A DNA stretch of 64,000 nucleotides from contig OZ038463.1 in NCBI GenBank assembly GCA_964036295.1, forward strand, positions 34,053,295 to 34,117,294. Reading direction: 5' to 3'. A program made the position numbers and the translations under genes. Source of the stretch: Plumapathes pennacea. Lineage: Eukaryota > Cnidaria > Anthozoa > Antipatharia > Myriopathidae. Shown here piece after piece: positions 1 through 64,000 of the stretch (within the stretch, counting starts at the first letter, position 1; the number at the start of each line of letters is the position of its first letter). Below the pieces are notes generated by a model. That model ran no database searches. It saw nothing but the letters and a program-made list of their open reading frames with translations, and was not told the origin of the DNA.

Positions 1-281
1 GGTTACCTGATTGTAAAAGTGCCTTTTTGGTTCAGTGGATTTCAACAATTCAAAGATATTCAATGATTAAGCGCACCTTCATGCACTCACATTGTGTGGT
101 CGTCTATTTAAAGATACATTTTCGAAAGATAAAGGTAGATGTCATTCAGGCATGTAGTTTGTGAGACATTGACAGGAAAATGCCTGGCAACGTTTTGCTT
201 TCCATTGCCATCAATCAAATAAGACTTAATTACATGCAGGGATGTTTCGATTAACAACTTTGCACTTGGTTCATTTCACAG

Positions 282-299
282 GATTGATTGACTCTCAAA
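282..299 (+). other. Short 5'UTR segment after a splice acceptor
   Basis: The bases before the amidase ATG follow a good 3' splice site (TTCATTTCACAG ending at 281). The start codon therefore probably sits in a second exon, with the first, noncoding exon left of 1-280 or outside the window. Trans-splicing of a leader would look the same. Confidence 0.45.
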
Positions 300-1157
300 A
301 TGAACTGCGTTTGGTTGTTTATTTCCCTGGCAGTATTCCATGGAACTGGCCATGCATGTGAGTATATATTATGTTTGTATATGAACTCGCCACCTATTTC
401 AGCACTTCTTGTTATATTTGATAAGCGAACTTTGTGAGATAAGGCTAGTCTGTTAAAAGGACTCTATGGCGGGGCCGCTGTCTGTCCATGTTTGTCTCAC
501 ACGCACACATACTTCATTTCTGGCTCTCTGAATCTATTCTGAGTTAGTCACTGGTAGTGGAATATTGTGTAGTGTAAACTGCTTCTCCGCCAGAGCAAGC
601 GAAACTGGGACTAAAGAGAGAGGAAAAATTGAATGTAAAAAAATTTCTGACTGTTACCCTTTCTGGCAACAACAGACCGATCTTTGCCAAGTTTTGACAA
701 GTTGAAGAAGGCCTACCCAGGGTATTTTCAGTATTCAAGCCCTCGAGTCAAAGCAATAATCGGAGGGAATGTCGATGCAAATTACATTGGCAACACGTGC
801 GCCGTGCGCATGTCCAGAGCCCTGAACCAAGTTGGTGGTCATGACATAACGCAACCTCAGTATGTTTGGATTAATGGCCGCCGCCGGTACGACAGTGTCA
901 GAGGAGCGGACGGCAAACAATACATCTTTCGGGTTACGGGGCTTGGGAGATACATGGAAAAGACATATGGCCCGCCCGTTACCGGCTATTCGAAGTCTGA
1001 TTTCTCTGGGAAGAAAGGAATCATGAGGCTGAATCTATCCGGCAGTAGCTCATACACGGGTCACTTTGCATTGTGGGATGGAAGTGGCTTCTACCAGTCA
1101 GAAGATTACTTCGATGACGCCACTGGGCGAAAATACCTTTGGATGACTACTGGTTAG
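300..1157 (+). CDS. Secreted Tae4-family peptidoglycan amidase (domesticated type VI effector, dae4-like)
   Basis: Two coding exons, 300-357 and 676-1157 (540 nt, 179 aa). Exon 1 encodes a hydrophobic leader that reads as a signal peptide (about residues 1-19). The 317-bp intron has a GTGAGT donor and an AACAG acceptor and splits a Tyr codon. The mature part matches the Tae4 amidase family: an NTCAVRMSRALN block carries the presumed nucleophile Cys61, and TGHFALWDG carries His149 with Asp154 nearby, the Cys-His layout of these NlpC/P60-like DL-endopeptidases. Family knowledge: bacterial Tae4 cleaves the D-Glu/mDAP bond of peptidoglycan, and eukaryotic dae genes were acquired by transfer and act in innate defence. 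All key residues are present and no frame break is seen. An acceptor at 280-281 suggests an untranslated leader exon further upstream, outside the window. The antibacterial role in this host is inferred. Confidence 0.88.
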
Positions 1158-3861
1158 AAAAACTGAACACTTTGGATTAAGTCAAATATGACCACACAGG
1201 CTGCTGATTGTAGGGTAAACAATTACGATAGAAAACCGAAGCAGTATTTTTAGTCTGTTTTTAACACAAAGACGCGCTTTAAAGGCTTCCGGACGTCAGT
1301 TGATTATATCTTGCCCGTGGTTGCATAAAAAGCTAACTTGATTACTTTCATTGTTATTCACCTGCTTAGTCCCGGACGTTTTATGCCAACGAGCCCTGGC
1401 CTCCTCAGCCCCTCTTTTTATACTAAACTTTGTTTGTTATTGTTTTTACTAATATTGGGAATATTCAACACAGAGTGTTTGTTTTTGTTTGTTTTTTGTT
1501 TTTTGTTTTTCTACTGTTTTTATCTACACGCATTGGCTTTTGATGGCAGTTTTAATAAAGGATGCATAATCAATCAGATATTTGTCCATCGATTACGCGG
1601 AGAACGGCCGTAGAGGGATTGAAATACCAGTTTATGGCAGGCGTTCATTTTTGGGCGCACGAAAGGTACTGGAGGTTTCCCTCCGACCATAATAAACGTC
1701 TACCACATATAGCTGGGAGCGAGGGGCGATAAAAGTACCTAAGTTGGTCCACTGGGCACCAGATCACTAGAAGGGAAGTAATATTCTATAGTAGTCTTTG
1801 GGTAAGTAGCGATCCTTGTTAATGTAGGATTTGCTGTTCTTATTATGCAATAAACCCACGGCCGATTCCAAATTGGCCCGCTGAACAGGAAAACTTTGCC
1901 TTGACACTGAAATTACCGACGACAACATTGGGGGGGGGGGGGGGGGGGGGGGGGTTGGGGGTTGGAGGGGTTGATATTTGTTATAGTTTCACTTATTGTA
2001 TGATGATGAGGATAAGCAAGAAATGCTGGCATTGGTGACGTTTTGCTTTTCACGGCTGCATGGCTGGGAAAGTCAGCAGCAGATTCAGGATTCATGTGCG
2101 AACGCAGATTGGCGCGAGCTTCCAGGGATTGGACATCCTCGGAGACCCAGGGGCAGATCGTGGAGCGCGGGCAAAACGGGGACGGAGGGGGAGGAGGAGA
2201 GGGAGAAAAGGGGAAGGAGGGAAAAGAACTATTTTTCTCCTTCCCTATTTCTCCCCCTCCCCCTCCCCCTGTGCAGCTTTTTGCCCGCCGCCCCACGATC
2301 TGCCCAGGGTCTTCGAGGATGGGGATTCGCATCAGCTTCTCCGAAAAATTGTCAGATTTGTGTCTCTAAACTAATTCAGTTTAAAAATATATCCGGTTAA
2401 CCGGTGTAACCGGCTGAATTCGCCCAAGAAAAAGAAAAACGTTGATTCCGGGCCGCTGGATCTGCGAAAAACAGATTTCCCGCCGGTTGTTTTGCGCCGC
2501 CGAAAAATTGGCCTTTCGTCAAAATTGCACTAAATTTCATGCATATCTGGACGATTATTAGGTTTTTCGAATTCAAATGAGAAAATTATGAAGTTTGAGA
2601 AAGCAGAAGTATCGTAAAATGTTGTAATATTTTATAGAAATATTACAACTATATTGGGTGTTGATCTGCTGGTTGATCCATTTTCAAGTAACATTTTGCT
2701 TTCGTCCAAAACGAAGTAAAAGAAGTTTGATTTTGAAAATAAATGCGACTTTAGCTAATTTTCATGGAAATAGGATGCACTGGGAAAAATGACCCCCCAC
2801 GAAAGTATTTAATTGATCTGCCACTTGGTAAAACGTCACCATTCTCGACCCAGTCCTCCTATTCAGGATAAACTATCAGAATCATCTAAGTTAGTTCCCT
2901 TGACTTATTGGTAAACTCAGAATACTGCACAATGTGCTGGTAAGCTGAAGCCACAGAATAGGGCACAAAGGCCACGGTGGTAGCGGACATTACCCCTTAA
3001 TCTACCAAAAAAAATGTGTGAGCCCAAGTAATAGCAGCCATGGACAGCTGTCGAGTTTTGGTTAAAAACCAACTAAAAAAATACTCGTTTCATGTCCATC
3101 CAAAGTTGAGTTGAATTGTGCTGTGCCGCAAAACCTGGCCACTTCATGCTGAAATATAACGCCAGAGTAAAAACTAATCTGGGATTAGGCTTGTCCTATT
3201 AACATCTTTGAGCTGCTGTCTTATCTGAGACCACCCCTCGCCCAATGAATGAATAATAATCTTTTAATTACTTTGAGCGGGGCGGGTGAAAACCCAACCA
3301 CTGTCTCAGGTTCGCTTTTCATTATCTGTCGCATATCACAAATGACGTTACATATGTAGCGTTCAAAACTGCGAAAAATGGACCAGTTTGGCTAACGCGC
3401 GAGTTTTTGTCTTCAAACGTGGCTGATGCCTTCAGGCCATGGGGGTGAATATCAAAAAGTGCAGACAATAGAAGCGGCTTACAGATATAATACCTGGGAA
3501 GCAAAATAATAGATTTGCCTCAAGAATGACGACGATGTGATATATCCCAAATTTTTAAGGGTTTATACAAAACATCGAGAACAAAACACAAAACATTCAG
3601 AACGCCGGGTTTGTGCGAACAGCGGCTGTTGCGTGACCGCTGGCGTTCAACAATAAGATTGAGAAGCCAATCAGAGCCGAGAATACTCCTATACATCCGG
3701 GAATTTCGCGGCGAATAGCTCCAGTCCACAAGTGCCGCGAGGAGAGTTTAAGTTGTGAGAGGAGCCGGGAGGTATCGTGTTGTGGTGCATGACATACCCC
3801 TGAGAACAGAGAAACTCCGACAAGACGGAAAAACACCACGGGACGTGGGTACACTGCTGAA
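1158..3861. other. Intergenic: amidase 3' flank to PHF21A promoter
   Basis: Holds a candidate poly(A) signal AATAAA at 1554-1559, about 400 nt past the amidase stop, a 25-bp poly-G run (1930-1954) and a GC-rich foldback (2131-2322). From about 2400 to 3500 I see no coding signal. At 3600-3861 a GC-richer stretch with a CCAATC box near 3668 is the likely PHF21A promoter and 5'UTR. Confidence 0.5.
2131..2322. repeat. Foldback (inverted-repeat) element
   Basis: The left arm beginning ATCCTCGGAGACCCAGG near 2135 is the reverse complement, with a few mismatches, of the right arm ending near 2322 (CCTGGGTCTTCGAGGAT, differing at a few bases). The purine-rich inner arm (2180-2230) pairs with the C/T-rich stretch 2235-2270. 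The structure is a non-autonomous foldback. The long ORFs on both strands here are by-products of the skewed composition. Confidence 0.6.
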
Positions 3862-10565
<6,704 letters not shown>

Positions 10566-12248
10566 CACAAGACAGCAGGAAGATACTTTTCTATTGGAGT
10601 GTTGTTGTTGTTCAGAAGCTTAACTCATCAGAAGGAGAATTCACTCTTGCATGAGAAATTATTATGTCGGCCACACTCCATGTGACTGAGAAGTTGGACC
10701 CATTTGACTTCTGGGTGACCAAGGTTAAAAAGCCCACAAGGCTTTATGCATGCACCTGTATCTTGCAGTGAATGTGTGTATGATATTTGATACAGTTTCC
10801 TCGTCGCGCCATATTTTCTCAAAGAATATTATTGCCAAGACGAGAAGACCTTTTGCATTAAAATTGATATAGCCGAAGTCTGTCCCTATTTAACGTGGTT
10901 ACGAGGCACGCAAAGGCTTGTGGGCTTTCTAGTCCTGAATGTCGTTTCTGGGTGCTGATTGGCTAGGAAAACGAGACTCGATTGCATGGCTGTTGCATTT
11001 TGCAAATGCCCATCAAATCGTTCACTATTTTGCACTTAAAAATGATATTGTTCATAGTGAAATTTTGTTGAGAGATGTTTCTAGATAATGCTTGTAAAGT
11101 TTATAGAAATAGCAGAAGAAAAGGCTTTAGATGTTCAATTGGTATTGTTCACACCAACTTGAACATGGAAGCCGAATAGGCCAATTTCAAGATGTCTGTT
11201 GCCTCTGCTTCAAAGTGAGGCCCTTGCGGAATATTTGAATCTTACATATTATGTTTTAAACTAGTCCTAGTGTTTTGAAACAGAAACAACAGGCATCTCG
11301 GAAATTGTCTTTTGCACCTGAGCTTCCATTAATTTATTCCAAGACAGAGAAAGGCAATAAGGAAATAATATTGTTATTACCAAACAAAATGTTGATGTTG
11401 CTTTCCTCAGAGTTAAAAGATAACGAACAAAAGAGAATAAAACCCAGAATAGAAAATGACTTGGCCCACTTATTGTTGATAAGTGGGGGAGCGGAGGTCA
11501 TGCACACTTCTTTATATGAAAAAAAGAAATTGACATTTGCACCCACGTATATCAATCAAGAACAAGGAGCTATATTGGTGGATATCATAGACAACAGACA
11601 TCCTTGGTTGGGGAAGTTTGCAGGACTGCCAAAGGCATCATCTTTTATGTGTTTTTTGGTTTTTTGAAAAAGGAGATAGCTCCAGAGGTAGAGGCTTGTG
11701 AAAATGGGTGATTAAAGTGAAAGCAAAACTTAATGTGGGAGGAGTTTAAAAATTGGCAGTTCAAAAAATAATAATAATTGCTGCAGAGCTTTCAGTGGCA
11801 GTCCTGGTGTCTATTATTAACCCTTGACTCCCAAGCTCAAAATACAGATTCTCTCAACCTTGTAAGAAAAAATGTATGATTGATGTAGTGAGAATTGAAA
11901 ATTTAATCAGCTTTCACCTGAGCAAGGTATGAAAAGCCAAGTTCTCTTTATGATGTATTTTGGGTGAGAAACTGAAGGAAAAAATTGGAGCTGATCACTT
12001 TTGAGAGTGAAAGGGTTAAATAGGAGTTGACTGTATTCCTTGAAATTGTTCTAGGCTTGTCAATTGTTCGTGCCTTTAATTGACTTGAAGTTGCTCTCCG
12101 CCAGGAAGTAAAACGGTATACCCGTCTCCGGTTTTGTCCCCAGCTTGCTCGCCCGCCTTTTCGATTTCGTGAGGCACTGGAGACTAGCTTCTATTCCCTC
12201 TCAGTCTAGCTCTCCCAATATCGTGTTGGTGTCAGAATCAGTTTCACG
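10566..12248. other. Intergenic: PHF21A 3' flank to choline dehydrogenase promoter
   Basis: No coding signal that I can support. The open frame 11275-11667 begins without a good context and its translation is Lys/Asn/Leu-rich with no recognisable domain. A TTAA-flanked MITE lies at 11821-12015. The last 150 bp before the next ATG are the presumed promoter and 5'UTR. Confidence 0.45.
11821..12015. mobile_element. TTAA-flanked MITE (piggyBac-like termini), full copy
   Basis: The 195-bp element starts CCCTTGACTCCCAAG and ends GAGAGTGAAAGGG, imperfect inverted termini, with TTAA on both sides (11817-11820 and 12016-12019), the piggyBac target duplication. Related copies or pieces are at about 14990-15160, 16109-16680, 16951-17130, 17163-17210, 26490-26690 and 58310-58515. 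No transposase is present. Confidence 0.7.
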
Positions 12249-15200
12249 ATGGCAGAAGAAGCGGTAAAAATGGACAATTCCGGTGAGTGTCTGTAGCCAG
12301 TGGAGTGCAGCTAAACGTGAACGTGCAAGTCCTGTCCTAATTCGGAGAAATTAATCACTTCTTGGACTTAACGAAGTCGAACTGATCCAGTGCAATGATG
12401 CGACACACCTCTTGTGTAAACAATTTTCACTTTTATATGAAAGCCGCTGCTGTAAATACAAACATCTTGTTTTGACTCCTTGCAGTGAGCTATAAAACCA
12501 GAGAGACATTTTGGTTTTCTTCTGCCAAACGCGCCCTAGTTTACATGTATGGGCAAAACCCGGGAAAAGTAGTTACGACATTTTGTGACTTGCGAAGTAA
12601 AGTGTCTGCGAGACTGAATGTCTGATCGACCAAATCCCAGCCCAGGGATTCCCAGACCAATATGAAGTGATGGCTTCTATGGCGTACTGTGGAGTGGCAA
12701 CACAGCTGTTTATTGAAGGGGCTTGAAGTGACTATATAAAAATTATAATTTATTATTACTTTCAGCACAAGATTAACCTAATTTGCTTTGTTTTTGGTAT
12801 CGATGTTGTCGTTAATGACTATTAATAAGATGATGATGCTTCAAACGTGATATTTTTCACACGAAAGAAAATCCGCAGCAATTAAAACAGGATCGGAAGT
12901 GATGTGAAGTGATTTGCCAGCTTGTTCTGAATGGGTAGAGAGCTTCTATGAAAGGATCGAACCTTTGTTACCAGGGTGAACAGACATTTCAGGCAAACAT
13001 GAGACAGGTTTCCCTCACAAAGCTTTCTTGGGTTATTCCTTTGAAAATACAGTTTCAAGAAAAGTAACAGTCTGCCTTCTGACATACTCCTGCTGTACCA
13101 TGAATATACACCCAGAGAATGGACTCAAAATGTGATCATGTAATTCCTTTGGTTTGGCTTATGCTGTACTTTTTGGTCCAAACAAGCATTCAAAGGTCCT
13201 TTCTCTGAAGAGAAACAGCAACACAGTTTTAACATGCCAACCCTTGGTTGATTCATCATTTTAAGGCAACATTCAAGAGTATAAACCTGATTTTGTATCA
13301 TCTCTCGCACAGATGAAAGTCCAGCCTTTTCTTCGACACACGACTATGTCATCTGTGGTGCTGGCTCGGCGGGATGTGTCCTGGCCAATCGGCTGTCAGC
13401 TGACTCTAGCAACCAGGTGCTGCTGTTGGAGGCAGGTCCACCAGACAAGTCATGGAAGATCCACATGCCAGGAGCTATGATCCTCAACATTATGGACAGC
13501 AGCCACCACTGGGGATACCAGACTGAACCACAAGAACACTTGAACAACAGGCAAGGGCAAAATAGCAGATGGATTTCTGTATTTGACATTTGTCTGTATC
13601 TAGCTAGTTAGTTGACCACAGGAAACATTTTGTGTGCATGTGTGCAACTTTAATCACCATTAGCTCTCTCCTTGTGCAGACAGTTCATGTGGCCCATGGG
13701 GCGAGTACTGGGAGGCTCTTCATGCATGCACTTCATGGCCTACGTCCGAGGACACCCCTTTGATTATGATAGATGGGAGAAGGAAGGTGCAGAGGGCTGG
13801 TCCTATGCTGACTGTCTGCCATACTTTAAGAAGTCTCAGACACATGAACTAGGTACATTTATGTTGAAAATGTCCATTTTCCTGCTTTTAATAATTCCTT
13901 CCATCCTTTCCTTCTTTCATTCTTTCCATCCATTCTTTCCCTCCTTCCAACCTACTCATTCATTCCATGCTGCTTATCCATTCTTTCCTTTTCTTCCATC
14001 CATCCATTCCTTCCTTCCATTCTTTCCTATTTTTCTTCCATCCATTCCTTCCTTCCATCCATTCTTTCCTTTTTTCTTCCACCCATTCCTGTCTTCCTTC
14101 CATCAATCCATTCATCTATCCATCCATCCTTCTATCCCTTCTTCCATCCATCCATCCATCCATCCATTCCTTTCTTTTTTCCATCCATCCTTTCTTCCTC
14201 TCTTTCTTCCATCCATCCTATATTCCATGCATCCAATCTTTCTTTCCTTCTTTCATTCCATCCATCTATCTATTCTTTCTTTTCTTTTTCCTTCTTTCCT
14301 AATGTTTAATCTCACATACTTTCCCTAGTTTGCAACTTAAAAATTTGAATCAGACAGCTTGTCACTTACAGCATGAAAGAGAGTATCAGTAAATGAAAAT
14401 GTTGCTTACATTGGAATGTGAAGAAAACATTTCAAAACTTACAATAAGTCACGTGCTTTGCTCTTGACAAGGTGGCAATGAATACCGTGGAGGCGATGGT
14501 CCACTCCACATATCACGTGGAAAATCCAAGAACCCTCTGATCAAGGCATTTGTAGATGCAGGGCAGGAAGCAGGTTATCCATTCACTGAAGATGTGAATG
14601 GTTTCCAGCAGGAGGGCTTTGGCTTTCTGGACATGAATATTCATCAAGGTGCACGCGACAGCTCAGCCACTTCATACCTCAAACCTGCCATGCAGCGTGA
14701 AAACCTGACGATAGAAACAACTGCTATTGTCACCAAGATCCTGTTTGAAGAGAGGCGGGCAATTGGTGTGGAATACCGCAAAGATGATAAGACCTTCCGC
14801 GCAAAAGCAACCAAAGAAGTTATAGTATGTGCAGGTAAGGAGATCAGGGGCAGGGGTTTTGTTAGTATCTTGATAGTTTGCTCAGATGAAAGCTGACTTG
14901 GACAATCAATATTTTCACCACAACACTCATACAGTTTCTTCTGGATTGGTGGGACCAGAATCTGCATTATGAACTTAGAAGTGAAAGGGTTAACTCTTTC
15001 ACTCCCAAGAGTCATCAAGTTCAATTTTATTCTTCAATTTTGGCAGCACAAATATATCATAATTTATAGTAAAGATTGAACTACACATTCTCATACTCAT
15101 ACTGTACAATTTCCTCTTAAAAGTTAGGAGAATCTGCATTTTGAACTCGAGGAAGGGTTAAAGAGCCAGTGTGTAACTTTCTTATTTACAACATGATTAA

Positions 15201-17771
15201 TATGAAGGAGCTATAATTCAGCAAAAGTTGAGTTCAGCTCTATGTACCAAATCTATTCCCACTCAAACCCCCAGACAGTTTCACCCTCAGCTGAGTGGGG
15301 CCCAGACCCCTGGCCTGAATCTGTGCCTGATATAAATTTGCAGAGATTTGTATAGATTTCTGAGTTTAGCAGTTTGACCAATAATGTTCTCATGTCACCC
15401 ACTTAGGTGCTATTGGATCACCCCAGCTACTCATGTTGTCCGGCATTGGAAATGCAGATGACTTGGAAAAACTTGGCATTCCTGTTGTGGCTAACTTACC
15501 AGGTGTGGGAAAAAATCTGCAAAACCATCTGCAAGTTTGTGTTCATCAGGTAAGGGTTCCATGATTAACTGTTAAACCCCTTGAATGCCAAGGATGTCTA
15601 TAAAGTATAATCTTCAAAAATACTGTGGGAAAATGTGTTTGTCATAACGGGAGTTTGTTATGTCGGGGTTCTGTTCCATACATTTACTGTAACTTTGCTG
15701 GCCTGGCTGAAGAATATCATTCATTATACTGTCAGGGGGGACTTCGTTATAGAGGAGTTTGTTATATAAGGGTTCGACTGTTAAGGAAAAGGTGCTCTGC
15801 AGTATCATGATTGCTTTTGCTTGGCATGCAGTGTTATCTTGATGACATGATCACCACCATTTATTTGCAGGATTGTACCCAGTCAGTGTCGCTGGCCGGT
15901 TCCCACAAGTGGTGGAAGGCACTGCCCACCACGGCACTCTGGTCCGTGTTCAAGAGTGGCCCAGGGACGACCACAAACATAGAAGCTGTGGGATTTGTTC
16001 GCAACAGTGAGAGTTCTGTGCAGCCTGACATACAGTTCTTTATCCTGCCAATGTCAGATCATCACATGGACCAACATGCTTTTCAGGTGAACCAAACCCA
16101 GGTGTCAATAACCCTTTCAGTCCCAAGCTCAAAATACAAATTCTCCCAACCATAAAATAAGGAAATTTACTACACGACTTCACATTTTCGAGTGCAAATA
16201 CGGGCCAAAACGAGTGCAAAGATGGGAGCGTATTGCACTCGTCAGGAACCAGATCAACTGGTTTATTGGCTTACGTGATCAGTTTTCGCAAGCAAAGTTT
16301 ACGAATGCGTCATTTTTTGTTCCATTTTGTGCGCGGCAAGAATGTTTGCCCTGCTTCGTTTGTCGTGTAATAAACAATTTATTACACGAAAAGTCGTGCA
16401 ATACGGCTGTATTTTTACTCGTCAGTTTTATTTTTTCTCGCCTGAAGCAGGCTCGAAAAAATAAAACCGACTCGTAAAAATACTCCGCCGTATTGCACTC
16501 CTTCCCATGTAATAACCTCTTTGTATGAGTGATGAAAAGAGAATTTATGTTTTAATCAGCTGTCATTTGAGCAAGGTATCAAATGTCAAATTCTCCATAC
16601 TTTATGATATATCTCTGGTGGGAGATTGAAGTTGATCACTCTTGGGAGTCCCAAGCTCAAAATACAGATTCTCCCAATCTTTTAAGAAGAACGAGTGCTT
16701 CTCGTTTTGCTCACCAATTCCCTCCTATATTGTCCAGATATTTGCAGGTCCTTTGCGTCCTACTAGTGTGGGCCATATCCAGCTAAAATCGGCCAATCCC
16801 CTGGACCCCCCTGTCATTCAACCCAACTATCTGTCCACAGAAAAGGACCGCCAGGAAATGAGGGACTCCATACGATTGGCAAGGAAGGTTATTGCCCAGC
16901 ATGCATTTGAACCTTTCAGAGGCAAAGAGCTACTGCCAGGTAAGTGAGCTCAAATACAGATTCTCTCAACCCTTCAGGAGGAAAATGTGTAAGTGATGTA
17001 GTGAGAATTGATAGTTTAATCAGCTTTTATCTGAACAAGGTATTAAAAGCCAAGTTCTCCTTACTGTACGATATATCTCTGGTGAGAAACTGAAGGAGAA
17101 AATTGATGTTTGTCATTGAGAGTGAAAGGGTTAAAGAAAGTATAGTTGAAGGTGTAACATTTTTAACCCTTTCACTCTCAAGAGTGATCAACTTCAAAAT
17201 GTATGCAAAAAGACATATTTTCAAAATCTAAAACATTGACCATGAACTGTGCATTAAACCTATAGTTCACAGACACTAAAACCAACACTTCTTTAACAGT
17301 TGATTGTCAGTCAAAGTCGACACTGTGAAAAACTGTTGGACAACTAATGTCCACTGCGACTGATTGCCATTTTAAGCTTTTGGTTGGATGATGGAGTCTG
17401 GGACCCCCAAAAATAATAAATTATATGAGGATGCAGATTTTTACCAGAACCCGTCTTTATTTTTAGGTGAAAAAGTTCAGAGTGACGAAGAGATTGATGT
17501 TTACATCAAGGCAGAAACCATCTCAGGGTACCATGTGTCATGCACCTGCAAGATGGGTTCAGAAAATGACCCCAATACTGTTGTGGACAGCAAAACTTGT
17601 GTTATTGGTGTCAAGAATCTTCGGGTGGTAGATGCATCAATCATGCCGAGCATTGTGAGCGGCAATCTTAATGGGCCCACAGTCATGCTGGCAGAGAAGG
17701 CAGCAGATATCATTCTGGAAAAGGATCCCTTGCCCAAGTCAACCGCTGCAGTGTTCAAAGTTGCTGAATAG
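12249..17771 (+). CDS. CHDH: Choline dehydrogenase (GMC oxidoreductase)
   Basis: Eight exons: 12249-12282, 13313-13550, 13680-13852, 14472-14834, 15407-15549, 15871-16086, 16738-16939, 17467-17771 (557 aa; human 594). FAD is bound by the GAGSAG loop (residues 27-32). MGRVLGGSS, the [16 protein letters not shown] signature 2, the HVSCTCKMG catalytic His block and [19 protein letters not shown] near the C-terminus are all close to human CHDH. The enzyme oxidises choline to betaine aldehyde, the first step to the osmolyte betaine and a methyl source. The family enzyme sits on the inner mitochondrial membrane, but this short acidic N-terminus does not look like a targeting peptide, so the first exon or the location may differ. 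Intron 2 starts with GC (AG|GCAAGG). Many MITE fragments sit in the introns. Confidence 0.93.
13880..14310. repeat. Pyrimidine-rich CCATCCATTCTTTC minisatellite
   Basis: About 430 bp of degenerate tandem units built from CCATCCATT, CCTTCC and CTTTCTTTT lie in the choline dehydrogenase intron 3. The long Ser/Phe/His/Pro-only open frames here are repeat by-products. Confidence 0.85.
16109..16680. repeat. TTAA-type MITE split by a second insertion
   Basis: The sequence typical of the MITE at 11821 (CAGTCCCAAGCTCAAAATAC) begins here, breaks at about 16165, resumes at about 16505 (GTATGAGTGATGAAAAGAG) and runs on to CACTCTTGGGAGTC. The 340 bp in between carry their own inverted motifs built from CGAGTGCAATACGG / TATTGCACTC. 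The result is a nested insertion inside the choline dehydrogenase intron before exon 16738. Confidence 0.6.
16951..17130. repeat. TTAA-type MITE fragment
   Basis: Starts inside the family consensus (CTCAAATACAGATTCTCTC) and ends GAGAGTGAAAGGG followed by TTAA (17131-17134). The left terminus is lost. A further inverted fragment starts at 17163. Confidence 0.6.
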
Positions 17772-19352
17772 AGCGATAAGTACCATTATGTGTGGATAAC
17801 TTAAGGGTAAAAAAAAGCTTAACTTCCAACTGCTTTGGTCAAGTCCAAGAATGGAGTAAGACAGAGTCAATCAAAGTAATTTCAGTTTGTAAGTAAATCA
17901 GTAAGCCTCCCTACGCCCACCCCCCCACCCCCACCCCCCCCCCCTCCAAAAAAAAAACTAAGCTAAAACAAAACAAAACAAAACAAAACAAAACAAAACA
18001 AAACAAAAACATGTTTGTACACCAGTCTTTGGAATATTCATATTACTTGGGTTAAGAGTAGACAAAACACATCTTGTTGCTAACTGTGATCATTTCTAGA
18101 TAAATTATTATTTGGGAGACTTTGCATGAAATAATATAATTCAGCTTGAGAAGCTGTAAATAATTATGTTACAGCTGTTTTCTCATTATAAAATAATAGA
18201 GTGCTACACATAAATTAATTTCTGGATGACTGTTGGGTCAAGTTTGTTTACTGTGATGCCAATCCTTTTTATTTCTGAAGTGGCGAATGTGGGTCAAGTT
18301 TCTGAGCTTGCAAAGGTTCTGGGATCATTGCGGGGGATTTGGAAGTCACTGATAGAGTGAAGAAGATTGCTGTTTTAAATTGTCTTCCAGTGGTCGTAGG
18401 ATTTTAGTCTTTCCCAGGTACATTGCAGTAGAAGTACAATATTTTTAATGACTTCCATCCCTCTGTAACTGGATCCCAGAAATCTTTATGATACACAAAT
18501 ATTATTTGACCCAATACTTTTACTTCTGAAGTGGAAAATTCAGTTGTATGGCATCTTTTTATCTCAGGTTTGAGTGAACAGACCACAATGTTGCAGGTTT
18601 GTGTCATCCTTGAGCACTAAATTAATATTCAATATATTGTAAATGGCTCCAGGAAACCAAGACTCGGAGTGTTCAGATGTGTTACTTTTGTAAACCATTT
18701 CTTGCAGAACAATAATTATAGCCAGTTAAAAATTTGATCAACGAAACAAATTAAATTAATTAAAGATCTGGGAGCTATAGCAACCAGATTGATATATAAA
18801 TTTACTGAAAATGATCACATTTTGATTATGTGTGAAATGAATGGCAAAAATATAATTATTATTTTGATAACCAGTCAAACTTGATGTATTGATGATTCTG
18901 ACATGAAGAGCAAAGTTCCTATTTCAGACCTGTATTTCAAAATTTCCCCCTTTTGAGACCTGAATACCAAATTTTTTGTCCTATTTCAGACTTAACGTAT
19001 CACAAACCTTTCACCCTACATTTCACACCAATATCAAAATAAGCAAAATCTTCTATCCAGACCAAAGAGAGAAAATCAATACCCTATTTTAGACAAAAAA
19101 ATGCTTTCATAGGTTGAAAAACATACTGTAAAATCCTGGTTATATTTAGCCCAGCTGGAGAAAGTGGGACAGAAATACAGAGTGTGAACAGTAATAATGT
19201 CACTTCTTTGTGCTACACCCCATTCAAATCCACTTTTATTAACACTGTATTGAACAATGTAATACAAACAAAATTAATCAATCAGATTACATTACATTAA
19301 TTTCTATTTATACATGTATGAAGTTCCTAGTCAACAGGATTTAGGAATGCAT
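17772..19352. other. Intergenic between convergent CHDH and LIM genes
   Basis: Contains the 3'UTR of choline dehydrogenase, a C-rich run followed by (AAAAC)n at about 17960-18010, and a diffuse TTTCAGACC-type repeat near 18920-19100. I see no coding exon. The two genes converge on this interval, so both 3' ends lie in it. Confidence 0.5.
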
Positions 19353-20168
19353 CTACTCGGTATAGGCAAACGTGCCAGTGCCACCACCATAGCCATATCC
19401 CTTGGGGCCAAACTTCTTGCCATAGCAGCCTTTGCAGTAGATTTCACCTGTTTAAAGTGGAAAGTATTTGGTAAGCCCTTCATCTGGACAGTGGATTTTC
19501 AGTCATCAGTTAACAAAAGTGCCTTCCCTTTCTGCTTAACAGACCCCCCTACCCCTCCCCCCACCTGATGGATGTGGCATTGAGGCTCTGATATCAAATT
19601 GACCAATTCCAGCCATCACCACATCACCATCACCATATGACTCTTCAGCAGTTACATTAATTGCCTTATCCCATTTCAAGGAAAGGTTGGCAGTCTTTTC
19701 AATAATGTAATTTTTTTATGGTTGTCATGCAAGTTCCCCACATCTGCAGCAACCAGGTTTGGCATCATTTCCCGCTTTTGCATGGTTGATTGTGCAGTTT
19801 CTCATAAAACACTCATGTCTATATAATAAACTGAAAATTACATGGCGGCTTGAAGATATGAATTTTATTTTCTTGTGGTAAAAACAATATTATTTATTCA
19901 CTCGCACAGTGCTGGTTCGTAAAATATCGTTTTTACTACTTGAAAATAAAATTCATATCTTTGTGCCCCTGTATAATATCCTCTATGTACACTGACCTTC
20001 ATGCCCATGGCAAGAGACACTATCCAGACCCTTCTTGCAGTTCTTGCATGTGCTACAAGACTTATGCCATTTTTGCTCAGCCAAGGTTTTGGAGTCGGCA
20101 TGATAGACAGGTTTGTCACAACGGGGGCATTTATCAGGGGATCCACCCCATCTTGGCTTTTCAGACAT
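19353..20168 (-). CDS. Single-LIM CRP/Mlp60A-like protein, copy A
   Basis: Two coding exons on the minus strand: 20168-19997 (start MSEKPRWGG) and 19447-19353 (267 nt, 88 aa). One LIM zinc finger: CPRC, then [11 protein letters not shown], then IYCKGC, giving all eight ligands in canonical spacing, followed by the [10 protein letters not shown] glycine-rich tail and a TFAYTE end. This layout matches muscle LIM protein Mlp60A and the cysteine- and glycine-rich proteins, small actin/alpha-actinin-associated adaptors of cytoskeleton and nucleus. A pyrimidine tract and TTTTAG acceptor just before the ATG imply a noncoding first exon upstream. A paralogue with nearly the same second exon lies about 4 kb upstream (24027-24772). 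Confidence 0.88.
19757..19990. mobile_element. Palindromic MITE family P, truncated copy (LIM A intron)
   Basis: Shares the GGCATCATTTCCCGC, AAAACACTCATGTCTATA and AGATATGAATTTTATTTTC segments with full copies at 24821-25167, 56092-56433 and 58527-58866. An internal inverted pair surrounds a TCACTCGC core. It lies entirely within the single coding intron of LIM copy A (19448-19996). Confidence 0.75.
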
Positions 20169-20343
20169 CCTAAATTACCTAAAAGCCAAACAGGTTGGTG
20201 AGAATATTAATGAGCCAAAAAAATACAGACTTGACATAAGCTGTCTGAGGACAGATTTTCTAATAGCTGCATCTGTGGTAGAATAGCATAGTTCAGTAGA
20301 AATATAATAGTAGCATAGTATAATTAACAATTTCGCCGAAGTG

Positions 20344-20409
20344 GAGGTGAATAGCGGTGGATATTTACCGAGCCGTTTCGGTGAGTTAAATATCCACCGC
20401 TATTCACCG
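20344..20409. repeat. Near-perfect hairpin
   Basis: GGTGAATAGCGGTGGATATTTA pairs with its reverse complement across a loop of about 20 nt (two runs: GGTGAATAGCGGTGG and ATATTTA). It may be the end of a larger foldback reaching about 20625. Confidence 0.6.
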
Positions 20410-23223
20410 ACACTGAGGCGAATAATATTGTTTTAGTATATACCACACAATAGCCAACTCCCAAATAGCTATTTTATTTCCGATGAAAGTGGGCAAAAAT
20501 TGGGTTCGTGTGCCATTTTGTTTTACCGGAAGCCGCTGGGAGGTGAATAGTACTTGATATTCCAAGACTGAGGAGCCAATCAGAGCATGCAAAGAGCACT
20601 ATTCACTTGTGTGGTATATACAAATACAAGTTAATTGTATAGTACTAATAGTATTGTTGCATAACATTGTGTGGTACACAGTCATTGTATGGCAGCAGTG
20701 TAGATGGTAAAGTGTGTATATATAATATAGTGGTAAATGCAGTAATGCTAGAGAACAATCTCAACTTTGTCAAAGTCTATTTATTTCACAATCACGTCTA
20801 CTCTTTGTTTCCCATTCATAAATATCACTTAGATTTTCTTGCCCTGGTGATTCAGTGTGTTGATGTTTACATAATATTAATTAATAATATTTATTCATTA
20901 TTAAGCTGAATAACTGAAGACAGTGAATATTTATATTTGGCATAGATATTTAAAAACAGACTCAGCAAGATCTTGTATGAGCGTGCCAAAAGTGTCAAGC
21001 AACAAGTTTTAAATTTCTTTCTCAAAATAAAGAAACACTGTCCAGGCAGTACATCATGTTAAAATATTACTGGTTGGACAACTGATCAATACTATTGTGT
21101 CGGAATAATACCTTGCTAAACTTTTTAAATAAATCTGTGCGTTCGAAGGAATTTATTAAACAAACAGATCTTGAAGCACCTAAAGAGAATTAATCGTTAC
21201 TGTTCCTATTCTCAAGTCGTGGTCACTGGAATTCTAGCAGTTCGCGGCTGACAGTTAATCTGACGCAGAACAATATATTATCGACTGTAGGTAGCCAGTA
21301 TTAAACTTAGGCAAAAATCACTGGAATAACTTCAAGTGAAAGCGCAACAATTAATATGCTGCAGCGATTACTGTTTAATTAACAATCTCACTGCGGGAAA
21401 ATCGAAGGAGGCATGCCAGACACTAACTCGCAAATACACTACATGTACTTACAGTAATTGTGCTAACACCAGTACAGCCCAACACTTTGAAGAGAAGACT
21501 TCTTTCGTATGAATAATGATCTGAGCGTCTAACCGAGTACTTATCTGAGTAGACTCTTTTCCTAATTTGGCAAAGTCGAGTGCTGTAACCAATACTTCTC
21601 TTATATGGGCGAGGAATGTCAAAAATGCAGAATTTCCGAAAACGCTAGAAAAATATGGTACCCATTTAAACCGTGTGAAGCCCCTTGTTTAGAAAAATAG
21701 ACGATTAAGCTTTTGGGGAAGTTCTCCACATGACATAATTTCCGACGTCATTTGATATTGGGCATTTTAAAAGAAAAACATTGCAGACCATTGTAGCAGC
21801 TGTTGGGAGCAGTGACACAAATGCGGAAGATGTATGGCAAAATCATTTTCCTTTCTGACAGTGAGCATTTCGTTTTCATATTACCTTGAACGTGGTTTTA
21901 TACAATCTTTGCAGTCTTATTGTACAAAATCGAGTCGGGAGGAATGTACTTAAGCGGCCATTAAACGGGCACCGCATACTTCGTACCTGAAGCCCCTTAA
22001 GAAGTTCATGGACTGCACTTGCGATATTTGCCCCAAACCAAAATGTAGCTATGCAAATAACCTTTTCAAATCACTGATAACTTCGCACTCACCTTCAAAA
22101 AAACAAGCGAAAAACCTTTGTGGGTGCAGCAAACCCTTTTACAGCCAACATTCAGTGTCCACTGTTGGAAATGGGCCGGTCAAATATTTGTCTTGACCCC
22201 CTAGAGGCAGATTTGACGGCGGGGAGAGTTTGAGCAGTCTGTCAATCCTAAGGTATGTTATTCATTTGGCAGTTTTACCAAGACGGAAATGACTGGTGCA
22301 GACACAACAGAGGTTCTCCCGGCTTCTTGAAATGTGTATCATTACTTCTTCTAGCTTTCAAAGCAATAGCAGAGTTAAAACGAACGAACAGCTAAAAGCA
22401 ATTTTCACGCAAGCACTGTCACGCACGCAAACAAAACAAAGTCACGGAATGCGATAAATATCAAGATTGAAAGAGATAACCGATTTGTTAATGGACAATG
22501 ATGGAGCAATATTCTTAAAAGCAGTTCTAAATGACCAGGGTGAAGGATTTCAAAGATTGGACCATTTTTCGTTCATGTTTCGCTATTCGTGGAATTACAA
22601 ATTGTTACCAAAATCGGCCAATTTCGGATATAAAAACACTTATGTAATTAAAACTGAGAAGCTTAACATTTCTTGCGTTTTTGTCAAACAAATTATGATC
22701 GACAGCTTATACTGGGCACTCTGCAGCCTGTATGTCACTAAAGTCGCCAGGATTTGCATGATGGCATTCGGACTCATCATCTGTTGCAGTTCAGCTCCAA
22801 CCAGCCAACTTCCTTCCTTGAGCAGTATTAGCGCCGACACGAATTTTAAAAGGTATGGCTTCCTTGAATTATCATTCCTTCTATTCCTGATTTATAGAAC
22901 AGAAGCTTTCTTTTCAAGAGTGTCAAGTGTTTTTTTTTTCCTTTGAGCTGCCGTTAAACTAAATTTTATAGCTATGAAGCTAGCGTTGGTCAGAACACCC
23001 GGACTGAAACTGACAAGTTTCTTTTAGATCACACGCAATATATTTTTGTTCCCATTCAACTACCGATAAACTATACGTTCGGACGTGTGAGAAAAATGCC
23101 GTGAAATCTAAAGGCTGGTTCACAAAGAGTAAAACAAGGCGCAAGCAAACGATTCAATGGTAGCAAGAAAGTGCGAACCCAAGCGCAAGAATGAAATCTT
23201 TTCAATTCCTTGTACTTCCTAAT

Positions 23224-23705
23224 CCCCCGGGGGGGAGGTACCCCCAGAATTTGGGCGGGAGTGTGCCGTCGGGGGATTGAAAACCCTTACCCGATTTCAG
23301 ACCAAAATATTCGATTTTCGACCGTTTCTCACACCATAATTTGCGATTTTCGACCATACAGTGGAACCTCCATTAGGGGACACCCTCGGAACAAGGAAAA
23401 GTGTCCCCTGGATGGAGGTGTCCCTTGAATGGAGGTAATCAATAGAAGGATTATATGAGCATTTTTTTTTCGGGACAAGGACAAGTGTCCCCTTAAGGGA
23501 TGTGTCCCCTTCCTTGGAGGTGTCCCAAAGTAGAGGTTCCACTGTATTTTAGACCAAAATGTGCAAATGTCGACCCTATGTCAAAATCTCCTACCCTATT
23601 CCAGACCAAATGCTCAAAATTGATACCCTGTTTCAGACAGTAAAATGCAAAAGATAAGCTTTAGGGTGGCACATTACCTATATATAGGAGTATCTCCCCT
23701 GGTTA
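23224..23705. repeat. Interspersed repeat with nested pogo-type MITE (23359-23544)
   Basis: The host repeat (TTTCAGACCAAAATATTCG... GGGTGGCACATTACC) reappears at about 60320-60590. It is interrupted by a 186-bp element with termini CAGTGGAACCTCC / GGTTCCACTG and TA on each side (23357-23358 and 23545-23546), the Tc1/pogo arrangement. The copy at 60320-60590 lacks this insertion, so the order of events is clear. Confidence 0.75.
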
Positions 23706-24026
23706 CTAACTTTGACCTCCTACAAGGTCAATTTTTGAAATAAGCCCTCCCCCACTCTCCAACAAGATAAATTTTCAAAAAGCCTTAAAAGCATTTACTT
23801 AAGGTCATGTGACCTACTCTTGAAATGACTGTTTGGAATGCAGGGCAAGCTATCAAATAAATGACAAGTCACTTACCTTATTGTAGAACACTTTTATTTT
23901 AGAAAGATAAATTCTACAGCTACACATTGAAGCAAGATTAGTTATGTGCACATATGGTCTTGAATGAAGATCAGTGCACCCTCACTGTGTCTATGGAGTT
24001 CTAATCAACAGGATTTAGGAATGCAT

Positions 24027-24772
24027 CTACTCGGTATAGGCAAATGTGCCAGCTCCACCACCATAGCCATATCCCTTAGGGCCAAACTTCTTGCCATAGC
24101 AACCTTTGCAGTAGATTTCACCTGTTTCATTCAAAACATGCTTTAGAAATATCTAAAACAGGATGCGGATCAACCTGATCAAAGCAGTAAATAACTAAAG
24201 TGCCACAAGAAAAAAACAAATTCAAACTAAATACCTGTCCACCTATATACCCGCTAACTCCTAAGATTTATTGCCAACTTCATTTTTGTTGTTGTTTTTA
24301 TTCCTTCATTCAGACTCTTTTTTGGCTTTAATTTTTGTGAAAGAGTTCATTTTAAAAATTTGGTACCCCAATAAGTACCCTCCCAGGGGACGAATGGATC
24401 GAACTTTGTCAAATTTAAAAGAAGTTCCAAGAATCCAAGAATGGGAAATGTGTCCAGAAGTTCCAGAATATTACAATATATATCCACACCCCACCTTGGA
24501 GGGACTTGGGAATTCTGAGGGGTGGGTAAGGGGTGGAATCTTGAAACTGAAAATTTAATGGATGGGGGTGTCAACATCTTATAATCTGTATTGTTCTTAC
24601 CTTCATGGTCATTACAAGTCACACTATCTAATTTCTTTTTACATTCCTTGCAGGTGTCACACCCTCCGGTCTTGTGATATGATTTACTGCCCAGCTTCAC
24701 CTCCTCTGCTTTGTAAACTGTTTTACCGCAGCGACCACATTTCTCACCAGATGAACCAAACTTGGGAGGCAT
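24027..24772 (-). CDS. Single-LIM CRP/Mlp60A-like protein, copy B
   Basis: Two coding exons on the minus strand: 24772-24601 (start MPPKFGSSGEKC) and 24121-24027 (88 aa). The intron falls at the same codon as in copy A. The LIM finger is CGRC ... YHKTGGCDTCKEC ... IYCKGC, with the same glycine-rich tail. The His-to-Cys spacing is four residues (H-KTGG-C) instead of the canonical two, while the remaining ligands are regular. The first exons of A and B have diverged strongly, but the second exons differ at only about 5 of 98 bases. A tandem duplicate with cytoskeletal or muscle-type function is inferred from family membership. Confidence 0.87.
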
Positions 24773-24820
24773 ACTTTAATTTCCCTGGTGATGGAAAGTG
24801 AATACCATACTTTTTATTAT

Positions 24821-25167
24821 TATATAGACACGAGTGTTTTACTGGAAAATATACCGTGCGTAAAATCCATACGAAACTACATCGGGACCCGAGTGGCGTA
24901 TTTTCCATATCCTCACTAGTGAGGATATCATTGGCATCATTTCCCGCTTTTGCACGGTTGTTTGTGCAATTTCTCGTAAAACACTCGTGTCTAATACAAT
25001 AAAAAGAAAATTACATGGCGGCTTGAATTAAAATATGGATTTTATTTTCTCGTGGTAAAAACAATATTTTACTCACTCGCGAAGCGCTCGTTCGTAAAAT
25101 ATTGTTTTTGCCACTCGAAAATAAAATTCATATCTTCGCGCCGCCGTGTGTAATATCCTCTGTATAT
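24821..25167. mobile_element. Palindromic MITE family P, full copy
   Basis: About 347 bp from TATATAGACACGAGTG to GTGTAATATCCTC. Two internal palindromic blocks: one around CCTCACTAGTGAGG and one around the CACTCGCGAAGCGCTCG core, flanked by inverted AAACAATATTTTA and AAAATAAAAT tracts. The same structure occurs at 56092-56433 and 58527-58866. Confidence 0.8.
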
Positions 25168-26489
25168 TTAAATGCTAATACACAACTCTGTACATACAGT
25201 AGGTTCAAGCTAGTATAGAGTGATCACAGGCAAACTAGAATATTTCCTGTCACTATTATAGTAATAGCATAATAAAAATGCATGATCTTCAGTATGGAGG
25301 AAATGACATGTTCCCAAATGCTGAATCAGGTTTCAATGAAAATGCCAGTGAAGTATGGGAAAAAGCTTGCCAACTCAGCTGTCGTTGATTGTTATTTCTT
25401 TAAACTCAGTATAAACTTGGCTTCAATTTGATGCCAAAGAAATTACAGCTAGACTAACTAGCCATGCAAGTTCAATACAGCACACTTGGCAAAAAAGTTG
25501 AGTCCTGTAAGTCAATTCCACACTGACAGACCTGACACAGCATCAAAAGAATTATGTTTATGATCTCCGTTTGAAGCTCAGTTGCGAGTGAACTGCGAAC
25601 TTCTCAGAACCACTACCTTTAGTATCATGTTTCCTCGCCAAAAGTAGTTTTTTGTTTATTTCCATGATGCTAACATGCTCTGATGTAGTGGTATGAAAAT
25701 TACCAATAATGCAACCATATTATATAAATACTAGCGGGACCCCCGTAAAATACTGTCTTTTTTCCATTTTGAATTCCATTTTGAGCATCTCGAACGCAGT
25801 TTGCAGTGTCCAAGTACAAACTTCTGTAGTGCTTTTACCACTCAACTGTACTCGACTCGTCAAACCACCGATTCATCGACATCAAAATCTCGCTGTAGTA
25901 CATGTACCACTCAGTGAATCGCAGATCAATCGACATCAAAATTTTCCCTTTTTTGGAAATTCTTTTCTTTCTCTTCTCCTTTTTGTATTCAATTTCGAGC
26001 ATCTCAAACAGTCTACCGTGTCAAAGTACATATGCCCCTGTAGTTGCATGTGCCACTCGATCATACTTGACTCGTCGAACCACCAATCGTCCAACATCAA
26101 AATCTTCCTGTTTTTCGAACATGCGGCAGCATCACTCCGCCATCCAGACACCTGAAATTCTTCTTCTTAACTCAAATGGAACTCTCACCTTCAGTAATCG
26201 CGTCCCGTGGGCTTGGTTGAAAGGCAACAGTCAAGAAGATTTCTGGCTTGCTTGTGCCGGTGATTCAATTCGAATTGATGATATCGTAATATTATGACTA
26301 ACAATCGTACGCGAGCGTCAGAAACTCAAACCACGACATTATCTAATTACCGGTTTAATTTGTTGCGTCATAAATCGAAATTAACAATTTGTTACACACA
26401 CACACACACATGAGCCGAGGTCAGTGGTTGCTAAGCGTATTATTATATAGAGATGTCATTTCAGCATATTAAACCTAATGTATAATTAA

Positions 26490-26690
26490 TGCTCACTCCC
26501 AAGCTCAAAATGCAATTTCTCCCAACCATAATATGAGAAAATGTATGAGTGATGAAAAGAGAATTTGTGTTTTAATCAGCTTTCATTTGAGCAAGGTGTC
26601 AAATGCCAAAAATTATCCATACTGTGTGATGTATCTATGATGGGAGACTGAAAAGAGAAAATGGAAGTTAATCACTCAAGTACTTGAATG
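26490..26690. repeat. TTAA-type MITE, degenerate copy
   Basis: Family consensus segments CACTCCCAAGCTCAAAATGC, TGAGTGATGAAAAGAG and TTTGAGCAAGGTGTCAAATG appear in order. The right terminus is eroded. Confidence 0.6.
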
Positions 26691-27598
26691 TATGCATCTG
26701 TATGTATTTATATGTATATATATATGATATAAAATTCAGCATGTTGACAACATCATTCTCTTGTCTCTCACACTACATCAAAAATGCACACAGAACTACA
26801 AACATTTCAACAGGATTTACATCTTCACTTTGTGCATAAAACCATAAAATAGAGTGCATAAATTGTATTATACCAACATTTCTTTAATACCTGTTTAAAA
26901 TGTTCCTTTATCCACGTGGTAATATTAATTAACTAAGACCGTGATAACGAAGTGAATTAAAGCAGCCTTTGTGTGAGGATGTGAAGCTAGATTGTTTCGC
27001 TTTCCTGAACCCAGCATATACCGTAAGCTATCTGAATAATTACATTCGCTGCACGGACCTACAGAATCAAATGCCAAAGTTTAGCTCTCTATGTTTTACT
27101 GATGGTGATATAGGATACACTAGAATTCGAGAACCGCGAGGAATGACCGAACCCAAGAGTGAAAATATTAGGGCGTGAAAAAAAATGGCCAATTGAGGTG
27201 TGTGGTTTAGTGACGCAGATCAACTTCGTTTTAGGTTGATTTTATACCTACCAATTTATCTCACCGCTCGAAAGTGGATCTGCAGGGGAAAGATCTTCAC
27301 TTCGTCTGACAGTTACGACGCCCACACAAGCAAACCAGAACTCGTAAATGGTATGTCAATCAACAATATCAGGTCGAGAGAATTAGTTGCCTGACTAGGG
27401 AGGGACTGGGGATATGAGTGCTACTGTTCTTTTCCTTTATGTTTTGTAGGAGGGGTGGGGTGGGGAATAAAAAGCAAAGCTTCAGTGTGTGCCACAAGAG
27501 CTGTATATTGCGATGAGAGTTCGTGGTGTAAATGATTATCTATCGGTGTGAGACTTGTTTTAGCCATCAACCCTTCGGCTCAGTCGCCAGCCGTCAAC

Positions 27599-27755
27599 GT
27601 TTCGGCGCCCGCGATGGTTGCGGATTGCGGGCGCCGAAACGTCGGCGGCTTTCGGTGTCACAGCGGATTTCATCCCCCCGCGGATTTTATCCCCTCTCGC
27701 GGATTTTATCCCCCTGGATAGATTTCATCCCCTCTCGCGGATTTTATACCCCCGT
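27599..27755. repeat. GC-rich palindrome followed by CGCGGATTTTATCCCC tandem repeat
   Basis: GTTTCGGCGCCCGC (27599 on) pairs with GCGGGCGCCGAAAC (to 27643). It is followed by four to five degenerate GCGGATTT(T/C)ATCCCC units separated by CTCT or CTGGATA. It is noncoding as far as I can tell. Confidence 0.6.
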
Positions 27756-27807
27756 CATTTGTTGGACAAGTCAAACCCGTTGACGTACTGCAATCTATAC
27801 CCTCTTA

Positions 27808-27969
27808 AGCCTTGTCCTCACTAGCGCATAAGCATAAGCATAAGCATAAGCATAAGCATAAGCATAAGAATAAGAGAGCGACAGTGGCGACATAAGCATA
27901 AGCATAAGGAACGAACATGTTTGATCCTTATGCTTATGCTTATGCTTATGCGCTAGTGAGGACAAGGCT
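27808..27969. mobile_element. Foldback MITE with (CATAAG)n arms
   Basis: 162-bp element with inverted termini AGCCTTGTCCTCACTAGCGC / GCGCTAGTGAGGACAAGGCT, flanked by TTA on both sides (27805-27807 and 27970-27972). The arms continue as CATAAG hexamer repeats on the left and CTTATG on the right. The TTA duplication suggests mobilisation by PIF/Harbinger. Confidence 0.75.
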
Positions 27970-28219
27970 TTAACGGACACCCTTCTAAGACGGACATCTG
28001 GTATAAGCAGTCCCCGCTTCTTCTTTGGTCATTTAGTCTAACTGAACTCTTTCTAAGACAGACAACTCTCTAAAACGGACAGCTGGAACTGGTCCCGAGG
28101 ATATCCGTCTTAGAAAGAACTGTACAAACAAAAAAAACCTTTCAATATATTAGGTAGTTCTAACGGCCTCTATAACATCCTACTCATCACAAACATATAG
28201 TTTACCGACACTAAACCTA

Positions 28220-28480
28220 CAATCCTGGCAAAAAGTCGTGAGACACTTAGCCTTTCATCTAAAAATTATGACACGTTCCCTCTTCCCGCCCCCCTCCCCC
28301 CTTACAATGTTGAATAAATGTGCTCAAAGTGCACTCCCTTTAAGCAACATTGTATGGGGGGGAGGGGGAGGGGGGAGGACTACGTTTCGGAAACAAGAGC
28401 CGCTTTCGTTGTTCAACAAGGAGTGGTGGTGAAAACATAGCATTTTTTCAGAGTATCCCACATACTTTTGGCCAGGATTG
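28220..28480. mobile_element. Tc1/mariner-type MITE, copy 2
   Basis: Same element as 8401-8653, with TA at 28218-28219 and 28481-28482 and matching termini and internal blocks. It differs by a longer G-rich run and a slightly different 3' part. Confidence 0.85.
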
Positions 28481-29293
28481 TAGCACATACCAGTCAGATT
28501 TTATAAGTTTCAGAGTCTTTTCGTTTTTCAAAACTATTCCGAAAAGGCCTGGTTAAAGGGACTCCTAAGTTCATCTAAGTTTTCTAATTGCGTTCAACTC
28601 AACTTGGGTCCAGCTAGTCAAATGTACATCTACGTAGATGCAAGGTTTTTAATCGTTTGGCTAGCATAATGTATTTTACCTGCTTTTATAGTCATGGAAA
28701 GTGGGACTGAATTTCTTCAGTGCAACTTGCGAGTCCGTTTGGCCAGGACTTTGCAGTTTGATGGTGCCTGCACCTTACCCAAAATCAATAATAACAAATG
28801 AGCTATACTCAGTGAAACTGATCTTCACAGTTGTTGCAGGGTTTTTAACAGGATTCGAAACCCATTAACCTCCACGATACTAGCCTGTTCCAGGCTCTCT
28901 GTAGCAAGACACGAAGTACTGGGGCGGTCTTTCGCGCCTTTTCTGTACCATACTTCAAAGTATGCTGGTGTGATACTCTATACCACTAATAGAGCTATAA
29001 ATCCTTGGGAACTAAAAAATAAATCTAAAACATTAACTAATATATTGTTGGTGTTATTAAAACGTTATCAAAGTATAAGATTTCATAATAAGAAATATCT
29101 TTCTCACGGGCACTGATATCAGTGCTCACACTAACAAAAATGACCCATAGTTTCTTAAACAAATTTACAACAGAGAGAAAAGTTAGCATTCTAAGCCTAA
29201 TAATTAGGAACGCTAATAACTATTGTTCAAGACGCAAACAAACTGGGACCCACTGTCTAATAACATTTAAATTTACAACAGAGCTGATCAGAG

Positions 29294-29633
29294 TTAAACG
29301 TCTATTGTGCCTGAGTCGTTATTTGCAAACTCTCGTGCTGACGAGAATATCTCTGCATCCTTCGGCTTAACTTTCACGTCGATCACGATCTTCTGGAATT
29401 CTTTGTAGTAGGTCAAGAAAAAGAGAAGGAAAGAGATTCCCATGATCCATTCACTAAAAGTACTGACCAGATGTGCAGAGTAGCCCTGCCAAGAAATAGA
29501 AGTGACGTCATTCGATATGGTGTTCCGATTGGTGGGAAAACCCGACTCACAAGCCCGCTCGCAAATTCGTTTTTTGCTTTTTAGTTTTTGTTTAGTTTTG
29601 TTTTGTTTAGTTTAGTTTAGTTTAGTTTAGTTT

Positions 29634-29664
<31 letters not shown>

Positions 29665-32600
29665 GAGCAAAACTGTAGATTCAAGTGCAGATTTAGTCGC
29701 TCATAAACATCCGGAGGCTTGGCTACAAAACTCAATACTAGGACTTGATATTAGACTACAGTTGAAGCTCTCTGGGTGGACACTCTCGTAAGCAGACAGC
29801 TGTACCGGACGCCCCTACCAAGCCCCGCTTAAACTCTAGCTCAGTCAAACTCTGTATTACGCATTCTTGTAAGCGGACAGTTCCAGTTACGGACACTCCG
29901 CTCACAAAAGCTTCAACTTGATAAGTTAGTTCAATGCAGTTTCTATAACACAAGAAAAATGGACCTTGGACACAGATCAGCTAACAAGCCAAAGAAAGAA
30001 AGGAAAAATAAAAATAAAGAAAATAGGAAAGACAAAAAGAAAGAAAGAAAGCTGAGACAGCCGGTAAAATATACTCACGGGGTCTTTATCCGTCCACTTG
30101 TGCCCATTGTACTTTGTAGCCGTGGAATTTTTATCACCATACTGCTTCATACTCACAGACCCTGCTATGATTGCTGATTCAAAATAGTCAAGGAGCAAAC
30201 AGGAATAGAAAAAAAGAGCTGCGCAAAATTGCACTCATGTGGTCGTGCTACCACAAACTGACCATGTTACCGACCACGTTAACGACCATGTTACCGATCA
30301 CATACCGACCATGTTACCGATCATGTTACCGACCACATACCGACCACATACCGACCATGTTACCGATCATGTTACCGACCACATACCGACCATGTTACCG
30401 ATCATGTTACCGATCATGTTACCGACCACATACCGACAATGTTACTGATCATGTTACCGACACATACCGACCATGTTACCGATCATGTTACCGACCACAT
30501 ACCGACCATGTTACCGATCATGTTACCGATCACATACCGACCATGTTACCGATCATGTTACCGACCACATACCGACCATGTTACCGATCATGTTACCGAC
30601 CACATACCGACCATGTTACCGATCATGTTACCGACCACATACCGACCATGTTACCGACCACAAAAGTGTGGTGTCTGCCACAAGTTACACCGGTCGGTAT
30701 GTGGTCCGTAAAGTTACTCATGTAGTAGTGTTACCGACCACATACCGATCACATACCAATGCATTAATTCACATCAAGCAGTGTGATGTTTGCAACAAGC
30801 GGCACTGGTCAGTATTTGGTTGGTAAAGTCACCCATGCATCGTGTTACCGTCCACATATCGACCACGTTACCGACCACATATCGACCAAATACCGACCAC
30901 ATTACCGACCACATGCTGACCAGTACAACTTGTTTACAATATTCCTGAACCATGATGATATGTCTCTCAAAAGGATACTCAATAAGAAGCAGATTGTAAC
31001 AACAGCAGACAAAACAAACCGAGCATAACAACTGAGGTGCGAGCTCATGCCGTGACCAATCATCTTGTGTGAGATGAATGTTTGCAGCCAGCAGTACGTC
31101 GTCCCCAAGCCAAACACCAGGATTGCACCAATCAAATGTGGAGTAAGGATATTGTACACCTACAAAACAAAACACCAACTGTCATGTCAGGAGTGATCAA
31201 CTTCAATTTTCTCTCTCTGTGTCTCACCAAAAGCATACATTTTCCACTAAGGATAACTTGGCTATTGATAGATCAATTCCAGCTATCACATGTTTCTTAC
31301 AGCCTCTGTGATCGGCAGTGTAAATTCTTTGGTTGTATGAAAGTCACCTGAAAAGCTCTCATAAGCGACCAGCTCTAGCTACAATCACATTTTTAAATTC
31401 CCAAGGTGGTCACTTACGAGAGCTTCAACTGTAATAATATTGATTAAAATGTACAATGATCATCACAGTCAACAACAAAATAATTTTTAGGTTGGTTGTG
31501 ATTGTCCGGGTTAGAGTAGTCTCCAGAAAGACTGTTGTTGGTGACTGACGTTTCGACTACCTGAGCGGAAGTCATCTTCAGAGTCAAGTGAAAAGTATTC
31601 GTCAGATGGCGGTATATATGTCTCTCACTGCCATCTGACGAATACTTTTCACTTGACTCTGAAGATGACTTCCGCTCAGGTAGTCGAAACGTCAGTCACC
31701 AACAACAGTCTTTCTGGAGACTACTCTAACCCGGACGATCACAACCAACCTACTGTTCACACTCCTGGGTTCAAACCATTTGCCAAAATAATTTTTAATT
31801 TTTTACAAAATAAATTTAATTCTTTCAATTATTGAATCAAATTTATCTCTTGGGGAGAAGAGGATACAGCCTAGAGCACAACTAGGGGACAGTAACTGTT
31901 TATCAGGAGGTTTGGCTGAGGGCAGGGAGGGGTAAAGGATGTTAATATTTTACCTGGAAATTAGCAACCATGGACAATCCCAGACAGGTAGGGACAGCAA
32001 TCCACAAAGAAATGGTGTTCACTTTTTGTATGATGGGAATGCTGGTGATGTTGAACTCCTTTATGTGCTTGTAATGAATGTACATCGCAATAAAAGCTGC
32101 AAGATGAAGACACATTCAATTTTCATTTTTAACATTATACCCTTCAGGACCTGGTTGATCAAAGCTGATGATTATCTATAACTGATGATTCTTTCTCTCA
32201 TGCTTTTGTGCAACAATATTAAACAATAGAGTTTTTGGTCAAACACTAACTAACTTTTTGTTCTTACTCAAAACATAGCAAGGATGTCATTTTGTCATTT
32301 TGCTTAGTTTTCATGCAGCCTTAGAAATTGCAACAATACCTTAACCTAATCCAGCTGGACTAGCCTATAATCTTTGAATAGCTGGGCCCAGGGGCCTGTC
32401 CTTTTTATGTGGGAGTCCCCTTTTGGGCAGATGGGCCCAGTTTCTCAACAAAGATAACACAGTAAAGGGAGAATTTTTAGCGGGCACAAAATGCTAAGAC
32501 AAAAATTAATGCATTGCGTAAACTCTTAATCTGCAATAATTACAGAATGATTATCTCTAACAATGGCGTACTGTACCTGTTGCAGCTGATAGATTTAGGA

Positions 32601-33496
32601 ACTGTCCAAATATACAACTTTCTGGAGGTCTACCCCCTGCATCACTGGAAATAGAACAAAATCAGAAAGGAGAATCTCAGATCTTGGAATTTAATTACTA
32701 GCTTATTGTTCAGATAAAACCTGGTGGAATGGTCAATTTTCACTGTGTTATAATAATATTTGTCATTCACTGGTATTTTTCTCTATATTATGATTAGGAG
32801 AATTATGTATATCAATACAAATATCATTTTACTGTACCTTATGTATGGGAAAAGTGCATTGACATCTCCTCTGCTTACAGAAATACCATATCTGCCATGA
32901 ATATGAAAAAAAGAACAATGGTTTAGCAATGGTAAGATATAGAGCAATTTTATAGTTTAAACTCTGGCTGTGTATTTTATATGTATTTTTTTGAAAGTTT
33001 ATTGTATAATTTATGTATACATATATGTTCCAGCATTTTATTGCTGTGCCATCACTACTTTACTACAAACAGTAGGAGAAAATCAAGATTGCTATCTGAG
33101 AAATGGAGTGGCTGTGTTATGTAAACACAAATATTACATTTTTGCACTTTAATGAGTCCACATTCTCCATCTAAAATCTGTACCAGTAATCATTGTTTTA
33201 AAAGTTCAAACCTTGAAACAATCTGATGTGTTGCAGAAAAATATTGCCATATCAAAACACTTTTTTTTTGCAGATCATGTTTCTGTGGTGTGTTGTGCTG
33301 TATATAGTGTACTTTGTTGAGGATCATCTTTATAATATTTTTATAATTTTTTCATTGTTCTAAACAAATGAAAATGTGTAAAATGCCTGTGTTACCTTAG
33401 TTAATTTTATTGTACTTACGCAGTGAAGAATGCAATCAATGCCAGGACACCAAGACAAACTGGGAGTACATGCAGATATCCTATGCCTGATGGCAT
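29294..33496 (-). CDS. DRAM-family six-transmembrane protein (DRAM/TMEM150/Frag1-Sfk1)
   Basis: Seven coding exons on the minus strand: 33496-33420 (exon continues to 33505), 32891-32838, 32644-32577, 32096-31954, 31159 to about 30910, about 30164-30079, 29485-29294 (about 289 aa; human DRAM2 266). The FPYISDAGGRPPESCIFG block after TM1 matches the DRAM signature (PYISDTGTTPPES in human DRAM1). About six hydrophobic spans follow, including VLPVCLGVLALIAFF, LIGAILVFGLGTTYCW, FVLSAVVTICFLL and IMGISFLLFFLTYY. DRAM proteins sit in lysosomal and related membranes and modulate autophagy and p53-linked death. The donor of the fifth exon is uncertain (30910 or 30913) because it lies in a repeat. Two acceptors (30164 or 30161) are possible for the sixth. 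All other phases close. Confidence 0.87.
29580..29665. repeat. (TTTAG)n and poly-T/poly-G tract
   Basis: TTTTG/TTTAG pentamer repeats run into an uninterrupted T run and then a G run. This is simple sequence inside the last DRAM-like intron. Confidence 0.9.
30253..30915. repeat. Minisatellite of CATGTTACCGA(C/T) and CACATACCGAC units
   Basis: Twelve- and eleven-base subunits are arranged in higher-order units of about 35 bp (two CATGTTACCGA-type plus one CACATACCGAC), repeated about ten times from 30253 to 30665. A degenerate tail lies at 30735-30750 and 30838-30915. The array lies in the DRAM-like intron and its right end overlaps the donor of exon 31159-30910. Because of the simple unit, several frames stay open (TMLPIMLPTTYRP-type peptides), which I regard as non-genic. 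Confidence 0.9.
31543..31585 (-). ncRNA. Type I hammerhead ribozyme motif (opposite arm)
   Basis: Exact reverse-complement partner of 31655-31697: the same core, stems and GTC cleavage triplet read on the minus strand. It is therefore co-directional with DRAM-like transcription and could be present in that pre-mRNA. Confidence 0.65.
31655..31697 (+). ncRNA. Type I hammerhead ribozyme motif
   Basis: Core CTGAAGA (31659-31665) and GAAA (31686-31689). Stem I is GACT (31655-31658) with AGTC (31694-31697). Stem II is GACTTCC with GGTAGTC closing on GCTCA. Stem III is only AC/GT (31689-31692), which is self-complementary. Predicted cleavage is after GTC at 31693. The tiny stem III is typical of Penelope-like element hammerheads, thought to act as dimers. 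Activity is not shown by sequence alone. Confidence 0.65.
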
Positions 33497-33505
33497 GATG
33501 TAGCC

Positions 33506-36216
33506 CTGTATAAAGGTCCCAATAAATGAATAAAATAGAGCCGTTTTCGAAAGACTGTTGAAAACCAAAACCAAAGTAATCACACAGGCCAATCACAGAG
33601 ACTGAGAGAAAACAGTTCAGCCAATCAGAAGCCAAAGTATTTGCGTTTGGTCTTGCGTTTGGTTTTACTTTCCAATCAGCATTGCTATTAGGAGTGATGT
33701 TGCTGAGCTTCCTCCAGAGCAGAGCCGTGTCAAGCATTTTGGAGAGTTAAATCTGTACCTCCCTGGCCAGACCTTTCATACAGCCACAGATTTGAAAACT
33801 GGCCAGTATATTCATCAGGATCTAGTCCCCAATGAGTATATTATATGTACATGCACATGACAAGGTGTGGCTGGATTGGGTATGCTGCTGCAGTTGTCTT
33901 ATTTCTTGTACTTCTAGTGGGGCACACTACATGACCAAATTCTTGAAATAAACTTTATATGTCAATCTCAAATCGAAGTCAACCACAAGAAAACTAACAC
34001 AACATAAAGCACACTGTATACATCTATCAGACAGACAGACAGACACACACACACCAAGTTAATTAATGCGTCAGGAAACACCTCCAAAAACGCCTTCCAA
34101 AATGACTAACCTTGTTTTTTATTTTATAGTGCATGCACGTTTTGTCCACTGTTAGCCCAATATTGCCCGCATTTATAATGAAGGTAGTCAGTTTACAGTA
34201 CACAGTGTAAGGATTCGATTGTCCCATGTAGATTTTAACGATCGATCCCAGTTAGGTTTGTATCAGCTTATTAATACGTACGGCACATTCATATATATTA
34301 GTACATAACTTACAGACATCATTCTGCTATAAATTGCACTGCTATAGACTGTGATCATAGCTATCGCTTCGGCCCAAAACTAACAACAACACGCGGAAAT
34401 CAAGTTCACAAAGTTCTCTAAAAGGGACTTGGTTGTTTTAAAAACATAACACGCAAATAAAGACTTACTGGAAGAAATATATAGCTCCTTCCGCCGTGTA
34501 AACTACTTCACACCGTCTCGCTCGTGATTCCTGGAAACCATTACGTCATGTGACTCGGAGGAGCTGGAACTAGTCCACCCCATCCCCAGGTCCACAAGGG
34601 GCATACTCACTAAAAATTGTCGGCAGGTTTCGGTGTGGGGGTCATGTAAGGTTTTTAACCTTCTCCTGGTTGGGCGAGGGGGGAGGGGGGGGGGGGGGGG
34701 GGGGGGGGGGCGTTGGCCTCAACAGTAATCAATGACATTAGTCTGCCAGCCATCAAACAGTGGTAAATAAACGTCACATCGGAGTAAAATAGCAGAAGCT
34801 CCCGGCAAATGTGTGTGTGTGTGTGTGTGTGTGTGGGGGGGGGGGGGGTTGGCCTCAACAGTAATAACTAACAGAAACTTGCAGGAGTCGGAATTATTAC
34901 CGCTGTCCAACTCTGATTTCAAGGTTGGCCACAGTGGGGCGACCGCTGACATAATAATATCAAAACTGCGGGAGGGAGTCATGTCAAAGTCCATCACGTG
35001 ATAATTTCAGGTCAGTCCTGTTAGACAAGTTCATGCGTTTCTGACATCAGTTCGTTGATGGCGGGCATTGAGCGAAGATTACATTTCAAGGAGTGACCTA
35101 CCGATCCTTTCCGTTCTTCAGATTGCCACCCCAGAGTTAAATTGACAACATCCTTGGTGAGTTGTTTCTTTTGTATTGAGTATTTCGGCCTTCTTGCTCG
35201 CCTCGTCGCTTGTTGATTTCGAAAGGAAACTTTATACACGCGCGCGCAAACTTGGCCGGGCGACGCTGGCCGCACTTCTTTCTGGCGTCTTTCCAAAGCC
35301 TCAAAGTAAATCGGGAAATAGAGAAATAGAGGAAATAGAGAAAGCTGAACTAGAGGAAGATAAGAAACGAAAAGGAACGTGTGCGAGTTGTGACGTTGTA
35401 AACAAGGCTTTTATACCGGTTCGATACCGGTTCGACAAAAGGCGAGCGGATATTTTAAAACTTGGTTGTAAACGCATGAATGCTGATTTATCTTGTGGGT
35501 TACTAGAACGACTTGATGATTACTGACACTTTCATTTTCTGTGTGAGTCATAAAGTGCATTGGTCGAACGAAAGTGATACTGAAATGTGACAATTCTATT
35601 CTTGGTCATGTATAATTTATTTGAAATATTCCATGGTACCAAATAACACACCAATATTTGGCTGGATTTAACATCTCTTTGTTTTTAAATATTCAGTGCC
35701 CTGTTCACAACACAACGGTTATTTTCTGCTGACTTAAAAAAAAAAGATTGGCAACTTGACACTTTATATTCATGAATGTATTGTGCTGTTGCCTTGATTA
35801 ATATTTCTGCTTTTGATTGTCTTAATCCAATGCACTTTGGGAGCTGTGCTTTTGCATATTTTGTGAATTTTAATCAATTTCTCAACATTGTTCCTTCAAC
35901 AACACAAAACACATTTTTATGTTTCATTATGTTCATGTAGCACTAGAATTTCATCATTTTTCTCAAAAAATGCCATTTGGTTGCCCTTATTTGGATGCTC
36001 CAGCATGTATTTGGTTGCCTGGGACAACTGGGCATCGACAACCATAAACATCCAAAACAGTGAAATGTTGCTTTAGAAATAACTTGTCAAAACAGATAAT
36101 AGCGTCATGCAGCCAAAACAGCCTGAAGATTCAGCACAGCAATAGTATCTTTTGTTGGTATACTGTATATGTACTTACGCTGACTGTTTCTTTATTGTAG
36201 TAGTACAAAAGTAGCA
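33506..36216. other. Divergent intergenic region, DRAM-like gene to HAD gene
   Basis: Should contain the DRAM-like 5'UTR exon and promoter (probably around 34400-34560, with a CTTCCAGTAAGTC-like donor on the minus strand) and the HAD promoter. A simple-sequence block lies at 34680-34866. The open frame 35176-35526 starts at TTG and resembles nothing I know. The region at 33540-33690 matches a dispersed repeat also seen near 52785, 57360 and 62800. Confidence 0.4.
34680..34866. repeat. Poly-G and (GT)n tracts with duplicated flank
   Basis: A G run (about 34681-34710) is followed by TTGGCCTCAACAGTAAT. About 135 bp later a (GT)n plus G run is followed by the same 17-mer. This suggests a tandem duplication whose G/GT tracts expanded. 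Confidence 0.75.
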
Positions 36217-39200
36217 ATGGCTTTTCGGGCATTTATGAGACAACTTCCGTCAACTCTGGAGGCGTTTTCCCTCCAGAGTTGTGCCAGAGGAAAGCATTTC
36301 AAGACACAGCCATCATTTGTGGGTCAGTGGCCATGATAATATTTATTATGATGTTCTGTCGTAAATGAGTTAGATAAATATTGCAGTCACAGTAACTACA
36401 CAGGATTTGTTATACTGCAAGCATCAAAACTCATCATACTAAACAAATTGGCATTGCTTATGCATCTTTTTGCCTCTTCACACTTTTCCCATGTTGTATC
36501 AGATGTCAACATCTTTTCTAAAAGGGCCCATTTGCACTAGAGACAGTGTAAAGATAAATTTACAGCATGCAGGACAAGACAATGGCTTCCTTGATTGCAC
36601 TTGAAAAGTTGTCAATGTCAACCTCTTTTCCCTAACTGATGACCTTGCAGGGGGGGGGGTACCTATGCGTAACTAAGGTCTGGCAACCTTGGGGCGTGTT
36701 CGATTGGGTTTGTTCCGGAATAGCAATAATGATGTTGATTGGTAAATTCTTTGGTTTGGAGCTGACTTGGGTAGAGATGTGTTGAGAGCTGTTCAAAATG
36801 CAAGTGCGAAGGTTTTCAAAATAATAATTGCAAGCAAAAAAGCAACACTTTAGGTAAATTTAGCTATTTCTATTCTGGAATTCAGCCTTACTGTAGTTTC
36901 TAATCCAAAAATACCCATTCTCTTCTTAGGCATTTCAGCCATGTGTGCATGGACTAACAGTAAAGGATTTGGACACGACCGCACTGGATCAATGGTTATT
37001 GTCACTCCTCAAATTAGCGGGTGAGAAATCTCGGCTGTGGTGTCTGTTTTTATGTAGGATGTTTCTATAGCTCCTGTTGCTTTGAGTCTGTTTTAAACAG
37101 CAGCTGCACTGCCACTGGCAATGAAACACAGGTTTAAATGGAGGCTGGGGAGTACAGTAGGTAATTACTGTGTCTTGGCAGCTACTGTTTATGAACAGTG
37201 CTGTGCATCCAATCAATGAATGTAAATGAACCACAGGCATTCTTAGTATATATCAGTGCTCCTTTTCATAACCAATGTTTCCTTAATCCTTTTTATTCCA
37301 ACAAATTATGAACTTTAATTTTGTCCTTCAGATTGAACTACAGTATCAATATTATCACTACCTTATTATGTTCTATACTGTTGTATTCAATGCTTTCGAT
37401 TTGATCTCATACACGCTAATTACTGTAAAAGCGCATTTGATCATTATTATGTACATGGAGTTTGCTCTAAACCTAAATCATCATCATTATGTTAAATTTT
37501 CTATATTTTTTTCTTTTTGTCTTCTTTTTACAAAAACATAATCATCATGTTAATGTGTAAGCTTGCATTCCATCATATTTTCTCTCATTTAAATTTCCTG
37601 TAAACCATTGAACACAATGCAAGTAACCTTTAGTTATGGCGTTCCTTAGTATCAATCCAACACTTATGAGCCTTTTCGGTTTGACCCCTTTCTTTTAGGT
37701 TTTCCATGGTATGTACAGAGAGAAATGACTGGTGGCTGTGGTGTAAACCGGGGTGATCATTCGAGAGACTCCTATCCAAAAATGGATGAAGCAATATTCT
37801 AAAAACAAGAAAGAGATTTTGGAACCTTGATATTCAAAGGAGATCATTGCATTAATCCATAGTGTTTGGATGATGTTTTGGCAGAATATAGGAGCTGAGA
37901 AACATTGGTAACTAGACTGTTACCAGGTGGATCTCGAAATTGAAATCCCCACCCGAATTTGCACTGCAGCACCACACAGATGCTGAAACAGTAATTCCAC
38001 GAGAGTCAACTTCACGTCTTCCTGGGCACATTTTTGTTGCTGCAAATATATTTCTGTACACAGCTGTGTGATGTCACTTTTTGTGACATCACACTGTCCT
38101 GTAATGCTTAATGCTTCATATTGTACTGTAATAGCTAACCACTAGTGTATATAGCATTAATACTTTTTATGCTCTCTGTCCAACTTAATTTGTTTTGTTG
38201 GCTAACCCAAATTACCATGTACTCTGTGGTGCTACCTGTATTGTACATTGCACAAGTTGTGAAATGCAACACGTTTTTAGTAATTTTTGAATTAGTTATA
38301 TGACACCTAAAGTAACTAAAAGCTAACTGAAAGGACAAAATTAGTAATCTGCTTATGGCAACCTGCTGAATTATTGGATTGTTGAACGGAAATGTTACAG
38401 TATTTTAATCACTGTGACTGATGCTGTTTATACACATGTATGCTAACTTCTAACCCTTTCTTGGCACTGCTTTGAGTGTGCTATGAATGGCACGCACAGC
38501 CTGTATGGTGTTTGCATTCCTGTGCAAACTCACCGCAATTCATAATAATATTATGACTTGCATTGAACATTTTCAGGGATATCTGATGTTGTGCAGTGTT
38601 TGAGCTTACTTTTAAAAACCGAGTTTTTAACCTTCATACAGAACAACACACTTTGGTATCAAAAAGAAAATATTGTCAAGCATGCAAACAATGACATGCA
38701 TTTCAAAAGCATTATCTTTCACTATGGCAATACCTATCTGCCAGCTTTGATACAGTAATTGACTTATTTAAATTAAGAATATATCTCTGTTTGTTCATTT
38801 GACATCTAAAACTTGACATTTATATTGGAAACTGTTAAGTTCAAGCACTGTCAGCAAAGCCTGTTGTCAATCGGTCACTCCAGACACAGGCAGTTAGTGT
38901 CGTGGTGCTGATATTACTGGTCATCAACAGGCTTAGTGCTGATGGCTACGATTATGGAATGCTGTTTTCCATGCCTGTGCCACAGGCAGAGGACGTTCTG
39001 CCCCAGCCCAGAAAAGTGCCATACTTTGATCATGACCTCTGGACTGAAAGGCAGAAAATCACCCAACCAAATGACAGAGGTACTAGTGACGAGGCAATCG
39101 GGCGTTCTGCAGATGCTTGGGCCTTGTGGTGTGTGGAGTTGGGGGTACCATAGTTCAGCACAATGATGTTGCTGGTGTATGAGTGTGTTCAGACAGTGTT

Positions 39201-40927
39201 TGTGCAATCTTGAAAAGGCCCTGATTCCTTGTCTTGAACAGTACTTGAATTTGTTTGATGCCTTGAAAAGTCCTAAAATATTTTGACAGAAGTTCTCGGA
39301 AAATTCATGAATTCCAAAGTAATTGATCAGTCAGAACAATTTGAATCAACCTCAAAATGATCAACTGGCAAATTGGATCAAATGGGAGAAAACTGTTCAG
39401 ATGCAGTCAAAAACAACTGAAAACCTTCAAAAATTGCTAAACATTTTACTTGGGTGAACATGTATTTTTTTTCCCTTGAAAGTCCTTGAATTTTGATTGG
39501 AAAAGGCTGTATGAATTGTGACAGACAGCTGGATCACACTGCTAGGGCTAGGTAGTGGTGTGTGCATGTGTACAGACGACTGAGTAACTTGTGGGGTGGG
39601 TATATGTACATGTAAGTTTATACTGTCATTTCCATGTGGGTGGTCCCAATGCATGTGTGCGTTCTTGTGAGTGTTTGTGTTTGCATTATGTATGTGCTCT
39701 CCAATCCCAGCCAGGCAAAGTTGGCAAACTTTTTGCAACAGCTTTGTACTGCATAACTGCAGAGACTTTCACTTACAAACACAATTTGTTATATCCTATT
39801 TTGGTATCATTTCAAAGAATTAACCCTCTATGTACACATTTCTTACATTATGTACTGAAAAGTAACTGATTACAAAACTGAATAGTTGAGGGGTGTTCCC
39901 TGAAGACGCAAGGTTTTGATGGACAAAGCACGTGTTTTTTTTCTTTTTTCACATATTGGAAACAGGATAAAGTTTTATTTGAAATTGTAGCCTTGTGCCT
40001 ATGAAAAGTAGTGTCTGCCCCTTGTGTGTTTGCAGTGCTTTGGTGGGGACACTATGTGACCCTTGTGTTTGTTTCTGACATCACTTGCCCCCTGTAGGAA
40101 ACTCTCCATGGGCAAGGCCCATCCGACCGGCTGGTCAGGGTGCCTCCTATTCCACCAAGGCAGGCTCCAACCATGTCAGCCCCTTGCTTGTCATCTTCGA
40201 CAAGGATGGTACTCTCATTGATGTCAACAATGTCTGGATACCATGGTTTGAACGCTCCGTGAAGAAGCTAGAGCTGAACACAGGTTTGGAGTTAGAGGGC
40301 ATACTCTGCAGGACTGTTGGCTACTGCCCTTACAAACAAGAATACACCGATGACGCCCTCCTGGCACATGCCACTATTGCTGAGATCAAGGAGTCGTTCA
40401 CAGACATCCTCGTGGAAAGTGGCATGGACAAAAATGAAGCGGCAGCATTAGTTGATAACTGTGACAAGGACTTCGACAGTGGCGATGAAGACACCCTGGA
40501 ACCACTGGGAGACCTCGCAATGATCTTCGAGACGTTGAAGAAGAAGGGCATTAAGACTGCAATCTGCACCTCTGACAACCGCAGTGGTACCATCTCAGCT
40601 TTAGAGAAGTTGGGCTTGACAGAATTCATTGACAAAATTGTCTGTGGGGATGATGCACACACAAAGCCAAAACCAGACCCTGAAAGTGCCCTGGGCATCT
40701 GTCGATCTCTCAATGTGTGTCCCTCACAAACTGTTATGATTGGAGACACTGCAGCAGACACTGAACTTGGTCGAAATGCAGGCTTTGGACTGACAGTTGG
40801 GGTGCTAAGTGGGGCGGGAAACAAGGGCCTTCTGGAGCGGGAAGCTGATGTGGTAGTAGAGAGTGTAAATGATTTACTGGCTACCCTTTTTCCTACAGAA
40901 TTTGCTTCTTCTTTATCATGTGCTTAG
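36217..40927 (+). CDS. HAD-superfamily phosphatase (phosphoglycolate-phosphatase-like)
   Basis: Phase-consistent exons 36217-36322, 36930-37020, 38931-39079 and 40098-40927 (391 aa). The last exon holds the whole catalytic domain: motif I FDKDGTLI (nucleophile Asp150, Asp152), motif II CTSDN, motif III KPKPDP and motif IV GDTAADTELGRNAG, a complete Mg-dependent HAD phosphatase with a helical cap between motifs I and II. The first exon (MAFRAFMRQLP...) is Arg-rich and amphipathic with no early acids, like a mitochondrial targeting peptide. The three short upstream exons rest on splice signals and phase only, and I do not recognise their sequence. An AG 9 nt downstream in exon 2 (NAG choice at 36938) is possible. 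The substrate is unknown. Confidence 0.75.
36693..36880. repeat. MITE with GGGCGTGTTCGATTGGG terminus
   Basis: Shares GCGTGTTCGATTGGG, TTCCGGAATAG, TTGGTTTGGAGCTGACTTGGGTAGA and GAGCTGTTC (opposite orientation) with 42024-42203 and 61985-62082. It is a short non-autonomous element in a HAD-gene intron. Confidence 0.65.
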
Positions 40928-42023
40928 AATTTTTAGGATACATTACCTAAGTTCGCTTTTTATCATGGTCAGTAAGCGCCCCCTTCCCTTCCACCTCCCC
41001 CAATATAATTGCGGAATTTACTCGAATGTACTCGATGCTCATCCCAAGAAGTAGTGGCAATAGTGAATCAGTGTATTGCTGTTTTAGTGACTTTTATTCA
41101 TCATCCCAGTTGTTGCATAGAGATAAAATCCTAGGGATTAGTAGGGGTAACTGATATCTATTATCTTAGATTATGTAATTGCAGTATTGTTTCTGTTTTT
41201 TTTTTTTTTTTTTTTTTTTTTTTTCAGTGTGAGCATGTGTGTGTGTGAATTTCCTTTTGCATGCATAATAATATTTATCTGGACACTACAATGTGGTGTT
41301 TTGCTTTTGTGTTTTCAGTAATTATTTTGTAACAGGAGGTTGAGCCCTTTCATTGTGCAATTAAAAAAGAATGGCTGCAAGCAATGCTTCCTTTAGTTAT
41401 TGATTTCTGAAGTGCACCAGTGTTGGGGGTATTCTGGGGGTGTTTTGAGTTACTTATCTTAGCTGTAGCTTATTCTTGTATAAAAGTTAGGGATCATTCA
41501 TAAAAACATGTTGAAAGGAGGGGTGACTGATGACAAATAGTTTGGTCAATTATTGGTTTTTAGTTTCGAACATTTCCAGCATCCTCTAAGAAACCTTGTG
41601 AAGTACCACACCTAATTCCTCTCTTCAGATCCCAAAAAACAAAATTCAGAACATATCGGAGCAAGATCAGTGAGAAAATGGCTCGCAAATACTACAGCTT
41701 TATCTGGGGACACCTGCAGAATTCTGCTAGCAAGAAAACCATCACAACAACAAGGTTGGCAAGTCTAAGCTTTAATTTCACAAGATTTTTCGAGTTATCG
41801 ATCGACTAAATCTTCCATACATATTTGTTTATAAAATCCAACCGTGATGTCACAGTCAATCGCATGGCCCGCTTGTGGTCAGATGAACTATAATTACTCC
41901 ACATTACCCGTGCATCTTTTTTCTTGAATAGTTGGGAGAATATTGTATCGAGCTTCAGGGGTGGGTACAGGAGAAACTTTGTTCAGTTTCCAACTCTTAA
42001 AGCGGCAAAGGCGCTAACTCAGG

Positions 42024-42203
42024 GCGCGTTCGTTAGTCTATTTCGGAATAGGAGGAATTTTGTTCGAAATTGTTTTGAAAACCTTCACACTGGCATTTCG
42101 AACAGCTCCCAATGCATTTCTACCCAAGTCAGCTCCAAACCAAAGAATTCTACTGATAAACATCGCTATTCCTCTTCCGAAATAGACCCAATCGAACGCG
42201 TCC
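42024..42203. mobile_element. MITE with GGGCGCGTTCG / CGAACGCGTCC termini
   Basis: Inverted ends GCGTTCGTTAGTCTATTTCGG and CCGAAATAGACCCAATCGAACGC, about 180 bp, no ORF. Related copies at 36693-36880 and 61985-62082. Confidence 0.65.
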
Positions 42204-42483
42204 AACCGGATGTGGTTATAAAAAAAAATGCCATTTTCTGCCCTTTTTGGAGCTTGGAAAGAAAATTAGAATTGTTCTGATTGGTTTCCGCAAGCCGGTG
42301 TAAGGTTTCAGAAAAATTCATGTTCAAAGGACTTTTCAAGGAGAAAAAAATAAACTTCTCAAAATTCAAGGACTTTTCAAGGCTCGTAACATGTGACCCA
42401 TGATGTCACGTGGATACAATTACAAACCGGTTTTACAAGTATGAAGTCCAGGTCCTTTTACCCTCGCGCTCGCTGAAAACTTA

Positions 42484-42702
42484 AGGTGGTGTTACACTGG
42501 TCGATTTGCAACGATACGATGTTGCGCTAAAAATTGTTTAGGTGTAACATCCCATTGCGAACGGTTTTTCGCGATGTCTGCAGTGCTGCAACGCGTTGCA
42601 AGTTTTTGAAAGAGATTCATAAACTTGAAACACCGTTGCGCGAATTTGGAGCAAATCGGCGTTGCAAATCGTCGTTGCAAATCGACCAGTGTAACACCAC
42701 CT
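42484..42702. mobile_element. PIF/Harbinger-type MITE, copy 1
   Basis: 219 bp with inverted termini AGGTGGTGTTACACTGGTCG / CGACCAGTGTAACACCACCT and TTA on both sides (42481-42483 and 42703-42705), the PIF/Harbinger target duplication. The interior is a run of GTTGCAAATCG/CGATTTGCAAC motifs. A second copy lies inverted at 62355-62560. Confidence 0.85.
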
Positions 42703-42804
42703 TTAGATGAGGTCCGAGAGATGGACGAGGCTAAAAAAGGATAAATCAAAGCGGGACCTGACGTCATATAGACGTCCTTTAATCATACATTTAAAGTTCC
42801 AACC

Positions 42805-44331
42805 CTAACCCTTAGGAGCTTTCCGACATATGGCGCCGAAGTCGCATCTTGAGGTGTAGTGGGCGTAGAAACCAAGAAATTCGGACAGATCGCATACTGC
42901 TTTCCCGCGACAAGCCGGGGTGGTCACAGGTGTTTCGTTCACCAGAATTTGCACCTTGTACCCTCTGAATTTTCCCGCCTTTTTTGGACTCGACTCATCA
43001 CCGCACCCGGTTTGGACGTCGTCACTTTTCCCCGCCTTTTTCTGGGTGCAACCGCGTTTAAATTTGACCACAGGGGCGTCTGGACTTTCTCGGCAGCCAT
43101 CTTGTACACTTCCGTTTTTCCTAGCGTCCGCACAGTCGTACAAAACGAACGCTACGTTTCCCGACATCGGAACGATATCTGCGACGCGGAATTTCCTATG
43201 CCTATGAAAACGAAAGGTCTCTGCCAAAAGAGGTTCCGGATCTTTAAAAAGACCAAGCATTGCCAGAAGTGGAATAACAGTTCCAGTGTGTGCGAAACGA
43301 AACACACCGAAGGGCTTTCGTTCTTTTGTGAAGTGTTGCATTGTCTCGGTGATATCAACAAGCAACGGGCAACTCATTCTGTAGTTTATCTTCTGCCCGT
43401 ACCCGCGCGCCCAGTAGATTTTTAAATCAAAGAGGAATTCCAACACTTTCAAGTCTTCTTCTTCAAACACAGAGCACCACTGACCTTCGCGCGCACTCGT
43501 CTGCGTTTCAAATGCACACATCAAAAACAGCTCCACTACTGCATTGGACGAAAGCTGTAATTTCCCGGTTAGGTTCAACTTCCTTTCGATATTCTTAGCC
43601 ACCACTGACATCTCCGGACCTTTCAAGAAGCGGCTGTAGTGACGGACTTGACTCGCTTTGGCAAGTTTCTTATACCGTGGGCAAACGTCGTAAAAGCGAA
43701 GGACTCTATCCCTGTCTTGCGGACCAGAACATTTGACCGCAATTGGCTGGTGTTTTTTCTTTGCTCCTGAATGTCCGGCCCCCTCAAAGAGTCCTTGGGC
43801 GAAGGCAAGAGCACTCTGGCTTGTCCGCAGCGTATCGGTTGAGACGAAGCTGTAGCTGTTGTTTGAATATGGATGACCTAAAACATCAGGAAACTTCGCC
43901 GCGTACCTCTTGGCAATCTCGTACATCTCTCTTTTGCCCGAGCGAGCCAGTTCTTTGTTTGCAGCTTCCTTAAAATCCGAAGGCATTTCCCATGGAAGTG
44001 TCAGGTTTTTGTACCGAAATGTCGAGTTGATTGGGAAGAATCGGTTAATCTCCTCCACAACATCCTCGATCTTTCTGCGGTGATATAAGCTTGGATATCT
44101 CGAGCCGTGACGCAAAAGCATGTTCAAATGAACGGGCGTGCATCCCTCGGGTGTCGCCAATACTGTTTTGGCATTGTAGTGATACGGGGTTTTATCACTG
44201 AAGTGATAGTGATCACTATTGAAGTTATGGTGGGGATCTCGCCGCCAGAAAGCGAATGAACTACAAGACTCGGCCACAACAAGAACTTTCAGACAGAAAA
44301 ACCCAACGAGAAGCCAGAAATTTCTCGCCAT
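42805..44331 (-). CDS. Secreted MINPP1-like histidine acid phosphatase
   Basis: Single uninterrupted frame. I start at the Met at 44331 (508 aa), because MARNFWLLVGFFCLKVLVVAES is then a clean signal peptide. An in-frame ATG at 44397 would add 22 residues ahead of it. The RHGSRYP phosphohistidine motif lies about 74 residues in, with STDTLRTSQSALAF, many Cys and a MINPP-like VPMSGNVAFVLYDC block near the C-terminus. MINPP1 removes phosphates from inositol polyphosphates including phytate and, as in the family, acts in the secretory pathway or outside the cell. The family's HAE proton-donor triplet reads HTG here (FAHTGTVIP), so the acid Glu is missing. A Lys/Cys-rich insertion of about 50 residues follows. 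It is the only intronless gene in the window. Confidence 0.85.
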   Translation of the reverse strand: MARNFWLLVGFFCLKVLVVAESCSSFAFWRRDPHHNFNSDHYHFSDKTPYHYNAKTVLATPEGCTPVHLNMLLRHGSRYPSLYHRRKIEDVVEEINRFFPINSTFRYKNLTLPWEMPSDFKEAANKELARSGKREMYEIAKRYAAKFPDVLGHPYSNNSYSFVSTDTLRTSQSALAFAQGLFEGAGHSGAKKKHQPIAVKCSGPQDRDRVLRFYDVCPRYKKLAKASQVRHYSRFLKGPEMSVVAKNIERKLNLTGKLQLSSNAVVELFLMCAFETQTSAREGQWCSVFEEEDLKVLEFLFDLKIYWARGYGQKINYRMSCPLLVDITETMQHFTKERKPFGVFRFAHTGTVIPLLAMLGLFKDPEPLLAETFRFHRHRKFRVADIVPMSGNVAFVLYDCADARKNGSVQDGCRESPDAPVVKFKRGCTQKKAGKSDDVQTGCGDESSPKKAGKFRGYKVQILVNETPVTTPACRGKAVCDLSEFLGFYAHYTSRCDFGAICRKAPKG

Positions 44332-44397
44332 GACTTTTGTGCGTGCTAACGTCGCGAAATTTGAGACTTCAGAGCAGAACTTCATGATCGTAAACAA

Positions 44398-44853
44398 ACA
44401 ATAGATGGATTATATTTCCTGGGTGGTATCCAAAACGTGCAGCCTGTTCTGTCGTATTCCTAATGCATATCAGCCCGTCCCGAGCTCCTAAAAGTACAGC
44501 AGCGACACGAGGCCGTTCGGACCTAAAGTACTTTCGCATTCCCAACTCATTTAATTATTGAGCCAACGCCCTGGGGCGAGATTCATACATTAACATTCGG
44601 CAGATCGTCGGCCAGCCTCGTAACCGCCTCGTAATCAAGCCCTTTATTGCTATTGTTGAGAATTTACCAAATTCTTTCTCTCAGCGTCGTGGTCAACAAT
44701 GCAGAGTTTTGTTAAAGAATAGTAACTAAAATCCTTACTCTAGCTCAAACACATCGACGAGGTCGTGTTTCGAGCAAACCTTTCTCATTTTCAGGCTTAA
44801 ATGTCATAAAAATTTAGACCCCATCCAATGCACCTGGGCCCGGTTGTTTAAAG
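44398..44853. other. Short gap between MINPP1-like and ACCS-like genes
   Basis: About 450 bp. It should hold the MINPP1-like promoter and 5'UTR and the ACCS-like 3'UTR, as both genes read leftward. No motif stands out. Confidence 0.4.
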
Positions 44854-47800
44854 TTACTGAGATGCGTTGTTTCCTGATCGTTCGTTCATAAACGCCTTCG
44901 CAAGGTCGGGATTTTCTGTGACCCACCTCTCGGCGGTGTTCTGTTGTAGCCAATCACTGCTGTGTATTTTGTCACTCAGGGAACGTACAAGATCTTCAAG
45001 AGTACCACTTGCGCATGCGTCATTACCAGCGCATGCTCCAGACTGCGACTGACCACTGACCTCTGATAGAAGCCCACTGGTGTTTGCCTTCCTTGAACCA
45101 ATTTCGGTCCGGGCTTTTCGTATGCTTGCGCAGAGTCTAGTTGTTGCTGCAAATGGAGAGACAGGGAGTCAACACCACAGACCTTTGTAACGGTCATCAC
45201 AGTTTATATCAAGACACACCACTGGGCACTAGAAAGAGCATAGCAAAATTAGTTAATGCACGAGTTTTCAGATTCATAAACGAGAGAGTCGCGAAGCGCC
45301 GCTATAGTTCAAAATTGCTTTTTTATTAGTTTTTTTATTGCAGGCATCCCTTGCCCGTCCACTTAACAAAAATTTATAAAAACTGCAGTCTTGAAAATAG
45401 CTGCGCTTCGCGACATTGTTTGTTTGTTTGTTTGTTTGTTTGTTTTTTAATTTAATTTAATTTGCTTTGCCATATCAATTACGTAACTACAATTTGGCCA
45501 TAACTATGAAAATTCATGTAACTAAATTTGCTATGCTTTTTCCAGTGATGTCTGATGCATATATTATGCAATATATGTCTTAAGCCCTGGCCAAACGAGA
45601 TGCAAGTCGATGCAAGTTCGACATGACAAAAAAATTTGCATCGACTTGCAAAAGGTGGCCAAACAAGACGCAAGTCGATGCAAGCTCATGCAAGTTTTGT
45701 AAAAAATTTTTCTTTTTTAGACGGTTCTGAGTCAGAAACCGAGTAAAAAGTCTCTCTTGAGCTGGAACTTAATGAAGAGGCTTTTACTTTTGATTTTTTT
45801 TAAATTTAGACTTGCCTTTGCTAACGCGCTCTTCGCTGTTTTAGGTGAAAACCTTGCGTCGACTTGCATGAAAATTTGAACATGTTCAAATTCCATGCAG
45901 GTCACTGCAAGTCGATGCAAGTCCGTGCAAGTTGGTGGCCAAACGAAACGCAAGTCCGCGCAAGTTTGAAAACTTGCATCGACTTGCGTTGACTTGCACC
46001 TCGTTTGGCCAGGGCTTTATGCTTATATTTGGTCAAGCCTTTTATACCGTCATCACAGAAGTAAATTGGAAGCGATAACCGCAAGACCAAGATATTAAAA
46101 TTACCAGTTACTCACCCATTTTCAGTTGGTTCTGATCAGTAGAGAAAACAAGCCTGAACCAGCCTGGTTCAGAACAGAAAAATGCTTGACCGGGAGAGAT
46201 GTACACACCATCATCCAGAAAACGCTCACACAAGGCCAACTCTTCACTGAACGACGGAGAGGACATGAGCTACAAAATATGACCACACATCACGTGACAC
46301 GATCTAACCAATCGTGTGCGGCAATGCTAAGTTAAAGTGATCCCCCATATGTGAATTTTTCAAAGTTGAAAATCCTTGCAAAACAAATGTGATTTTGTAT
46401 TTGCCAGCATCTCCTTTCATTCTAAATATTCAGGTTTTTGCAATGTGTAAATGAGCGGTTCTGTGACGTCACGATGGTTGGCACAGTCAAGAGAGAAATT
46501 ACAGAATGAAGAATATCTCTGTAAATAGTATTAGCTGTATTAGCTGTTTATCTTTCTTTCAAAAAACACACACTTTAGTGGGGTTTAAACCTATACTTTG
46601 CTCACCTCTTGAAAGTTCGCCCATACATAGAGCCCAGACTCCCGGTCGAGGAACGGAATCCCCGAATCTCTCAAACTGTCACAAAGAATTTTGTGAGCTT
46701 CACGTAAACGCTTGTGATAGGTTGGTATGTACACATTGTCTAGCCAATCTAGTGAACAGAGAAAGTCGACAAATCAATTGAAAATTGCCAAAATAGTCAA
46801 AAAAGTAAAATTAAACATAATCACTGCTCCAATTAAGTCCCACCATGTAGATATCAAATCCTGCATATGTACATACCTTTATCTTTGATTAGGTGCATCA
46901 AAACGTGCTGTGAAATGATGGCAACACATTAAACCTGGGCTCAGTTGTTCAAGCGTGATTACACTAATCCTGGATTTGGTTTAAAACACTTTCAGTCATT
47001 TACATGCATGCATGCAAAACCTCAAGACCTAGTTAAGAAACTCAATACTAGGACTTGATACTTAAATATAAAAAATCTGTATAAAACAATTTAAATGCAC
47101 TAGGCGTACCTGTATAGGTGGGGGAACAACGTGAAAGTGAGCTTGCAACCTGACAGCGTTGAAAACGTCCTTGTTCCACGTGTGTAGCACACCACAATGG
47201 AACCCGCTCACCCCAAAATCCTGACAAAAAGAGAAAACCCCAAACGATCAGTAAAAACGGGCTGTAACGGTTCATAATTCCATAAATGGGGGCTTATTAG
47301 CTACAAGGCCCAACAAACAAGGTATTCAAGGTGTAAATATGTATGTCCATGAGTATACACACATATTATATACATACATATATAGAGGATATTACACGGT
47401 GGCGTGATAATATGAATTGTGAAAGTGGCTTATTAAAAATACTATTTACCTTACTGAAACCCCAGACTACATGAAGATGTTCTCGGTCTGGAATGCTGCA
47501 AAACAAAATTTTCACACTGTGAGGTAACTTGACATAGCTCAGCTCCACCACTGATCAAAGACAAACTTTGCCTTTCAACACAGTGAACTACTACCATGAA
47601 AATATGTTCTTGATGTCACTTCTGTTACATGAGATAACAGTAGGTTTGTCTAGCCTGTGTACAGCCGTCCCATTACGGCTGTACACAGGCTAGGTTTGTC
47701 ATACTCACTCTTTGAAACTGAGTGCACACTTCATGGAAAAACCTTCTTTGAATATGGACAACATGTAGATCTCGTCAAAGATGATATGCAGTGAATGCCT

Positions 47801-50744
47801 ACAAAAAAACGTTTGAGAAATAAATACTTGTTGCAATTATTCAGCAAATTGCTTGCACATTTGTCCACTGTTATCCATCCATCTTCTTTCGGGGGGGAGG
47901 GGGGGAGTGATGACGATAAGCGGGGAACTGTTGAATATGTTGACAGCCTCTAACACCACAGTTTCTTTATACCTTGCAGCAAACTGCATACAGCTTTGGA
48001 TGAGTTCTTCAGAGTACACTTCTCCAAGAGGATTGTTGGGGTTGCACAGAAGCAAACCACGAATGGTGATGCCCTGTGGGACAAAGGCCAACAAATTTTA
48101 ACCTCAAACCTGGAAAAATAAGTCCAGTCTCTGCCTCACCTGCCATGCAGTGGTAACTCAAGTAAGGAAACCAAGATTTAGGGAACTCAGATAATATAAC
48201 ACTCTCATTGTGGAGAACATTCCATTCATGCTCCAAACTCCCATATGGATAAGCCAATTCCTCCCCATTAAGAACTTGTTGATAAAGATTTATACCCCCA
48301 ATGTTCACAAAACCAATGTTTTTTTGCTGGCCTGATGTCAAATCTTGCTAGCCCCAAGTATCGGCACAGCAGAGCACAACCCAGTGATTAAACATAACCA
48401 TAACTTCTTAACCACAGAGCATCAAATGTTGGACACTCTCCTATCATGACTTGAAAATGTTGCTTGGACTGTGTGCAAGACTGCAAGTGTCCAATTTATG
48501 CCAGAGAAAGACCTCACACACAGTACCTGCTTTCTAGCCTTCTCAAGAGCATTTTCTAAACTTGTCACTGATAACTCAAATGGCCTGCTTGAACTTTCAT
48601 TTGGCTGGAAAATATAATTGACTAAAATTAGATTGCAACATTTACAAACCTGATGAAAAATATCATGTCAATTCTCACGTCAATAAAATTCCCTACTTGA
48701 ATGGCTGGAGGGAAACAGTTCAACAACGAGCAGCTGAGTGCAATCTGCTAACACGCCTTCATTATAATGCAAACTGCAGAGTGAGCTAAAGTCGTCACAC
48801 AGACAACAAAATATACCACACAGAGCCAAGACTTACTGTCTGACAGTCTAACTACCGTATTACAGGAAAAGTACAGAAACCATCAAGTTTTTTGGACAAC
48901 TACCCAGAAAATGCCGCAAAATGCTATATTAGTTAAGTGAGACTACATTTCACAAATTCCTAGACCCTCCTAGCTAGAATCTCACACCTTCACCACTTAA
49001 ACCTCTCTTACCACTTTTTTATTATGAATATTGTAAGCAGGCGCAGATGACACACCTTGCCTGAAAGCCCCACTGGAAAGGGAATTACACCAGCTCTGTG
49101 TTGCAAATCTGTCGCAAATCCACCGTAGAATGGGGCAGGTATAAGAATGCCTTCTGTATAAATTAAGGATAATGTCTGATCAGCTCTTGTTCCTGCCATC
49201 CAACACGGCTGCCATGCAAACCCTCTAGATTATCAAATTTCCAATTACTGCAACAGACCATTACTCACCTCCAGGATCAGCAATAGCTGCCCCTAGTGCT
49301 TCAATTACTGGGCCACAGCCATTCATCACAATCAACTAAAGAGGTGAATAATCAGTAAAAGTTACTATTTTTACTTTGGCCTGCAAAGCAAGAGTTTCTA
49401 TAAGTTTCTAAGCACATACAATGAACTTTTCAATTTTGAGCCGCACGAAAATTGGAGTGAATGCCAAAAGGATGCAAGGGGGGAGAAGAGAAGGAAATGT
49501 CCCCCCTCTCCCCCATTTTTCGCATGGCTAAAATCAAAAAAGTCATCAAATACTCTTCATTTTGGGGGGAACACTCCCTAAGCAGGCAAACGTACCATGG
49601 TGTGGTATTACACAGCCTGAACACAATCATTCAGATGAACCACACAGAATTTTTCACAAAGCAAACAAAGTGTAAAACATAAAGATAACTTACATTTTCA
49701 AAAACCACTGGCTCAACAGGTTTCATGTAATAGTTGAAGAACTCCGCCATGGCCTCTCTGAAACTGTCGCACACATTAAGTTTAATGACACACATGTAAC
49801 AGCACCCCACCACCTTCTAGGGGTCAAAATAAGCTTGAGCCATGCTCGTTTTAGTACCTCTTAGGGGCCAAAATGAAAATCCCAATGAGCATCCCTGTCG
49901 TTTTTGAGTGGGAGTCCCCCTTCTTTCCACTTCAGCCTGTTTTTTGAAAACCCTGGGCTTCAAAGGGAGTACAACAATGTTCAATTACCTTTTCAGTCCA
50001 TGATCAGGGCAATAGTGGGTGTACTTCTCTATAATTGAATGAGGTACACTTTTATCAAACTGTGGAACAAAAAAATAAAATATTAAAATATGCTTGTCAA
50101 CTGTTGTTATATTGTTGTTGTAGTTGTAAGTTGTTACTGTCTTTCTCTCAATTCGCAAGCCATACAGATGCAGATGAAATGTGTATATTGCAAGGTTAAG
50201 TTTTTGGTAAGCTGCTTTATTAGAGCATTTTATGGTATATACAAACTTTTAAGTAGTTACCTTTTGAGAGAGGAGATCAAACATTAGCTTGTTTTCACTT
50301 GTGCCAAGATTTATTATTCCCTGCAATAGAGAAAATGTGTTAAACTTTTCTGCACCCTGATGCAGCTCCTATACCTGTGGAATTGATCAATGCATAAATT
50401 ATAAATAAATTATGATGGACTATATAAAAATAGAATTCCCAGCCACTGATCAGTTCAAAACGTGTTAGGGATTGTTCTGTAGTCTTAACTTCTTTTTCTT
50501 TAAAATGCATCTGTGTAGACATAAGCCTAAACTAAGCCCCACTGGAAAGTCCATTTTTATCAAAAATAATCTCCTAACGGAGAATAGACAAGAATCCCGC
50601 AGCGGCGATTATCGTATTTACTGATCTTTTTACCTCGGGGTTTGTTGCCTTGTCGTATTCATTGTTCGACGACTTAACGAAAAACTCACTCAGCAAGTCT
50701 TGAAAATCATTGATCTGCCTTCCACGCCGTGACAAGGAAGACAT
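44854..50744 (-). CDS. ACCS: 1-aminocyclopropane-1-carboxylate synthase-like PLP aminotransferase
   Basis: Fifteen minus-strand exons, all in phase: 50744-50634, 50320-50261, 50059-49989, 49763-49694, 49335-49269, 49153-49056, 48604-48527, 48073-47973, 47798-47709, 47495-47450, 47220-47110, 46907-46877, 46748-46606, 46269-46116, 45146-44854 (507 aa; human ACCS 501). Fold-type I PLP enzyme: GIINLGTSENKL, PAPFYGGF, CNPNNPLGEVYS, FDEIYMLS, the PLP Lys264 in GFSKDFGVSG, and CSEPGWFRLVFS with the carboxylate-binding Arg. It is close to animal ACCS, which is related to plant ACC synthases but, as reported for human, shows little ACC-forming activity. The substrate is therefore open. The last exon adds a Ser/Ala-rich tail of about 60 residues. 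Start codon is 128 bp from that of LIN9 on the other strand. Confidence 0.93.
45583..46016. mobile_element. PIF/Harbinger-type MITE with GCAAGTCGATGCAAGT arms
   Basis: 434 bp, inverted termini AGCCCTGGCCAAACGAG / CTCGTTTGGCCAGGGCT, TTA at 45580-45582 and 46017-46019. The arms are made of repeated GATGCAAGTCGATGCAAG motifs. It lies in the last ACCS-like intron. Confidence 0.8.
47390..47433. repeat. Fragment of MITE family P
   Basis: TATAGAGGATATTACACGG and the next 25 bases match the end of the 56092-56433 copy, then similarity stops. It lies just downstream of ACCS-like exon 47495-47450, in the intron. Confidence 0.6.
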
Positions 50745-50872
50745 AATTTGTGGCCGAACTGAAGCAATCGGTCGCGACTCATTGACTTTCACGCACCAGA
50801 GAAGTCCTGGGAAATTTACCCACAATGCCCCGAGAATGGTACCTTTGAAAAAGAGCGCGTCTGGGAACAAAC
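50745..50872. promoter_or_regulatory. Bidirectional promoter between ACCS-like gene and LIN9
   Basis: Only 128 bp separate the ACCS-like ATG (50744, minus) from the LIN9 ATG (50873, plus). Both first exons end in consensus donors, so both starts are credible. No TATA box is seen. The interval includes both 5'UTRs, and the core promoter may reach into the first exons. A shared CpG-type promoter is inferred. Confidence 0.6.
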
Positions 50873-53800
50873 ATGGCGGAGGAAGGTAGGGTCTATAAAC
50901 ACTTTCTATACGTTCTTATTTTCGTATCCAACGCCTCTTTTCGGTATCAGTAGGTTCTTTAGTTACTTTACTAACATTAAATTGCTGTCTAAGGCTCCCA
51001 CTGCTTCGAGATGAATCGTTTTCTTTGAGCGAAATCCGCTCATTTTGACAATGTTGTTTGCCTATCAATCAGTCAATTTTGTCGATATTCTTTTGTTATT
51101 TCCAAAAAGTGCTGTGAGGTTTTCTGTGATAGACTTTTTTTTACATTAGAAATATCCTAAACATCAAATTATGATGGCATTTTACAGCTATTTGCTAATA
51201 AAGTATGCGGTGAAGCTGAAATGAATTCGAATCATGGATAATAATAGTTTATGGTATGGACCATTAATTTTAGTTATTGGATAAACGTGAAAGTCCTATT
51301 TTTAGATGGTTGCGGTGCTTGCAAAGGAAATTAGGACATGGGAGATCTTTCATGTTTACATTTCATGTCCAGGTGAAGTTGAACAGCAAAAACGAATCTA
51401 TATTTGAAAACTTATGGAAATACAAAAAGAAATGAAATGTTTGCCATCTAAAGTAATTAAAGCGCTAAATAATGTTTGGTGACACTTGAATGTGCCAGCA
51501 CAGGTGTTTTGAGCTGATCAAACATTTGTATACTCCTTGGGGTGTGATGAAAGCTGTGCGTGCTAGCTCAGGGCTACCAGACTTTCCCATTAAACTGTCT
51601 GGACAAGAAAGTAATGGCTTTAACTTACCCTTCGTCAAAATACTGTAAAGTATAGTTCAAGCAGAGCTCAGTATTTGCGAGGGACATTTCAAAATGTGTA
51701 TGCATTATGCAAAATTCAGATGTTTGGATAAAATGCATAGGCAGCTTAAAAATGCAATATTTACACAGAATTTTGCATGAAATCCAACATCTACCATTAC
51801 CAAACCAAGGCAGTGTGCAGTACGCAGTTTTTGTTCATCAACCTTTGTTTGTCTTGCCAACAGAATCTTCTGCCGAGGTGCTGGTGAGTTTGAGAGGTAA
51901 GGTCTGGTTCTGTGTGAGACCACCATTCTTTTGACATGAACTAATCATACCTGTAGAAAGTAAAATTTCTGAAAAAATTAAACACAGTTGTACTTGGAAA
52001 TGGTTTGTACATGTGAGGTTGCATGGTTATGCAAGGATGAGATTGAGGTATAGCTTTCTGCCAAGGGAGTTGCTTGGTGTAACCCTGCCACAGCCCACCA
52101 CCAACTCCCACCACCGACTCCCATCACACTGATAACCAGTGGAGATCTACCGTAACATAAGTTACCACAGAAGAGGTGGGAGGGGTGAAAGGCCTGGGAT
52201 GACCTGCGAGCACAAGAGAGAGAGAGAGCTGAGCAAGCAGAACTGCCCCTGCAAGCCCAGGGGCACCCCCACTGACCAGCACTGCCTTGAGGTTAACTTT
52301 GCCTGAATTACATTTGGCCACCTTATAATAAAAATGTCTTTTTCTCTTCTCACAGGTATAGCTTCTCAGTCTTCACCATTCAGTTCTCCATCAAAGCGTG
52401 GAGCTGTTGTAAGTACCTGGAATTAAGTCAGTTTAAAACTTTGTAATCTAACTACAGTGGAACCCTGTTAATACAGCCATCAGCAGGACTTAAAAATCTG
52501 GCCGCATTAACGGGGTGGCCGCATTAACGGAGTGGCTGCATTAACGGGGTTTTCAGATAAGAAAATGACTGGGCGTTTGTTCGGGTGGACGAAAAATGGT
52601 GGTTGTATAAACGAGGTGGCCATAAGGCGGGGTTCCACTGTAGTAAGTTAAAATATGCTAGTGGATTGGAAGGAGTCTTAGATGATTCTTTCTAACAATT
52701 CTTAGAGAGAAGGGGAGTAAAGATAGTCACTGTACAAGTGGAGTATGTACAGTACATGTAAGGCTTTTAATCAGTATAGAGCCATTTAGAATGACTGTCA
52801 AAAGCTAAAACCAAAGGAAGTTCATCACCAATCACAGAGGCTGTAAGGAATACTTTCAACCAATCAGACTTGGCCAAAGTAATTTGAGTTGCTAAAGAAA
52901 CCAATACATCAGAAGTATGAGGAAGTCCCATTACCACTTATTTTATTGCGTGAAAATAATAATTATTTATTGTTGCAGTCAGGTTCTCATTTTGTCTTTG
53001 ATTGGCCAAGAATGATGAACCCCATTTTAGCTCACTCATTAGTATGAATTACTCAGAAGTTATACCTTTTATTGAATTTATGAAACCCCTTTCCACAGTA
53101 GACATGCAAGACCCAAAAAGGGCAAGGTTCTAATAACTTCTACAGTTTTAATCTGATGGAAATGAAGCTTGATAACATGTCAGTATACATCAAGGCAACA
53201 AATCTTTTTTTTTTTTTTTTTTTTTCTTTTGATTACAATTTTTGGCAGGAAAATGACCTCATGAACACGCTAAAAAAATAAATTCAAAAACAGACTAATT
53301 TCATGTTTGCATTTGTGAGAGCAGGTGAAATTAAACTTAATGAAAAAAATGTCTCAAATATCTTTATTCAATCAAAAGATATGAATTTTTGAAATTTAAA
53401 ATGTGTTTTATTTTTCGAAACAAAATGGCAAATTAGCAAATTTTAAAAATTCATATCTTTTTATTAATAAAGATATCTGAGATATGTTTTTTGTTATAAG
53501 TTAAATTTTACATGTTCTTACAAAATAATGCAACCATGAAATTAGTCTGTTTTATATTTTAATATTTTTTAGCATGTTCATGACATCATTTTTCCATTGT
53601 TGCCTTGATGTATACTGACATGTCATCAAGTTTCATTTCCATCAGATTAAAGTTATTAGGAACCTTGCCCTTTTTTGGGTCTTGTGTGCCCAGCGTGTTC
53701 ATGGAATTCTGGATCCGCCCCAGTTTTGGAACGTATACCCATGATTCTTTGTCTGGATATTTTTCCACAGACAAGATCCAAAAAGCGTGCTCGTATTGCT

Positions 53801-56050
53801 GAAGAGATGCAGGAAGACATGTCTGTAGAGCAAGACAGCAGTCAACCAGAGGAGGAGGAGGTTAGTATGAATATTCTCACTAAACCTACTGTCAAACTTC
53901 TGATGCCCATCTCTCAACAATGTCTACTACCTGATAATGGTTATTCGTTATTTCTTATCTTTGCCTGAGTGAGGTGTCGTGAAATGGGCTACTGTAGCTA
54001 AGCTTTTCATCTGCTAGACCGTCAGTTTGATTATCTTGTGTGTGAGTGCTTAGTGCAAGGTGTTCAAGAATGCCCATTCCCTCTTCCCTTCCACTCACAT
54101 TGAGCAATTTCTCTTGTCTTGTTGTACAATATGTTAAATAAATGTATAAAGTTGTAACTATCTTTCTCATTCCATAGGATTTCAGTATCTCATCTCCAAG
54201 AACAAGGTCTGTAATATTGATTTCCTACTTATTAGAACCAGGATTAAAAACCAGATCATAGCATACTGATTTTGTGACCTTCTCACACAAACAAGCAAGT
54301 AGTTATGGCATTTCCTTGTGCTTCTTGCTAGCCTGCTGTCAAACTTTGCTTGCCCCAGATGTTGGACAAGTGGGGTTTTTAAGCTCTGATATCTGCTCAT
54401 ACATTTTTCAGTAAATTACAACTAATACAGAACTGAAAATATGTTTGAATGATACACAACATTAATTTCTTCTCTTTTGTGTGTGTGTGTGTTTTTTCAA
54501 CTCCTGCAGAAAAATGGCAAAGGCATCATCCTTGGTATGTGCATGTGTTGTATATTTATTTTATTATTTGTGTTGTTGCTATACGTCAACTTTCTGTACT
54601 TTTTATTGTTCATGCTGGAGAGAGTTTTTGCCTATGTCCCAAAGTAAGGCTTAGCATAAAGAATCTTGGCATTCTCACATGTTTGTCTTCATAATTCATA
54701 TTATTAAAGGTTTGCATTTGGGCTTGTTTTGGAACAAGAGGCAAAAATCAACTTTTGGGCTGTTGCTTTCTTTGGCTGTTTTGAATGTACAGATACTTTA
54801 AATCTTAAAAAGCATCACAATATTATCACACATTGTTTTTTGCTTGTTGCTGTGTATGTAGGCCCTAGCTGGAAATGGAGGCACAGACAAGAAAGTTGCT
54901 AAGGTACTGTATGGATACAAGTACATTGTATGTGTGTGTTGGGAGGGAGTAATGATCATGGTAGACATCAGCTTTCATCTGAACAACAAGCTATATCAAA
55001 ATGCCAAGTTCTCTATTAATTAAAAAATAGAAATGACATTGAAGATAGCATGGGATTAGGCACTATACAAGTACAATAGATAGTACAATAGTTACTGTAG
55101 ATTGGTTGTGACCGTCCGGGTTAGAGTAGTCTCCAGAAAGACTGTTGTTGGTGACTGACGTTTCGACTACCTGAGCAGAAGTCATCTTCAGAGTCGACGA
55201 GCAGAAGTCATCTTCAGAGATGACTTCCGCTCAGGTAGTCGAAACGTCAGTCACCAACAACAATCTTTTTTTTGTGGAGACTACTCTAACCCAGACGATC
55301 ACAACCAACCTACTGTTCACACTCCTGGGTTCAAACCATTTGCCACACAATAGTTACTGTTCTCCACATTTTCTATTCTGATTTTCTATCTTCAAAGCCA
55401 AATTCAATACTGTAAGTATACCTCCAACCCATATTTAATTATCCATCCAATGCCCCATTTTGTTGCCAGCTTCTGTTTTTGTCTCAGTTGTCTATGTTAC
55501 TTTGTATACATGTCTGTTTTTCTGTGTGGATGTCTATCCTTCTCTGATCTAGAACTGTAGCTAAAGCTGTTGCTGTTGTTTGTTTGTTTGTTTGTTTGTT
55601 TGTTTGTTTGTTTGTTTGTTTTCTTTTTCTGGCTCCCTTAACAGGCGGCCTTCTCAAAGCTACAGAATCTCCTGAAGTTGCCCAAAGCTGCAAAGTGGTG
55701 CCGCTATGAGTGGTTTTTGTCCAGTTTAGACAAGTATGTTCTTGAAAATACTGTTGAAACTAAGTGAACACCAATCAGTGCCACATTCTAAATAGGAAGA
55801 ACCTCTTTTTATTGGTTGAGGTTTTTCTATCTCTTACATGATAATTATTATCCTTGCAAAGATAATTACTCATCTGTACTTTTCAGGGTGTTGTTTGAAG
55901 GAGACAATGACTTCTGTGTATGTGTGAAGGAATCATTTCCAAATCTGAAGGTTAGTTGCTGTTTTACTGTATGTCAGTGAACCTAACTATTGATATAGTT
56001 GTAAACTTTACAAATGTTAAGAAGTGCATGTTTTCAAAATATAATTATAC

Positions 56051-56103
<53 letters not shown>

Positions 56104-59100
56104 ATTACACGGTGGCACGAAGATATGAATTTTATTTTCGAGTGGTAAAAACAATATCTTACGAACAAGCGCTTCGTGAGTGAGTAAAATATTGTTTTTA
56201 CCACGAGAAAATAAAATCCATATCTTCAAGCCGCCGTGTAATTTTCTTTTTATTATATTAGACACGAGTGTTTTACGAGAAATTGCACAAACAACCGTGC
56301 AAAAGCGGGAAATGATGCCAATGATATCCTCACTAGTGAGGATATGGAAAATACGCCACTCGGGTCCCGGATGTAGTTTCATATGGATTTTACGCACGGT
56401 ATATTTTTCAGTAAAACACTCGTGTCTATATAATAAATAGAGATTACTTCATGGAAAGTGCGCGCGTACGGTTTATATTCACGAATTGTGAAGTATCATA
56501 AAACAAACGAGTGAATAAAAACTGTACAAAGCACTTTCCATGATGTTTTCTGTTTATTATATACATACTGAGACATTTATCGTTCTGGCATAACTTTTCA
56601 TTCAAACAATTCCAAAATAGTAAAATAGAAAAATAGTCCACAATGGAACCGTCATGATCTTACAAACAGTATTAGCAAAGTAGAAATGAAATACTTAACG
56701 TCATAAAGATTACTTCGAATCTGAATCTAGAGCTCTAAGTCGCTTCGGCGGGACCGGGAAACCCTTTAACAGTAGTGAAAAATCGTCGTTCGCAGCTTTT
56801 GATTGGACGAACGATTTTTTTCACGTGTGAAAAACGTCGTTCGTGGCCTCTCACTGGCTAGAACTCATTTGCGTACGAAATTTTACGATATGACTTTTTC
56901 GTGAGTATGTCTCAGTATGTATATAATAAAGTATGTTATTTTGTAAAAGGTTGGGCATATATATAAAAATGATAAATATGTGATGCTTTTCAAAACTGTA
57001 ATTACTGCTTACTATGAATGAGTTGTTAATATTTATATGCATTTCATGTTAGACATTCAATATGAGGAGAGTGGAATGGAGAGAGATCAGAAGATTGATG
57101 GGAAAACCAAGGAGGTATGCAAGTTTATTACTTTATCTGGATTGTTGATTGTCATGTCAATCTAAATACTCTATCTCCTCAAACTATCACTCCTAAGTAC
57201 AGCAGAAAACCTTCAGGGATGTTACAGACTGGTTTCCATCAGTTTATGGAAACTGGTCACATTTTTGGAATGTAGCCTCTGAAAATAGCAGGAAGTGATG
57301 TTTTGGAGTGGAGGCCAAATATAAAAAATATACATATTTTTTCCCAACCTGGACCCTCCTAGAGGCTCAGATTGGTCAAGAAGGATTAAGTTTGACGTCA
57401 TTCTTTGCCAATCAGGAGCAAAAGCAAAACCTGATTGTGACCTTTTCAAAAAAGCAAGTGGCGATGATGTTTCTTGAACTCTTCTTGAAAGTAAAACCAA
57501 TCATGAATTACTATAATATTATTGGCTTCTGATTGGTTGATGGTGTTTCTTACAGCCTCTGTAATTGGTTGATGGTGTTTCTTACAGCCTCTGTAATTGG
57601 TTGATGGTGTTTCTTACAGCCTCTGTGATTGGTTTTGGTTTTGGTTTTCAAAAGTCATTCGAAACACTGCCCTCTAATAGTAAAATGTATGTGGTGCTGT
57701 AAGTTGCAACACTGCACATTTTATACCTTTTCTATTTTTTTTCAGTTTTTCAAATAATGAACAAATTACGGGCTGACCTTTTTAATACCAAACAATGAAA
57801 CATTATTTCCCTGTTTATGGCAACTATAGATTTAAGTCCTGACTGTCAATTTTGTTCTGTTTTGGACTTGTTCAGGTGTTCTGCTGCCTTCTTCTTTGAA
57901 GAAAGACAAGCTCTGGAAGAAAAGAGGAAAAAAATTAGAATGTTACAACAAAAGAAGGTTAGGAATAATAAAATCTGTTCAGCACCTTGTTAAAGTAAAT
58001 TTGATCGAAGGCTGCACTTTTCTCTGTTTTTGTTTTCCTGGACTTTGTCCTTCACGGTATTGAATGCATGATGGGTAGTCAGGATAAATAAACTGTATAT
58101 ACATTCGTTTTTTTGATCGGTGGAACTTCGAAACACTCCAGATTGTCATTTGCAAGCTTTCAGTGGTTCTGGTTGTGAGCAATTTTACTATTAAACCGAG
58201 ACTTGTCCCATGCGTCGTCACCATGCTTCTTTGTTCTTGCCCTGATTACGCATCATGCATTCACAACTGTGAAGGGGTCTATGTTTTGGGTGGAAATATG
58301 ATGGACTGTGCACTCAGTTAACCAATATCAAAATACAGATTCTCCCAACCTTTTAAGAAGAAATGCATGAGTAATGTAGTGAGAATTGATAGTTTAATCA
58401 GTTTTCATCTGAGCAAGGTATCAAAAGCCAAGTTCTCCCTACTGTATGATATATTTCTGGTGAGAAACTGAAGGAGAAAATTGAAGTTGATCACTTTTGT
58501 GAGTCAAAGGGTTAATAAGATTTATTATATAGACACGAGTGTTTTACTGGAAAATATACCGTGCGTAAAATCCATACGAAACTACATCGGGACCCGAGTG
58601 GCGTATTTTCCATATCCTCACTAGTGAGGATATCGTTGGCATCATTTCCCGCTTTTGCACGGTTGTTCGTGCAATTTCTCGTAAAACACTCGTGTCTAAT
58701 ATAATAAAAAGAAAATTACACGGCGGCTTGAAGATATGAATTTTATTTTCTCGTGGTAAAAACAATATTTTACTCACTCGCAAAGCGCTCGTTCGTAAAA
58801 TATTGTTTTTACCACTCGAAAATAAAATTCATATCTTCGCGCCGCCGTGTAATATCCTCTATATATTTGTTGGATTCAGGTGAGTGAGCTGAGCCGGTTC
58901 AAAGATTTGCCAGAAGAGGTGCCACTTCCCCTGGTAATTGGAACAAAAGTTACAGGTCAGTTGAACATGAAACTCCTCACAGTTCACATTTTACTGACAC
59001 CTCAACCAGAAAGTTGTGGGTTCGGTTCTTGCAGCAAGCAGTAGCCTGCAATGCATGCGTTCCCGTTCGGAAAGGAAAAAGCTCGTTGTCTGTTGTCCGG

Positions 59101-62100
59101 ATTCACTTATTTGAAACAAATTATAAGCACTGAATGTTCCAGTTAATTCACGAAATTAAGGTGATCTAGAATATGAAATTTTCGAAAATCCCGAAATTGA
59201 AGTGTCGCGAAATAGCCACCCCCACCCCACCCCACCCGCACAAAAAAAAAAGAAAAGAAAAATCAGAAGTTAACGTGTCATGAAAATTTCATGTAATAAA
59301 GTACCGTGATACACTTACTATGTGTAAACAAAGTCGTCTTACATAATGTACAGTACATGTCCATTTTATTGTGTGAATAGGAAGACCAGAAAGGATAATT
59401 ATTATTAACATGTTTTTGTGTTTCATTAATATCTCCAGCTCGGCTTCGGACACCTCAGAATGGTTTATTTACAGGCCAAATTGATGCTGTGGACACTCAA
59501 AACTCCTCCTACAGGGTGACATTTGACCGGCCAGGTAACTGCTGGGATGCTAGAACTTGTGAGAAATAGTTATAGACTATCGGTATGGAGATTAAAATGT
59601 ACAAAATGAAACATAAAAGCCAAAATCAAACCACATGATATATCTCTCGTGAAAAACTGAAGGAACTACGGAGTACCCCACATTTTTTGGAGTACCCCTA
59701 GAAAAACGGTGGATACGCGGATACGCAGTCAAGCTAGACCACCCCTCCCCTATATGTTTGAAGTATAAGTCGAAGTGGATACGCGGATACGCAGTGGAGT
59801 GTCTTCAGTAGAACGAGGAATACAGTGGAGTTAGACCACCCCTCCCCCTAAGTTTTTGAAGTATATGTCGAAGTGGGTACGTAGATAGGCGGATACGCAG
59901 ACAGCCTTTCTGGAAGTGCAGGGTATTCTGTATTTTAGCCAGACTGAAGGAGAACATTGAAGTCGATCACTCTTCGGAGTGAAAGGATTGTTTACACTAT
60001 TAGACAGCATGGGTTAATATGTGTTTGTTGTTATTGTTGTTTTCTAGGACTTGGCACTCATTCTCTTCCCGACATTGAAATTTTGGTATGTAACCAACAG
60101 TTATATTGTAACAGTACAGTGAACATCTGCGGGACTAGCATTTAGTGTCCGCCTGAGAGAGAGTTCAGTTACAGAGAAAGAAGTGAAATTCGGCAAAGAC
60201 CAAATCTGCATGCTGTCCTCCTTAGAGAGGTGTCCGCTTTAGACAGAGTTGACTGTATCATTAGCAGTTGCAATGGTATGAGAGATTCTTATGAGAGCCG
60301 CGTATGCGAGCCGCGGTACTCGTCGAAATTTTGGATGGGAATGTGCTGCCCGGGACTGAAGACCCTTACCATTTCAGATAAAAATGTGTGATTTTCGACG
60401 GTTTTTCAGACCAAATTTTGCGATTTTCGATCCTTTCAGACCAAATATCAAACTCTCCTATCCTATTCCAGACCAAAGGCTCAAAATCGATACCCTATTT
60501 CAGACTAAAATGCCTAAAATGATACCCTTTGGGGCGGCACATACCTTTATGACTTATATATGGGAGTGCCCACCCCCCCTCCCCAGCGATATGAAAATGG
60601 CGAAGCTAATAAAATAAACTAGAAATTCTGATTTATTTTCTACTCAGAGTGAAGAGCCGCAGGAGACAATGCCTCTTTCGTCTTTTCTTCAAAAAGACAG
60701 ACCACGAACAGCAGCGTTTTCACCAGCCTACACTCCCCCGAGGTAGGCAGGGTTTTGATTTAATTTGTAAAATTAGGGCCCGGTCGCACTAGGAAGTTTA
60801 GTCGATAATAACTCAGCATTGAGAGCAATACGACGGCTTCTTCAATGTTTGGTAGCAACTTGCTGACATATATTTCTGGTGACAAGCGCTGTTTGCACTT
60901 CAAATGATGCAAATGTTGATATAAGTGTCGTCAAAGTTACGAGTGCGACCAAAGCCTTACTTATGCAGCGTGTGTCAGTTCTATTGAGATTCTAATTTTC
61001 AGTAAACGGGGAATTTGCTTTGTGAGCAAAAGACAAAAAAAAAAAAAAAAAAAAAAATGTTGGAATGCTGGGAGAACCGATCAGCGACGATTTTCTCCAC
61101 ACTGAACCATGTACAGTATATCCATTTAAGTGACTTTGTAATCAAAGGAGAAGTTTGCCTCTGATTCCTTTGTTTTGTGTTCTGTGTTCTGCAGGCTCCA
61201 ACCAGCTCCTGGTCTCAGACTATCGAGTAGCCCTGGCATGGTGAGTTGTTTGTTGTTGTTGCTGCTGCTGTCGTCGTCGTCGTTTCAAAAGGAGTTGCTA
61301 CTTCCTTAGGAGATTGTTTTTTCGGGTTACAAAGGGTGGTCTCTTACTGGAAGTCAAAAACAGAAGTTAAACTCAAACGGTGAAACTCAAAGTGGTCGCA
61401 GTTGCTTATGAGAGGTTTACCAATAGTAATTTGACTGAGGAACCAATCGGGACTTTGTTTAGGTGTTTTATTATACCAGAATGTATATACAGTCGAAGCT
61501 CTTCTTTCTACGGCTCTCGTAAGCGACCAACTCTAGTTATGACCACTTTTTCTAATTTCCGAGGTGGTCGCTTACATGTGACTGAGGAACCAATCGAGAC
61601 TTTGGTTAGGGCTCTGCTATACCAGAATGTATATACTGTACGAAACATGTGATTTTGTGAGACATTCTGTTTCAGGCGTTTCTCACGATCGTTGTTTTGT
61701 GTTTTCGTCTTGTTTCAGATGCATGACCCACTACTTGGTGCTTCTCCGGCAAGGTAACCTCTCCACCCACCCCCTTCCCCCACGGGGCAGTTTAACCCAC
61801 CCAAAATAAAGACGAAATCTGAATATCGAGGACTTCACCTGGGAAAGGCGGGCAGGATGTGATACGTTGAAACTAGCGCTAGACATCGGTTTAGAACGGC
61901 AATTCTGTAATTCTCACGGTCATCATCCATTGAGGCACGTTGTGCTCATTAAGAAGTCGTTAAAAAAGTAACGCTGGCATTTCGAACAGCTTTCGATGTA
62001 TCTCTATTCAAGTAAGCTGCAACCAAAGAATTTTACTGATCAAAATTGCTATTCCTATTCCGGAATAGAATCGAACACGCCCTAAAACCAGCTACGCAAG

Positions 62101-63879
62101 CTAATGAAATATACGATCAGGAGGGACTGTGAACAGTCTGCTAGATAGAAAACACCAAATAATTGTAGGTTGTATCTATCGATGACAGGTTGCGACTTCA
62201 AGACGCCCTGGCAAAGCAAGGTCAAGGTATATATCAGTCCGTCTATCAGTGCAGTGAGCTATCATAAGGTTACACTACTGGACAAAACCTGTTGAAACAC
62301 ACACCAAGTCGGTAGTGCAGATATATTTGTGGTCCCCTTATCCATTCAGTCTTAAGCTGGTGTTACACTGGTCGATTTGCAACGCCGATTTGCTCCAAAT
62401 TCGCGCAACGATGTTGCAAGTTTATGAATCGCTTTCAAAAACTTGCAACGCGTTGCAACACTGCAAACATCGCGAAAAATTGTTCGCAATGGGGTGTTAC
62501 ACCTGAACAATTTTTAGCGCAACATCGTATCGTTGCAAATCGACCAGTGTAACACCACCTTTGTACTCTTAATATTACAAGTTGCTGTTTGCTGTTGTTT
62601 TTGTAGGTGGAACCCTGGGAGGATTTCCCATTCGGTTTCTCATACTTGTGGTAAGCCATCGTAATAAATGTTTTATTCGTACACGATAGTGCAATCAGCA
62701 GTTTTGACGAGGTAAAACTTTAGAGCCCCTTAGAGCCTTTTTTCGGTTTTTTGTCGAAAGTAATTGCGTGGTTGCTCTGGTTTTACGTTTCTACGCTTTT
62801 TGATTGGCCCAAATAAGTTTGGCAGAATTATCGGCCAATCAGGAAGAAAAAGCAGAAACTTGATTGCGATCTTCTCACGCAAGCAAACAAGTGATGATGA
62901 AAACCAAACGCAAATTACTTTGGGTTGATTGGTTCAAAGTGTGTTTCTTACAGCCTTTGAAATTGGCGTTGTACTTACTTGGTTTTGGTTTTGGTTTTGC
63001 GACAGGTATCCGAAAACCGTGGCTAATTTGCTGTTGTTCAGATTAGATTGAGACTAACAAAATAACATGGCATAAGCGGCGGCATGCTGATTAGACCATA
63101 GCAGAGATTTAACCAGATTTAGGCGCCTGAAAAGGCTTGATTTCTTTAATTTATAGGTTATTGTCAGAAAAAAAAAAGTTGTTGCTTTGCTGTAGTTGCA
63201 CTTAATAAGCTATTATGTAGAAATAAATGCTGTGACTAAATGTTCTCCACAGACAAGACTTTCAAAGATTTTGCTTGTCAAAAAAGAGTGCATCGAGAAA
63301 CTCCGAGAAATGAACACACAAGCTGAGAAGATGGTAGGTAGTGTCGACAATCCTATACAACACTTATATTACAGGGGCGGAGCCAGCATTCGTGCAGGGG
63401 GGGGGAGGGGGGGGGTGAATAGGATCGGATGTGGTTGAGCGCGGAAGGCGCGAGTTACCGAGCGCCGTAAGCGCGTGGGGGGGCTAAATCCGCCCCTGCG
63501 TCATAATATACAATTCTAACCTACGATTCGCCGCCCCTCCCTTTCATCCCCTATTGTCCCCCTCCCCCCTTTTACTGTCTTTCGGTCTTTTCCCGCCTTT
63601 CACTTCACCCGTTTTGACAAAAACATGTACCCAGGTTTACAGAACTGTCAAACCAATCGCGAAGGCGAGGTCGACGCTGACCTAGACGACGTCTAAGTTG
63701 AGTCAGATGAATAATTGCGAGCTAACGCTACATAAACTACTGTTACTTACGTGAAACAGGTGTAGCTGGATTGTGTAACGGCCTTAACTTTGTTTCAGAA
63801 ATCATACCAGGAACCGATCGACAAAGAATTTCAGAGGCGTTACGCGTGTGTCGTGCTGGAGCTGGAGAGACTCAACAAG
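50873..63879 (+). CDS. LIN9: LIN9, MuvB/DREAM complex subunit (3' end outside window)
   Basis: Twenty phase-consistent exons: 50873-50885, 52356-52408, 53771-53860, 54178-54206, 54510-54534, 54862-54903, 55645-55733, 55887-55950, 57053-57114, 57876-57957, 58880-58955, 59439-59534, 60048-60085, 60648-60742, 61195-61240, 61719-61753, 62189-62220, 62607-62650, 63253-63333, 63799-63879 (391 codons so far; human 542 aa). The DIRP domain spans about residues 95-190 (KWCRYEWFLSSLDKVLFEGD, MGKPRRCSAAFFFEER). The Tudor-like block (PLPLVIGTKVTARLR, GLFTGQIDAVDT, YRVTFDRPGLGTHSLPDIEIL) and the TRLSKILLVKKE/REMNTQAEK helix, start of the C-terminal coiled coil, are nearly as in human. LIN9 scaffolds MuvB, which with E2F4/p130 represses and with B-MYB/FOXM1 activates cell-cycle genes. 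Exon 62189-62220 was chosen because only it restores the frame to TLGGFPIRFLILV. Confidence 0.94.
52455..52640. mobile_element. pogo-type MITE (CAGTGGAACCC termini)
   Basis: Termini CAGTGGAACCCTG / GGGGTTCCACTG with TA on both sides (52453-52454 and 52641-52642). The interior repeats GGCCGCATTAACGGGGTGG-like motifs. It lies in a LIN9 intron just after exon 52356-52408. The element at 23359-23544 has the same termini. Confidence 0.8.
53107..53690. repeat. Large intronic hairpin of about 580 bp
   Basis: Left arm (ACCCAAAAAGGGCAAGGTTC..., TACATCAAGGCAACAA) is the reverse complement of the right arm (TTGTTGCCTTGATGTATACTG..., GAACCTTGCCC...). The inner parts (TGACCTCATGAACACGCTAAAAA and TTTTTTAGCATGTTCATGACATCA; CAAATATCTTTATT and its partner) also pair, down to an AT-rich loop near 53400. 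It ends about 80 bp before LIN9 exon 53771-53860. Confidence 0.8.
55104..55345. mobile_element. Foldback with inverted hammerhead ribozymes, copy 2
   Basis: Same arms as 31490-31788 but with a deleted centre: the left arm runs to about 55195 and the right arm starts near 55200. The right arm continues into the same CTACTGTTCACACTCC flank. It lies in the LIN9 intron before exon 55645-55733. Confidence 0.75.
55153..55195 (-). ncRNA. Type I hammerhead ribozyme motif
   Basis: On the minus strand, core CTGAAGA and GAAAC with GTC cleavage triplet, stem I GACT/AGTC and stem II GACTTCT/GGTAGTC. It matches the copy-1 motif except for one stem II base that still allows a G-T wobble. The plus-strand partner in this copy is broken: CAGAGA replaces CTGAAGA near 55214. 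Confidence 0.6.
55577..55620. repeat. (TTTG)n microsatellite
   Basis: Ten to eleven uninterrupted TTTG units directly upstream of the pyrimidine tract of LIN9 exon 55645-55733. Confidence 0.9.
56092..56433. mobile_element. Palindromic MITE family P, full copy, inverted
   Basis: Reverse orientation of 58527-58866 and 24821-25167, from GAGGATATTACACGG to ACTCGTGTCTATATA. It is preceded by an (AT)n(AG)n microsatellite (56050-56100) and lies in a LIN9 intron. Confidence 0.8.
57532..57627. repeat. 32-bp tandem repeat, three copies
   Basis: Units ATTGGTTGATGGTGTTTCTT plus ACAGCCTCTGTA at 57532-57563, 57564-57595 and 57596-57627. Each contains GTTTCTTACAG, a 3'-splice-site look-alike. Single diverged copies occur near 31298, 52840 (inverted) and 62940. 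Confidence 0.85.
58310..58515. repeat. TTAA-type MITE copy
   Basis: Family consensus from TCAAAATACAGATTCTCCC to GTGAGTCAAAGGG, followed by TTAA. It directly adjoins the family P element at 58527, in the same LIN9 intron. Confidence 0.65.
58527..58866. mobile_element. Palindromic MITE family P, full copy next to a LIN9 splice acceptor
   Basis: 340 bp from TATATAGACACGAGTG to TAATATCCTCTATATA. It ends 12 bp before the acceptor AG (58878-58879) of LIN9 exon 58880-58955, so the branch point and most of the pyrimidine tract must come from the element. Confidence 0.8.
60320..60590. repeat. Interspersed repeat (TTTCAGACCAAA family)
   Basis: Carries CGATTTTCGACGG, CCTATTCCAGACCAAAGGCTC, GATACCCTATTTCAGACT and GGGGCGGCACATACC, shared in order with 23224-23705 but without its nested MITE. 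It lies in the LIN9 intron before exon 60648-60742. Confidence 0.65.
62355..62560. mobile_element. PIF/Harbinger-type MITE, copy 2
   Basis: 206 bp, inverted relative to 42484-42702, with the same TGGTGTTACACTGGTCG termini. Flanks are TTA (62352-62354) and TTG (62561-62563), i.e. one mutated duplication. It lies in the LIN9 intron, 46 bp before the acceptor of exon 62607-62650. Confidence 0.8.
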
Positions 63880-64000
63880 GTGCGACTATCGTACAAATTC
63901 TTCCAACTATTCTAGTAAGAAATGCCCGTGCGACTTAATGAGAATTGATACAAAGTGCAACCAAGGAAATGTATGTTACGGATTTTTATTATATACATAC

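Follow-up and report, generated by a model that had tools for sequence, protein, structure and literature searches.

An intact two-exon gene of the Tae4 family, here called gene A, lies in the 64,000-nucleotide stretch of DNA that was analysed (the window) and, as read from its sequence, is probably a bacterial acquisition of a likely anthozoan, with a product predicted to be secreted and to act as an antibacterial, peptidoglycan-cutting domesticated amidase of a Dae4 type. The 19-residue leader encoded by exon 1 would direct the protein into the secretory route. Its presumed target is the gamma-D-glutamyl-mDAP bond in the peptide stem of Gram-negative-type peptidoglycan, which would be attacked by Cys61, with His149 as activator of this residue and Gln160 perhaps orienting it. 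Animals have no peptidoglycan of their own, and the host would therefore need no Tai4 immunity partner. Gene A is one member of a small tandem array, the others being an intact paralogue (B) and a truncated copy (C).

Gene Structure and Predicted Leader

Gene A opens with an ATG at position 300 and ends with a stop codon at 1155-1157, and its 58- and 482-base exons, separated by an intron with a GTGAGT donor at 358 and an acceptor AG at 674-675, join in frame to encode a product of 179 aa (Table 1). The exon 1 leader has a hydrophobic 10-mer mean of 2.62 and small residues at -3 and -1; a simple hydrophobicity and cleavage rule predicts it to be a signal peptide, and hence secretion of the product is predicted. 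Taken alone, this leader is only moderately beyond chance: among 20,000 dinucleotide shuffles of the upstream bases, 124 produced a leader-like exon whose GTRAGT donor was in the right phase, and 918 produced an open ATG-to-donor exon of any kind. Paralogue B, by sequence comparison, is stronger evidence than these statistics, since it conserves exon 1 and both splice sites: its intron of 385 bases has the same donor and retains the acceptor AACAG, and its intact frame encodes 184 aa. The first-pass annotation had placed an intron at 358-675 and a leader on an exon of its own, and the paralogue bears out both, the leader as a predicted and hydrophobic one. Unspliced, bacterial-style starts were rejected on the reading of exon 2, in which the first in-frame ATG (Met65) comes after Cys61 and a start at the TTG at 684 would require bacterial initiation.

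Table 1. Coordinates of gene A, its active-site codons, its neighbours (window positions) and its paralogues (contig C2).
Feature	Position	Strand	Basis or remark
Exon 1: start codon and predicted signal peptide MNCVWLFISLAVFHGTGHA	300..357	+	in-frame, open
GT-AG intron, 318 bases, phase 1	358..675	+	donor GTGAGT, acceptor AACAG
Exon 2: Tae4 domain and stop codon	676..1157	+	
Cys61 codon, homologous to catalytic Cys44 of Salmonella Tae4	798..800	+	44/44 rows of alignment A2; excerpts of PMC3695027
His149 codon, homologous to catalytic His126	1062..1064	+	invariant, 44/44 rows of A2
Gln160 codon, at His+11, the place of catalytic Asp137 of Salmonella Tae4	1095..1097	+	alignments
Candidate poly(A) signal, first AATAAA past the stop	1554..1559	+	motif search alone
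First coding exons, PHF21A-type gene	3862-3915, 4258-4290, 4414-4479, 5552-5608	+	spliced reading
PHD finger exon	9446..9556 (motif 9470-9541)	+	Pfam PHD 2.2e-07
Paralogue B exon 1	C2:34041436		58/58 bases identical to exon 1 of A
Paralogue B exon 2	C2:34041879-34042375		
Truncated copy C (L087)	C2:34039009-34039353		Cys half retained, frame stops ahead of His half

Family Assignment and Active Site

The proposed Tae4 family was confirmed by an HMM search, in which Pfam Tae4 (PF14113) matched residues 59-165 with E = 3e-17 (63.3 bits against a curated cut-off of 27); paralogue B scores 60.9 bits. The proposed fold is supported too, the gene A product being predicted to adopt the Tae4 version of the NlpC/P60 papain-like fold. 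A search of NCBIfam with the gene A protein gave no match.

The earlier annotation had named Cys61, His149 and Asp154 as the catalytic residues. The first two stand, both being invariant in alignment A2, but Asp154, although present, is not the catalytic homologue and was rejected as the third residue: it aligns with Asn131 of Salmonella Tae4, in a column where 38 of the 44 rows have Asp and the other 6 have Asn, and the Salmonella Asp137 falls at His+11, the place of Gln160. The Salmonella enzyme is described as depending on Cys44, His126 and Asp137, with Ala at any one of them abolishing the growth defect (PMC3695027). The Salmonella-type Cys-His-Asp triad is thus not found in gene A, and Gln160 at the third catalytic position counts against the favoured reading, the Asp137Ala form of the Salmonella protein being inactive in that account. 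A second difference from the Tae4 of Salmonella and Enterobacter (PDB 4hff, 4jur, 4j30, 4hfk) is that the Cys135/Cys139 pair of the Salmonella protein is absent, Cys61 being the sole Cys of the mature protein.

These two departures would suit a transferred gene kept as something other than an amidase, for example as a peptidoglycan-binding or regulatory protein. We consider this unlikely, as Cys61 and His149 are retained in both A and B and the residue at His+11 is not fixed in the family. Among the matches listed, it is Asp or Glu in 50 of 81 motif-bearing loci (1 of 82 loci without the motif) and in 64 of 111 motif-bearing proteins (9 of 120 without it); it is His or Tyr in the near relatives P0047, P0048, P0049, P0050, P0056 and P0062, and Gln also in paralogue B and in P0001. 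With such variation across the wider family, Asp at this place does not define PF14113, and Tse1 is reported in the same paper to have at the equivalent place a Cys that is dispensable for activity (PMC3695027). On both grounds the active site of the gene A product, seen as an amidase, would pair Cys and His as a dyad and have a polar residue in third place; a shifted loop may instead place Glu162 or Asp163 in that role.

Tandem Array and Selection

The genome searched comprised 290,015,204 bases in 24 contigs, the window being C2:34053295-34117294 of a contig of 37,941,048 bp. A genome-wide search for the family found four places, namely gene A in the window, B (C2:34042004), C (C2:34039144) and one exon on contig C4; within the 64-kb window itself, tblastn found no second copy (next matches E 1.4 or worse). 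Copies A, B and C lie on one strand within about 17 kb, and an exon-1-like match (114 bases, 83%) stands upstream of copy C.

The A and B proteins share 150 of 177 aligned residues, and their introns are identical in 262 of 311 aligned columns. Over exon 2, the Nei-Gojobori method gives a dS of 0.252 and a dN of 0.101, a ratio of 0.40 (Fisher p 0.0034 on rounded counts, one pair only). A and B have therefore diverged under net purifying selection, with only moderate constraint as judged from this one pair, and the moderate ratio, together with the lack of the His half in copy C, counts against the favoured reading. The state of copy C would also suit an array in decay, in which A and B were relics heading for loss with no useful product; the unbroken frames (179 aa in A, 184 aa in B) and the A-B ratio of 0.40 make this very improbable.

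A and B are most alike at about window bases 320-439, where exon 1 ends and the intron begins, with 118 of 120 bases identical. This peak may reflect gene conversion acting locally on the leader exon, or else constraint.

On contig C4, an apparent second, multi-exon Tae4-like gene occupies 6989582-6992963 on the minus strand (L086, L094). One exon, GQKGIIVFED...TGHVDLWDG, matches the A2 profile at E 2.6e-07 in a six-frame set of 9.9 kb. Another exon, 3 kb upstream of it (...PSSGVRMSLALIQSG, E 0.0076), has Ser in the catalytic Cys column, and a stop flagged at this locus belongs to a splice acceptor. From its sequence, this gene is possibly a divergent pseudoenzyme.

Genomic Residence and Host

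Gene A sits well inside its chromosome-scale contig of 37.9 Mb, and its GC3 of 0.53 compares with 0.44, 0.53, 0.51 and 0.44 in four neighbouring coding stretches. The stretch between B and A contains a frame encoding a Hint module (PF01079, 2e-27). Downstream of gene A and on the same strand are the exons of a PHF21A-type gene, in agreement with the first-pass annotation; we take the coiled coil in its first coding stretch (3862..5608) to resemble that of PHF21A, and the PHD exon with the rest of its frame finds its best single-finger match in PHF21A (2yql, 5e-22), the same frame matching full-length CHD4 in two stretches at 8.2e-30. Bacterial contamination or a misjoined scaffold would account for the bacterial type of the relatives other than P0001 and P0046 among the matches listed, but the position deep inside the contig, the three-copy same-strand array, the intron conserved in the paralogue, the GC3 within the range of the neighbours and the flanking Hint-module frame and PHF21A-type exons rule this out, and we give it practically no credence. 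The locus is an animal one, as had been claimed.

A cnidarian host had also been suggested, and the mitochondrial contig C24 (17,711 bp) supports it. Its cox1 is in separated pieces, the frames of which (code 4) flank a frame with a LAGLIDADG-like start, which we take to be a LAGLIDADG-type endonuclease, and it has two tRNA genes, Met and one with anticodon TCA, by programs that may both miss unusual mitochondrial tRNAs; the Rfam tRNA model agrees, and rRNA genes are present. A mitochondrial tRNA set of two, together with a cox1 intron that holds an endonuclease of this type, presumably points to Hexacorallia (sea anemones, corals).

Relatives and Origin

Protein searches, in collections that hold few eukaryotes, found 45 and 123 relatives (best 120 of 123 in the second). 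Among the matches listed, the only close ones are P0001 (65% identity) and the fragment P0046 (68%), the others being of bacterial type. Both start inside the Tae4 domain and are taken as eukaryotic from their sequences, because such a truncated start fits a bacterial gene finder applied to an intron-containing gene. Viral contigs gave no relative with the single gene A sequence and 2 loci with alignment A2; genome contigs gave none with P0001 and 134 loci with A2 (best 80 of 134 kept).

Unrooted trees were made of 127, 152 and 53 rows with next to no eukaryotic rows, the 152-row tree as a quick tree only and the 53-row tree from hand-picked rows; P0045 was left out of the first, 11 long or partial rows and L043-L082 were left out of the second, and P0046 is in the second only. 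In the 127-row and 53-row trees the window protein groups with P0001 in a single clade (100/99), placed among bacterial-type rows, whose stem measures 0.78 and 0.84 respectively; P0046 joins this animal-type clade in the quick tree. Measured by path, the closest rows are Myxococcota in the 127-row tree, P0048 and Myxococcota in the 53-row tree, and P0050, P0056 and P0048 in the 152-row tree. As drawn, the branch of the animal-type pair falls with a large group of Pseudomonadota type (94/74 with 127 rows, 70/89 with 53), which speaks against a Myxococcota source. AU tests, on groups chosen after the trees were seen, did not reject a grouping of the pair with 18 rows of Myxococcota type (p-AU 0.35) or with P0048, L001 and P0049 (p-AU 0.256). 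A transferred gene, as claimed earlier, is likely; these unrooted trees, nearly without eukaryotes, leave more than one bacterial group as candidate sister.

The first-pass annotation also held that the gene had gained its secretory leader after transfer to the animal. Hydrophobic N-terminal leaders also occur, among the matches listed, in 5 of 112 relatives of at least 150 aa (P0048, P0049, P0053, P0057 and P0058), and loci L001 and L031 bear them as well. With leaders in some bacterial-type relatives, an exported bacterial donor is possible on sequence grounds, so the claim of a gain is not established. The Myxococcales locus L001, P0048 and P0049 are among the nearest bacterial-type relatives (40-44% identity); their leaders look like lipoprotein signals, with a Cys past the hydrophobic stretch, and they have His or Tyr at His+11. 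P0049 is, by its source name, from Pseudobacteriovorax antillogorgiicola, an octocoral isolate. Around the Myxococcota loci L001, L003 and L008, ten frames (part of each locus) compared with Pfam included Tae4 itself and no type VI or Tai4 family, and eight stretches of the window matched no secretion or immunity family in Pfam.

A more speculative history, to which we attach a rather low probability, would have the animal capture an already exported, stand-alone Tae4-type hydrolase, not a type VI weapon, the donor being a bacterium of predatory or host-associated habit (Myxococcota or Pseudobacteriovorax-like). The leader would then have moved to a separate exon, and a birth-and-death antibacterial array would have followed, its leader exon kept identical by gene conversion, its catalytic exons diverging and one copy dead.

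Comparison With Known Systems and Proposed Function

Domesticated amidase effectors (Dae) in animals, including tick Dae2, were reportedly described by Chou et al. in 2015, whose tables may already include the present lineage. Tick Dae2 derives from a Tae family other than Tae4. Like the Dae genes, gene A belongs to an amidase-effector family, resides in an animal genome and retains the catalytic Cys and His, and its exon 1 would supply a eukaryotic leader. Its 37.9-Mb contig, intron, paralogues and animal neighbours mark it as a resident eukaryotic gene, and purifying selection is seen for exon 2 of A against B, in one pair only. It differs from tick Dae2 in its family, its likely cnidarian host and its tandem array. 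Unlike the Tae4 proteins of Salmonella and Enterobacter, its product has a predicted leader, an intron in its gene and no type VI delivery. A Tae4-family gene in a eukaryote is also reported from Giardia muris, a protozoan gut parasite, as a lateral and recent acquisition of that species (PMC7641422); PMC7379824 deals with amidases of other kinds.

Cutting at gamma-D-Glu-mDAP and an effect on bacteria are inferred by analogy with bacterial Tae4 (PMC7641422, PMC3695027) and with tick Dae2, which is reported to limit bacteria (PMC11347951, PMC5986905). A similarly active secreted hydrolase might digest bacterial food in the gut and not defend the animal. Digestion is nearly as simple a use as defence, the predicted leader suits both, and sequence cannot separate the two; by analogy with tick Dae2, the characterised animal relative, we nevertheless hold digestion to be a rather unlikely role and prefer the antibacterial one.

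The phenomenon itself is already published, with precedents in tick Dae2 and the Tae4 of Giardia muris; among the matches listed in the open-licence literature, no paper on a cnidarian Tae4 or Dae gene was found. Gene A offers a chromosome-placed case in a non-bilaterian animal, in which an enzyme of a bacterial antagonism type has been retained, its neighbours including one whole duplicate and one shortened copy. Should the enzyme prove active, antibacterial domestication could be tested in animals that live with a surface microbiome, some species of which are amenable to gene removal. For the Dae field, it raises the question of whether the donors were injected effectors or already exported hydrolases.

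Other Features of the Window

Past a poly-G run near position 1930, 188 bases at 2134-2321 match their own reverse complement at 80%, possibly as a small palindromic element. A GMC oxidoreductase gene lies in pieces at 13291-17768 (N and C domains by Pfam), with TCCATTC-type tandem repeats at 13977-14247, between its exons, and a minisatellite of 11.7 copies of a 35-base unit (90% matches) occupies 30250-30657. On the minus strand, 42808-44406 holds an unbroken frame of 533 aa with a His_Phos_2 match (1.6e-37), which is unusual in this intron-rich locus.
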